From Patescibacteria group bacterium (GTDB lineage Bacteria > Patescibacteriota > Patescibacteriia > Buchananbacterales > SURF-54), in NCBI GenBank assembly GCA_018818885.1, contig JAHIRB010000004.1, forward strand, positions 1 to 44,393: a DNA stretch of 44,393 nucleotides, written 5' to 3'. The translations under genes were made by a program, and so were the position numbers. A model generated the notes under the pieces. That model did no database searches, was not told the origin of the DNA, and saw only the letters and a program-made list of their open reading frames with translations. Positions 1 through 44,393 of this stretch are shown in pieces (within the stretch, counting starts at the first letter, position 1; every line of letters begins with the position of its first letter).

Positions 1-119
1 AAGGAGTATTCTACTATCCTTGGGATGGTGAAATAGATTTTTTCCGTCTCTACGAATTTCCTTTAACTTCTGAAGATGCCCAAGCACTCGCAGAGGCTTG
101 TGGCCAGTATGGGAAATAA
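1..119 (+). CDS. 3' end of a truncated protein (…GVFYYPWDGEIDFFRLYEFPLTSEDAQALAEACGQYGK*)
   Basis: Open frame from the window edge to TAA at 117-119, followed by a terminator. Confidence 0.5.
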   Translation, partial: GVFYYPWDGEIDFFRLYEFPLTSEDAQALAEACGQYGK

Positions 120-140
120 TTTCCCAAAGGAGGATTAAAG

Positions 141-180
141 CACCCCCGCGTATGGTTTAAGACCACGCGCGGGGGTTTTT
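141..180 (+). terminator. Rho-independent terminator
   Basis: CCCCCGCGTATGGT/ACCACGCGCGGGGG stem followed by TTTTT. Confidence 0.85.
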
Positions 181-273
181 CTTGCTCGCTTATTGTTTGT
201 AGGTTATAATTTAGATAATATTCAAGCACACTTGAGTACTTGTTTGCTTGAACACTTATCTACTTAAAACATT

Positions 274-951
274 ATGCAATACATAAACATTGGATTAATC
301 TTTATCGCAGGACTCAATGTTGGTTTAGCGTTTTTGATCTGGCGAAGGAATCCAAAGAATAAGATTAATATTTCTTACGCCCTTGCTGTTTTGTTTGTAG
401 GAATCTGGACATTAGGCGCCGGAATGTTTCGAGGCGTTGATAACTTGTTTGCTGCAAGAATTTGGACTTGGGTGCAAAATGGATTTGGATCTGTAGCTGC
501 TGTCTCTTTTTATTTTTTTAGTTTATACTTTCCTTTTCAAAAAAAGCAAATATCACTTTTAGCCAAAGTATTAGTAGTCGTCAGTATTATAATTGTTATG
601 TTTGTTGTTGTGGCTCCGGGTGTTTGGTATAGCCAAATTTATTTAGATCCACCGAATAATGATTATGAAATTGCGTTACCTGGTTATTTGTATTTTGTTG
701 TATTCTTTTTGTTTTATATGGGAGGTGCGTTTTATCATTTGACAAGAAAGTACTTAACATCAGAAGGTTTTGTAAAACAGCAGTTAAAAGTAGTAATATA
801 TGCGACAGGTTTGTTAAGTATAGCTAGCACTCTATTTAATGTATTATTACCGTATTGGATAAATGTAGAGCAGAATTGGATAGCCCCGTATTTTTCCATA
901 ATCATGGTGATAATTTTAACTAATTACATTTTTAAGAAAGAACAGGTATGA
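274..951 (+). CDS. Multi-pass membrane protein resembling the histidine kinase N-terminal 7TM sensor region, without a kinase domain
   Basis: 225 aa, seven hydrophobic segments, starts NIGLIFIAGLNVGLAFLIWRRNPKNKINISYA; paralogous to the next three ORFs. Confidence 0.65.
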   Translation: MQYINIGLIFIAGLNVGLAFLIWRRNPKNKINISYALAVLFVGIWTLGAGMFRGVDNLFAARIWTWVQNGFGSVAAVSFYFFSLYFPFQKKQISLLAKVLVVVSIIIVMFVVVAPGVWYSQIYLDPPNNDYEIALPGYLYFVVFFLFYMGGAFYHLTRKYLTSEGFVKQQLKVVIYATGLLSIASTLFNVLLPYWINVEQNWIAPYFSIIMVIILTNYIFKKEQV

Positions 952-1622
952 GTTTGATAAATATTGGCTTATTATTAATTGCTGGATTAAATATTCTATT
1001 AGCGCTGTTAATCTGGCAGAGGAACAAAAAGAATAAAATAAATATATCTTTTGCAATTACAGTAGCAGTAGTTGGCGTGTGGTCTCTGACCATGGGATTA
1101 TTTAGGGCTTCAACAGATTTTTCTAGTGCTTGGTTGTGGACATGGATTCAGTTTTCCGCAGGAGTATTAATTGTAATTCCATTTTATTTTTTTTCAATAT
1201 ATTTTCCTTTTCAAAAATTGTTATTAAAAAAATGGCACATTGCCATTATTATTTTAAGTATCGCAGTAATACTTTTAGTTATTTTACTGCCAGGTGTTTG
1301 GATAAAAGATATTTATTTTGTTGGAGGTGAGCCAGAGTATTTAACAGATAGATGGGGTCTTTTGTATGCAAACTTGCATGTTTTAGTATTTATATTTTTA
1401 GCTTTCTATAATTTTTTAAATAAATATTTAGAAAGCGAAGGGTTTACCAAAAAGCAGCTAAGTTATGTTATGATTGCTATGGGTATAATTGCAATTTTTG
1501 GACCTTTGTTTAGTACGGTTATTCCGTTTATTGTAGCAGCAAAATCTACACATTGGTTGGGCCCGTATTTTTCTTTGCCAATGGCAGTGTTCTTAAGTTA
1601 TTTTATATTTAAGAAGGAATAA
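948..1622 (+). CDS. 7TM sensor-like membrane protein, tandem paralog
   Basis: 224 aa; 4-nt overlap with previous ORF; shared NIGLLLIAGLN...NKKNKINISFA and FYFFSIYFPFQK motifs. Confidence 0.65.
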   Translation: MSLINIGLLLIAGLNILLALLIWQRNKKNKINISFAITVAVVGVWSLTMGLFRASTDFSSAWLWTWIQFSAGVLIVIPFYFFSIYFPFQKLLLKKWHIAIIILSIAVILLVILLPGVWIKDIYFVGGEPEYLTDRWGLLYANLHVLVFIFLAFYNFLNKYLESEGFTKKQLSYVMIAMGIIAIFGPLFSTVIPFIVAAKSTHWLGPYFSLPMAVFLSYFIFKKE

Positions 1623-1624
1623 GT

Positions 1625-2287
1625 ATGTTGTTAATTTTAACGAAAATCTCAGTAATATTAACAGCCATATTTGCTTTTGGCATGGGTGTTTACACTTTAT
1701 ACAAGAATCCGAAAGCTAAGGTGAATCAAATATGGTTTTTGAATAATCTTGTGGTTATGATATGGGCAATTTCTGGTTGTATTATTATGATGACTTCTTC
1801 ATATGCTACAGGAATACTGGGTGTAAAAATTTCTTTTATCGGAGTTACATTAGCAGTATTGTTTTTTCATTTTGTGACAACATTTTTATTTCAAGAAAAG
1901 AGACATAAATTAAAAATTATTATTGGTTATATAGTGCTTGCATTAATTATTATTTTGATTGCTTTTAGTAAATTATTCTTAAAAGATATTAATTATTTAA
2001 ATGGTTTTGGATATTATGCACTCCCTGGACTGTTGTTTAATTATGTTGTGGTATTTTTTAGTATCTATGTTGTCTACACCTTTTATTTATTATTTAAAGC
2101 ATATAAGGTAGCAGATGGAATAAAGAAAAAACAAATTTATTATTTAATCTTGGGATTAGGTATTGGATTTTTAGGTGCATCTACTGGCTTCTTGATTAAT
2201 ATATTTGAGGTATTTCCTTATGGATGGCTTTTGGTCCCATTTTATCCAATACTTATATCCTATGGGATGTTTTTAAAAAAGTATTAG
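1625..2287 (+). CDS. 7TM sensor-like membrane protein, tandem paralog
   Basis: 220 aa; same layout, C-terminus PYGWLLVPFYPILISYGMFLKKY. Confidence 0.6.
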   Translation: MLLILTKISVILTAIFAFGMGVYTLYKNPKAKVNQIWFLNNLVVMIWAISGCIIMMTSSYATGILGVKISFIGVTLAVLFFHFVTTFLFQEKRHKLKIIIGYIVLALIIILIAFSKLFLKDINYLNGFGYYALPGLLFNYVVVFFSIYVVYTFYLLFKAYKVADGIKKKQIYYLILGLGIGFLGASTGFLINIFEVFPYGWLLVPFYPILISYGMFLKKY

Positions 2288-2290
2288 TTT

Positions 2291-2727
2291 ATGATTCTTA
2301 GCTTAATAAAAATTTCTTCAATAATAACCGCATTTTTTTCATTTGGTTTATGTTGTTATGTGTTGGCTATTAATCCCAAATCGAAAATCAACATTACTTG
2401 GTCTTTAGCATGCTTTGCTATTGGATTATGGAGTTGTTCCCATTTTGTATTAATGCAAACCAGATCTGATAATATTGCACAGTTATTTTTATACCCGCTT
2501 TATTTAGGAACAATTTTTATACCGATATTTTATTTTCAGCTTATCAAAAAGCAGACGGTGTATTAAGGAAGAAATATTTTTATGTTTTTATTGTTTCTTT
2601 GATCGGTTTTTTTGGTGGAGGTACAAGTTTTTTACCTCACACCTTGGGTATTTATCCATATGGACATCTTATCACATGGCTGTACCCTTTGTTGGTCACT
2701 TATGGGATATTTTTAAAGAAGTATTAA
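2291..2727 (+). pseudogene. Decayed fourth 7TM paralog (internal deletion plus frameshift)
   Basis: ORF 2291-2566 matches the N-terminal part; another frame continues AYQKADGVLRKKYFYVFIVSLIGFFGGGTSFLPHTLGIYPYGHLITWLYPLLVTYGIFLKKY* to TAA 2725-2727, matching the C-terminus of ORF 3. Confidence 0.75.
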
Positions 2728-2741
2728 ATGATCGTTTGAGC

Positions 2742-2770
2742 TTGACATGCATATCTAAGTAACATACAAT
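2742..2770 (+). promoter_or_regulatory. sigma70-type promoter for GIY-YIG gene
   Basis: TTGACA, 17-nt spacer, TACAAT. Confidence 0.65.
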
Positions 2771-2782
2771 AAAGATACAAAG

Positions 2783-2812
2783 AAACACGGCGTAACAACT
2801 GTGTTTTTATTT
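2783..2812 (+). terminator. Terminator/attenuator-like hairpin in the leader of the GIY-YIG gene
   Basis: AAACAC…GTGTTT stem followed by TTTATTTTT, just before ATG 2820. Confidence 0.4.
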
Positions 2813-2819
2813 TTAATTT

Positions 2820-3110
2820 ATGGATAGAAGAGAATATTACGTTTACATAATGACGACAAAAAATAACACCGTATTATATATTGGAGTGACAAATGATATT
2901 TATAGAAGAGTTCATGAACATAAGCAGAAATCTGCCAAAGGCTTTACCAGCAAATATAATGTTGTAAAGCTTATATATTTTGAGGAGTATGAATATATTC
3001 ATGATGCGCTTGATAGGGAGAAACAGCTGAAAAAATGGTATAGAAAATGGAAAGAAGAACTGATCAATAAATTTAATCCGGACTGGGAAGATCTAAGTAA
3101 GCATTTATAG
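2820..3110 (+). CDS. GIY-YIG single-domain endonuclease family protein
   Basis: 96 aa, YYVYIMTTKNNTVLYIGVTNDIYRRVHEHK…FTSKYNVVKLIYFEEY. Confidence 0.9.
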   Translation: MDRREYYVYIMTTKNNTVLYIGVTNDIYRRVHEHKQKSAKGFTSKYNVVKLIYFEEYEYIHDALDREKQLKKWYRKWKEELINKFNPDWEDLSKHL

Positions 3111-3123
3111 CATTTATTTTATC

Positions 3124-3212
3124 CTGTCATTCCCAACTAGATTGGGAATCCAAGCTTGGATTCCGGGTTCTGCCGTCATCACGGTATAATACAGGCAGCC
3201 CCGGAATGACAA
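3124..3212. repeat. Palindromic REP-like intergenic element
   Basis: TGTCATTCC … GGAATGACA ends enclosing TTGGGAATCCAAGCTTGGATTCCGGG. Confidence 0.7.
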
Positions 3213-3321
3213 AAAGGGTTTGAGGATAACAAGAGGAAACAGGAAGAAGAGGCTATGCAATAACGAGAAAGTGGGGGGTTATCTTTTCAAATTTTTTTTA
3301 AAATGCTATTATATTTGTATT

Positions 3322-4893
3322 ATGAAAATTTATACTAAAGTAATCTTTATTTTCCTAATCGCAATTATAGCGGTTGGTTTTTTTCCTATTGCTTCAAAAT
3401 CAGCTCCAAAGCTACTTAAAGCACCAAACAGCTCAACTGTATTTTATTTAGACCAAAATGATAGTTTACATGTTTTCCCAAGTGCTGATGTGTATCGATC
3501 TTGGTATGGTGATGATTTTTCGCAAGTAGTAACAATGCCGTTAGAAGAAATAGCCAAATATCCATTGGGAAAAAACATCGTTGTTCGTTCTGGCACAAAA
3601 TTAATTAAAGTTCGTTCACGTTCTAACGTTTATGCTGTTGAACCCGGAGGTTTAATTCGTCATATTGAAAACGAGGAATTGGCGATTAATTTATATGGAG
3701 CAAACTGGGCAAAAAAGGTAATTGATATCCCAGAAGTTTTTTGGTTTAACTATACTCAAGGCGAACCCATTAAGTATGTTTGGCAAATTCCAGAAGGTGT
3801 TGTTTATCAAATTCAAGATAAAGATACTTACTATTGGAAAGAAGATTCCTATATTCGGCCTTTTGAAAATTTACAAGCAGTTATAGCAAATAAATATAGT
3901 ATTGATAATGTGATTGTTGCCACTAATACTTATTATAGTATGTCTAAACCAATTTCTGGTTTGGATAGTTTGGTGTTCGACCCCGCAGAAGAGCCATATG
4001 TTGATAGCCGTGATTGTGAGAATAAAGATATTAAAGTAGCCTTTCTTTTTATCAATAAGGGACAGTTCATAAATTCGCAAATAGAAAAAATTGTCACTAT
4101 CAAAAAGAATTTACCGACAAGCTTTTCTACTGCAACCAAAGGTCTTTCAGAGGTTGATACAGATTTTCCAACTCACGCGTTTACTGACGACGGCTATTTA
4201 ATAAGAAAAGAAGAAGGCGTAGATCAATTAGTTAAAGATGAAATAGCACACGCTTTTTACAAAAATAACAAAGACATTTTTGATTTCCTAGTTATATTTA
4301 CTAGCTTTGATGTTTTTAAAGATGATATTACAGCGGATTTTATGCCGATTTCCAATCGCGTTAGTGGTCTTGGAAAACCACTAGTTAACAATTCAAAATT
4401 ATTTGGTAGTGATGGAAAGTTAAAGGGAATAATCAACATGGGAAATATTGATAAGTATGATATTGCTACAACTTCTGATCTTAACGAAGTTGAATATTAC
4501 GTCATGCACGAGATATTACACAACTGGAGCGGAGCTACTAGATTTATGGATGAAAGCGGAGTGCGGTCAGAATTACTACTTAGAAAACCAGATAAAGTGC
4601 ACTGGTCTTATTACGATGGATTTATTTCTCCGTTGGGAGGTTCTGGCTGGCAAGATAATGGCGATGGAACGTTTACTAATATTTTAGCAATCTTATCTGA
4701 TCCGTATGTAAGGCCTTTTGCAGATATAGATTTATATTTGATGGGATTAATTCCCGCACAAACAGTTGATCCGATTTTCTATTTAGAGCCAACAATTAAA
4801 GATGCGTTGGGCAATGTTTTACAAGCAACTGCTCATAGTGTTACTATAGATCAAATCATTGCTGCAGAAGGAGAGTGGAGGTGTGTGGAATAG
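3322..4893 (+). CDS. Secreted/cell-surface protein with a zinc-metallopeptidase-like HExxH motif
   Basis: In-frame ATG at 3322 gives a signal peptide-like start (MKIYTKVIFIFLIAIIAVGFFPIASKSA); contains YYVMHEILHNWSG. The track start at 3220 adds a non-signal-like prefix. Confidence 0.65.
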   Translation: MKIYTKVIFIFLIAIIAVGFFPIASKSAPKLLKAPNSSTVFYLDQNDSLHVFPSADVYRSWYGDDFSQVVTMPLEEIAKYPLGKNIVVRSGTKLIKVRSRSNVYAVEPGGLIRHIENEELAINLYGANWAKKVIDIPEVFWFNYTQGEPIKYVWQIPEGVVYQIQDKDTYYWKEDSYIRPFENLQAVIANKYSIDNVIVATNTYYSMSKPISGLDSLVFDPAEEPYVDSRDCENKDIKVAFLFINKGQFINSQIEKIVTIKKNLPTSFSTATKGLSEVDTDFPTHAFTDDGYLIRKEEGVDQLVKDEIAHAFYKNNKDIFDFLVIFTSFDVFKDDITADFMPISNRVSGLGKPLVNNSKLFGSDGKLKGIINMGNIDKYDIATTSDLNEVEYYVMHEILHNWSGATRFMDESGVRSELLLRKPDKVHWSYYDGFISPLGGSGWQDNGDGTFTNILAILSDPYVRPFADIDLYLMGLIPAQTVDPIFYLEPTIKDALGNVLQATAHSVTIDQIIAAEGEWRCVE

Positions 4894-5003
4894 GCAAGTG
4901 ACAAGGTAACCTTCAGCTCCGTTCAGGGCGGGCAAGGTACAAGTATTGATGTTTATAAGCTAGAAAGAGGACATGCGGCTTGCAGCTTAAATTTTTAAAT
5001 AAT

Positions 5004-5049
5004 AAAAAAGCCTTATTTGAAAATTCTTTCTAATGAGGTTTTTTTTGTG
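5004..5049 (+). terminator. Rho-independent terminator
   Basis: AAAAAGCCTTATT … AATGAGGTTTTTTTT. Confidence 0.6.
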
Positions 5050-5096
5050 TTAAAATTTACCTATGGAATCATTAATTCGATTGTTGATAAGACGAT

Positions 5097-5146
5097 TTGA
5101 CTATATTGTAAATATATACTACAATTGTTGTGTAAAATTACAACAA
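5097..5146 (+). promoter_or_regulatory. Promoter with two inverted repeats (candidate operator)
   Basis: TTGACT-17-TACAAT; ATTGTA…TACAAT within the promoter and TTGTTGT…ACAACAA at 5125-5131/5140-5146, before ATG 5152. Confidence 0.6.
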
Positions 5147-5151
5147 CAAAA

Positions 5152-5694
5152 ATGTTTAATTTCTCTAAGATTCAAAAAAAAGTTTTAGCATATTTTTTTA
5201 CCAATCCACAGAAAGAGCATTATTTGCGTGAGTTAGCAAATATTTTATCAATTGATCCTGGCAATCTTTCTAAGAATATGAAGGAACTAACAAAGCAGAG
5301 TTTTTTTAATACTAAAAAAGTAGGCACTTCTAAAATGTTTATTTTAAACAATAAACATCCGCTTTATCACGATCTGAAAAAGATAATTTTTAAAACTGAA
5401 GGCATTGAGGGAAGCTTAAAAAAAATTATATCTCAATTTTTAACTGTAAAAAAGGCATTTATTTTTGGTTCATATGCACATGGCAATGAAGCACAATTTT
5501 CTGATGTTGATGTTATGATAATCGGGCAGGTAGAAGAAGATAAATTAGTATCAGAAGTAAGAATATTGGAAAAAAAATTAGGACGGGAGATAAATTATAT
5601 TCTTATGACACAACAAGAATTTGATCAAAAAAGAAAGAAAAAAAACCCTTTCTTGGAAAATGTATTAGGTGATAAAAAAATAAGCTTAATTTAG
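5152..5694 (+). CDS. HTH domain plus minimal nucleotidyltransferase (MNT) protein
   Basis: N-terminal winged-helix-like HYLRELANILSIDPGNLSKNMKEL; GSYAHGNEAQFSDVDVMII nucleotidyltransferase motif. Confidence 0.8.
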   Translation: MFNFSKIQKKVLAYFFTNPQKEHYLRELANILSIDPGNLSKNMKELTKQSFFNTKKVGTSKMFILNNKHPLYHDLKKIIFKTEGIEGSLKKIISQFLTVKKAFIFGSYAHGNEAQFSDVDVMIIGQVEEDKLVSEVRILEKKLGREINYILMTQQEFDQKRKKKNPFLENVLGDKKISLI

Positions 5695-5696
5695 GT

Positions 5697-6128
5697 ATGA
5701 CAAGAAATTTAATAAAAAAACAAGCATTTAATTATAAACAAATAGATATTTATTTAAAAAAGGCCAAAGAGGGTATTGATAATAGCGAAAAGATTTTAAA
5801 GATTTCAGAAGAAGAAGCTTTTAAAGCCACCTATGATGCCATGTTAAAGATAACATTAGCTTTGATGTTGCTTTATAGCGTGCGGCCTAAAAGTCGACCA
5901 GGACATCACAAAGCAATGATAGAATTTACAGAAAAGACTTTAGGTAAAGAAAATAAAAATATTATAGTTCGTTTTGATAAAATGAGGCAGAGAAGAAATA
6001 AAATAATATATGAGATTTCTATTATTAACTATCAGGAGGCAAAGGAAGCGGCAATTCTAGCTAAGCAGTATCATCTATTAGTTAAGAAGATAGTAGAAAA
6101 GAAGAATCCGCAAAAAAAATTGATCTAA
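5697..6128 (+). CDS. HEPN-like protein paired with MNT
   Basis: 143 aa helical protein directly downstream of MNT; C-terminal RFDKMRQRRNKIIYE resembles an R-x(n)-Y HEPN variant. Confidence 0.65.
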   Translation: MTRNLIKKQAFNYKQIDIYLKKAKEGIDNSEKILKISEEEAFKATYDAMLKITLALMLLYSVRPKSRPGHHKAMIEFTEKTLGKENKNIIVRFDKMRQRRNKIIYEISIINYQEAKEAAILAKQYHLLVKKIVEKKNPQKKLI

Positions 6129-6131
6129 GTT

Positions 6132-7901
6132 ATGGAATCACTAACAAAATTCAACAATTTAAGTCAGGCAGAAAAAAAGATAGTGCAGGAAATTAAATCT
6201 TTGATAATTCTTGCTTCTAAACAGATATACAATTATTCTATTGATGATGATTTGATATATGTGATTTATCCACCTGAAAACTCAATGGGGGATTATTCTG
6301 TACCATGTTATACCTTTGCACACGTTGCTAAAGAACATCCAGTAGAGATTGCCAAAAAATTGCATTCGATAGTATTTGCACATGTAGCGACTAAGAAAAA
6401 AGGGTTGATACAAAAAGTAAAAGTTGAGGGACCTTACCTTAATTTTTTTGTTAGCCCAAAATATTTTGAAACCACTTTAAATCAAATCAACAAAGAAAAG
6501 GAGAAATTCGGACATTTCAAGAAATCAAAACCAAAAAAAATTATGATTGAATATATCTCTCTTAATACGCATAAAGAATTTCATGTAGGTCATTTACGAA
6601 ATGTTTGTCTGGGTTCTGCAGTGGTCAATATTTTGCGGAGTCAGGGAGATAAAATTGTGGCTGCAACATATACTAATGATTTCAGCTTGCATGTTGCGCA
6701 ATGTCTTTGGGGCTGGTTGGATTTTGGACACAAAGAAAAGTTACCAAAAAATAAAGGCAAATACTTGGGACAACTTTATGCACGGTCAGTTCAAAAAATA
6801 TCTGATAGCCCAACAAGTAGAGTCCAAGCACTAAGTATATTAAAAAAACTTCATGCTGGAGATAAAGAACTAACCAAACTTTGGCAAAAAACAAGTAAAT
6901 GGAGCTTGGATGAATTTGAAGAAATTTATAAAGAACTAGGAATTAAGTTTGATGCCTATTTTTTAGAAAGTCAGTTTTATCAAGAAGGCATGAGAATGGT
7001 TAAAAAGATGTTAAAGAAAAATATACTAACAGAAAGTGATGGTGCAGTAATAGCAGATTTAAAAAAATATGATTTGGGTGTTTTAGTATTTTTACGCAGT
7101 GATAGCACCCCCTTGTATCCAGTAGCCGATGTTCCAATGGCACTAGAAAAATTCAAAAAATATAATTTAGACGAAAGTTATTATATTGTTGATGTTAGAC
7201 AAGGTTTTTATTTTAAGCAATTATTCAAAATTTTAGAGTTGCTGGGGTTAAAAAAATCACTCAAACATATTGATTATGAATTTGTCACCTTGCCAGAAGG
7301 AGCAATGGCTTCGCGCTTAGGTAGAGTGATTTTACTTGACGATTTGTGGGAAGAAGTTTACAAACGAGCATATTTAGAAACAAAAAAACGCCATCCAAAA
7401 TGGTCGGGTACAAAATTACAAAAAACAGCACGGGCAATCTCTTGGGCTGCAATAAAATTTGGCATGTTAAAACAAAGTAACGGTAAAGTAATAGTTTTCG
7501 ATACAAAAAATTCAACTAAAACAACAGGCTTTACTGGACCATATCTTCAATATATGTACGCACGTATTAGTAGCATATTGAAGAAACAAGGTTCAAGGTA
7601 CAAGGTTCAAGGTACAATTGACTATACAAAACTAAATACTGAGCATGAACGTCAATTAATTAAACTAATAAGTTCTTATCCGCAAGTAGTTGAATTAACT
7701 GCTAATACTTTTGAGCCATTCAACCTAGTTCAATATTTGTATAATTTGGCTTCTAGTTTTTCTTCGCTTTACGAAACAGTACCGATACTAAAAAGTGATA
7801 AAGAAACAAAGCAAGCTCGTTTATATTTAATTAAACAAGCGCAGACAGTTTTAAAAAATGGATTGGAATTACTTGGTATTGAAGTGTTGGATGAGATGTG
7901 A
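6132..7901 (+). CDS. argS: Arginyl-tRNA synthetase
   Basis: 589 aa; EFHVGHLRN signature, GFTGPYLQYMYARI, C-terminal DALR-like region. Confidence 0.95.
   Translation: MESLTKFNNLSQAEKKIVQEIKSLIILASKQIYNYSIDDDLIYVIYPPENSMGDYSVPCYTFAHVAKEHPVEIAKKLHSIVFAHVATKKKGLIQKVKVEGPYLNFFVSPKYFETTLNQINKEKEKFGHFKKSKPKKIMIEYISLNTHKEFHVGHLRNVCLGSAVVNILRSQGDKIVAATYTNDFSLHVAQCLWGWLDFGHKEKLPKNKGKYLGQLYARSVQKISDSPTSRVQALSILKKLHAGDKELTKLWQKTSKWSLDEFEEIYKELGIKFDAYFLESQFYQEGMRMVKKMLKKNILTESDGAVIADLKKYDLGVLVFLRSDSTPLYPVADVPMALEKFKKYNLDESYYIVDVRQGFYFKQLFKILELLGLKKSLKHIDYEFVTLPEGAMASRLGRVILLDDLWEEVYKRAYLETKKRHPKWSGTKLQKTARAISWAAIKFGMLKQSNGKVIVFDTKNSTKTTGFTGPYLQYMYARISSILKKQGSRYKVQGTIDYTKLNTEHERQLIKLISSYPQVVELTANTFEPFNLVQYLYNLASSFSSLYETVPILKSDKETKQARLYLIKQAQTVLKNGLELLGIEVLDEM
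7587..7614 (+). repeat. Tandem 14-bp repeat inside argS (CAAGGTTCAAGGTA x2)
   Basis: caaggttcaaggta caaggttcaaggta read directly. Confidence 0.85.
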
Positions 7902-7902
7902 A

Positions 7903-7996
7903 GTTTAGTAGTTTAGTAAATTAGTGTTTAAGTGTGTAAGTACTTGAACACTAATTTACTTGCATACTTATTTACTAAACTACTTGCACACTTGCC
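7903..7996. repeat. Intergenic inverted repeat of reiterated TTAGT/AAGTA words
   Basis: GTAAATTAGTGTT (7916-7928) / AACACTAATTTAC (7947-7959) perfect 13-bp arms within longer imperfect arms. Confidence 0.75.
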
Positions 7997-8024
7997 AACT
8001 AATCGTTATAATACACAATGTTCT

Positions 8025-8120
8025 ATGAATAAAAAAAGATTTAAAATTTTAATCGTAGAGGACGACCCCGTACAACTCCCGTTGGTCGTATACGGGGCGA
8101 GAAGATGTAATAAAGTTTAA
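8025..8120 (+). pseudogene. Truncated REC N-terminus fused to a palindrome
   Basis: MNKKRFKILIVEDDPVQLPLVVYGARRCNKV*; first ~14 aa resemble the downstream REC gene, then CCCCGTA…TACGGGG hairpin. Confidence 0.7.
8066..8097. repeat. CCCCGTA…TACGGGG palindromic element
   Basis: Perfect 7-bp arms with internal CAACtcccGTTG. Confidence 0.75.
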
Positions 8121-8134
8121 TAGTAGTTATTTTT

Positions 8135-8518
8135 ATGCCAAACGTAAAAAAGAAAATATTAATAGTAGAGGACGAAGCTTTCCTATTAGACCTTTATCAA
8201 GCCAAACTGGTAAAGGAAGGTTTTGAGGTAGTTACATGCATTAATGGAGAAGAAGGCATCGCTTGTGTTATTGATCACTCTCCAGATTTAATTTTGCTTG
8301 ATATCTTAATGCCTAAAGTAGATGGTTTTGGTTTGCTTGAAGAAATTAAAAAACTGCCGGGTACAAAAAAAATTCCAGTAATTATTTTTTCTAATCTTTC
8401 ACAAAAAGAACAAATAGATAAAGGCCTAAAATTAGGTGCTGCGAGTTATATCGTAAAAACTTCTGTTACACCAGCACAGCTAGCGCAAAAATTAAAAGAC
8501 TTTTTAAAAATTAAGTAA
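8135..8518 (+). CDS. Stand-alone response regulator receiver (REC) protein
   Basis: 127 aa; ILIVEDEAFLLDLY, DLILLDILMP, VIIFSNLS, SYIVKTS. Confidence 0.92.
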   Translation: MPNVKKKILIVEDEAFLLDLYQAKLVKEGFEVVTCINGEEGIACVIDHSPDLILLDILMPKVDGFGLLEEIKKLPGTKKIPVIIFSNLSQKEQIDKGLKLGAASYIVKTSVTPAQLAQKLKDFLKIK

Positions 8519-8525
8519 TATATTT

Positions 8526-8708
8526 ATGAATCCAACAGTAAACGCAGAAACGTGCATTGGTTGCGGAACATGCGAATCATTATGTGGTGGAGTTTTTAAA
8601 GTAGAAGATGACGGCAAAGCGCATGTTGTAGAAGGTGACCACGAAGTTAACAAAGATTGTATTAATAAAGCTGTGGAAGCTTGTCCAGTACAGGCAATTG
8701 TAGTATAG
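8526..8708 (+). CDS. Ferredoxin, single [4Fe-4S]
   Basis: 60 aa; CIGCGTCESLC … ACPVQAI. Confidence 0.92.
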   Translation: MNPTVNAETCIGCGTCESLCGGVFKVEDDGKAHVVEGDHEVNKDCINKAVEACPVQAIVV

Positions 8709-8792
8709 TTCTAGAGATTAGAGTTATTAGAGAGATTATAGTTAATTATAGTAACTCAAATCTCTACAATCGCTACAATAACTCTAATTAAC
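8709..8792. repeat. Intergenic inverted repeat of reiterated AGAG/CTCT-containing words
   Basis: AGAGTTATTAGAGAGATT … AATCTCTACAATCGCTACAATAACTCT. Confidence 0.65.
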
Positions 8793-8814
8793 TTTCATTT
8801 AAAACTTCGCATAC

Positions 8815-8901
8815 GTCAAAAAAAAACGATATTAGTAGTTGATGACCCCGTACAAATCTCACTTCGTTCGATTTTACGGGGCGAGACGAGGAGTTAAAGA
8901 T
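8815..8901 (+). pseudogene. Second truncated REC N-terminus (no start codon) fused to a palindrome
   Basis: KKTILVVDDPVQISLRSILRGETRS*; about 30 nt nearly identical to the start of the REC gene at 8919. Confidence 0.7.
8846..8881. repeat. CCCCGTA…TACGGGG palindromic element
   Basis: CCCCGTA(c)AAATC … GATTTTACGGGG. Confidence 0.75.
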
Positions 8902-8918
8902 CAATAAAATATTATTTT

Positions 8919-9299
8919 ATGGCAAATGTAAAAAAAACGATATTAGTAGTCGATGACCACAAGTTTTTAAGAAATTTTTGGGAAAGTAAATTAAGTGCTA
9001 ACGATTATAATATCAGAAAAGCATCTGATGGTTTGGAGGCAATTAAAATTGCACGAGTTGAACCACTTGATATAATTTTGTTAGATATTGTGATGCCTCA
9101 CATGAATGGTTTTGAAACACTAAAGAATTTAAAGGCAGACGAAAAAATCAAAGATATTCCAGTGATTGTTCTTTCTAATCTTGGTACTGACGAAGAAATA
9201 AAACAGGGGATGAAATTAGGTGCAATTGATTACATTGTTAAGTCAGACGTTATTCCATCAGAAGTAGAACAAAAAATTAAGAAATATTTAAAGAACTAA
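8919..9299 (+). CDS. Stand-alone response regulator receiver (REC) protein
   Basis: 126 aa; ILVVDDHKFLR, DIILLDIVMPHMNG, VIVLSNLG, DYIVKSD. Confidence 0.92.
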   Translation: MANVKKTILVVDDHKFLRNFWESKLSANDYNIRKASDGLEAIKIARVEPLDIILLDIVMPHMNGFETLKNLKADEKIKDIPVIVLSNLGTDEEIKQGMKLGAIDYIVKSDVIPSEVEQKIKKYLKN

Positions 9300-9310
9300 T
9301 TAAAAATAAT

Positions 9311-9610
9311 ATGAATACAACAGAAATAGGCAAAGAAGGTGCAGTAATAGAAAAAGATGAGTCTTTAGAGGAAGAGCTAGAAAGTTTAAAGGCAATGTTG
9401 GATAAGGAACAAATCCAACTGGGCCGATACCTTAAGAAGCTCTACAAAGATAACCTTAGTAGTTTTGAACAGTTGAAAACCGAACTGACAAATATTATTA
9501 ATGACGAGAAAACCGTAGCAGAAAAGGAAAAGTGGCAAGATTTGATGAGTGCTTTTGTAAATGCAGAAAAAGAGGGATTTGAAAAAAAATGGAAAATTAA
9601 ACTCAATTGA
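9311..9610 (+). CDS. Hypothetical charged helical protein
   Basis: 99 aa ORF directly after REC in the same orientation. Confidence 0.55.
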   Translation: MNTTEIGKEGAVIEKDESLEEELESLKAMLDKEQIQLGRYLKKLYKDNLSSFEQLKTELTNIINDEKTVAEKEKWQDLMSAFVNAEKEGFEKKWKIKLN

Positions 9611-9674
9611 CCAAACAATTCAATAATGATAAAATGATTTTATCTTTTGTAAAGATTTGATCATTTTTTTATAA

Positions 9675-9717
9675 AAAAAAGCCCCTAGCAATCAAAGACC
9701 GCTAGGGGGTGTAAAAA
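9675..9717. terminator. Bidirectional terminator
   Basis: AAAAAAAAG CCCCTAGC…GCTAGGGG stem, A-run left and convergent genes. Confidence 0.75.
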
Positions 9718-9751
9718 ACTGTCTCAAGTCGATTGTATTGAAGCAGTCTCA

Positions 9752-10171
9752 TTACATGTGTAGATTCGAGCTAAGAAAAATTGTTCTTTCTTTTTTCTGT
9801 TGTCGTTTCTGTTTAAGCCATATTAGAAAATATGCAAACCACAAGGGAAGAAATACCTTATGATTACGTGACAAGTCCGCATACATTATTGCCACAGGCA
9901 CTATAGGTTTACTAACCTGATCATCTTTGATTGTCAAAACATGAGCTTCCACTTCGATTGTTAAAACGCCTCCATGCATTCCCTTTTGAAAGTCTATCTT
10001 GCCAGTAGGATATACGGCTTGATCGAGTGGTGTCTTTTTGTCAATTTTAACAAACTGAACCCATATTGTTCCTCGTTGACTGCTGAGTGCTACAATTACA
10101 TCTACTTTTTCCTTATTTCCATCTTGTTCTAGTATTCCTCTTGCACGGTATTCTACAGTGCGTATACGCAT
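9752..10171 (-). CDS. Hypothetical protein
   Basis: Internal ATG (MRIRTVEYRARG…) preceded by GAGAGGAGGGAAC; the track start at 10210 is probably too long. Confidence 0.6.
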   Translation of the reverse strand: MRIRTVEYRARGILEQDGNKEKVDVIVALSSQRGTIWVQFVKIDKKTPLDQAVYPTGKIDFQKGMHGGVLTIEVEAHVLTIKDDQVSKPIVPVAIMYADLSRNHKVFLPLWFAYFLIWLKQKRQQKKERTIFLSSNLHM

Positions 10172-10232
10172 ATTTGTTCCCTCCTCTCGGGCGTAGTCAG
10201 TAATTTTCAACTATATCTTGTTGTTGAAGACA

Positions 10233-10538
10233 TTACCTCTGTAGTTCCGCCAACAGATCATTAATTGTTACTGGTCTGTGCTGGGTGATTAGATGCCTTG
10301 AATTGACAATCCAACATTGATACAAGACAAGAATGGGTCGAAATAATATTATCATTTCTCCATCATGCTCTTGTATCATAAAAACAACCTCATCTTTTTC
10401 GAAGATACCATCGTTTCTGAGAAGTATTTTCTTGTGTTTGAGAACATGCCAAATAGTAATATCTCTGTTAGGCTGTAGTAGCCATCCATCTTCTTTTTTC
10501 ATGAAAAGTGCATCATGTACAGTTATTCCTTTTCTCAT
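10233..10538 (-). CDS. Hypothetical protein
   Basis: 101 aa; GAGGAGG upstream of ATG. Confidence 0.6.
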   Translation of the reverse strand: MRKGITVHDALFMKKEDGWLLQPNRDITIWHVLKHKKILLRNDGIFEKDEVVFMIQEHDGEMIILFRPILVLYQCWIVNSRHLITQHRPVTINDLLAELQR

Positions 10539-10568
10539 CCTTTGCCCTCCTCGAAGTTAATTAATATA

Positions 10569-10597
10569 AGATTATATAAGTAATTATATTATGTCAA
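10569..10597 (-). promoter_or_regulatory. Minus-strand sigma70-type promoter
   Basis: TTGACA-17-TAATCT on the reverse strand. Confidence 0.6.
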
Positions 10598-10606
10598 ATA
10601 TTCATT

Positions 10607-13456
10607 ATGTCAAAAACTGTTATATCAAAACTAGAAGAAGTAGTTCTAAAATTTTGGCAGGAAAATAAAATATTCGAAAAATCTCTAGAAAAAAATGACA
10701 AGAAAAAGTCATATACTTTTTATGATGGCCCGCCTTTTGCTACCGGTCTTCCTCATTATGGACATATTGTAGGAACAATAATGAAAGATGCTATTCCTAG
10801 ATTTTGGACCATGCGGGGTTTTTATGTTGAACGTCGCTGGGGTTGGGATTGTCATGGGTTGCCTATTGAAAATATTGTAGAACAAGATTTAAAACTTAAA
10901 ACCAAACAAGATATAGAAGAGATGGGAATTGATAAGTTTAACGAAACTGCAAGAAAAACAGTACTTCGGTATGCAGATGAGTGGAAGAAGTTTATCCCAC
11001 GTATAGGTAGGTGGGTAGATATGGAAAACGACTACAAAACAATGGAGCCAACATATATGGAAAGTATTTGGTGGGTTTTTAAAACGTTGTGGGATAAAGA
11101 TTTGATTTATCAAGGATATAAATCCATGCATATATGCCCTCGTTGTGATACAACTCTTTCAAACTTCGAGGTCACGCAAGGATACAAAGATATTACTGAT
11201 TTGTCCGTTGTTGCAAAGTTTGAATTAGTTGATGAACCTGGTACTTTTGTACTTGCTTGGACAACCACTCCTTGGACATTGCCAGGAAATGCTGCGTTAG
11301 CTATGAGAGAAAAAATCAAATACATCAAAGTAGAATCAGAAGGCCAGAAATATATAATTGCCAAAGATAATTTAGAGACAATTTTTAAAGACCAGCAATA
11401 TAAAGAACTAGAAAAAGTCAGCGCAAAAGATCTAGAAGGAAAAACATACAAACCACTTTTTGATTATTTTGTTAATGCTGGTTTAGACTACCAAGAAAAT
11501 ATTTATACAATTCAACTAGCTGATTTTGTTTCTGTAGAAGATGGTACAGGTGTAGTACATATTGCTCCTGGTTTTGGAGAAGATGACATGAATTTAGGTA
11601 GAGATAAAAAATTACCTACTATACTTCATGTTACGTCAGCTGGAAAGTTTACAGACGAAGTAAAAGATTTTGCAGGTGAGTTGGTAAAACCTAAAGGAGA
11701 TCCAGCTCAAACTGATGAAAAAGTTGTTGAGTATTTAGAAAAAAAAGGTTTAGTATTTAAATCAGAAAAGTTTGCTCACTCATATCCATTTTGTTGGCGC
11801 TGTGATACACCACTTTTGAACTATTCAACTAGCTCTTGGTTTGTCAAAGTAACAAAAATCAAAAAAGATTTAATAAAAAATAATCAAAAAATACACTGGG
11901 TGCCAGAGCATTTACGTGATGGCCGATTTGGCAGATGGCTGGAAGAAGCAAAAGATTGGGCAATTTCTCGTCAGCGATTTTGGGGAACACCGCTTCCTAT
12001 TTGGCAGTGCGAGTGTGGAGAAAATATTGTGATGGGTTCAATACAAGATTTAGAAAAAGCATCAGGTGAAAAAGTAACAGATCTTCATAAACATTTTGTA
12101 GATAAAATAGAAATTAAATGTCAAAAATGTCAAAAGCAAGTTAAGCGAATTCCAGATGTTTTGGATTGCTGGTTTGAGAGTGGCTCTATGCCGTACGCAC
12201 AATATCATTACCCATTTGCCAACACTGATAAATTCGATCCAGAAAAAGGTATAAATTATCCAGCAGAATTTATTGCCGAAGGAGTAGACCAAACTCGTGG
12301 TTGGTTTTATACTATGCTTGTTATTTCAACTGCATTATTTAATAAACCAGCATATCTTAATGTTATTGCCAACGGAATTGTACTAGCAGGTGATGGACAA
12401 AAAATGTCAAAGCGCTTAAAAAATTATCCAGAACCTGAAACTATTATCGAAAAATATGGAGCAGATGCAATGCGGTATTATTTATTGACATCACCTGTCA
12501 TGAAAGCAGGAGACTTAAATTTTGCAGAAGAGGGTGTAGTAGAAGTTTATAGAAAATTAATCATGCTTTGGCAAAATATCTTTAGTTTTTATCAAACATA
12601 TGCAGACCAGCGTGAAGTTAAAAAACTTAAATCAAAACATGTCTTAGATAGATGGATACTCGCTCGTCTTAATCAGCTAATCGAAGATGTCACCAAGCAG
12701 ATGGAGAATTATGATTTAGTCAAAGCTTCTCGTCCAATACAAGAATTTGTTAATGAATTTTCCACGTGGTATTTACGTCGCAGTAGGTCACGTTTTAAAG
12801 GAGATGATCAAAAAGATAAGCAAGATGCCATCAACGCCACACATCACGTATTAGTCGAATTATGTAAAATTGCAGCACCATTCACGCCATTTATCTCAGA
12901 ATATTTCTATAGACAATTAGTCAACGAAAAAGAGTCGGTTCACCTCCAAGATTGGCCGAAAGCAGATAAAAAACTAATAGATGATAAGTTACTTAAAGAA
13001 ATGGAAGAAGCTAAAAGAATTGTTGAAGCAGGCTTAGCCTCAAGAGCTGAAGCTGGCATTAAGGTTCGACAGGTCCTTTCTGATTATTGCACTTGTTTGG
13101 TCAAAGATTTGAATTCAGAACTTGCTGAAATTGTTTGTAATGAACTCAACATAAAAGAACTTACTTTTGGTGAAAAAGAAGATCTTGATACAACATTAAC
13201 TCCAGAACTAAAGCTCGAAGGGCAAGTACGTGAATTAATCAGACAGATCAATCTATTGCGAAAAGAAGAAGGCCTTACCATCAAAGATCAAATAGAAATT
13301 ACATATGAAGGAGATATTGATGAATTAGTCAAAAAACATGGTGGAGAGATAAAAAAGCAAACCTTGACCAATCAAATAAATTCAGGTACAATGAAAAGTC
13401 CAAAAGTAGTTAAAATTGATAACATCGAATTAAAATTAAAGATAAAAAGAATATGA
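10607..13456 (+). CDS. ileS: Isoleucyl-tRNA synthetase
   Basis: 949 aa; GLPHYGHIVGT, DCHGLPIE, KMSKRLKNYPEP. Confidence 0.97.
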   Translation: MSKTVISKLEEVVLKFWQENKIFEKSLEKNDKKKSYTFYDGPPFATGLPHYGHIVGTIMKDAIPRFWTMRGFYVERRWGWDCHGLPIENIVEQDLKLKTKQDIEEMGIDKFNETARKTVLRYADEWKKFIPRIGRWVDMENDYKTMEPTYMESIWWVFKTLWDKDLIYQGYKSMHICPRCDTTLSNFEVTQGYKDITDLSVVAKFELVDEPGTFVLAWTTTPWTLPGNAALAMREKIKYIKVESEGQKYIIAKDNLETIFKDQQYKELEKVSAKDLEGKTYKPLFDYFVNAGLDYQENIYTIQLADFVSVEDGTGVVHIAPGFGEDDMNLGRDKKLPTILHVTSAGKFTDEVKDFAGELVKPKGDPAQTDEKVVEYLEKKGLVFKSEKFAHSYPFCWRCDTPLLNYSTSSWFVKVTKIKKDLIKNNQKIHWVPEHLRDGRFGRWLEEAKDWAISRQRFWGTPLPIWQCECGENIVMGSIQDLEKASGEKVTDLHKHFVDKIEIKCQKCQKQVKRIPDVLDCWFESGSMPYAQYHYPFANTDKFDPEKGINYPAEFIAEGVDQTRGWFYTMLVISTALFNKPAYLNVIANGIVLAGDGQKMSKRLKNYPEPETIIEKYGADAMRYYLLTSPVMKAGDLNFAEEGVVEVYRKLIMLWQNIFSFYQTYADQREVKKLKSKHVLDRWILARLNQLIEDVTKQMENYDLVKASRPIQEFVNEFSTWYLRRSRSRFKGDDQKDKQDAINATHHVLVELCKIAAPFTPFISEYFYRQLVNEKESVHLQDWPKADKKLIDDKLLKEMEEAKRIVEAGLASRAEAGIKVRQVLSDYCTCLVKDLNSELAEIVCNELNIKELTFGEKEDLDTTLTPELKLEGQVRELIRQINLLRKEEGLTIKDQIEITYEGDIDELVKKHGGEIKKQTLTNQINSGTMKSPKVVKIDNIELKLKIKRI

Positions 13457-14556
13457 ACATACAAGAAATTTACAAGCTAGCAATTAAAATGGGGATAGAA
13501 AACGATTTGCGTGGCACAAAAGCTGTTCAAAAAATCTTAAAGCGTGCTAAGGAAAAATACGATGTCATGAGTTCAGAAAAGAAAAAAGAATTTGATACAG
13601 AAAGACTCACCAATCCTTTTGCTGACACGCGTATTCTTTATGGTGACCCTAAAAAAGAGATTAAAAAAGTATTGGTCGGAGTTGATATTGGTCCAGGTGA
13701 AGTTTTAATTGCAGAAAAGCTTGGAGTTGATTTAATAATTTCTCATCACCCATCTGGAAAAGCTTTAGCAGATCTTCACGATGTGATGAACTTGCAAGCG
13801 CAAGTGTTGGCAGATTATGGTGTACCAATCAATGTAGCAGAAAGTTTAATGAAGGAAAGAATATCAGAAGTTGCTCGCGGGGTTTCTGCAGTAAATCATC
13901 AACGCTCTGTAGATGCAGTAAAACTACTAAAGATTCCGTTTATGTGTATTCATACTCCAGCAGATAATTGTGCTGCCACTTTTTTAGCTAAGAGATTAAA
14001 ACGCGAAAAACCAGAAACGCTTGGAGAACTTATCAAAATGCTTAAAGATATCGAAGAATATAAAATTGCTTCTCAAAATAACGCAGGCCCAAAAATCTGG
14101 GTTGGATCAGACGATACGTCAGCTGGAAAAATCGTATTAACCGAAATTACTGGGGGTACAGAAGGTGCCAAAGGCATTTACGAAAAGATGTCACAAGCTG
14201 GTATTGGAACAGTAGTGGGAATGCATATGGACGAAGAACGTAAAAAAAATGCGCAAGAAGCACATATCAATGTAGTAATAGCAGGTCACATTTCGTCTGA
14301 CTCACTAGGTGTTAACCAAATTTTAGATGAACTGGAAAAGAAAAGAATCGAAGTAATAACTTGTTCTGGTTTAACCAGGGTTAGTCGAGTTAAAACATCC
14401 ACCCGACGAAGGCGTCTCGATCCGTATATTCATTTTACGGGTCTCGCCGAGGCGGATAAATTAAAGCCAAAAACTAAGGTGAAACCCAAGACTAAGATTA
14501 AACCTAAAGCAAAGGTAAAGTCAAAGAAGAAATCAACCAAGAAAAAGAGAAAATAA
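13453..14556 (+). CDS. NIF3-like dinuclear metal centre protein with Lys-rich tail
   Basis: LVGVDIGPGEVLIAEKLGVDLIISHHPSGKAL, IHTPADN; tail KPKTKVKPKTKIKPKAKVK. Confidence 0.8.
   Translation: MNIQEIYKLAIKMGIENDLRGTKAVQKILKRAKEKYDVMSSEKKKEFDTERLTNPFADTRILYGDPKKEIKKVLVGVDIGPGEVLIAEKLGVDLIISHHPSGKALADLHDVMNLQAQVLADYGVPINVAESLMKERISEVARGVSAVNHQRSVDAVKLLKIPFMCIHTPADNCAATFLAKRLKREKPETLGELIKMLKDIEEYKIASQNNAGPKIWVGSDDTSAGKIVLTEITGGTEGAKGIYEKMSQAGIGTVVGMHMDEERKKNAQEAHINVVIAGHISSDSLGVNQILDELEKKRIEVITCSGLTRVSRVKTSTRRRRLDPYIHFTGLAEADKLKPKTKVKPKTKIKPKAKVKSKKKSTKKKRK
14401..14456. repeat. Hairpin-rich element inside the NIF3-like CDS
   Basis: GACGaaggCGTC and CCGTAtattcattTTACGG, followed by tctcgccgaggcgg; 3' half resembles the palindrome at 8846. 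Confidence 0.45.
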
Positions 14557-14557
14557 T

Positions 14558-15262
14558 ATGAATATTGAAGCACATCCAGATGATGAAACTCAAGCTCATT
14601 GGGAAGCTAAGATGGAAAGAGGTTGGCGAGAAGGTTATGGTCCGGATGAAGAATTAATGGATTTTATCGAAAAAAACCGTGAAGAATTCGGAGAAGAAAT
14701 TTTAGATATTGGTTGTGGTAACGGAAGAAATCTAGTGCCTTTAGCGGAGAAAGGTTTTAAAATGTCGGGAGTAGATATAGCTCAGGCAGGTATAGACAAA
14801 ACTAAGGAAAGACTTGATAAGCAAAATTTGGATGCTGTGTTAAAACAGGGGAAAACAATTGGTTTACCTTTTGAAGATAAAAGTTTCGATTCATTATACA
14901 CTATAGGAACATTTCACCATAATATATGGGAAGAAATAAAAAAATCTTTTGAAGAAGCCAACAGAGTATTAAGAGATAATGGTTTTTTCTTTTTTCACGC
15001 AAGGTCTATTAACGATACCTCTAGACCCAGAGAAGCAATCGATGATGAAAAAGAAATTGGCTTTACAGCTAAAGATACGTCAGGCGGTAAGCAAGGCGTA
15101 ATCCAGCATTATTTTACAGAAGACGAACTGAAAATGTTGGCAAATGATCACGGATTTGAAATTGTAGTACCACCACACGAAGAATTCAGGCAAGAACCGG
15201 ATGACCCGGACCCAGAACACAAGCGAGCAAGAATATATACGGTATTTAAAAAAGTAAAATAA
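14558..15262 (+). CDS. Class I SAM-dependent methyltransferase
   Basis: ILDIGCGNGRNLVPLAEKGFKMSGVDIA. Confidence 0.85.
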   Translation: MNIEAHPDDETQAHWEAKMERGWREGYGPDEELMDFIEKNREEFGEEILDIGCGNGRNLVPLAEKGFKMSGVDIAQAGIDKTKERLDKQNLDAVLKQGKTIGLPFEDKSFDSLYTIGTFHHNIWEEIKKSFEEANRVLRDNGFFFFHARSINDTSRPREAIDDEKEIGFTAKDTSGGKQGVIQHYFTEDELKMLANDHGFEIVVPPHEEFRQEPDDPDPEHKRARIYTVFKKVK

Positions 15263-15271
15263 TCATAAATA

Positions 15272-15298
15272 AAAAATCCCGCCTTCCCGGCGGGGTTT
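15272..15298 (+). terminator. Rho-independent terminator
   Basis: CCCGCCttcccGGCGGGGTTTT. Confidence 0.8.
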
Positions 15299-15364
15299 TG
15301 CTTTTTTATAAATTATTTTAAGTAACCCAAGTTTCCATACTTGAGCGCCAAAGGGTTTGTGCTG

Positions 15365-15405
15365 GGTCGGGTATGCCTGTCCGCCTTTGGCGGGGAAACC
15401 CGACC
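15365..15405. repeat. Nested palindromic element
   Basis: GGTCGGGT…CCGCCtttGGCGG…ACCCGACC. Confidence 0.65.
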
Positions 15406-15439
15406 TACTGTATACAGAATCAAATAGGGTGAGGGAAGA

Positions 15440-16426
15440 TTAACTAGCGTAAATTTCTGCCACGGATTTACCCTCGTGAATATTTTTTATAGTTTTAGAA
15501 AGTATGGGTGCTAAAGAAACTTGTATGAACCACTTGTTCTTTTTTAGGAACTTATTACCTAAATTAACACTATTTGTTGCAATGATTTTTTCCAGTCCAT
15601 ACTTTTTGTGCAGCATGGTAAATTTTTCTGTAGCTTTGTTACTAAATATCGGATGGGTTACGCAACCAATTATTCTGTTGGCTCCTTTTTGGTGTAAAGC
15701 TTTAACTACACTTTCAAAACTGCCGCCAGTATCAATCATATCATCAATTACAATAATATTTTTATCCTTCACGTCAACAAGTACTTGAGTTTTAGCTACA
15801 GTATTTATCTTGGAATAATTTCTTTCTTTCCAGCAGACATTTAGGTCGAGCCCCAAACTATTAGCCCAATATTTTGCGCGACCTGCATTCACGTCAACAG
15901 AACTTACTATCCACTGGTCTGGATCTATTTTTCCCATTATTTTTTTGCAGGCCTCCATCAATGGTGAAAAACTCGAAAGATTATCACCTTTGCCATTGAA
16001 AAAACCAATAGAAGTTGAGTTATGAATATCAACTGTGATTATTTGTTGTGCTCCAGCGTTCATTAGTTCATTAGCAACTCTTACCAGCTGGATGCCTTGT
16101 CTTTGTTTAGCTTTGTGAGCACGAGCCATTGGCATAAGAGGAATTATCAAAGAAATATGTTTAGCTTTAGCAGTAAGTGTAGTATAGAGTGCAGATTTAA
16201 TGTCTTCGTATTGTTCCATTACAGAATTACCTAGTGTTAAATCACGTTGGGTGACAATAAATACGTCTTGTTCGCGTACGCTTTCTAAAAGTATAGTTTC
16301 ACTTTCACCATCAGCAAAATGATCCACTCGTATTGGAGTGAGTGGAGTTTTTAGTTGCTTGGAAATTTCAGATCCAAGCTGAGTTCCAGCTTCTGTGGCA
16401 ATAAGTTTTAGTTTTCCTCTACTCAT
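15440..16426 (-). CDS. prs: Ribose-phosphate pyrophosphokinase
   Basis: 328 aa; VDIHNSTSIGFF, NIIVIDDMIDTGGSFESVVKAL. Confidence 0.93.
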   Translation of the reverse strand: MSRGKLKLIATEAGTQLGSEISKQLKTPLTPIRVDHFADGESETILLESVREQDVFIVTQRDLTLGNSVMEQYEDIKSALYTTLTAKAKHISLIIPLMPMARAHKAKQRQGIQLVRVANELMNAGAQQIITVDIHNSTSIGFFNGKGDNLSSFSPLMEACKKIMGKIDPDQWIVSSVDVNAGRAKYWANSLGLDLNVCWKERNYSKINTVAKTQVLVDVKDKNIIVIDDMIDTGGSFESVVKALHQKGANRIIGCVTHPIFSNKATEKFTMLHKKYGLEKIIATNSVNLGNKFLKKNKWFIQVSLAPILSKTIKNIHEGKSVAEIYAS

Positions 16427-16433
16427 GTTGTAG

Positions 16434-16530
16434 GTTACAAATTACTAATGTGATACTAATATACGAATTATGTATCAACTCTGCATTCGTAATTAGTATA
16501 TTCGTATGTATACGTAACTTGTAATTTTAT
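16434..16530. repeat. Intergenic imperfect inverted repeat
   Basis: GTTACAAATTACTAATGTGATACTAATATACGAAT … ATTCGTAATTAGTATATTCGTATGTATACGTAACTTGTAAT. Confidence 0.65.
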
Positions 16531-16554
16531 TTTACTATACATTTGGCAAAAAGA

Positions 16555-16602
16555 AAAGCGCCCGATCCTTTCATAACTTCTAGCTATCTAGAAAGGTTCG
16601 GG
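16555..16602 (-). terminator. Terminator of the minus-strand orphan gene
   Basis: CGCCCGATCCTTTC…GAAAGGTTCGGGCG, U-rich tail on minus strand; overlaps the gene's stop. Confidence 0.75.
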
Positions 16603-17214
16603 CGACGTGACTACAGCACAGGTTGGAGGTTGGAGAAGATTTTGCAGGATTTTTAATTCAGCTTCGTATTTGTCTCTCACCCTAGAAAGTTTTGTTTGCC
16701 TTGTTTCTAGCAGGCTAGCGATATTTGATACTGCTTGTACAAGTTCTTCTTTTTTTTCTTTTGTGGTGGGTACGAGACGATTGTGTTCTGCGAAGTGTTC
16801 CTTGGCAATTGTTCGCGCTGCAGAAAGCTGTTTGTTTGTTCTGCCTTTTAGGGCATTCTTAGTCTTTTGCAGGAAAACGAGAATTATAGTCTTTTGAAAT
16901 ACTTCTGTGAGGATATCTTCTGCTTTTTGTCGCAACTTGCCAAACTCTTCATAATTTTCTTCAATTTTGGCTAACCTTTTTTTCCGGTCCTCGATAAACG
17001 TTTTACAGCTACGATGCTGTTCCCATCTTCTTTTTCGATTGCTTTGCTTCCAGGTACGTTGTGGGATAGAGCTGTAAAATACTATGCCTGTTTCTTCGTC
17101 AATTGCGATTATGGTTCCTCTGCTGTTGTGGATCTCTTTAGCGTTTGTTTTGCCACCATTTTTTAGTGGTATGACGATAAACTCTTCTGTAGCAACCATC
17201 TCTTTCACCTCCAA
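16588..17214 (-). CDS. Hypothetical helical protein
   Basis: 208 aa; TTGGAGGTGAAAGAG SD region upstream of ATG; own terminator. Confidence 0.65.
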   Translation of the reverse strand: MEVKEMVATEEFIVIPLKNGGKTNAKEIHNSRGTIIAIDEETGIVFYSSIPQRTWKQSNRKRRWEQHRSCKTFIEDRKKRLAKIEENYEEFGKLRQKAEDILTEVFQKTIILVFLQKTKNALKGRTNKQLSAARTIAKEHFAEHNRLVPTTKEKKEELVQAVSNIASLLETRQTKLSRVRDKYEAELKILQNLLQPPTCAVVTSPEPF

Positions 17215-17300
17215 TCCATGTAAACCCTCCGTTGACTTATAATTAAATACTAAAAAATTGCCTTTGTCAAGTCTTAGATTTGTGATAAAATAAAGTAAAT

Positions 17301-17900
17301 ATGATTTCTTATCTAAGGGGCAAAGTTAAATACATTAAGCCGATTTCCAAAAAGGATAATTTTTTTATTTTAGATGTCAATGGGCAAGGTTTTAATGTGT
17401 TAAGTACTGCTACCCTAGTTCATAAGCTTAAAATAGATCAAGAGACAGAAGTCTTTACTTATATGGCTGTACGAGAAGATGCACAGGAATTATTTGGTTT
17501 TGCTACTTGGCCAGAAGTTGAGTTTTTTAAACTGCTTATTAGTATTTCTGGTATTGGTCCCAAAAAAGCATTATCAATTTTAGAGCAAGCAAACATAGCA
17601 GATATCCAAAAGTCAGTTTTGGCAGATAAACCAGAAATGTTAGTAAATGTATCAGGGCTTACAAAAAACATGGCAGAAAAAATTGTTTTAGGTTTGCAGA
17701 ATAAATTAAAGGATTTAACAATCAAAGATATCAAAGGAGGAAAAGATATTATGGATGATTCTGAAGTTGTTGAAACACTGATGGCTTTGGGATTTTCTGG
17801 ACAGCAAGCGAAGTCTGGGGTGTCAAAGCTTTCAGATAAAGTCAAAGACAAAGATTTGAGAATAAAGGAAGCATTGAAGATTCTTGGTAATACTAAGTAA
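17301..17900 (+). CDS. ruvA: Holliday junction branch migration protein RuvA
   Basis: 199 aa; ISYLRGKVKYI, LISISGIGPKKALSIL, VSGLTKNMAEKIVLGLQ. Confidence 0.92.
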   Translation: MISYLRGKVKYIKPISKKDNFFILDVNGQGFNVLSTATLVHKLKIDQETEVFTYMAVREDAQELFGFATWPEVEFFKLLISISGIGPKKALSILEQANIADIQKSVLADKPEMLVNVSGLTKNMAEKIVLGLQNKLKDLTIKDIKGGKDIMDDSEVVETLMALGFSGQQAKSGVSKLSDKVKDKDLRIKEALKILGNTK

Positions 17901-17988
17901 GTGAATTAGTAAATTAGTAGTTAAGTACGAAGCTTTAATAGATATTAGTAAACTAAATACTAATTTACTAAAATACTAAAATACTAAA
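17901..17988. repeat. Intergenic inverted repeat of TTAGT/ACTAA words
   Basis: GAATTAGTAAATTAGTAGTTAAGTA … TACTAATTTACTAAAATACTAAAATACTAAACT. Confidence 0.65.
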
Positions 17989-17991
17989 CTT

Positions 17992-18408
17992 ATGATCGAC
18001 GATCACATCGACTACGGAGTAATGGGCCCTAGTGGGAAAAAATATTCTACACTATTTTTTATTTTAGGAGTATTCGGTGCGCTGGCAATTAGAATGGTTT
18101 TAATTTTAACTCATGTTAGCCAGTTTTGGTCTAGTTTTGCTTGGTACATGGCTATGATTTCGTATATATTTTTTTACCATCATCGATATGCCGTAGAAAA
18201 ACAGCGGCAAGAAATTATTACCAAGTACGATTTGATAGAAAAATTTAGAAAAGAAGAACTTGGGGATTTAGAAAAAAATATGTGCCTAATGCTCTTGAAC
18301 TCTGTTGCCAGATCTAAATCAAGATATAATTTGCTTGTTTGGTATATTATTACAATATTTACTTTGATACTAGCATCAGTAATAGATTTAGTTGCTTATT
18401 TAAAATAG
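17992..18408 (+). CDS. Hypothetical membrane protein
   Basis: 138 aa with several hydrophobic segments. Confidence 0.65.
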   Translation: MIDDHIDYGVMGPSGKKYSTLFFILGVFGALAIRMVLILTHVSQFWSSFAWYMAMISYIFFYHHRYAVEKQRQEIITKYDLIEKFRKEELGDLEKNMCLMLLNSVARSKSRYNLLVWYIITIFTLILASVIDLVAYLK

Positions 18409-18409
18409 A

Positions 18410-19723
18410 ATGAAAAATATAGTAAGAAAATTTACTCCCAAATTTGTTATATCTCTTTATCATATTACTTTAGCAATACTTGCTAATTTTTTTTACTTTT
18501 TGCCATCGCGTAAACTAATAGTCATCGGAGTTACTGGTACTGCAGGTAAGTCAACCGCCATTGAATTAATAGCTAAAGTGTTAGAAGAAGCAGGAAATAA
18601 AGTTGGTATTGCATCCACAATAAAATTTAAAATTGCAGACATTGAAAAACTCAACGACAAAAAGATGACTATGCTTGGAAGGTTCCAGCTGCAGAAATTG
18701 CTATATCAAATGGTAAAAGCTGGCTGTCAATACGCTTTGGTTGAAACAACTTCCGAAGGAGTTAGGCAGTTTCGTCATCTTGGAATTAATTATGATGTTT
18801 TAGTATTTACTAATTTATTTCCAGAGCATATTGAATCTCACGGTAGTTTTGAAAAGTATAAAGAGGCCAAAGGTAAATTGTTCAAACACCTAAAAAGATG
18901 CCCAGCAAAGAAGGTCAACAACAAGAAGATCAAGAAAGTAATAATTGCCAATATTGACGACGAACATGCAAATTATTTTTTAGGTAACTGGGCAGAAGAA
19001 AAGTATGGTTTTTCTGTTGACACAACTAACAACGAAAAGACATCCATTATAGTCAAAGCAGATCAAGCAGCGCAAACAAAAAATGGATTTGAATTTTTGG
19101 TTGGTGTTACTAAATTTGAAGTTCCTCTTTATGGTGACCACAATGTCTATAACGCGATCGTAGCAGTCACTGTTGGCTTATCGCAAGGAGTTAATTTAGA
19201 AATAAGTCAAATAGCATTGAGCAAAGTCAATTTAATTCCTGGTAGAATTGAATTTATTGATGAAGGTCAGCCCTTTAAAATAATTGTCGACTATGCTTTT
19301 CTACCAGAAGCGCTAGAAAAACTCTACGAAGTAGTCAAGTTATTAAAATCAAAAAAAGTAATTCATGTTTTAGGTTCTGCCGGCGGGGGACGTGATGTTG
19401 CGCGTCGTCCAAAACTTGGTAAACTTGCTGGAGAAAAAGCAGACATAGTCATCATCACAAACGAAGATCCATACGACGAAGACCCAAAACAAATAATTAA
19501 TCAAGTTACAGCGGGTGCTGAAGGCGCTGGTAAAAAGATAGATCACAATTTATTTAAAATTACAGATCGTCGTAAAGCCATCAACAAGGCGCTGTCACTA
19601 GCAAAAAAAGATGATGTAGTTCTTATAACAGGCAAAGGATCAGAGCAAGCAATTGCAGATCCAAACGGCAAGTTAACTCCTTGGGATGATAGGAAGGTGG
19701 TTCGGCAGCTTTTAAATAAATAA
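18410..19723 (+). CDS. Mur ligase family protein (MurE-like)
   Basis: VIGVTGTAGKSTAIELI, VPLYGDHNVYNAI, VIHVLGSAGGGRDVARRPKLGKLA, LTPWDDRKV. Confidence 0.88.
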   Translation: MKNIVRKFTPKFVISLYHITLAILANFFYFLPSRKLIVIGVTGTAGKSTAIELIAKVLEEAGNKVGIASTIKFKIADIEKLNDKKMTMLGRFQLQKLLYQMVKAGCQYALVETTSEGVRQFRHLGINYDVLVFTNLFPEHIESHGSFEKYKEAKGKLFKHLKRCPAKKVNNKKIKKVIIANIDDEHANYFLGNWAEEKYGFSVDTTNNEKTSIIVKADQAAQTKNGFEFLVGVTKFEVPLYGDHNVYNAIVAVTVGLSQGVNLEISQIALSKVNLIPGRIEFIDEGQPFKIIVDYAFLPEALEKLYEVVKLLKSKKVIHVLGSAGGGRDVARRPKLGKLAGEKADIVIITNEDPYDEDPKQIINQVTAGAEGAGKKIDHNLFKITDRRKAINKALSLAKKDDVVLITGKGSEQAIADPNGKLTPWDDRKVVRQLLNK

Positions 19724-19730
19724 AATATTT

Positions 19731-21326
19731 ATGGAATTTTTTTTAAGTAGAAAAATTGTCATCATTTTATTTTTGGTGACATTTTTTTTAATCCAGATTA
19801 TTCCTTTTTTCATTTGGTTAAATAGAACACAGCTGCATGTGGCTTTTGATGAATCAGTTCATTTAATGATTGCCCTAGATAGTTACAATAAAATTTTTCA
19901 TCATAATGATATTACTTCTCAACAACTTCAATATATTTATTCAAGTTATACATATTCAAAAAACAGGTATCCACATTTGTTTCATTGGTCAACATTACCT
20001 TTTTTTTATTTTTTTGGTGTTAGTCCTAAATCTGCCGTTTTAGTTAATGTTGTTTATTTCTTAATCCTTTTAGTTAGTGGTTATTTTATTGGAAAAAAAT
20101 TATCAAGCAAAAAAGCGGGTTTATTAATTGCATTTTTGTTGTCTTCACTTCCGATGTATGTTTTATTATTAAAATATTACCTAATTGATTTAAGTTTAGT
20201 TTCAATAATTGCATTAACCACAGCCTTATTATTTTATTCACAAAATTTTAGAAAAACTCCTTTTGCTTTTTTTGCAGGAGTTACATTTGGCCTCGGGTTA
20301 TTAACTAAACAACCATTCATATTGTATATTTCTATCATACCTCTTGGCTTTTTTGCGACGGGTTTATGTACTCAAATTAAATCAAAAAGAATAAATCGAA
20401 CTTTTTTCCTAAATTTATTTTTATTTGTTTTACCAATAATTATTATTGCGGGAACGTGGTATTTTAAATATTTTGGCTTGGTAAAAATATATTATAAAGA
20501 TTTTCTTTTCGGCGGTGTGGCTGAAGGAAATGCCTTAATTACACAACCACAAAGCTATCTATTTTATTTCTGGTCAATTTTATTTGGTTTCGGATTTTGG
20601 TATTTAATTAATTTTATCTTGGCTAGCTATTTAATATTTAAGAATAAGAAAAGTCAATATTATTTGTACATATTAAATATCGTATTTATCTATTTAGCAG
20701 TCAGTTTGATTTTTACAAAAGACCCTAGATATATTGCACCAGCATTACTTTTTTTGACTATCGTAACAGTAGTAGGCTTGGAGTTGATAAAGAATAAAAA
20801 AATTAGTAATGTAATATTTGCTCTGTTAATTATTATTGGTTTCATCCAATTACATCTATCAATGTTGCTAGTTGATAAGTATTCATTCTATGCACAAAAT
20901 GAACGTTTTACTTCTGTTGCAGAGAGTATAAAAACAGAACAACCAGTTGGAGATTTTAGCATTGAAAAAGTATTAAAACTAATTCAAGCTCAAGATGCAG
21001 ACAAAAAAGAATATTCCACTATTTGTTTAGCAATCCAAACTCTACATATAGAAAATAATAATGTTGCCTATTTTACTTTTCAAAATGATTACTCATTTGC
21101 CAGCGTTGATGCTTATTCTTGCGATCCATTATTATATGATTATGTAATTTCTGGGCCAATATATAAATACATACCATATTCAGATTCAGTGGAAAAGATA
21201 AAAAATATCTTATATGATAATATTGAAAAATTTGAGTTAGTTGGTAGTGTGCAGATATATAAAGAGCATAGTATTAATGTATATAAAAACAAGATTGAAA
21301 AAGAAGCAAGAAAAAAAATAAATTAA
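19731..21326 (+). CDS. Glycosyltransferase family 39-like membrane protein
   Basis: 531 aa multi-TM; FDESVHLMIALDSY near N-terminus, LGLLTKQPF. Confidence 0.75.
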   Translation: MEFFLSRKIVIILFLVTFFLIQIIPFFIWLNRTQLHVAFDESVHLMIALDSYNKIFHHNDITSQQLQYIYSSYTYSKNRYPHLFHWSTLPFFYFFGVSPKSAVLVNVVYFLILLVSGYFIGKKLSSKKAGLLIAFLLSSLPMYVLLLKYYLIDLSLVSIIALTTALLFYSQNFRKTPFAFFAGVTFGLGLLTKQPFILYISIIPLGFFATGLCTQIKSKRINRTFFLNLFLFVLPIIIIAGTWYFKYFGLVKIYYKDFLFGGVAEGNALITQPQSYLFYFWSILFGFGFWYLINFILASYLIFKNKKSQYYLYILNIVFIYLAVSLIFTKDPRYIAPALLFLTIVTVVGLELIKNKKISNVIFALLIIIGFIQLHLSMLLVDKYSFYAQNERFTSVAESIKTEQPVGDFSIEKVLKLIQAQDADKKEYSTICLAIQTLHIENNNVAYFTFQNDYSFASVDAYSCDPLLYDYVISGPIYKYIPYSDSVEKIKNILYDNIEKFELVGSVQIYKEHSINVYKNKIEKEARKKIN

Positions 21327-21553
21327 CCAAGTCGTAGCTAGAGCTGAAAGTGTGGGGAAAGAAGTGGGTCAAAATCTTTTTAAACACAGATCGCTATAAA
21401 GCAACTGCTAAAGTTTTGTCATTAGTAAAAAAATATGATATTGTTTTTATAACAGGCAAAGGATCAGAGCAAGCAATTGCAGATCCAAACGGCAAGTTAA
21501 CTCCTTGGGATGATCGAAGAGTTATTAAAGAAGAATTAAAAAATATCGGGTAG
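21326..21553 (+). pseudogene. Decayed copy of the Mur ligase C-terminus
   Basis: NQVVARAESVGKEVGQNLF… then frameshift, …DRYKATAKVLSLVKKYDIVFITGKGSEQAIADPNGKLTPWDDRRVIKEELKNIG*; 68 bp identical to 19623-19690. Confidence 0.85.
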
Positions 21554-21610
21554 GCGAGGTCCCTTGATCTCGCCAGTATGCAGATCGGGTCAAGGGTCTC
21601 GATTTACCCT
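21547..21610. repeat. Three-way-junction palindromic element, copy 1
   Basis: CGGGTAG|GCGAGGTCCCTTGATCTCGCC|AGTATGCA|GATCGGGTCAAGGGTCTCGAT|TTACCC. Confidence 0.65.
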
Positions 21611-21617
21611 GCAATTA

Positions 21618-21653
21618 TCAAAAAGAAAAGGAACCCACACTATGCAGGTTCCC
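21618..21653 (-). terminator. Terminator of minus-strand orphan gene
   Basis: GGAACC…GGTTCC with T-rich tail on minus strand. Confidence 0.7.
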
Positions 21654-21669
21654 ATAATTACGACCTTAG

Positions 21670-21909
21670 TCAAACGACAGCTTCTTTTAAGAATTCTTTC
21701 ATTGCCGTCGCATCTTCAGCAGCCTCTTGGCGAGAAATTGCTTTTCCCAGCACATGATAGCCACCACGGGAGTCCCCAGAATGAGGATCAATAGGAAGGT
21801 TCTGTTTTTTGCGCCATTTCTCAATCAAACTGGGAGTAAGATCATCTTCTTCGACACCCAAGGCTTGAGCAGCTAGTATTCTGGCAGTTTCTTTAAGGCT
21901 TCCACCCAT
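21670..21909 (-). CDS. Hypothetical protein
   Basis: 79 aa; AAAGGAGGGG SD upstream of ATG. Confidence 0.65.
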   Translation of the reverse strand: MGGSLKETARILAAQALGVEEDDLTPSLIEKWRKKQNLPIDPHSGDSRGGYHVLGKAISRQEAAEDATAMKEFLKEAVV

Positions 21910-21993
21910 TAGTAACCCCTCCTTTCCTTAGTCGTCATGTATCTTTTTTCATTAATATTTTATCATAAAATAAGATATAATTCTAATACTCAA

Positions 21994-22053
21994 CGGGTAG
22001 GGTAGCCTTTAGGCTGCCCGTAGCTACAGTCGGCCTGAAGGCCGACCTACCCG
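21994..22053. repeat. Three-way-junction palindromic element, copy 2
   Basis: CGGGTAG|GGTAGCCtttaGGCTGCC|CGTAGCTACA|GTCGGCCtgaaGGCCGAC|CTACCCG. Confidence 0.8.
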
Positions 22054-22079
22054 AAACTGGTTTATCATAAATTAACCAT

Positions 22080-22361
22080 ATGCCTAACCCCTCACAAGAC
22101 TTCTACTGGGAACGACTTTTCATTTTAAGTTTGATCGGCGCGGGAACGGGAGCTTCTATTTCTTATCTATCTGGTATTGATTGGAGAATACTTGTTGTAC
22201 TTGGTGTGGCAGTTGCAGCATCTTTTAGCACAGTTATGCAAGCAGATAAAGTTTACGGGATAAAACCAGAAAAAAAAGGACCTCCGCTTTCAATAGAAAA
22301 GATCACAAAAGAACAATTTGAAGAACAAATGCCCGATGATTTTAAAGATTTTGAAAAATAG
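22080..22361 (+). CDS. Hypothetical membrane protein
   Basis: 93 aa, two hydrophobic segments. Confidence 0.6.
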   Translation: MPNPSQDFYWERLFILSLIGAGTGASISYLSGIDWRILVVLGVAVAASFSTVMQADKVYGIKPEKKGPPLSIEKITKEQFEEQMPDDFKDFEK

Positions 22362-22579
22362 GGTTAAACCCTGTCACCCATCACAAAAAAGGCGGTCTTT
22401 GAATGGGAAAATTATTTTACCATCCATTTCATGAGCTAGAAGGATGTGTGTTTTGTGGATGACGGGGTAAACTGGGGAAAACTTGTTAAGAAAGTTATCA
22501 TCATAATATTAAAAATTAGCTAATTTTAGTAGTATTTTGTATAAATTGGACAATTAAGCTAAATTCACTCTAATAATAT

Positions 22580-22608
22580 TTGACAATTAATAAATTCTCT
22601 GTTATTAT
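22580..22608 (+). promoter_or_regulatory. sigma70-type promoter for rpoBC
   Basis: TTGACA-17-TATTAT, about 200 nt before rpoB. Confidence 0.75.
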
Positions 22609-22758
22609 CAGTAAGTTATCAAAATTGTCGAATTTTCGATTTTCACATACTTCTCATGTGAGAAAAAGACCGCTATCGAACAAACGTTATATTATTTTAA
22701 ACATCCAAAGTAGTGGGCTTATTTTTTTCTCAAAAATAAATATTTAAAATTAAACAAA

Positions 22759-22801
22759 CTCGTCCCGCGGGCGCGGGAGGAGATATTTTAGTGTAAAATA
22801 T
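22759..22801 (+). promoter_or_regulatory. Two stacked hairpins in the rpoB leader
   Basis: CTCGTCCCGCgggcGCGGGAGGAG then ATATTTTAgtgTAAAATAT, ending 10 nt before the rpoB ATG. Confidence 0.6.
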
Positions 22802-22810
22802 TATCTTGGT

Positions 22811-25800
22811 ATGATAGAACGTAAACGTTTTACAAAAATTCATCAAGCTTTGCCCTTACCTGATCTTATTGAAGTTCAGAAAATTTCTTATAAATGGTTT
22901 TTAGACCAAGGGCTTAAAGAACTCTTTGATGAGGTCTCTCCAATCAAGGATTTTATTGGACGAGATTTAGAAGTGTCTTTTGAAAAATATACATTAGACG
23001 AACCAAAATTTGACGAAGTCACAAGTCGTTCCAAGAATTTAACTTTTGAAGCTCCGTTGCGTGTGCAGGCAAAGTTAGTTAATAAGCGAACAAATAAGGT
23101 AATCGAACAAGAAGTTTTCTTAGGAGATTTTCCTTTGATGACAGATCGAGGAACTTTTGTTATAAATGGAATAGAACGAGTTGTTGTATCTCAGTTGATT
23201 AGATCAGCTGGGGTATTTTTTACGTCTGAATTTGTTGGCAACAGAAAATATTATGGTGCAAAAGTAATTCCTAATCGTGGTTCGTGGCTAGAGTTCGAAA
23301 CAGATCAAAACAATATTATTTGGGTAAAAATAGATCGAAAAAGAAAAGTAGCAGCAACATCATTACTGCGAGCTTTTGGATATGGTTCGGACGAAGAAAT
23401 TTTAAAGATTTTCGAAGATGTAGACATCTCACCCAATGCAAGTTACATCAAATCAACACTCGGTAAAGATTTATCAAATAACGAAGCAGAAGGATTAATC
23501 GAAGTATACAAAAGAATTCGTCCTGGAGATTTAGCAACAGCAGATAATGCAAAATCTTTAATCTATTCTATGTTTTTTAATTTTGATCGATACGATTTTG
23601 GACGTGTTGGCCGATATAAATTAAATGAACGTTTTAGTTTAGATGTACCAAACATCAAAGAGAACCGAGTTTTAAGAATCGAAGACTTAACTTCGATTAT
23701 TAAAGAAATTATCAAACTAAATAATTCACAAAAAGAAGCAGACGATATTGATCACTTAGGCAACAGAAGAGTAAGAGCAATCGGCGAACTTGTTCAAAAC
23801 AAATTTAGAATTGGTTTAGCTAGAATGGAAAGAATTGTTAGAGACAGAATGAGTACCATTGATATTAACGAACTTACACCAAACAGATTAATCAACGCGA
23901 GGCCAGTAATTGGATCAGTTAAAGAATTTTTTATGTCTTCCCAGCTATCTCAGTTTATGGACCAGACAAATCCTTTAGCAGAACTCGAGCACAAACGTCG
24001 TTTATCTGCCATGGGACCAGGTGGACTTTCTAGAGAACGTGCAGGTTTTGATGTTCGTGATGTACACCAAACTCACTATGGAAGAATTTGCCCAATTGCC
24101 ACACCAGAAGGACCAAATATTGGCTTAGTTGGACATCTAGCAACTTATGCCAGAGTAAATGAATATGGTTTTATTCAAACACCTTATAGAAAAGTAATTC
24201 ACGACCCAAAAAATGTTGCAGCAGATACCGTTGGAGAAATCGTGCGACAAGATATCATAAATCCTCAAACCAAAGAAGTAATTTTAAAACTAGGCGAAAC
24301 AATTGATAAGCAAAAAGCTAAAGAATTAGAAAAAATTCAAGAACTAAAAACAATACCAGCTAAACCAAGAGTAACAGAACAGATAGATTATTTAACAGCT
24401 TTTCAAGGAGAAACAGCAGTTACTACCGCTGCAACAACCCCGCTTGATGAAAACGATTATTTTTCCAAAGAAAAAGGTGAAGTTAGGCGTTATGGAGAAC
24501 CAGAATTTGATTATCTGCACAGAGTTGATTATATGGATGTTGCACCACATCAAATTATTAGTTTAACAACTGCCTTAATTCCATTTTTAGAACATGATGA
24601 TGCTGTTAGAGCATTAATGGGATCAAATATGCAACGCCAAGCAGTGCCTTGTGTTGTACCAGATTCCCCAATTGTTGGTACTGGCGTTGAGGCAAAAGCA
24701 GCAGAAGATACTGGACACTTAGTACTTTCACCAGTCGATGGAATAATCAAAGCAGTTTCTGGAGATAAGATAGAAGTTTCTGGTAATGATAAAAAAGTAC
24801 ATACATTCAATTTAAATAAATTTGTTAGATCAAACGCTTCTACTAGTATTAATCATCGTCCAATAGTTAACACCGGACAAAAAGTTAAAAAAGGAGAAGT
24901 GTTAGCAGATGGTGCTGCAACCGATCATGGTGAACTTGCTTTGGGGCAAAATATTATGTGTGCTTTTATGTCCTGGGAAGGCTATAACTACGAAGACGCA
25001 ATTATTGTTTCCGAAAGACTGGTTCGTGACGATAGATATACATCAATTTATATTGAAGATTTTCAAATAGAAGTTAGGGATACAAAATTAGGTCCAGAAG
25101 TTATCACTTCAGATATTCCAAACATATCAGAAGAAAAATTAAAAGATTTAGATGCTGATGGCGTGATTCGAGTTGGTGCTGCTGTATCCTCTGGAGATAT
25201 TTTAGTTGGAAAAATTACACCAAAAGGCGAAACAGAACTTTCGGCAGAAGAAAAATTACTGCGAGCAATTTTTGGAGAAAAAGCTCGTGATGTTAGAGAT
25301 AGCTCATTATATTTAGAACACGGCGAGCAGGGCAAGGTTGTTGATATAAAAGTTTTCTCTCGTGATAATGGAGACAAACTTTCTTCTGGAGTAATACAGA
25401 TGATTCAAGTTTCAATTGCCAATTTAAGAAAAATACAAGTTGGAGATAAAATGGCTGGACGACATGGAAACAAAGGTGTAGTTTCTATTGTCTTACCAAT
25501 AGAAGACATGCCATTTTTAGAAGATGGTACGCCAATTGATATAATTTTAAGTCCTTTGGGCGTTGTTTCTCGAATGAATTTAGGACAAATTTTAGAAACT
25601 CATCTTGGTTTAGCTGCACATAAGCTTGGCTATAAAGTAGTTAGCCCTGCACTTGATGGAGTAAAAGAAAAAACAATTCGAGAAGAGCTGAAAAAAGCAG
25701 GCTTTCCAGAAGATGGAAAGATGCAGCTTTTTGATGGTAGATCTGGCGAACCTTTTGAAAACCGTATAACCGTAGGACAAATATATATGATGAAGTTAAA

Positions 25801-26275
25801 CCATATGGTAGAAGATAAAATTCATCAACGTTCAATCGGTCCATATTCATTAATTACCCAACAGCCTTTAGGTGGTAAGGCGCAGTTTGGCGGACAGCGT
25901 TTTGGAGAAATGGAAGTTTGGGCTTTAGAAGCATATGGAGCTGCACATTGTTTGCAGGAAATTTTAACAATCAAATCAGACGATGTACCCGGAAGATCAA
26001 AAGCCTATGAATCTATAATCAAAGGTGAATCAATTAAGAAATTAAATATTCCAGAAAGTTTTAATGTTTTACTCCGTGAATTAAATGGACTTTGTTTAAA
26101 TGTAAATTTGATAAAAGAAGAAGGAGCAAGAGAAGTAATAGTAAAGGAACCAGCATTAGAAAAGCCAGAAAAAATTAAAGCAGAACTAGAAGAAGAAAAA
26201 TCAGACACCAAAGAATCTAAAAAAGAACCTTCGTTTGACTCAGGACAGGAAAAAAAGGAAAAAACTAAAGAATAA
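22811..26275 (+). CDS. rpoB: DNA-directed RNA polymerase subunit beta
   Basis: 1154 aa; GPGGLSRERAGFDVRDVH, GDKMAGRHGNKGV, LGGKAQFGGQRFGEMEVWALEAYGA. Confidence 0.98.
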   Translation: MIERKRFTKIHQALPLPDLIEVQKISYKWFLDQGLKELFDEVSPIKDFIGRDLEVSFEKYTLDEPKFDEVTSRSKNLTFEAPLRVQAKLVNKRTNKVIEQEVFLGDFPLMTDRGTFVINGIERVVVSQLIRSAGVFFTSEFVGNRKYYGAKVIPNRGSWLEFETDQNNIIWVKIDRKRKVAATSLLRAFGYGSDEEILKIFEDVDISPNASYIKSTLGKDLSNNEAEGLIEVYKRIRPGDLATADNAKSLIYSMFFNFDRYDFGRVGRYKLNERFSLDVPNIKENRVLRIEDLTSIIKEIIKLNNSQKEADDIDHLGNRRVRAIGELVQNKFRIGLARMERIVRDRMSTIDINELTPNRLINARPVIGSVKEFFMSSQLSQFMDQTNPLAELEHKRRLSAMGPGGLSRERAGFDVRDVHQTHYGRICPIATPEGPNIGLVGHLATYARVNEYGFIQTPYRKVIHDPKNVAADTVGEIVRQDIINPQTKEVILKLGETIDKQKAKELEKIQELKTIPAKPRVTEQIDYLTAFQGETAVTTAATTPLDENDYFSKEKGEVRRYGEPEFDYLHRVDYMDVAPHQIISLTTALIPFLEHDDAVRALMGSNMQRQAVPCVVPDSPIVGTGVEAKAAEDTGHLVLSPVDGIIKAVSGDKIEVSGNDKKVHTFNLNKFVRSNASTSINHRPIVNTGQKVKKGEVLADGAATDHGELALGQNIMCAFMSWEGYNYEDAIIVSERLVRDDRYTSIYIEDFQIEVRDTKLGPEVITSDIPNISEEKLKDLDADGVIRVGAAVSSGDILVGKITPKGETELSAEEKLLRAIFGEKARDVRDSSLYLEHGEQGKVVDIKVFSRDNGDKLSSGVIQMIQVSIANLRKIQVGDKMAGRHGNKGVVSIVLPIEDMPFLEDGTPIDIILSPLGVVSRMNLGQILETHLGLAAHKLGYKVVSPALDGVKEKTIREELKKAGFPEDGKMQLFDGRSGEPFENRITVGQIYMMKLNHMVEDKIHQRSIGPYSLITQQPLGGKAQFGGQRFGEMEVWALEAYGAAHCLQEILTIKSDDVPGRSKAYESIIKGESIKKLNIPESFNVLLRELNGLCLNVNLIKEEGAREVIVKEPALEKPEKIKAELEEEKSDTKESKKEPSFDSGQEKKEKTKE

Positions 26276-26310
26276 ATTGATGAAAAAGAAGTAAAAGCTC
26301 AAAAATAACT

Positions 26311-29300
26311 ATGTTAGAACCACAAAAACAAATTGAATTCGACGCTCTAAAATTAACTTTGGCTTCACCAGAGCAAATTTTAGATTGGTCGTTTGGCGAG
26401 GTAACAAAACCAGAAACAGTAAACTATCGTACTCAAAAACCAGAAAAAGATGGTTTGTTTTGCGAAAGAATTTTCGGGCCATCAAAAGATTGGGAGTGCT
26501 ACTGCGGAAAATACAAAAAAATCAGATATAAAGGAATAGTTTGCGATAAATGCGGAGTAGAGGTAACTCGCGCAGTAGTTAGGCGTGAAAGAATGGGCCA
26601 TATCGAACTAGCTGTACCATGTTCTCATATTTGGTTTTTACGTGGTGTACCATCAAAAATTGGTTTGATGCTTGATCTTTCACCACAAGCTTTAGAAAAA
26701 GTAATGTATTTTGCCAATTTTATTATTACTAATGTTGATGAAGATTTAAAGAAAGACACAATTGAACAAGTCAAACAAGAATTTAAAGCTAAAAAGAAAA
26801 AAATTGAAAATGAATATCAGCAGCAAATGGCCATGACAAAAAAGAAAATTCTAGAAGACAACAAAGATAAAAAAATGCAAGAAACAGATTGTCTGATTGA
26901 TACAGAAATGAACAAATTAAACGATCGTAAAAAAGAAAAAATAAGAGAACTAGAAAAAACTTTGCAGCTAGCAGAAACAGAACTAAAAGAACTAAAACCA
27001 TTAAAGATAATTTCTGAACACATCTATCAAGACCTTTCAATAAAATATGGACATATTTTCGAAGCTGGCATTGGTGCAGAAGCCATACGTAAATTACTGG
27101 TAGAAATTGATATTGAAAAACAAGTAGCCGAGCTTCGCGAAATTATTAAAAAAAGTCGAGGGCCTGTAAGAGAAAAAGCACAAAAGAGATTGCGCTTAGC
27201 AAAAAATTTAGCAAAAAACAAGCTTCGACCAGAATGGATGATCCTTTCTGTTGTACCAATCATCCCCCCAGATTTAAGACCAATGGTTCCTTTAGATGGT
27301 GGACGTTTTGCCACATCAGATCTTAACGATTTATATCGAAGGATAATTAATCGGAATAATCGTCTTAAACAACTAAAAGAACTAAACGCACCAGAAGTAA
27401 TTTCTAGAAACGAAAAAAGAATGTTGCAAGAAGCCGTAGATGCTTTAATTGATAATTCTGCTCGACATGGAAAAACTGTTGTAGCATCAACTGGCCAAAA
27501 ACGCATGCTAAAATCTTTAGCTGATATATTAAAAGGTAAGCAGGGTCGTTTTCGTCAAAACTTACTTGGAAAAAGAATTGATTATTCAGGAAGATCTGTA
27601 ATTGTTATTGGCCCAAAATTAAAATTACATCAATGTGGAATTCCAAAAAAGATGGCTTTAGAACTTTTCAAACCATTCATTATAAGTCAACTTATCAAAC
27701 GCGAATATGTTCATAATGTTCGATCAGCTAGTCGTTTAATTGATTCAGGTAAAGAAGAAGTTTGGGACATTCTAGAAGAGGTTGTAAAAGATGCTCATGT
27801 TTTACTAAATCGTGCTCCTACACTTCATCGTTTAGGTATTCAAGCTTTTAAACCAGTTTTAATAGAAGGTAAAGCTATTCAAGTTCATCCTTTAGTTACT
27901 TCTGCTTTTAATGCAGATTTTGATGGTGATCAAATGGCTGTACACGTTCCATTAACAGAACAAGCAAAATGGGAAGCAGAAAATATTATGCTTTCTGCAA
28001 AAAATTTATTAAAACCTGCAACTGGTGATCCAGTTGTGACACCAACTCAAGACATGGTTTGGGGAATTTATTACTTAACAGCTATACAGGAAACAAAACA
28101 AGAACCAAAATATTTTACAGATACAAAAGAAGCTCTACTTGCTTATCAAACAAAACAAGTTAGCGTACAGCGACCGATAAGATTAAAAGTAGAAGAAGTT
28201 GCAAAAAAAATTGAGCCAAAGGTTAAGAGTGGCGAAAAATATATTGATACAAGTATTGGAAGAATACTTTTTAATCTTGTGCTACCAAGCAATTCACCTT
28301 TTTATAATAAGTTGATAGATAGCAAAGGCCTACGTGAACTAGTTGGTCAGTTGTTTGTTGAATATGGAACAGAAAAAACCGCTGAACTGTTAGATGATAT
28401 TAAGGTTCTAGGATTAAAACATATCACTGCTTCTGGTTATTCTTGGGGAATGGATGATATTCCAACACTTGGTATCAAAAAAGAACTTATTTCTAAGGGA
28501 GATGAGAAAATTGCAGAAATAGAAGAACAATACGAAACAGGATTATTAACAGATAGCGAACGCCATTCAAAAATTATTGAAACCTGGATGGAAGTAAAAG
28601 ATAGAATTGTAGAACATTCACGAAAAGCTTTACCTTCTTCTGGCCCAGTGTTTTCGATGGTAGAATCTGGTGCACGTGGTTCTTGGTCTCAGCTTATTCA
28701 GATTATGGGAATGAAAGGCCTTGTAACAAACCCAACTGGTGAAATTATCGAACTTCCTGTAAAAGGTAACTTTAAAGAAGGTTTTGATGTTTTGGAATAT
28801 TTTATTTCTACTCATGGAGCTAGAAAAGGACTTTCTGATACTGCTTTACGTACTGCAAATGCTGGATATCTAACCAGAAGGTTAGTTGATGTTTCGCAAG
28901 ACATTGTAATCGGTAATTCAGATTGTAAAGATACAGAAGGTTTAAGACTTACTAAAAAGGGTAGTGAAGAATTTTCATCATCAGTTGCAGATAGAGCTTT
29001 GGGTAGAGCAACTCTAGAAAGTGTAAAAGATAAAAAAGGAAAAATCATAATTAAAAAAGGAGAAATCGTCACCAAAGATCAAGCTCAAAAGATTAGAGAT
29101 TTAGATTTAGAAGAACTTAAAGTAAGGTCTGTAATGAGTTGTAAGGAATTTAGAGGAGTGTGTCAAAAATGCTATGGCATTGATCTTGGTTATAATAAGC
29201 TGGTAGAACCAGGTACTGCTGTTGGAATTATTGCGGCACAAAGCATTGGAGAACCAGGTACACAGCTTACTATGAGAACTTTTCATACTGGTGGTGTTGC

Positions 29301-30210
29301 TGGTCTTGATATCACCCAAGGTTTACCCAGGGTAGAAGAAATTTTTGAAGCCAGAAGTCCAAAAAATAAGGCAGTTGTTTGCGAAGAAGATGGAAAAATC
29401 AAAATCGAACAAGCAAAAAATGCACAAGGCCAACTAAGTAAAAGCCGAATTGTGAAAGTTTCGTATAGTGATATGGAAAAAGATAGCTACCCATTTGAAA
29501 AAAATACTAAACCAAAGCTAGAAGTTAAAGATGGCGAAAAAGTAAAAAAAGCCAGTATATTATTTTCTAATAAAGATGACAAGGTGGTAGTAAAACGAGA
29601 AGGCAAGGTTAAAGTAGGAGACGATCAAATAGAAGTAATTGTAGAAGCAAAAAAAGAAAAAGAATATCTTATACCGCCAGCATTTAATTTAATTGTTGAT
29701 GATGAAGATCTAGTTACCAAAGGAACTCCGCTTACAGATGGTAGTTTAGATTTACAGCAGTTTTTTAAACTTCGCACAAGAGAAGAGGCACAACACTATA
29801 TTGTACGGGAAATTCAAAGAATATATTCTTCCCAAGGTCAAAAATTAAACGATAAGCATATTGAATTAATTACCCGTCAGATGTTTTCTAGAGTACTGGT
29901 AAGAACTGCAGGAGATACTGATTTACTGCCAGGCGAACGTATAGAAAGAACAGAATTTTTAGAGGCAAACGAAAAAACAAAAAAAGCTAGCGGAAAAGAG
30001 GCAACCGCAGATGAATTACTACTTGGAATTACCAAAGTTTCACTTTCAACATCTAGCTTTCTTTCTGCTGCGTCTTTTCAAGAAACAGCACGCGTACTTA
30101 TCAACGCAGCAGTAGAAGGAAAAATTGATAGATTAGAAGGTCTAAAAGAAAATGTCATAATTGGTCGGTTGATTCCAGCTGGTACTGGGTATAAAAAGAA
30201 GGGGAAGTAG
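26311..30210 (+). CDS. rpoC: DNA-directed RNA polymerase subunit beta'
   Basis: 1299 aa; NADFDGDQMAVHVPL, CxC..CDKCGVEV zinc motif, GEPGTQLTMRTFHTGG. Confidence 0.98.
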   Translation: MLEPQKQIEFDALKLTLASPEQILDWSFGEVTKPETVNYRTQKPEKDGLFCERIFGPSKDWECYCGKYKKIRYKGIVCDKCGVEVTRAVVRRERMGHIELAVPCSHIWFLRGVPSKIGLMLDLSPQALEKVMYFANFIITNVDEDLKKDTIEQVKQEFKAKKKKIENEYQQQMAMTKKKILEDNKDKKMQETDCLIDTEMNKLNDRKKEKIRELEKTLQLAETELKELKPLKIISEHIYQDLSIKYGHIFEAGIGAEAIRKLLVEIDIEKQVAELREIIKKSRGPVREKAQKRLRLAKNLAKNKLRPEWMILSVVPIIPPDLRPMVPLDGGRFATSDLNDLYRRIINRNNRLKQLKELNAPEVISRNEKRMLQEAVDALIDNSARHGKTVVASTGQKRMLKSLADILKGKQGRFRQNLLGKRIDYSGRSVIVIGPKLKLHQCGIPKKMALELFKPFIISQLIKREYVHNVRSASRLIDSGKEEVWDILEEVVKDAHVLLNRAPTLHRLGIQAFKPVLIEGKAIQVHPLVTSAFNADFDGDQMAVHVPLTEQAKWEAENIMLSAKNLLKPATGDPVVTPTQDMVWGIYYLTAIQETKQEPKYFTDTKEALLAYQTKQVSVQRPIRLKVEEVAKKIEPKVKSGEKYIDTSIGRILFNLVLPSNSPFYNKLIDSKGLRELVGQLFVEYGTEKTAELLDDIKVLGLKHITASGYSWGMDDIPTLGIKKELISKGDEKIAEIEEQYETGLLTDSERHSKIIETWMEVKDRIVEHSRKALPSSGPVFSMVESGARGSWSQLIQIMGMKGLVTNPTGEIIELPVKGNFKEGFDVLEYFISTHGARKGLSDTALRTANAGYLTRRLVDVSQDIVIGNSDCKDTEGLRLTKKGSEEFSSSVADRALGRATLESVKDKKGKIIIKKGEIVTKDQAQKIRDLDLEELKVRSVMSCKEFRGVCQKCYGIDLGYNKLVEPGTAVGIIAAQSIGEPGTQLTMRTFHTGGVAGLDITQGLPRVEEIFEARSPKNKAVVCEEDGKIKIEQAKNAQGQLSKSRIVKVSYSDMEKDSYPFEKNTKPKLEVKDGEKVKKASILFSNKDDKVVVKREGKVKVGDDQIEVIVEAKKEKEYLIPPAFNLIVDDEDLVTKGTPLTDGSLDLQQFFKLRTREEAQHYIVREIQRIYSSQGQKLNDKHIELITRQMFSRVLVRTAGDTDLLPGERIERTEFLEANEKTKKASGKEATADELLLGITKVSLSTSSFLSAASFQETARVLINAAVEGKIDRLEGLKENVIIGRLIPAGTGYKKKGK

Positions 30211-30255
30211 TCAAGTGTTCAAGTAAATAAGTATTTAAGTAAATAAGTTACATAA

Positions 30256-30307
30256 TAAAGGCGAGGTTTTCCTTCGACCAGCTCAGGATATGGATGCCTC
30301 GTTTTTT
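30256..30307 (+). terminator. Terminator after rpoC
   Basis: AAAGGCGAGG … CCTCGTTTTTT. Confidence 0.55.
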
Positions 30308-30365
30308 GAGTTGGGATATAATACCCGCCTACGTCTACCTGCGGTAGACTACGGCGAGGTAAAGA

Positions 30366-30401
30366 AAAAAGCTCGTTTGGGGGCAGCCAAACGAGCTTTG
30401 A
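30366..30401. terminator. Bidirectional terminator between rpoC and convergent orphan gene
   Basis: AAAGCTCGTTTGGgggcagCCAAACGAGCTTT perfect 13-bp stem. Confidence 0.85.
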
Positions 30402-30415
30402 ATTACTTGTGACTT

Positions 30416-30985
30416 TTAGAAGCCGGTGATGCCAACAGCACCAATCCCCAATAGTTTTTCCCATTTTTGATTCTGGGCGCATATAAAGCCTTGCAGTCGG
30501 TCATATGCGGCAGCGCAAAAAGACAATATATGAGGCAGCTTCAATACTTCTTCAACATCAACAAACTGTGTACCGCCGATAAGCATCTGCATTCGACACA
30601 GATGCTGCAACATGTAAATACTGGAACATGGCAAGTCCACTTTGTCGACGTCGACACTACGTGAAGTATAGAAAGCACAAGCAGCAGCAGTCTTTAGCCA
30701 TGGTTTGTGCCAGCGCTCAATTACATCCACTAGGTGCTGTTTAAATTCGATAGTTGGAAAAATTTTATTGTTGACCAAGGTTAGATCGCAACTAACCAAT
30801 TTGCTATCTCTTATGCCGGCACTATATTTGAGATGGCAGTACTTCGATTTTTCACTTTTAATGCCGACAAACAGATATATTGTCGTACAAACATAGCTTG
30901 GTGGATGTACACCTGCACAAGCACGTAAGACAATTTGATCTCTTGCTTTCATTGTTACCATTGTTACTATCCGTTCAGTATCCAT
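30416..30985 (-). CDS. Hypothetical protein
   Basis: ATG at 30985 (MDTERIV…) with GGAG 6 nt upstream; the track start at 30997 is a TTG overlapping the SD. Confidence 0.6.
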   Translation of the reverse strand: MDTERIVTMVTMKARDQIVLRACAGVHPPSYVCTTIYLFVGIKSEKSKYCHLKYSAGIRDSKLVSCDLTLVNNKIFPTIEFKQHLVDVIERWHKPWLKTAAACAFYTSRSVDVDKVDLPCSSIYMLQHLCRMQMLIGGTQFVDVEEVLKLPHILSFCAAAYDRLQGFICAQNQKWEKLLGIGAVGITGF

Positions 30986-31126
30986 TTTTTTCTCCAATCG
31001 TTAGAGACAATAGTCCCATGAACTATGGAATAGTTTATGTCACCAATCGCTTTTTAGGCTTTTGCCATTAGCTATGGATTTTCCCACTATATCTTTCTGC
31101 CCAAAGGTATTTAGCAGGTTTCATTA

Positions 31127-31155
31127 GATTAGAGAATAATTAGTAATTTGTCAAC
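31127..31155 (-). promoter_or_regulatory. Minus-strand promoter of orphan gene
   Basis: TTGACA-17-TAATCT on reverse strand. Confidence 0.6.
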
Positions 31156-31166
31156 ATTTATATCAA

Positions 31167-31195
31167 TTGAAAATATCACTTTTTTGTGTTAAAAT
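31167..31195 (+). promoter_or_regulatory. ftsK promoter
   Basis: TTGAAA-17-TAAAAT. Confidence 0.6.
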
Positions 31196-31208
31196 ATCTA
31201 CGTATATG

Positions 31209-31318
31209 ACCCGGTAGTGAACCCGTAAATATTAAATAACACTGTCTGGTTATCAGATAAAACAAAGTCATTAAATGTTAATTATTATCAGAACCCATAT
31301 ACGGGTCTACTACGGGGT
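31209..31318 (+). promoter_or_regulatory. Long-range inverted repeat enclosing the ftsK 5' leader
   Basis: ACCCGGTAGTGAACCCGTA … TATACGGGTCTACTACGGGGT, ending at the ftsK ATG. Confidence 0.6.
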
Positions 31319-33535
31319 ATGAAGTTATTTAAACGAAGAAAAAGGCGCTACAACAAAAGATACGACGACCGAATTATCGGTATGGGCATATCTGTAGAAA
31401 CTAAGCGTTCAATTGCTGCAATCGCTTTTATGGTACTAGGCGGTGTGGCATTTTTAAGTTGGATGGGTATTGCAGGTGTTGTTGGTGAATATGTTGATCA
31501 ATATTTAGCCATGGGTTTTGGTAGGATTCGATGGATGATAGCAATAATTTTAGTGATTTTAGGATACATATTGATGCGCCCTGTTAAATATCCTGTTGCA
31601 CTTTCAAATATTGCTGGTTTAGCATTATTAGTTTTAAGTTTTTTTGGTCTTAGCCACTTAACCATTCATTCTAAAGATTTAGTAGAAGCTGCAAAAGACG
31701 GCCTTGGAGGAGGTTATATCGGGGTTGCGTTTTCTTTTCCTTTGATGAGGCTTTTAGGTTTTTGGGCTAGTTTTCTGATTTTATTAGCACTTAATGTTAT
31801 TGCGCTTTTGATAACATTTAATACTACGCTTTCAAATCTTTCTCAGCCATTAGTCAAGATTCGCACACTCCAACTCAGCATTTCAGAAATGTTGCTCAAA
31901 CGTAAAATAAAAGCAGCACAAAAACAAAAAGAAACCCAAGTTTTCGAAAGTGAAGATCCAGAAGAGCAGCCAGAACCAGAGCCGGAGTTCACACAGAAAG
32001 AAATTGAAAGTGTTGAGGTTGATGTAGATGACGAAGAAGAATTTGAAGGTGATCAACTTAGTATGAGCATGAAAAGCTACACTGGTCCAAAAATTGAAAT
32101 ACCAATTGATTTACTTAACGGCACAACTGGCAAGCCAACTTCTGGGGATATTAAAGCTAACTCCTTGATTATACAAAGCACCTTAGCTAATTTTGGTATT
32201 AATGTTGAAATGGGAGAAGTTAATGTCGGACCAACAGTTACTCAATATACTTTTAAGCCAGCAGAAGGAGTAAAGCTTTCAAAAATTACTACATTGCACA
32301 ATGATTTAGCCCTTGCCTTGGCTGTACATCCAATTAGAATAGAAGCACCAATCCCTGGTAGATCATTGGTAGGTATAGAAGTTCCTAACCAAACCAAAGC
32401 AAACGTCCCACTTAAAGAAATTTTAGTTTCTGATGAGTTCAAAAAACATAAAACCCATCTTAATATAGGTATTGGAAAAGATGTTAAGGGTATGCCGTAT
32501 TTAGCTAACTTAGCAAAAATGCCTCACTTACTTATTGCAGGAAGTACAGGTTCTGGAAAAAGTGTAGCAATCAAATCAATAATAGTCAGTCTTTTATATC
32601 AAAATCATCCTGGGCAACTCAAACTTATTTTAGTTGACCCTAAAAGAGTAGAGCTTCCAATCTACAACGGTATTCCACATCTCTTAACACCAGTTATTAC
32701 TGACGTGGAAAAAACTGTCAATTCACTCAAATGGGCAATTAATGAAATGGAAAGACGTTTTGATATACTGGCAGAAGTAAAAGCACGAGATTTACAAACT
32801 TACCACTCGCTTGGCCACACAGATCTTCCGTACATAGTAATAATCATAGATGAACTCGCAGACTTAATGGCAGCGCGTGGACCAGAAGTAGAGGCAGCAA
32901 TTATTCGTCTTGCTCAAATGTCTCGCGCAGTAGGAATTCATTTAATACTTGCTACACAGCGACCATCGGTAGATGTTATCACAGGATTAATTAAGGCTAA
33001 CATTTCTTCACGTATTGCATTTTCTGTGGCATCATTGGTAGATTCAAGAACAATTTTAGATATGTCTGGTGCAGAAAAATTACTTGGACGTGGTGATATG
33101 TTATTTACTACTGCAGAACTAGGCAAACCAAAGCGTTTGCAAGGTGCATTTTGTTCAGACGTAGAAATTCATAAAATTGTAGAATTTTTAAAGAGTAAAG
33201 CAAAGCCAGAATATTTAGAAGAAGTAATAGAAAAGCAGAGAGGAAAATCACAATTTTCTGGAGAGTATAGTTACGAAGATGGAGATGAATTATTGGGTGA
33301 AGCAAAACAAGTAATTGTTCAAGCTGGTAAAGCTTCTGCATCACTTTTGCAAAGACGTCTTAGAGTTGGTTACGCACGTGCCGCAAGAATTTTAGATTTA
33401 CTAGAAGCCCAAGGTTTTATTGGTCCAGCTGACGGAGCAAAACCACGCGAAATACTTTCTGCAGAAATAGCAGAAGAAGATTATGAAGAACCAGAAGAAG
33501 AAGTTTCAGAGGAGTGGCAGGGAGAGGAAGAGTAG
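31319..33535 (+). CDS. ftsK: DNA translocase FtsK
   Basis: 738 aa; N-terminal TM region, LLIAGSTGSGKSVAIKSII Walker A, IIIDELADLM Walker B, C-terminal gamma domain. Confidence 0.95.
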   Translation: MKLFKRRKRRYNKRYDDRIIGMGISVETKRSIAAIAFMVLGGVAFLSWMGIAGVVGEYVDQYLAMGFGRIRWMIAIILVILGYILMRPVKYPVALSNIAGLALLVLSFFGLSHLTIHSKDLVEAAKDGLGGGYIGVAFSFPLMRLLGFWASFLILLALNVIALLITFNTTLSNLSQPLVKIRTLQLSISEMLLKRKIKAAQKQKETQVFESEDPEEQPEPEPEFTQKEIESVEVDVDDEEEFEGDQLSMSMKSYTGPKIEIPIDLLNGTTGKPTSGDIKANSLIIQSTLANFGINVEMGEVNVGPTVTQYTFKPAEGVKLSKITTLHNDLALALAVHPIRIEAPIPGRSLVGIEVPNQTKANVPLKEILVSDEFKKHKTHLNIGIGKDVKGMPYLANLAKMPHLLIAGSTGSGKSVAIKSIIVSLLYQNHPGQLKLILVDPKRVELPIYNGIPHLLTPVITDVEKTVNSLKWAINEMERRFDILAEVKARDLQTYHSLGHTDLPYIVIIIDELADLMAARGPEVEAAIIRLAQMSRAVGIHLILATQRPSVDVITGLIKANISSRIAFSVASLVDSRTILDMSGAEKLLGRGDMLFTTAELGKPKRLQGAFCSDVEIHKIVEFLKSKAKPEYLEEVIEKQRGKSQFSGEYSYEDGDELLGEAKQVIVQAGKASASLLQRRLRVGYARAARILDLLEAQGFIGPADGAKPREILSAEIAEEDYEEPEEEVSEEWQGEEE

Positions 33536-33551
33536 TCATGATACATGCTAT

Positions 33552-34232
33552 ATGAAAGTCTTTATACGCAAACAAGTCACATCCGAGAAGTCACTCGGCG
33601 AAATTTTAAAAGAAGAACGTACAAAGAATCATTTTAGTATCTTATACATAGCTCAAGTTTTGAAAATTCCTTCTCGACACCTTAAGTCGTTGGAAGAAAG
33701 TCAATATAGTGAATTACCCAGCGAAGTGTATGCAAAAAATTTTTTAAAAGCATATTGTAAATTTTTAAAACTCGATTCAAAAATATGCCTTGAAAAATTT
33801 AATATTGAACTTGTTGCTTTTCAAAAAATTGGTATAAGTAAAATAGATAGCCAACTACCTCCAGAACAAACAACTCGCTGGAGTTTTTTAATTACACCTA
33901 AATTGGTAAAAGCTTTAGCCATTGCGTTAGTTTTGGTTATTAGTTTTACTTATCTGGGAGTAAAAATAAAAGGAATTTTTTCACCGCCATCGCTAGTTGT
34001 TACGTCTCCTCAAGTTGATATGGTAATTAACGATCTACATATCGAAATAACAGGCCAGGTAGAAATTGGATCAAATATCATGATTAATGAGCGGCAGGTG
34101 CTTCCAGATGAATTAGGTTTTTTTGAAGAAGATATTAATTTAAAAGAGGGTATAAATATTATCGAAATAACAGCTAAAAAACGCTACAGCAAAGAAGCCA
34201 GAGTAGAAAGGATAATACAGGTTGTTAAGTAA
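33552..34232 (+). CDS. RodZ-like protein: HTH domain, TM segment, extracytoplasmic domain
   Basis: SLGEILKEERTKNHFSILYIAQVLKIPSRHLKSLEESQYSELPSEVYAKNFLKAYCKFL; in-frame ATG at 33552. Confidence 0.75.
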   Translation: MKVFIRKQVTSEKSLGEILKEERTKNHFSILYIAQVLKIPSRHLKSLEESQYSELPSEVYAKNFLKAYCKFLKLDSKICLEKFNIELVAFQKIGISKIDSQLPPEQTTRWSFLITPKLVKALAIALVLVISFTYLGVKIKGIFSPPSLVVTSPQVDMVINDLHIEITGQVEIGSNIMINERQVLPDELGFFEEDINLKEGINIIEITAKKRYSKEARVERIIQVVK

Positions 34233-34237
34233 TTATA

Positions 34238-34330
34238 ATCTGGTAGGCGGTAAGCTTATAAGCTAGTAAGTTGTCAAAATAGTAAAATATTCAAAAAATT
34301 TACTAGCTTACTGCTTATCGCTTATTGACA
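34238..34330. repeat. Intergenic imperfect inverted repeat
   Basis: AAGCTAGTAA … TTACTAGCTT within longer arms built from GCTTAT/GTAAG words. Confidence 0.6.
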
Positions 34331-34399
34331 TAAATATACTAATAAACTAAACTATAATAGCAAAATAGAGGGTAGGATAATAATTAATAACAAAGATTT

Positions 34400-35431
34400 A
34401 TGCCAAAAGCAAAAGATACGGCACAAGACGGCGCAATTTCAGATCGCTTACGTGGTGCAGAAGATGCTATCAATCAAATTAAAGAGAGATTTGGTGATGG
34501 ATCAATTATGAAGTTAGGCGAAGCAAAAAAAATGGAAGTAGAAGCTATCCCCACTGGATGTCTTTCGCTTGACATTGCCTTAGGCGTTGGAGGTGTACCG
34601 CGAGGAAGAATTATCGAAATATATGGGCCAGAAGCTTCTGGAAAAACAACTTTAGCCCAGCATATTGTAGCAGAAGTACAAAAGCTTGGCGGAATTGCAG
34701 CGTTTGTAGACGCTGAACATGCACTAGACCCAGAATATGCAAAAAAAATTGGCGTTAACATTAAGGAACTTTTAATTTCTCAGCCAGATACCGGAGAGCA
34801 AGCTTTAGAAATTGTCGAAACTTTAGTTCGTTCTAACGGCATTGATGTGGTTGTGGTGGATTCAGTAGCAGCCTTAACCCCAAGAGCAGAAATAGAAGGT
34901 GAGATGGGCGATCATCACATGGCATTACAGGCAAGGTTAATGAGCCAGGCTTTGAGAAAACTTACTGCTTTAATATCTAAATCAAGAACAGTTGTAATAT
35001 TTATCAACCAAACACGACAGAAAATTGGAGTATACTTTGGCAATCCCGAAACGACTACTGGTGGAACAGCATTAAAGTTTTATTGTTCAGTCAGAATAGA
35101 AGTTAGGCGTGCAGCACAGATAAAACAAGGCGATACCATCATTGGAAACAGGGTAAAGGCAAAAGTAGTCAAGAACAAAGTAGCGCCACCATTTAGGCAA
35201 ACAGAATTTGACATAATGTATAACGAAGGTATCTCTCTGGCAGGCGACACATTAGATCTAGGTGTAGAAAAAGAAATAATTAAAAAATCTGGTAACTCAT
35301 ATAGTTATGGAGAAGAAAAACTAGGCGTTGGTAGAGAAAATGCAAAGAGAACTCTTAGGGAAGATAAAAAAATGACCAAGGAAATAGGTAAAAAGATTTG
35401 GGAAAAGGTCAAAATAGAAAGTATGGAGTAA
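34400..35431 (+). CDS. recA: Recombinase RecA
   Basis: 343 aa; [52 protein letters not shown]. Confidence 0.97.
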
Positions 35432-35452
35432 CAAAATTATAATTACCAAATA

Positions 35453-35486
35453 AAAAAAAGACGAAACGCTTGCGGGTCGTCTTTTT
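35453..35486. terminator. Terminator after recA
   Basis: AAAAAGACGA … TCGTCTTTTT. Confidence 0.75.
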
Positions 35487-35499
35487 CGTTCAAAAAATA

Positions 35500-35607
35500 T
35501 TATCTAGAAATCAAACCGTAGAAGTTTTGTTGTGCAATTAGAATTAAAACACCAAACGCAATAAATAGTGCAAGAATTAAAAGTGTAGTGAAGAAATTTT
35601 TATCCAT
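35500..35607 (-). CDS. 35-aa single-TM small protein (not in ORF track)
   Basis: MDKNFFTTLLILALFIAFGVLILIAQQNFYGLISR* on minus strand. Confidence 0.45.
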   Translation of the reverse strand: MDKNFFTTLLILALFIAFGVLILIAQQNFYGLISR

Positions 35608-35705
35608 ATGTTTTTAAGTTAATAATTTTCATAACAAGTATAACACTTCGTATTATTAGTGTAAACAAAAATCGCTCATTAAAGCGATCTGTTGTTGGTT
35701 ATGTT

Positions 35706-36275
35706 TTATTCTGAAACTCTTTCCACGTATTCCCCGGTATCAGTATTAACTTTTATAATATCATTTTCTTTGATAAATAAAGGTGCTTGAAGTAGCATAC
35801 CAGTTTCAGTTTCTACTTCCTTTGTTACTTTCCCTTGAGCAGTATTTCCTTTTACTCCTGGTGGAGCAGATGTAACTTTAAACTCCATCTTGATTGGTAA
35901 GTCAATGTTTACTGGTTTGTTATTAAAATTAAGTACAGTTACCTCTGCACCTTCTTTTAAAAATTTTGCTTTCTTTTCAACTATATCTTTATCTAAGGTA
36001 AATTGCTCGTAACTTTCATTATCCATAAAGTGAGAGCCCTGTTCGTCGGTATATAGAAAGTTAACTTTACTACGAGAAAGATCAGCTTGTTCAACTTTGT
36101 CACCAGGTTTAAAGGTAATTTCTAAAACTTTACCGTCAATAAGATTTTTTAGTTTTGTCTGCATAACAGGTTTTCGTTGTTGCATCCTGACAAAATTAGC
36201 AACCATAACAGTATATGGTTGCCCTTCGTGAATTATATTTAATCCAGCTTTAATATCGTTAAGTGTTGAAATCAT
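35706..36275 (-). CDS. efp: Elongation factor P
   Basis: MISTLNDIKAGLNIIHEGQPYTVM…TKLKNLIDGKVLEITF…VTSAPPGVKGNTA…TGEYVERV; in-frame ATG at 36275. Confidence 0.92.
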   Translation of the reverse strand: MISTLNDIKAGLNIIHEGQPYTVMVANFVRMQQRKPVMQTKLKNLIDGKVLEITFKPGDKVEQADLSRSKVNFLYTDEQGSHFMDNESYEQFTLDKDIVEKKAKFLKEGAEVTVLNFNNKPVNIDLPIKMEFKVTSAPPGVKGNTAQGKVTKEVETETGMLLQAPLFIKENDIIKVNTDTGEYVERVSE

Positions 36276-36323
36276 AATTATTTTTTTCACGTAGGCGACA
36301 TTGGCCAATGTCGCAAACGAAAT

Positions 36324-36554
36324 TTAACGAGTAGTAAATGGTAGTAGCGACATTATTCTTGCACGCTTAATTGCTGTAGCAAGTTTTCTTTGATGTTTTG
36401 CACAAACTGCGCTTCGTTTTCTTGGAACAATTTTTCCATACGAAGAAATAAATCGACGTAGAGTTTGAATATCTTTGTAATCGATTTCTTTAGCATCATG
36501 GATGCAAAAATGACACTTTTTTTCTTTTACATTTAGTGGAGTATTTTTTGGCAT
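36324..36554 (-). CDS. rpsR: 30S ribosomal protein S18
   Basis: 76 aa; [61 protein letters not shown]. Confidence 0.95.
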
Positions 36555-36655
36555 GTAGTTTAGTTAATATTAGTTGTTGAGTTAACAAAGTGATAGAGAA
36601 AAGCGAACTATATCGCTTTATCGCTGTATTAACTCCATCAACTTATTAGGGCTAT
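36547..36655. repeat. Intergenic imperfect inverted repeat
   Basis: TTAGTTGTTGAGTTAACAAAGTGATAGAGAAAAGCGA … TCGCTTTATCGCTGTATTAACTCCATCAACTTA. Confidence 0.7.
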
Positions 36656-36661
36656 TTAGTC

Positions 36662-37108
36662 TTAAAACGGAATATCCTCGACCTTAATATCTTGTTCTTC
36701 GGTATCGGCATTGACATCAACTACAGGTAAGTCTTCTTTTGCTTGAGCAGCGGGCTTTGGTGCAAAATTATTTTGACTACTTTTAGATTCTAGCATAATC
36801 ATGTTTTCTGCGATTAGTTCGGTTCTGTTCTTTTTGGTGCCATCTTGCGCCTCCCAGTCTCTTGTTTGAATTCGGCCTTCAATATAAATTTTACGACCTT
36901 TTTTTAGATATTGGGTGCAGATATCACCAAGCTTACCCCAAGCAACAATGTTGTGGTAATCTACTTTTTCTTGTTTGGTGCCGGTTGCGTCTGTCCAAAC
37001 ACGATTGGTTGCCATACCAAAGGTACAGACAGTTTGTCCGGAAGGTGTTGTTCGACCTTCTGGATCTCTGGTTAAGCGGCCGATTATCATGGCTTTGTTT
37101 AAATCCAT
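36662..37108 (-). CDS. ssb: Single-stranded DNA-binding protein
   Basis: 148 aa; MDLNKAMIIGRLTRDPEGRTTPSGQTVCTFGMATNR; acidic tail DIKVEDIPF. Confidence 0.95.
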   Translation of the reverse strand: MDLNKAMIIGRLTRDPEGRTTPSGQTVCTFGMATNRVWTDATGTKQEKVDYHNIVAWGKLGDICTQYLKKGRKIYIEGRIQTRDWEAQDGTKKNRTELIAENMIMLESKSSQNNFAPKPAAQAKEDLPVVDVNADTEEQDIKVEDIPF

Positions 37109-37184
37109 ACAGTTATGTTATTGTTTGTTAATTTATTAAAATTATGTTTGATGATATTTTTTAGTTCACTTTTAATGTTTGTCT

Positions 37185-37320
37185 ATAAATCCCAAATCCT
37201 AAATCCCAATTTCCAAACAAATTCTAATATTCAAATTCTAAATTCCAAACAGCTGAGATTTTGGAAATTGAATATTGGTGATTGATTATTGTTTGATTAT
37301 TGGAATTTGATGATTGTAAA
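37185..37320. repeat. Intergenic imperfect inverted repeat (AAATCCCAAATCC / GGAATTTGATGATT words) within the rpsF-ssb operon
   Basis: AATTTCCAAACAAATTCTAATATTCAAATTCTAAATTCCAAA … TTTGGAAATTGAATATTGG…TTGGAATTTG. Confidence 0.75.
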
Positions 37321-37764
37321 TTACAAAATATCTCCGTCTAAGATTTCGTCTAATTTCTGATCCAAATCTTCAATGCTTACCTTTTTCTTTTCGTCTGCTT
37401 TTTTAAGTTCTTCTTTTTGGGCGGCAGGTTCAGTTTCTAATAGTTTTTTAGTTTTGTCAACAAAACTAGGCGCTGTTATTACTTTTTTGGTGATCAAATG
37501 CCTTAAAACTTTTGGTTCAAGTTTTATTTCATCATTTAATTTTATTAGGTTTTGGCCATCAAGATTAAATTCAACTAAAAGATAGTAGCCTTGCATAATT
37601 TTTTTAATTGGATAAGCAAGTCTTTTCTTACCCAAAGAATCTTCTAAGGAGACAATACCTTCGAATTTTGCGATTAGTTTTTTGATAGTTTCTTTGATTT
37701 TTTCTACTTCTTCCTCGGTAAATTGTCCAGAGAGAATGTAGAGTAGTTCGTAGTGGTTAGTCAT
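37321..37764 (-). CDS. rpsF: 30S ribosomal protein S6
   Basis: 147 aa; YELLYILSGQFTEEEVEKIKETIKKLI…LGKKRLAYPIKKIMQGYYLLVEF. Confidence 0.93.
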   Translation of the reverse strand: MTNHYELLYILSGQFTEEEVEKIKETIKKLIAKFEGIVSLEDSLGKKRLAYPIKKIMQGYYLLVEFNLDGQNLIKLNDEIKLEPKVLRHLITKKVITAPSFVDKTKKLLETEPAAQKEELKKADEKKKVSIEDLDQKLDEILDGDIL

Positions 37765-37807
37765 ATTTTACTAATTACGTATCCATACGAATATACGAAT
37801 ACTTATT

Positions 37808-38194
37808 TTATTGGTTAATATTTAATATTCTTTTAAAATAAAGATTTTTCGATGCAAATATAGCCAATATACCAAGTTTCAAGTCTGTTGCTTGTAGGTA
37901 TGCATAGACTTGATTAAAATCTTTTTTATAATATCTTTCGCCTCTTTTTAGTTCAAGAATAATTCTATTATCAATTAAGAAATCTAGATAATAATTACCA
38001 ATCTTGTCACCTTTGAATTTTATAGGAATATATACTTGTTCTTGAAAAGAAATCTTATTTCGTATAAGTTCTTCTTTTATAGCATTTTGATAATTCTTTT
38101 CATGATAACCAGGCCCAAGTGTGTTGTATACATCAAATAATATACCTACAATTGCGTAACTTAATTTTGGATATATCAGTTCTATCCTTTTCAT
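37808..38194 (-). CDS. GxxExxY family protein
   Basis: LSYAIVGILFDVYNTLGPGYHEKNYQNAI … YLDFLIDNRIILELK. Confidence 0.88.
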   Translation of the reverse strand: MKRIELIYPKLSYAIVGILFDVYNTLGPGYHEKNYQNAIKEELIRNKISFQEQVYIPIKFKGDKIGNYYLDFLIDNRIILELKRGERYYKKDFNQVYAYLQATDLKLGILAIFASKNLYFKRILNINQ

Positions 38195-38324
38195 TTTCTA
38201 CCTTTCAACGCCGTATTTGTAATAAGTACATTTGTATTGATTAGTAATTCGTAACGGTTTTCGTAATTAAAAATTCCGCAGTGCGCCGCGGAAATATTAT
38301 GAATATCAATCTTAGCAACACCTT

Positions 38325-38360
38325 CCCCGTATTACGGGGTAAATAGCTTAATTAAGCTAT
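38325..38360. repeat. CCCCGTA-t-TACGGGG followed by the perfect 18-bp palindrome ATAGCTTAATTAAGCTAT
   Basis: Read directly; enclosed by ACCTTCC…GGAAAGGT. Confidence 0.75.
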
Positions 38361-38491
38361 ATTGGAAAGGTTATTTTGTAAAGTGTAGTTATGTTAGCAA
38401 AAAGATGCATTGACGTCAAGTGTATATTTGTTATATTAAAGTATAATGATTTTGAATAATGATTCCAAGTTAACAGAAAAGGAGGGATAAA

Positions 38492-38704
38492 ATGCAGTAC
38501 ATTACTTTTCACGAATTTCTTTTGTGGTTGATATTAATCTCTGGTATTTGGTGTGCTTTTTACGTGCCTGGCATGATCAGGATTACTATGCAATCGTTTA
38601 TGGAAGGCTATAGGGGGAAAATAGCCGAAATCGAAAAAAGAGCAATTTGCGTTTATCGTGGATCCCCAAGATCATTAGTAGCAAGGTTTATTCTTCCAGA
38701 ATAA
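38492..38704 (+). CDS. Hypothetical small membrane protein
   Basis: 70 aa; AAAAGGAGGGATAAA SD before ATG; own terminator. Confidence 0.6.
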   Translation: MQYITFHEFLLWLILISGIWCAFYVPGMIRITMQSFMEGYRGKIAEIEKRAICVYRGSPRSLVARFILPE

Positions 38705-38727
38705 ATCGGTGAGAAACCTAACTATTT

Positions 38728-38762
38728 AAAGGTCAGCACCAAGCAACACGCTGGCCTTTTCT
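38728..38762 (+). terminator. Rho-independent terminator
   Basis: AAAGGTCAGC … GCTGGCCTTTTC. Confidence 0.7.
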
Positions 38763-38788
38763 GTTTGGTGAAGTTATAATATATTTAT

Positions 38789-40000
38789 ATGCATAAATAC
38801 ATATTCATTCTCGGACGCAATCAGGAACTGTCAGTAGCAGAAACTAAAGCAGTATTAAATTCTGGTCAATTTGAACTTGAACCTGGTTTTTTAGTCTATT
38901 CGTCAGAAAAAGAAATTGACGCTGATAAATTAATGAATCAGCTAGGCGGAACAATCAAAATAGCAAAAGTTTTCGCAGACAAAATCGATCAAGATCAGAT
39001 AATAGAACAAATACTATCAAATACACAAAAAGGGAAAAAAGTGTATTTTGGATTCAGCCAGTATGGGCAAGGTCAAAACATAAATAAAATTGCACATGAT
39101 ATCAAAAAAACCATTAAAGAAAAAGGATATCCTGTACGTTGGGTAATATCTAAAGAAAAACAGCTTAGTTCAGTAGTAGTCAAAAAAAACAAGTTGCTTA
39201 GTCAAGGTGCAGAAATAATAATTACAAAAAATCATGTAGCTAAAACTTTGGCAGTTCAGGATTTTGAGGAATATGGCAGAAGAGATTTTGGCAGACCAGC
39301 GCGTGACACTGTTTCTGGTACCATGCCACCAAAGCTGGCAAAAATAATGATCAACCTCACGCAGGTAAGTCAACAAGCAAAAATTTTAGATCCGTTTTGT
39401 GGCTCTGGCACAGTTTTGCAGGAGGCGTTAGTGCTTGGCTACAATAACGTTATTGGATCAGATATTAGTCAGAAAGCAGTTGACGATACAAAGGAAAATT
39501 TAGAGTGGCTAGCTAGCCAGGATAGACGAGATCCCTTAACTTCGTCTAAGCAAGATCGGATAAAGGAACTCGATCTACCCACACACCGGGTAGGCGAGGC
39601 CCTTGCGCCTCGCCGTAACGATCGGGCAGTAGCGCCCGATCTACCCGAATTATATAATTTCGATGTACGTTTATTATCACAAAATATTAAACAAGTTGAT
39701 GCAATAATTACAGAACCATATCTTGGCCCACCACTCAAAGGTAGAGAAACATCAAGTCAGATTTCAAAAATCATATCTGATTTAGAAAAACTATATTTGG
39801 ATGCTTTTGCAGAATTTCAAAAAGTATTAAGTCAGAAGGGAAAAATCGTAATTGTGTTTCCTATTATAGATAATCAACATTTAAATATACTTCCTCAAAT
39901 AAAAAAACTGGGCTTTGAATTACAGAGCCCAGACAATCTAATCTACTCGCGTCCAGAACAAAAGGTCAAACGGAATATTTTGGTTTTTAGTAAGTCTTGA
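38789..40000 (+). CDS. TRM11-like RNA/DNA N2/N6-methyltransferase
   Basis: 403 aa; ILDPFCGSGTVLQEALVLGYNNVIGSDIS, VDAIITEPYLGPPLKG. Confidence 0.75.
   Translation: MHKYIFILGRNQELSVAETKAVLNSGQFELEPGFLVYSSEKEIDADKLMNQLGGTIKIAKVFADKIDQDQIIEQILSNTQKGKKVYFGFSQYGQGQNINKIAHDIKKTIKEKGYPVRWVISKEKQLSSVVVKKNKLLSQGAEIIITKNHVAKTLAVQDFEEYGRRDFGRPARDTVSGTMPPKLAKIMINLTQVSQQAKILDPFCGSGTVLQEALVLGYNNVIGSDISQKAVDDTKENLEWLASQDRRDPLTSSKQDRIKELDLPTHRVGEALAPRRNDRAVAPDLPELYNFDVRLLSQNIKQVDAIITEPYLGPPLKGRETSSQISKIISDLEKLYLDAFAEFQKVLSQKGKIVIVFPIIDNQHLNILPQIKKLGFELQSPDNLIYSRPEQKVKRNILVFSKS
39524..39647. repeat. Hairpin cluster in frame inside the methyltransferase CDS; core 39587-39647 is copy 3 of the three-way-junction element
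   Basis: AGACGA…TCGTCT; GATCG…CGATC; CGGGTAG|GCGAGGCccttgcGCCTCGC|CGTAAC|GATCGGGCagtagcGCCCGAT|CTACCCG. Confidence 0.85.
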
Positions 40001-40075
40001 CAAAAAAAGATTTCCTTGTTAAAGCCCCCCTGATTTTTTTTGGTAATTTGTCCCTGCACCACAAGAGTACAGGGT

Positions 40076-40104
40076 TTGACAAACAAATTTAGTTAATATA
40101 AGAT
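40076..40104 (+). promoter_or_regulatory. sigma70-type promoter
   Basis: TTGACA-17-TAAGAT. Confidence 0.65.
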
Positions 40105-40151
40105 TTTAGCAAATAGAGATCCTTGGGATTATGGAGGGGAGGTGAATAAAG

Positions 40152-40391
40152 TTGAGAATTACAGGAGATGGGGTTGCTCATTGTCAGGAAGGAAAAACAA
40201 CCGAGGCTGGCGATGCTATACGTAAAATTATTGGTGTCAAAGGTGGTGCGACATCTGATGGGAGTAAAGGGGTTGTCACTTTCAGGTATGAGGTAGACAG
40301 CATTTCATACTTCGAAGATTTAGTAAACAGACTCAAAACAACCAGAGGGGTCACTCGAGTGATCATTCCAGGTTACAATGACGAAGAGTAA
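40152..40391 (+). CDS. Hypothetical small protein (TTG start)
   Basis: 79 aa; GGGGAGGTG SD, own promoter and terminator. Confidence 0.6.
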   Translation: MRITGDGVAHCQEGKTTEAGDAIRKIIGVKGGATSDGSKGVVTFRYEVDSISYFEDLVNRLKTTRGVTRVIIPGYNDEE

Positions 40392-40411
40392 ACAACAACA
40401 GATTCTATCAG

Positions 40412-40442
40412 GGGCGTTGCCAGAAGGCAGCGCCTTGTTTCA
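40412..40442 (+). terminator. Rho-independent terminator
   Basis: GGCGTTGCCagaaGGCAGCGCC then TTGTTT. Confidence 0.7.
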
Positions 40443-41489
40443 TTATGCAAATCTAAACAATACGCTATCCCCATCTTGAATCACATATTCTTTTCCTTCT
40501 ATTCTGATCATGCCTTTTTCTTTGGCTTCTAACTCGCTTTGATGGTTTAGTAGTTCTTGCCAGTTTATTGTTTCAGCTTTTATAAAACCACTTTCAAAAT
40601 CTGTATGTATTACTCCTGCAGCTTGAGGTGCTTTGACACCTTTTTTTACTGTCCACGCGCGAGTTTCTTTTGGACCAGTAGTAAAAAAAGTAATGAGATC
40701 TAAAAGTTCGTATGATTTTTTGATAAGTTGGTCTAATCCAGAATATTTTATAGAAAGTTCGTCAAGATAATTTTTTGCATCTTCAGGGGGGAGTTCTGCT
40801 AGTTCTGATTCAATTTTGGCAGAAATAGTAATATAGTCTGATTCCTCTACAATATTATTTTCATCTACATTCAAAACGTAAATAATTGGTTTGATTGTCA
40901 ATAGACTTAAATCTCTAATTAATAATTTTTCTTTTTCTTCTGTAACAATTTCTCTGGCTGGGATACCATTATTAAACCCAGTTTTTAAATTATCTAAAAT
41001 AGGTTGTAAAATTTTTGCATCTTTGCTATTAGCGTTGAGATCTTTTTGATTTTTTCTCATTCTTTTTTCCACTGTCTGCATGTCTGCAAAAATAAGTTCT
41101 AAATCAATAGTCTGCTTATCTGAATCAGGATCTATTTTTCCGTCTACGTGTATTACGTTTTTATCACTAAAACTTCTTAATACTTCCACAATTGCATCTA
41201 CCTCTCTAATATTAGCTAAAAATTGATTACCCAAGCCCTCGCCTTTGTGTGCGTTTTTAACTAAACCTGCAATATCAACAAACTCAATTGTAGTCGGAAT
41301 TGTTTTTTCTGATTTTGAAAATTTTGATAACTTTTCTAAGCGATGGTCTGGCACAGCAACAACACCGACATTTGGGTCGATTGTGCAGAAAGGATAATTA
41401 GAAGCGTCAACTTGTTTTTTGGTCAGCGCTTTAAATAACGTCGACTTGCCGACATTAGGCAGGCCAACTATTCCTATAGAAAAAGACAT
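40443..41489 (-). CDS. ychF: Redox-regulated ATPase YchF
   Basis: 348 aa; IGIVGLPNVGKSTLFKALT, YPFCTIDPNVGVV, FVDIAGLVKNAHKGEGLGNQFLANIREVDAI. Confidence 0.96.
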   Translation of the reverse strand: MSFSIGIVGLPNVGKSTLFKALTKKQVDASNYPFCTIDPNVGVVAVPDHRLEKLSKFSKSEKTIPTTIEFVDIAGLVKNAHKGEGLGNQFLANIREVDAIVEVLRSFSDKNVIHVDGKIDPDSDKQTIDLELIFADMQTVEKRMRKNQKDLNANSKDAKILQPILDNLKTGFNNGIPAREIVTEEKEKLLIRDLSLLTIKPIIYVLNVDENNIVEESDYITISAKIESELAELPPEDAKNYLDELSIKYSGLDQLIKKSYELLDLITFFTTGPKETRAWTVKKGVKAPQAAGVIHTDFESGFIKAETINWQELLNHQSELEAKEKGMIRIEGKEYVIQDGDSVLFRFA

Positions 41490-41575
41490 TTTAATGATAA
41501 TTAACTTTTAACATTTGACAGAGATAGTTTAGCAGAATTTAGCTGTTTTTACAATTTGAAATTTAATTCGTTCGT

Positions 41576-41604
41576 TTGACATATTTCTCAAAATATGCTA
41601 ACAT
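41576..41604 (+). promoter_or_regulatory. sigma70-type promoter
   Basis: TTGACA-17-TAACAT. Confidence 0.65.
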
Positions 41605-41714
41605 AGATTGTTATTGAAACTGGCGATTTGTTTATCAAAACTTGATGGCCAAACCGCTCGTCTCAATTCCGAGGCAAGCACTCACAACCAACTCAACCAA
41701 AAGGAGGAATGGTG

Positions 41715-42344
41715 ATGTCTATCAAGAACACACCGAAGACAGAAGTATTGATGGCGACCGATGGCCAGATCGGCCACATCAAAGGGCTTTCGGACAAGGC
41801 TCTTCGCGCGCTCACTCGTAAACAGGCGAACGCCATAATCCGAAACGGAGGCGTTTACGCCCTCGCCTACAGCGAGATGCTACAGCGCGTTCTCGCCGAG
41901 CTGACCAATACCTTCACCGTCATCGCGAATCGCGTTGACTACACACGCGACCCGCGTGAGGTCATCGGTGCAACAAAACGAGCCGAGCATCTGAATGGTG
42001 ACGTCGTGGCCACAATGCCGCGTCTGCGTGAGGGAATTCACGAGAACGTGGAAGTGGAAGTTGTGTTTTTCAAGCTCGACAAGTTTGTCTATACGGACGA
42101 GCTGGAACGCGAATATGAAAAGCGTGGCCTCGTTCCCGACCCCTATGCCCAAGCCGCGGTCAATGAAGAAGACCCGTCTCTGGCTGACAGCAAGCCCAAC
42201 GGAACTTACTGGAATCGGGATGGCAAGGTTCATAGCTATCTCGTCTTCGACCGCTGGGGCGGTGTTGGGCGTTGCGTGGACTGCGACCGCAGCGACGGCG
42301 ATTGGAGCGGCGATTACTGGTTCGCTGGCGTCCGCAAGTCCTAG
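41715..42344 (+). CDS. Hypothetical protein in a GC-rich island
   Basis: AAGGAGG followed 7 nt later by ATG at 41715 (MSIKNTPKTEVLM…); markedly GC-richer than flanks. Confidence 0.65.
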   Translation: MSIKNTPKTEVLMATDGQIGHIKGLSDKALRALTRKQANAIIRNGGVYALAYSEMLQRVLAELTNTFTVIANRVDYTRDPREVIGATKRAEHLNGDVVATMPRLREGIHENVEVEVVFFKLDKFVYTDELEREYEKRGLVPDPYAQAAVNEEDPSLADSKPNGTYWNRDGKVHSYLVFDRWGGVGRCVDCDRSDGDWSGDYWFAGVRKS

Positions 42345-42386
42345 ATTTCTTGGGCACTTTAGCCCTTGCCAGACTCTTGGACACTC

Positions 42387-42421
42387 GGAGCTTCGCACTT
42401 TTTGCGGAGCTCCATTTTTTT
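42387..42421 (+). terminator. Rho-independent terminator
   Basis: GGAGCTTCGCA…TGCGGAGCTCC then TTTTTTT. Confidence 0.7.
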
Positions 42422-42528
42422 TGCTAAAATTATATCAGATAAATTTGAAAAATCTGCGGATATTATCTTCAGATTGTTTATCTCGCACTGTTTGAAACCA
42501 GAATGCCAACGGTAATTTACTTTTGGCA

Positions 42529-42678
42529 GAGCGTTATCAAACGGAAAGTTTCCAAAGAGACTTGGTGCAATCTGCTGGACGGGTGTTATCCCCGCAAATA
42601 AAATACAGCCCCAAGAGAACTCAAAGGGCAGTGCTTAAGACGGCAGATTGCACCAAGTCTCTTTGCAGAAGATAACGC
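42529..42678. repeat. Long inverted repeat: perfect 23-bp arms, 67-bp spacer, and an outer 8-bp pair
   Basis: CAAAGAGACTTGGTGCAATCTGC (42553-42575) / GCAGATTGCACCAAGTCTCTTTG (42643-42665); GCGTTATC (42529-42536) / GATAACGC (42671-42678). Confidence 0.9.
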
Positions 42679-43036
42679 CAGCGTAGAAGTTAAAAAGAAA
42701 GGCAAAAAATCATCAGTCAAAATTAAAAAGTATTTTAGCCCTTATCTTAAAACTAAAATCGCTGAATATAACGCCAAAAAGGTTAAAAAGGGAACATTAG
42801 AAGAAGACAAAAACAAAGCCGTTAAAATCAGCGACAACGGCCTAGAATTGATTGAGGCGGTACAGTTTGATACTGAATTAAAGAAAAATGGAACTTGGAC
42901 AAGCAATTTAGAACTGGAAGACAAGGCTGAAATTAAAGACAAGATTAAAGGGATCTATGAATTACCAACTAATAAATTTAAAATGAAAATCCGAAGTATT
43001 GCGGGCGACGAGATAATTTTGGATTATAGCAAATAA
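42602..43036 (+). pseudogene. C-terminal remnant of a larger protein, possibly a DNA methyltransferase
   Basis: Continuous frame without proper start: NTAPRELKGQCLRRQIAPSLFAEDNASVEVKKKGKKSSVKIKKYFSPYLKTKIAEYN…DNGLELIEAVQFDTELKKNGTW…IAGDEIILDYSK*. Confidence 0.5.
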
Positions 43037-43039
43037 TAT

Positions 43040-43144
43040 ATGAAAGAAGACTTTAGCATTAAGTATGAGCAGATAGATGCCCCTGATGCTGAAGAAAGAA
43101 TTGAGAGGGCTTTAAGAATGTTATTGTCCGAAGAGGATTTATAG
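43040..43144 (+). CDS. 34-aa acidic small protein (not in ORF track)
   Basis: MKEDFSIKYEQIDAPDAEERIERALRMLLSEEDL*, 3 nt after the previous stop. Confidence 0.5.
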   Translation: MKEDFSIKYEQIDAPDAEERIERALRMLLSEEDL

Positions 43145-43189
43145 CCTCTTATGTGATATATTGCCGAAATTAAACTATCCACAACTTAA

Positions 43190-43218
43190 TTGACTCTTAA
43201 TAAATAATGTGCTATATT
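43190..43218 (+). promoter_or_regulatory. Promoter upstream of candidate small RNA
   Basis: TTGACT-17-TATATT. Confidence 0.65.
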
Positions 43219-43224
43219 AACATT

Positions 43225-43310
43225 GTGCTTGTGGGGCGTCAGCCCTATTCGGCTAATTCATAAGCTGAAGGCAAGCATACAAAAAAACCGCTATTTAGCG
43301 GATTTTTTGT
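43225..43310 (+). ncRNA. Candidate small RNA
   Basis: Promoter directly upstream; TGCTTG…CAAGCA closing stem with internal hairpins; ends at AAAAAACCGCTatttAGCGGATTTTTT; no ORF. Confidence 0.45.
43281..43308. terminator. Bidirectional terminator
   Basis: AAAAAACCGCTatttAGCGGaTTTTTT. Confidence 0.85.
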
Positions 43311-43325
43311 TTATTTTAGTAGTTT

Positions 43326-43805
43326 TTAGTCTTCTTCTGAATTGCCTTTCATTGTGGTGACAAACTTAATATCTCGGTATTTATTGGTTGTCCAAGCGGG
43401 AACTATGCTCCAGAAGTGCATTTTACCATTTTCACCAATTTTTCTTAAAATCACCTTTATCTTTCGTCCATCAATAATGGCTATCATACTCCAGTATTTT
43501 ACAGGTTGAGATATATTGACTCTTTTTTTATATTTTTTGACATTAAAATTTTTTATTGTCTCCTCATATTCCTGAAATGTAGTTGAAAGCTCAACCAGTT
43601 TGCGTGCTAAAGGCAGAAGCTTAAATCTCATAATCTGTGATGGTCTTTCCCTCTCAGTTCGAGGAGTTTTGTATATAATATGATTAAAACCTTCGGCATT
43701 AAAACCAATATCCTCATTAAAAGCTGGCGAGTGTATTTGCCTAATACTATTATAATAGTTACTGGCGTCTTCTTTTAATTTTTCATAATTAGATAAATCT
43801 TCCAT
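43326..43805 (-). CDS. Hypothetical protein, possibly nuclease/toxin-like
   Basis: 159 aa; FNAEGFNHIIYKTPRTERERPSQIMRFKLLPLARKLVELSTTFQEYEE … KMHFWSIVPAW. Confidence 0.55.
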   Translation of the reverse strand: MEDLSNYEKLKEDASNYYNSIRQIHSPAFNEDIGFNAEGFNHIIYKTPRTERERPSQIMRFKLLPLARKLVELSTTFQEYEETIKNFNVKKYKKRVNISQPVKYWSMIAIIDGRKIKVILRKIGENGKMHFWSIVPAWTTNKYRDIKFVTTMKGNSEED

Positions 43806-44045
43806 AGCTATAGTTTAATCCTTTTGGTGATAAAATCAAATGTTATAGTCAGGGGCGTTGTTCAGGAATAGAATGTATAATTCTGCCCTGTTTGTTTCTT
43901 GCTGTGATAATACGCTTATATTGTGGAGGAGGAAGTTTTATTACAAAGTAAAATGGTATCAACTTAGTATTATCTTCGTTATATTGATGTCGGTTTGTGT
44001 TCACGCTATTCCTATAGAAAATGACATAAGTTTAGTTTATTCTAT

Positions 44046-44204
44046 TTGTCATCCCGAGCGAACAATTTAGACCGAGGCCAGCCAGAGGCTGGTCCGCCTC
44101 TGGCGGAGATCTCATATCTTCCAATAAGCATGGGGTGAGATCCCTGCCTGTGGCAGGCAGGTCTCCGCTCACAAAACCTACAATAACATCGGTCGAGATG
44201 ACAA
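44046..44204. repeat. Complex REP-like palindromic element
   Basis: TTGTCATCCCGA … TCGAGATGACAA ends; internal CCAGCCagaGGCTGG, CCGCCtctGGCGG, CCTGCCtgtGGCAGG. Confidence 0.8.
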
Positions 44205-44307
44205 GCGGGTAATTAGCACTTAAGTATAATATCAGCAATAAAAGATTTCAACAAGTCTGCTTGAATAAGTTCACATACATATTGGACTCCGAAAGGAGTA
44301 AAAGTGT

Positions 44308-44393
44308 ATGCAAATAGGATTCAAATATCATGATTGCCAAGGATTTGGCAGGTTGTATAATTATGGATTAAAGCATTTTAATCCAAATAATAT
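44308..44393 (+). CDS. Partial CDS running off the window
   Basis: GGAG then 9 nt then ATG; MQIGFKYHDCQGFGRLYNYGLKHFNPNN… open to the end. Confidence 0.4.
   Translation, partial: MQIGFKYHDCQGFGRLYNYGLKHFNPNN

What the first reader, a model, noticed from the sequence alone, without database searches (positions are those of the whole stretch)
8025..8960. Two truncated REC 5' ends, each fused to a CCCCGTA…TACGGGG hairpin upstream of an intact REC gene
The pattern [first ~40 nt of a REC gene]-[CCCCGTA … TACGGGGCGAG hairpin]-[~35 nt spacer]-[full REC gene] appears twice within 900 bp. In each case the truncated copy is most like its own downstream gene (ILIVED before IVEDE; KKTILVVDD before KKTILVVDD), breaking at the same GA(C/T)GAC codon. 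Loop sequences differ. This suggests either repeated insertion of a palindromic element with target duplication, or a selected leader structure.
Basis: partly seen in the sequence, partly recalled or inferred. Interest (0 to 1): 0.7.

Follow-up and report, generated by a model that had tools for sequence, protein, structure and literature searches.

The report
Tiny hairpin inserts that replace gene ends
In some tiny Patescibacteria, a short DNA hairpin has been inserted again and again into the very end of important genes, each time leaving the old gene end as a stump and supplying a new working end, which looks like a very small mobile element whose enzyme is unknown.

Summary
The two hairpins (8066-8101, 8846-8885) belong to a structured palindrome family, CCCC..TACGGGGC(A/G)AG, with at least 10 copies in this 1.35-Mb Patescibacteria genome and patchy presence in other Patescibacteria. 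At 19 of 78 hairpins, against 3 of 2993 random positions, the sequence ending at the hairpin is repeated in diverged form, usually 70-80 nt further on, fused to an intact gene. Four copies found after the pattern was defined all show it. Targets are gene starts (REC, typA, clpP, polA, dinB, hrcA, dnaG, L16), a gene 3' end (uvrA), tRNAs, 5S rRNA and -35 boxes. The stump carries the native promoter or leader where this could be checked (hrcA, typA). Related species have uninterrupted sites. The same codon is hit in different families (dinB) or classes (glycosyltransferase). In uvrA the replacement end is identical in two species whose flanks and displaced ends differ. Best reading: a non-autonomous, palindrome-bearing mini-insert (about 60-120 bp) that enters a specific gene end and rebuilds it; the window copies are 110 and 111 bp. 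The enzyme, and how gene-specific replacement ends arise, are unknown. A REP-like hairpin marking recombination junctions is the main rival.

The parts
7985..8012 (+). sigma-70-like promoter (TGCACA-16-TATAAT) just upstream of stump 1, probably the native REC1 promoter
   Evidence: consensus scan only, not above chance number
8026..8065 (+). stump 1: displaced first 40 nt of the REC1 gene (MNKKRFKILIVED+GA)
   Evidence: sequence; resembles the start of the uninterrupted orthologue in G388 (MPKKQFKILIVED)
8066..8101 (+). hairpin 1, CCCCGTA..TACGGGGCGAG
8102..8134 (+). new untranslated leader in front of REC1
   Evidence: sequence
8135..8175 (+). replacement gene start of REC1 (MPNVKKKILIVED+GA); end of 110-nt insert unit 1 (8066-8175)
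8135..8518 (+). REC1, single-domain response regulator
   Evidence: PF00072, E 4.4e-23
8526..8708 (+). ferredoxin between the two units (bystander)
   Evidence: PF13370, E 3e-14
8811..8845 (+). stump 2: displaced start of REC2 (..RQKKTILVVD+GA), no start codon left in frame
8846..8885 (+). hairpin 2, CCCCGTACAAATC..GATTTTACGGGGCGAG
8886..8918 (+). new untranslated leader in front of REC2
   Evidence: sequence
8919..8956 (+). replacement gene start of REC2 (MANVKKTILVVD+GA); end of 111-nt insert unit 2 (8846-8956)
8919..9299 (+). REC2, single-domain response regulator
   Evidence: PF00072, E 3.4e-25

Best explanation
The hairpins mark copies of a non-autonomous mobile mini-element of Patescibacteria, about 60-120 bp long (110 and 111 bp here). 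In the orientation of the hairpin a copy reads: hairpin CCCC..GGGGC, then (A/G)AG, in several copies 8-14 nt resembling the right side of the target, a short spacer, and a replacement for the left side of the target. It enters a specific site, nearly always right after an A (TTGA|C in promoters, a VD/ID/RQA codon in genes, T- or D-arm of tRNAs), near a gene end. The native gene end is cut off and stays as a stump. The element's own end, with new RBS, promoter or terminator, takes over, so the gene survives. Shown: the anatomy, the recurrence, the uninterrupted sites in relatives, the same site hit in distant lineages, and one replacement end shared by two species. Inferred: that the whole unit moves, that recognition uses the similarity between the carried end and the target, and that a host or phage enzyme acts on the folded hairpin.
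For: Family and spread: 17 candidate copies in the own genome at E<=1 (8 at E<=0.003), patchy over at least 8 other genera. Association: anchored second copy with score>=36 at 19/78 hairpins versus 3/2993 random positions; A precedes the hairpin in 65/78. Prospective test: 4/4 hairpins found later (glycosyltransferase MRIGID, ribosomal L16, dinB twice) have stump plus intact gene. Insertion: typA interrupted only in G210, uninterrupted in G245, G287, G295, G362; dnaG interrupted only in G295 of 8 species; REC1 orthologues uninterrupted. The stump is native: G210 typA stump MKRNNIRNIAIIAHVD has the genus-type start and leader; the CIRCE-like promoter of hrcA lies upstream of the stump. Joining the flanks restores an in-frame start at the expected residue in 11 of 12 start-type cases. 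Mobility: the uvrA replacement end plus hairpin arm is 35/35 identical in G245 and G383 while the adjacent body is 42/60 and the displaced ends differ; five other species are uninterrupted; the genus is star-like, so common descent is unlikely. Same site in distant genomes: glycosyltransferase M(R/K)IG(I/L)D in G000, G210, G336; dinB HID in G035, G336, G354; hrcA RQA in G245, and in G170 and G383 with a different or eroded hairpin; tRNA-Leu(CAA) D-arm in G126 and G245.
Against: No enzyme was found: Y1 transposases are absent from three hairpin-bearing genomes and those present do not carry the hairpin; IS110 is absent from most, including the own genome. Only about 29-36 of 78 hairpins have a detectable second copy. 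In the uvrA pair the inner hairpin differs, so the unit was not transferred unchanged. In some tRNA cases (L258) stump and following bases pair with each other and not with the intact tRNA, as if two whole gene copies had been joined. A precise insert must carry a gene-specific end, and its origin is unexplained. All genomes here are metagenome assemblies.
Confidence: 0.52

Rival explanations
1. REP-like hairpins plus recombination scars: an ordinary palindromic repeat sits at, or causes, a break near a gene end, and the end is rebuilt by joining DNA of an orthologue or paralogue (for example taken up by natural transformation), which leaves stump-hairpin-new copy.
For: Stump and new copy differ about as orthologues of different species do (roughly half of shared residues use the same codon, hand count; between-species value 0.50-0.58). 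Some hairpins sit in frame inside genes or between genes without any copy (L255, L208/L254; viral contigs). In some tRNA cases the stump is a different, self-consistent tRNA copy (L258).
Against: It does not explain the preferred distance of 70-80 nt, the same codon hit in distant lineages, or why the shared uvrA segment stops within 3 nt of the junction while the body next to it is only 42/60 identical.
Confidence: 0.25
2. Selected leader: the truncated start, hairpin and nearby stop form a translated upstream ORF that regulates the downstream gene by coupling or attenuation.
For: In most start-type cases the frame stays open through the hairpin and ends near the new start codon (read by eye), so the gene may in practice be expressed by re-initiation.
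Against: Same architecture at the 3' end of uvrA, in tRNA 3' ends, 5S rRNA and -35 boxes; patchy among species of one genus; stump 2 has no start codon.
Confidence: 0.1
3. Scars of larger integrative elements (phage- or ICE-like) that used gene ends as attachment sites and were later deleted, leaving the restored end, a piece of the element and the displaced end.
For: Restoring the target gene end is standard for such elements; tRNA T-loops are among the sites.
Against: No larger version with cargo between hairpin and new end was seen in contigs searched for distant second copies; insert lengths are narrow; the two uvrA cases would need the same deletion twice.
Confidence: 0.08
4. Assembly artefact or chance.
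For: All genomes are metagenome assemblies.
Against: Many independent assemblies, 0 expected hairpins, 4/4 prospective hits.
Confidence: 0.02

Closest known systems
REP sequences mobilised by RAYT (GTAG- and CGTC-tagged palindromes, PMC3733652)
   Same: Short imperfect palindromes of 20-46 nt, scattered, some inside genes, structure kept while sequence varies.
   Different: No unpaired GTAG or CGTC tag at the end; not found flanking the Y1 transposases of these genomes; insertion comes with a rebuilt gene end.
Rickettsia palindromic elements and other in-frame MITE-like repeats
   Same: Palindromic, in reduced genomes, can lie inside genes (L255, L208/L254 here).
   Different: Those lie inside the protein; here the main class truncates the gene end and supplies a new one at 3' ends, tRNAs, rRNA and promoters as well. 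Comparison rests on general knowledge.
tRNA- or gene-end-targeting integrative elements (tyrosine integrase attL/attR)
   Same: Integration at a conserved gene end, element carries a replacement end, displaced end stays as a remnant.
   Different: About 60-120 bp with no integrase or cargo; hairpin at the junction; carried end often diverged from the target at synonymous sites.
Integron cassettes with attC hairpins
   Same: Folded imperfect hairpin at one end of a small unit, joint at the hairpin edge.
   Different: No attC core motifs seen; no array; content is a gene end matching the target.
IS110 bridge RNA / TnpB guide systems
   Same: Idea of target choice through sequence carried in or beside the element; sequence on both sides of the joint is mirrored in the element.
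   Different: IS110 absent from most hairpin-bearing genomes; TnpB not tested; no guide RNA shown.

Membership tests
REP/RAYT | short imperfect palindrome | tested here: met
   folds (inner stem mean MFE -6.5 versus -2.8 for shuffles)
REP/RAYT | unpaired GTAG or CGTC tag at one end | tested here: not met
   base before hairpin is A in 65/78 and the following bases are GAG/AAG/AGG; GTAG occurs only inside the stem of some copies
REP/RAYT | transposase gene flanked by the palindrome | tested here: not met
   none of the Y1 loci fetched carries a hairpin of the family; no Y1 in G126, G230, G376
MITE | terminal inverted repeats with short fixed target duplication | tested here: not met
   one hairpin at one end only; second copy 14-45 nt long and often diverged
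integrative element with att sites | restores target gene end and leaves displaced end | tested here: met
integrative element with att sites | integrase and cargo between the two copies | tested here: not met
   distance 29-85 nt in nearly all copies; no distant second copy
IS110 (bridge RNA) | DEDD recombinase in the host genome | tested here: not met
   3 of 28 genomes, absent from own genome
IS200/IS605, TnpB | TnpB with adjacent guide RNA | not tested
   TnpB family was not searched
integron cassette | attC core boxes and IntI | not tested
   no such boxes noticed by eye; IntI not searched
cis-regulatory leader (Rfam) | match to a known RNA family | tested here: not met
   no Rfam family at the hairpins in ten loci

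The most novel reading that the evidence does not exclude
A new kind of mobile element: a palindrome of about 40 nt that takes a copy of its target's end with it and is thereby addressed to the same site in other species, with both sides of the target mirrored in the element (carried end on one side, 8-14 nt on the other) and an RNA- or single-strand-guided enzyme supplied in trans.
Probability: 0.25. Interest if true: 0.92.

Novelty: new variant of a known kind. Interest (0 to 1): 0.72.

Why it matters
If the mobile reading holds, these would be among the smallest target-specific mobile elements known, able to enter conserved genes (tRNA, rRNA promoter, typA, polA, L16) without killing the host because they rebuild the interrupted end. 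It would point to an undescribed recombination or guide mechanism in Patescibacteria and to a route for exchanging gene ends between species. It also matters for annotation: stumps, start-codon calls and promoters at such sites are misleading.

Tried and rejected
Y1/RAYT transposase as mobiliser: not consistent. IS110: not consistent. Rfam families: none. Distant second copies that would show a larger element: none. Recoding to escape self-targeting: typA, clpP and L16 look recoded, but over all coding cases about half of shared residues keep the codon, as between species. Pure 70-nt target duplication: rejected, since the sequence after the hairpin sometimes continues the right side of the target (typA, 5S, tRNA-Pro). 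Common descent of the hrcA and uvrA cases: not supported. Viral contigs: the loose pattern gave mostly GC-rich chance hits, and two strict hits without a second copy. Literature searches for such elements in Patescibacteria returned nothing relevant, within an incomplete library.

Full report
WHAT IS IN THE WINDOW. At 8026-8956 the arrangement [stump of a REC gene]-[hairpin]-[about 35 nt]-[intact REC gene] occurs twice. Both downstream genes are single-domain response regulators (PF00072) with a ferredoxin between them. The unit from hairpin start to the point where the second copy reaches the break is 110 nt (8066-8175) and 111 nt (8846-8956). The break lies in codon 14 of REC1 and codon 13 of REC2, so it is not quite at the same codon. 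Stump 2 has no start codon left.

A FAMILY. The own genome (G000, 1.35 Mb, 51 contigs) has five exact copies of the window form. With a covariance model built from 16 copies it has 17 candidates at E<=1 and 8 at E<=0.003. Variants of the hairpin (CCCC-G/A-stem-AG-stem..C-stem-TACGGGGC-A/G-AG) occur in other Patescibacteria of several classes, but patchily: 9 of 379 sampled genomes by strict pattern, 11 of 379 by model with strict filters. The inner stem folds better than shuffles although the search pattern did not ask for it. Three further strict matches came from the genome collection, all Patescibacteria.

THE SECOND COPY IS A REAL ASSOCIATION. I aligned the 45 nt before each hairpin with the 130 nt after it. 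A match anchored at the hairpin edge with score>=36 was found at 19 of 78 hairpins and 3 of 2993 random positions; with score>=26 it was 29 of 78 against 52 of 2993. The distance from GGGGC to the end of the second copy clusters at 70-79 nt (14 of 29), with a minority at 34-66. The base before the hairpin is A in 65 of 78. Hairpins found afterwards in new genomes gave 4 of 4 with stump and intact gene.

TARGETS. Gene starts: REC, clpP, dnaG, polA, glycosyltransferase, dinB, typA, hrcA, L16. Gene 3' end: uvrA. tRNA 5' or 3' parts, 5S rRNA, the region after 16S rRNA, and -35 boxes, among them an rRNA operon promoter. In promoter cases only TTGA is shared, yet the distance is again about 70-77 nt. 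The gene names clpP, polA, dinB, typA (GTP_EFTU) and L16 are backed by Pfam; hrcA, uvrA, dnaG and the glycosyltransferase were named from their sequence motifs.

INSERTION INTO NATIVE SITES. In genus g175, typA is interrupted only in G210. The stump there has the genus-type start MKRNNIRNIAIIAHVD with the genus-type leader upstream, while the functional start is MPTRNNIRN... The body of that gene is an ordinary member of the genus. dnaG is interrupted only in G295 among eight species. hrcA is interrupted in G245; G170 and G383 have a truncated start at the same codon with a different or eroded hairpin; G287, G295, G303 and G210 are uninterrupted, and the CIRCE-like promoter lies upstream of the stumps. 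Joining the two flanks restores an in-frame gene start in 11 of 12 start-type cases; because stump and new start are homologous codon by codon this is expected, but it shows nothing else is missing. REC1 orthologues in the order have no stump; G390 carries what looks like an eroded tail GGGGCGAGACGAG before its start.

MOBILITY. In uvrA of G245 and G383 the stretch TATCTTAAGAAAGTATTGTAGGGCAGCTTGCCCCG (new end YLKKVL* plus hairpin arm) is identical over 35 nt. The 60 nt of gene body before it are 42/60 identical, and the displaced native ends behind the hairpin differ. Five other species have only a native end. The two species are no closer to each other than to the rest, so common descent with so little change is unlikely. 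The inner hairpin does differ, which I cannot explain. The same codon or arm of the same gene is hit in distant genomes: glycosyltransferase start in G000, G210, G336; dinB in G035, G336, G354; tRNA-Leu(CAA) in G126 and G245.

MECHANISM. Shown: precise junctions, displaced native end, new functional end, recurrence. Inferred: the unit (hairpin, in several copies 8-14 nt like the right side of the target, spacer, new left side) moves as a whole and finds its site by similarity. The right-side piece is clear in typA, 5S, tRNA-Pro, polA and dinB cases. Y1 transposases and IS110 do not fit as enzyme. No larger version was seen. The main rival is a REP-like hairpin with repair from an orthologue; in L258 the stump is a self-consistent different tRNA, which favours that rival for at least some copies.

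LIMITS. All genomes are metagenome assemblies. Only about 29-36 of 78 hairpins have a detectable second copy. Codon counts, right-side pieces and uORF ends were read by eye.

Noticed in passing
window 7900-7990 and 8710-8795: Long AT-rich imperfect inverted repeats (ACTTGAACACTAATTTACTTGC.. and GAGATTATAG..CTCTAATAAC..) stand directly upstream of both stumps; similar ACTTGAGTACTTG repeats flank the C41 copy (L004).
   Followed up: no
window 38320-38345: A short perfect palindrome CCCCGTATTACGGGG resembles the outer stem without the GCGAG tail.
   Followed up: no
L005 (G000:C45) about 190-400: The 16S rRNA gene appears to contain an AT-rich insertion, as often seen in Patescibacteria; a hairpin copy follows directly after the gene with an exact 21-nt flank repeat.
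   Followed up: partly
L314 (G245:C89) 2060-2185: A second fragment of the uvrA 3' end, including new end, hairpin and displaced end, lies 1.7 kb downstream of uvrA.
   Followed up: partly
L210 (G245 typA): typA of G245 carries an in-frame insert NPAYRQAGA that looks like a translated palindrome of another repeat family.
   Followed up: no
L208 and L254: Identical 33-nt hairpins sit in frame (EYPAPVASLRYGAS) in orthologous genes of G210 and G383 whose flanks are only about 57-65% identical, without a second copy.
   Followed up: partly
L252, L262, L177, L179, L182: tRNA-type copies share a second motif TTTACCCCGTA shortly after the hairpin, which could pair with the hairpin's 3' arm as an alternative structure.
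   Followed up: no
L357, L358: Two viral contigs carry the CCCCAGTAG..CTACGGGGC hairpin between genes without a second copy.
   Followed up: partly

Follow-up and report, generated by a model that had tools for sequence, protein, structure and literature searches.

Head-to-head hairpin pairs dispersed in a Patescibacteria genome are very probably GTAG-type REP dimers

The paired-hairpin elements of this Patescibacteria genome are, with high confidence, GTAG-type REPs arranged in head-to-head dimers of the REPIN/BIME type, that is, non-autonomous ssDNA elements likely spread by a cognate RAYT. Four copies lie in the window, the whole 44,393-nucleotide stretch of DNA that was analysed. We describe here their structure, their spread through the genome, their association with RAYT genes and their insertion into protein-coding sequence.

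Structure, copy number and covariation

The general layout of the elements is GGGTAG, a hairpin, a short spacer, a second hairpin and (C/T)TACCC. The first-pass annotation had placed elements of this kind at 21547-21610 and 21994-22053 of the + strand, and both are present there. The former (copy 1) reads CGGGTAG, hairpin 21553-21574, spacer, hairpin 21583-21604 and TACCCT, with hairpins of 22 nt each, the first being GGCGAGGT..ATCTCGCC. Copy 2 has feet CGGGTAG and CTACCCG and hairpins of 18 nt each, GGTAGCC TTTA GGCTGCC (22001-22018), then a spacer, then GTCGGCC TGAA GGCCGAC (22029-22046). Copy 3 (39587-39647, + strand) is the most regular of the window copies. It stands in tandem with a degenerate copy 4 (39519-39581, + strand), which sits 5 bases upstream of it and was absent from the three copies annotated earlier. 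The pattern CGGGTAG-N30..56-CTACCCG occurs at 2 loci, against 0 in the reversed control.

Folded as single-stranded DNA, copy 3 reaches its lowest energy as a three-way junction whichever strand is used (-22 and -23 kcal/mol, where shuffles average about -12). The same holds for the + strand of copy 2. The best fold of copy 1 is a single long hairpin with bulges, since the two halves of this copy are inverted, diverged versions of one another. The three-way junction proposed in the first-pass annotation is thus a correct description of the layout but not of the best fold of every copy. A composite 507-bp element, bounded by copies 1 and 2 around ORF 21670-21909, was also considered and was rejected on the grounds that single dimers stand alone elsewhere.

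Further copies in the genome had been set beforehand as a check on the proposed element, and they were found. A covariance model trained on the four window copies only (copies 1-4) recovered 15 distinct loci at E<2e-4 in the 1.35-Mb genome. Eleven of these lie outside the window (E 2e-12 to 2e-4), seven of them at E<1e-9; copy 1, itself part of the training set, was recovered at E 1.7e-15. The element is near-palindromic, and the same layout can be read on both strands. The order of the hairpins is constant across eleven copies, with the true orientation outscoring the reverse by 20-44 bits. Mean identity between the two halves is 0.67. Two copies of this type, family A (L019:1501-1592 and L021:1501-1587), have further hairpins within one of their hairpin loops, as though a REP-like sequence had been inserted in the element or had grown within it.

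The stems covary. In 11 aligned copies 90.7% of cells were paired and both sides had changed in 10 of 22 pairs, a result somewhat favoured by an alignment that was fitted to the covariance model. The alignment had 20 cells with both-side changes and the shuffles had 6.7; none of 500 shuffles reached the covariation score. In controls with slid partners, paired cells fell to 28-51% and the covariation signal was lost. Compensatory change in the stems, as first claimed, therefore exceeds both shuffled and slid controls. The GTAG foot is exact in 16 of 22 half-elements, with one change in the remaining six. The elements thus show the feature by which REPs are recognised, that of a 20-40 nt hairpin whose 5' foot is GTAG.

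RAYT genes, linker hairpins and further REP families

The genome holds six Y1-transposase genes, all of which exceed the cut-off of NCBIfam NF047646 (REP_Tyr_transpos, REP-associated tyrosine transposase). There is also a weak match to E. coli TnpAREP (4er8), which covers the HUH and WQ-Tyr stretches. When the six genes were scanned for linker hairpins, with no foot required, five had hairpins in the HUH-Tyr linker; RAYT L008 had no linker hairpin.

One of these genes (contig C9, L004:1471-2049; HUH motif NHLH, WQ, Tyr motif YIHHNP) carries two REPs of the window type in its HUH-Tyr linker, both in frame. They read GGCAAGGC..GCCTTGCC-TACCC and GGGTA-GGTCGGGC..GCCCGACC. A similar tail-to-tail REP pair lies upstream of the gene, at about 1343-1400 of L004. 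Downstream of it no REP was seen, so that REPs are upstream and internal only. The REPs are tail to tail in the L004 RAYT, whereas they are head to head in the scattered copies. The L004 RAYT is likely the best candidate enzyme for the window REP type; as the genome has several RAYTs, this pairing is drawn from the sequence match alone.

Other REP families occupy the same genome. A second family (family B), GTAGGCGACATT-NNNN-AATGTCGC (CGACATT-4nt-AATGTCG), is found in 18 places and in none of the reversed control. One member lies in the window at 36291-36314 (+ strand; GTAG-GCGACATT-GGCC-AATGTCGC) and is upstream of the gene for elongation factor P, and two copies are inside the RAYT genes L005 and L007, in the HUH-Tyr linker. 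The third family, CGACCCTTCATGGGTCG with CAGAACCTTTATGGTTCTG, is found in the linker of RAYT L003 and in two dispersed places (L106 and L107), where it forms tail-to-tail pairs. A pair similar to the third family was also seen inside a RAYT (L048) that comes from a different family within the order. The linker of RAYT L006 holds a fourth type (family D, GGCGAGGC..GCCTCGCC), of which no dispersed copies were found beyond the L006 gene and its flank, except for one hairpin of window copy 3.

We compared these results with 92 other Patescibacteria genomes, all from this genome's family, order or class. The covariance model found seven loci in six of them; the sole same-family genome gave no covariance model match. 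Four of the seven loci are inside RAYT genes, in frame and in the same linker (genomes G075, G039, G036 and G062). The chance of four in seven falling in RAYTs is about 1e-8, assuming about eight 600-base RAYT genes per 1.1 Mb. RAYT matches were found in 60 of the 93 genomes, indicating that RAYTs are common in the group and the window REP type is rare.

A REP pair inside a Patescibacteria RAYT gene could be more than a passive insertion. It might be retained as a 'master copy' that marks the enzyme by its own substrate. Such a copy may allow self-regulation or joint inheritance, so that a RAYT and its REP family would travel together between lineages. We regard this idea as speculative and rather unlikely.

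Insertions in genes and stop codons

Most copies lie between genes or at gene ends, and others within coding sequence. Three supply a TAG stop: copy 1, a copy after a PNP-family gene (L015) and a copy after a tetrapyrrole-methylase-family gene (L016). Copy 1 had been annotated as ending a Mur ligase remnant, and it does so: TAG at 21551-21553, within its GTAG foot, is the stop codon of ORF 21350-21553 (+ strand). This ORF is a C-terminal remnant that partly duplicates the end of Mur ligase gene 18410-19723. The remnant (21336-21514, compared with 19510-19690) is a diverged duplicate, but its last 65 bases or so do not differ from the parent gene, which would fit a recent gene conversion.

Copies 3 and 4 are in frame in a TIGR01177/UPF0020-like methyltransferase gene (38789-40000, + strand), at about residues 244-287, and together make up about 43 residues of the protein. 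Relatives align with it to about residue 244 and again from near 286, most having a short linker only. In three relatives (L057, L059 and L073) unrelated palindrome-like peptides are inserted at the same linker, for example PRKRESSVKKVTDPRLRGDD. The linker therefore seems permissive, and this suggests a repeatedly used insertion site.

A further copy is in frame in tsaD; solved TsaD structures lack a counterpart for most of residues 126-146. The methyltransferase and TsaD inserts, GVGGAPASHRNDRAEAPDLPI and RVGEALAPRRNDRAVAPDLPE, use the same reading frame and yield nearly the same peptide (VG.A.A..RNDRA.APDLP).

Mechanism, alternatives and known systems

The elements had first been read as a structured nucleic acid that was either selected or mobilised. 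The GTAG foot and head-to-head pairing favour mobilisation, which is further backed by the match to hairpins in or beside a RAYT gene and by in-frame insertion in unrelated genes. Each half consists of a hairpin whose 5' side carries the GTAG foot, and as the halves are inverted the ends read GGGTAG...CTACCC. In the mechanism we propose, the hairpins would fold when the DNA is single-stranded, for example on the lagging-strand template. A cognate RAYT, an HUH enzyme of the IS200/IS605 superfamily, would recognise GTAG and the hairpin, cleave beside it, and then move or copy the pair to a new place. Surviving insertions would be those between genes, at gene ends (giving TAG stops) and in frame in protein loops. 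Action on folded hairpins, with cleavage and movement of the elements by the L004 RAYT, is proposed by analogy with E. coli TnpAREP. That enzyme cuts REP as single strands on either the 5' or the 3' side of the hairpin, at a CT dinucleotide and in a GTAG-dependent manner (PMC8266576); the literature on it likewise does not decide between excision and copying of the pair.

The compensatory stem changes would also be expected of a structured RNA selected for its fold, be it a cis-regulatory element, attenuator, bidirectional terminator or small RNA, with the copies serving separate genes. Several copies do lie just 3' of genes or provide a stop codon, where hairpins can stabilise or end transcripts. 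We consider such an RNA very unlikely. An Rfam scan of the window gave no family at gathering score, in-frame copies in methyltransferase, TsaD and RAYT genes do not fit a regulator or terminator, and the near-palindrome gives the same layout on either strand. An RNA would, moreover, leave the association with RAYT genes unexplained. A separate RNA function is not needed.

Two alternatives invoke other kinds of insertion. It is highly improbable that these are coding-sequence palindromic elements like those of Rickettsia (RPE), inserting in frame independently of any RAYT. Nearly the same peptide is in frame in both the methyltransferase and TsaD, as such elements would predict, but the majority of copies are intergenic or at gene ends and the RAYT association is strong. 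RPE-4 and RPE-6 have, in addition, been grouped with CGTC repeats (Di Nocera 2013, PMC3733652), and the foot here is GTAG. An ordinary MITE moved by a DDE transposase, its terminal inverted repeats being the GGGTAG/CTACCC arms, would equally be short, with inverted ends and several copies. Against this, no consistent target-site duplication was found in the flanks, read by eye. The internal hairpins covary, the foot is the REP GTAG, and matching hairpins lie in or beside HUH-type RAYT genes. We give a DDE-mobilised MITE almost no credence, and REP dimers spread by a RAYT remain our preferred explanation.

Open-access papers yielded no relevant report of REP or RAYT in Patescibacteria/CPR, which is weak evidence of novelty. 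The genome shows REP/RAYT systems of several families together, and it belongs to a reduced bacterial group from which no REP report was found. REP copies in RAYT genes provide a way to read which transposase pairs with which REP family, which is usually hard. The TsaD and methyltransferase insertions show how elements of this sort add length to proteins of small genomes.

Classical REPs usually exceed 100 copies, and the 15 found here are a low number. GTAG head-to-head dimers, TAG stops given to neighbouring ORFs and intragenic copies have been known since the work of Di Nocera, De Gregorio and Rocco (2013, PMC3733652). Our elements resemble those families in their GTAG foot, 7-9 bp stem, head-to-head heterodimers and complementary stem changes, and also in the TAG stop supplied to adjoining ORFs and in some intragenic copies; the comparison with the 24 published families was made at the level of these general features. 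They differ in their Patescibacteria host and in numbering only about 15 dimers. As in REPINs (PMC3116915) and BIMEs, two inverted REPs are repeated as a unit with conserved hairpin order, but the population is far smaller and the halves differ more (mean identity as above). Rickettsia RPE share the short palindromes in frame in unrelated protein genes, and are set apart by the GTAG foot and RAYT association seen here.

REPs in frame between HUH and Y within tnpAREP genes were described in 2018 for subclass 2.4, reported from Cyanobacteria, Bacteroidetes and various phyla, with Patescibacteria not named (Quentin et al., PMC6006769). Our RAYTs are like this subclass in their in-frame REPs between the HUH and Tyr motifs, their WQ motif and their double-foot REPs (family B here). 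The L004 motifs NHLH, WQ and YIHHNP are close, not identical, to the NH[IFV]H, WQ and YIxNNP of subclass 2.4, in a comparison that covered the motifs. Unlike in the subclass 2.4 reports, five RAYTs of one Patescibacteria genome have linker hairpins. The kind of element is thus already known in other phyla; what is new is the host group and the co-occurrence of several REP families, every one of them having a copy within a RAYT gene.
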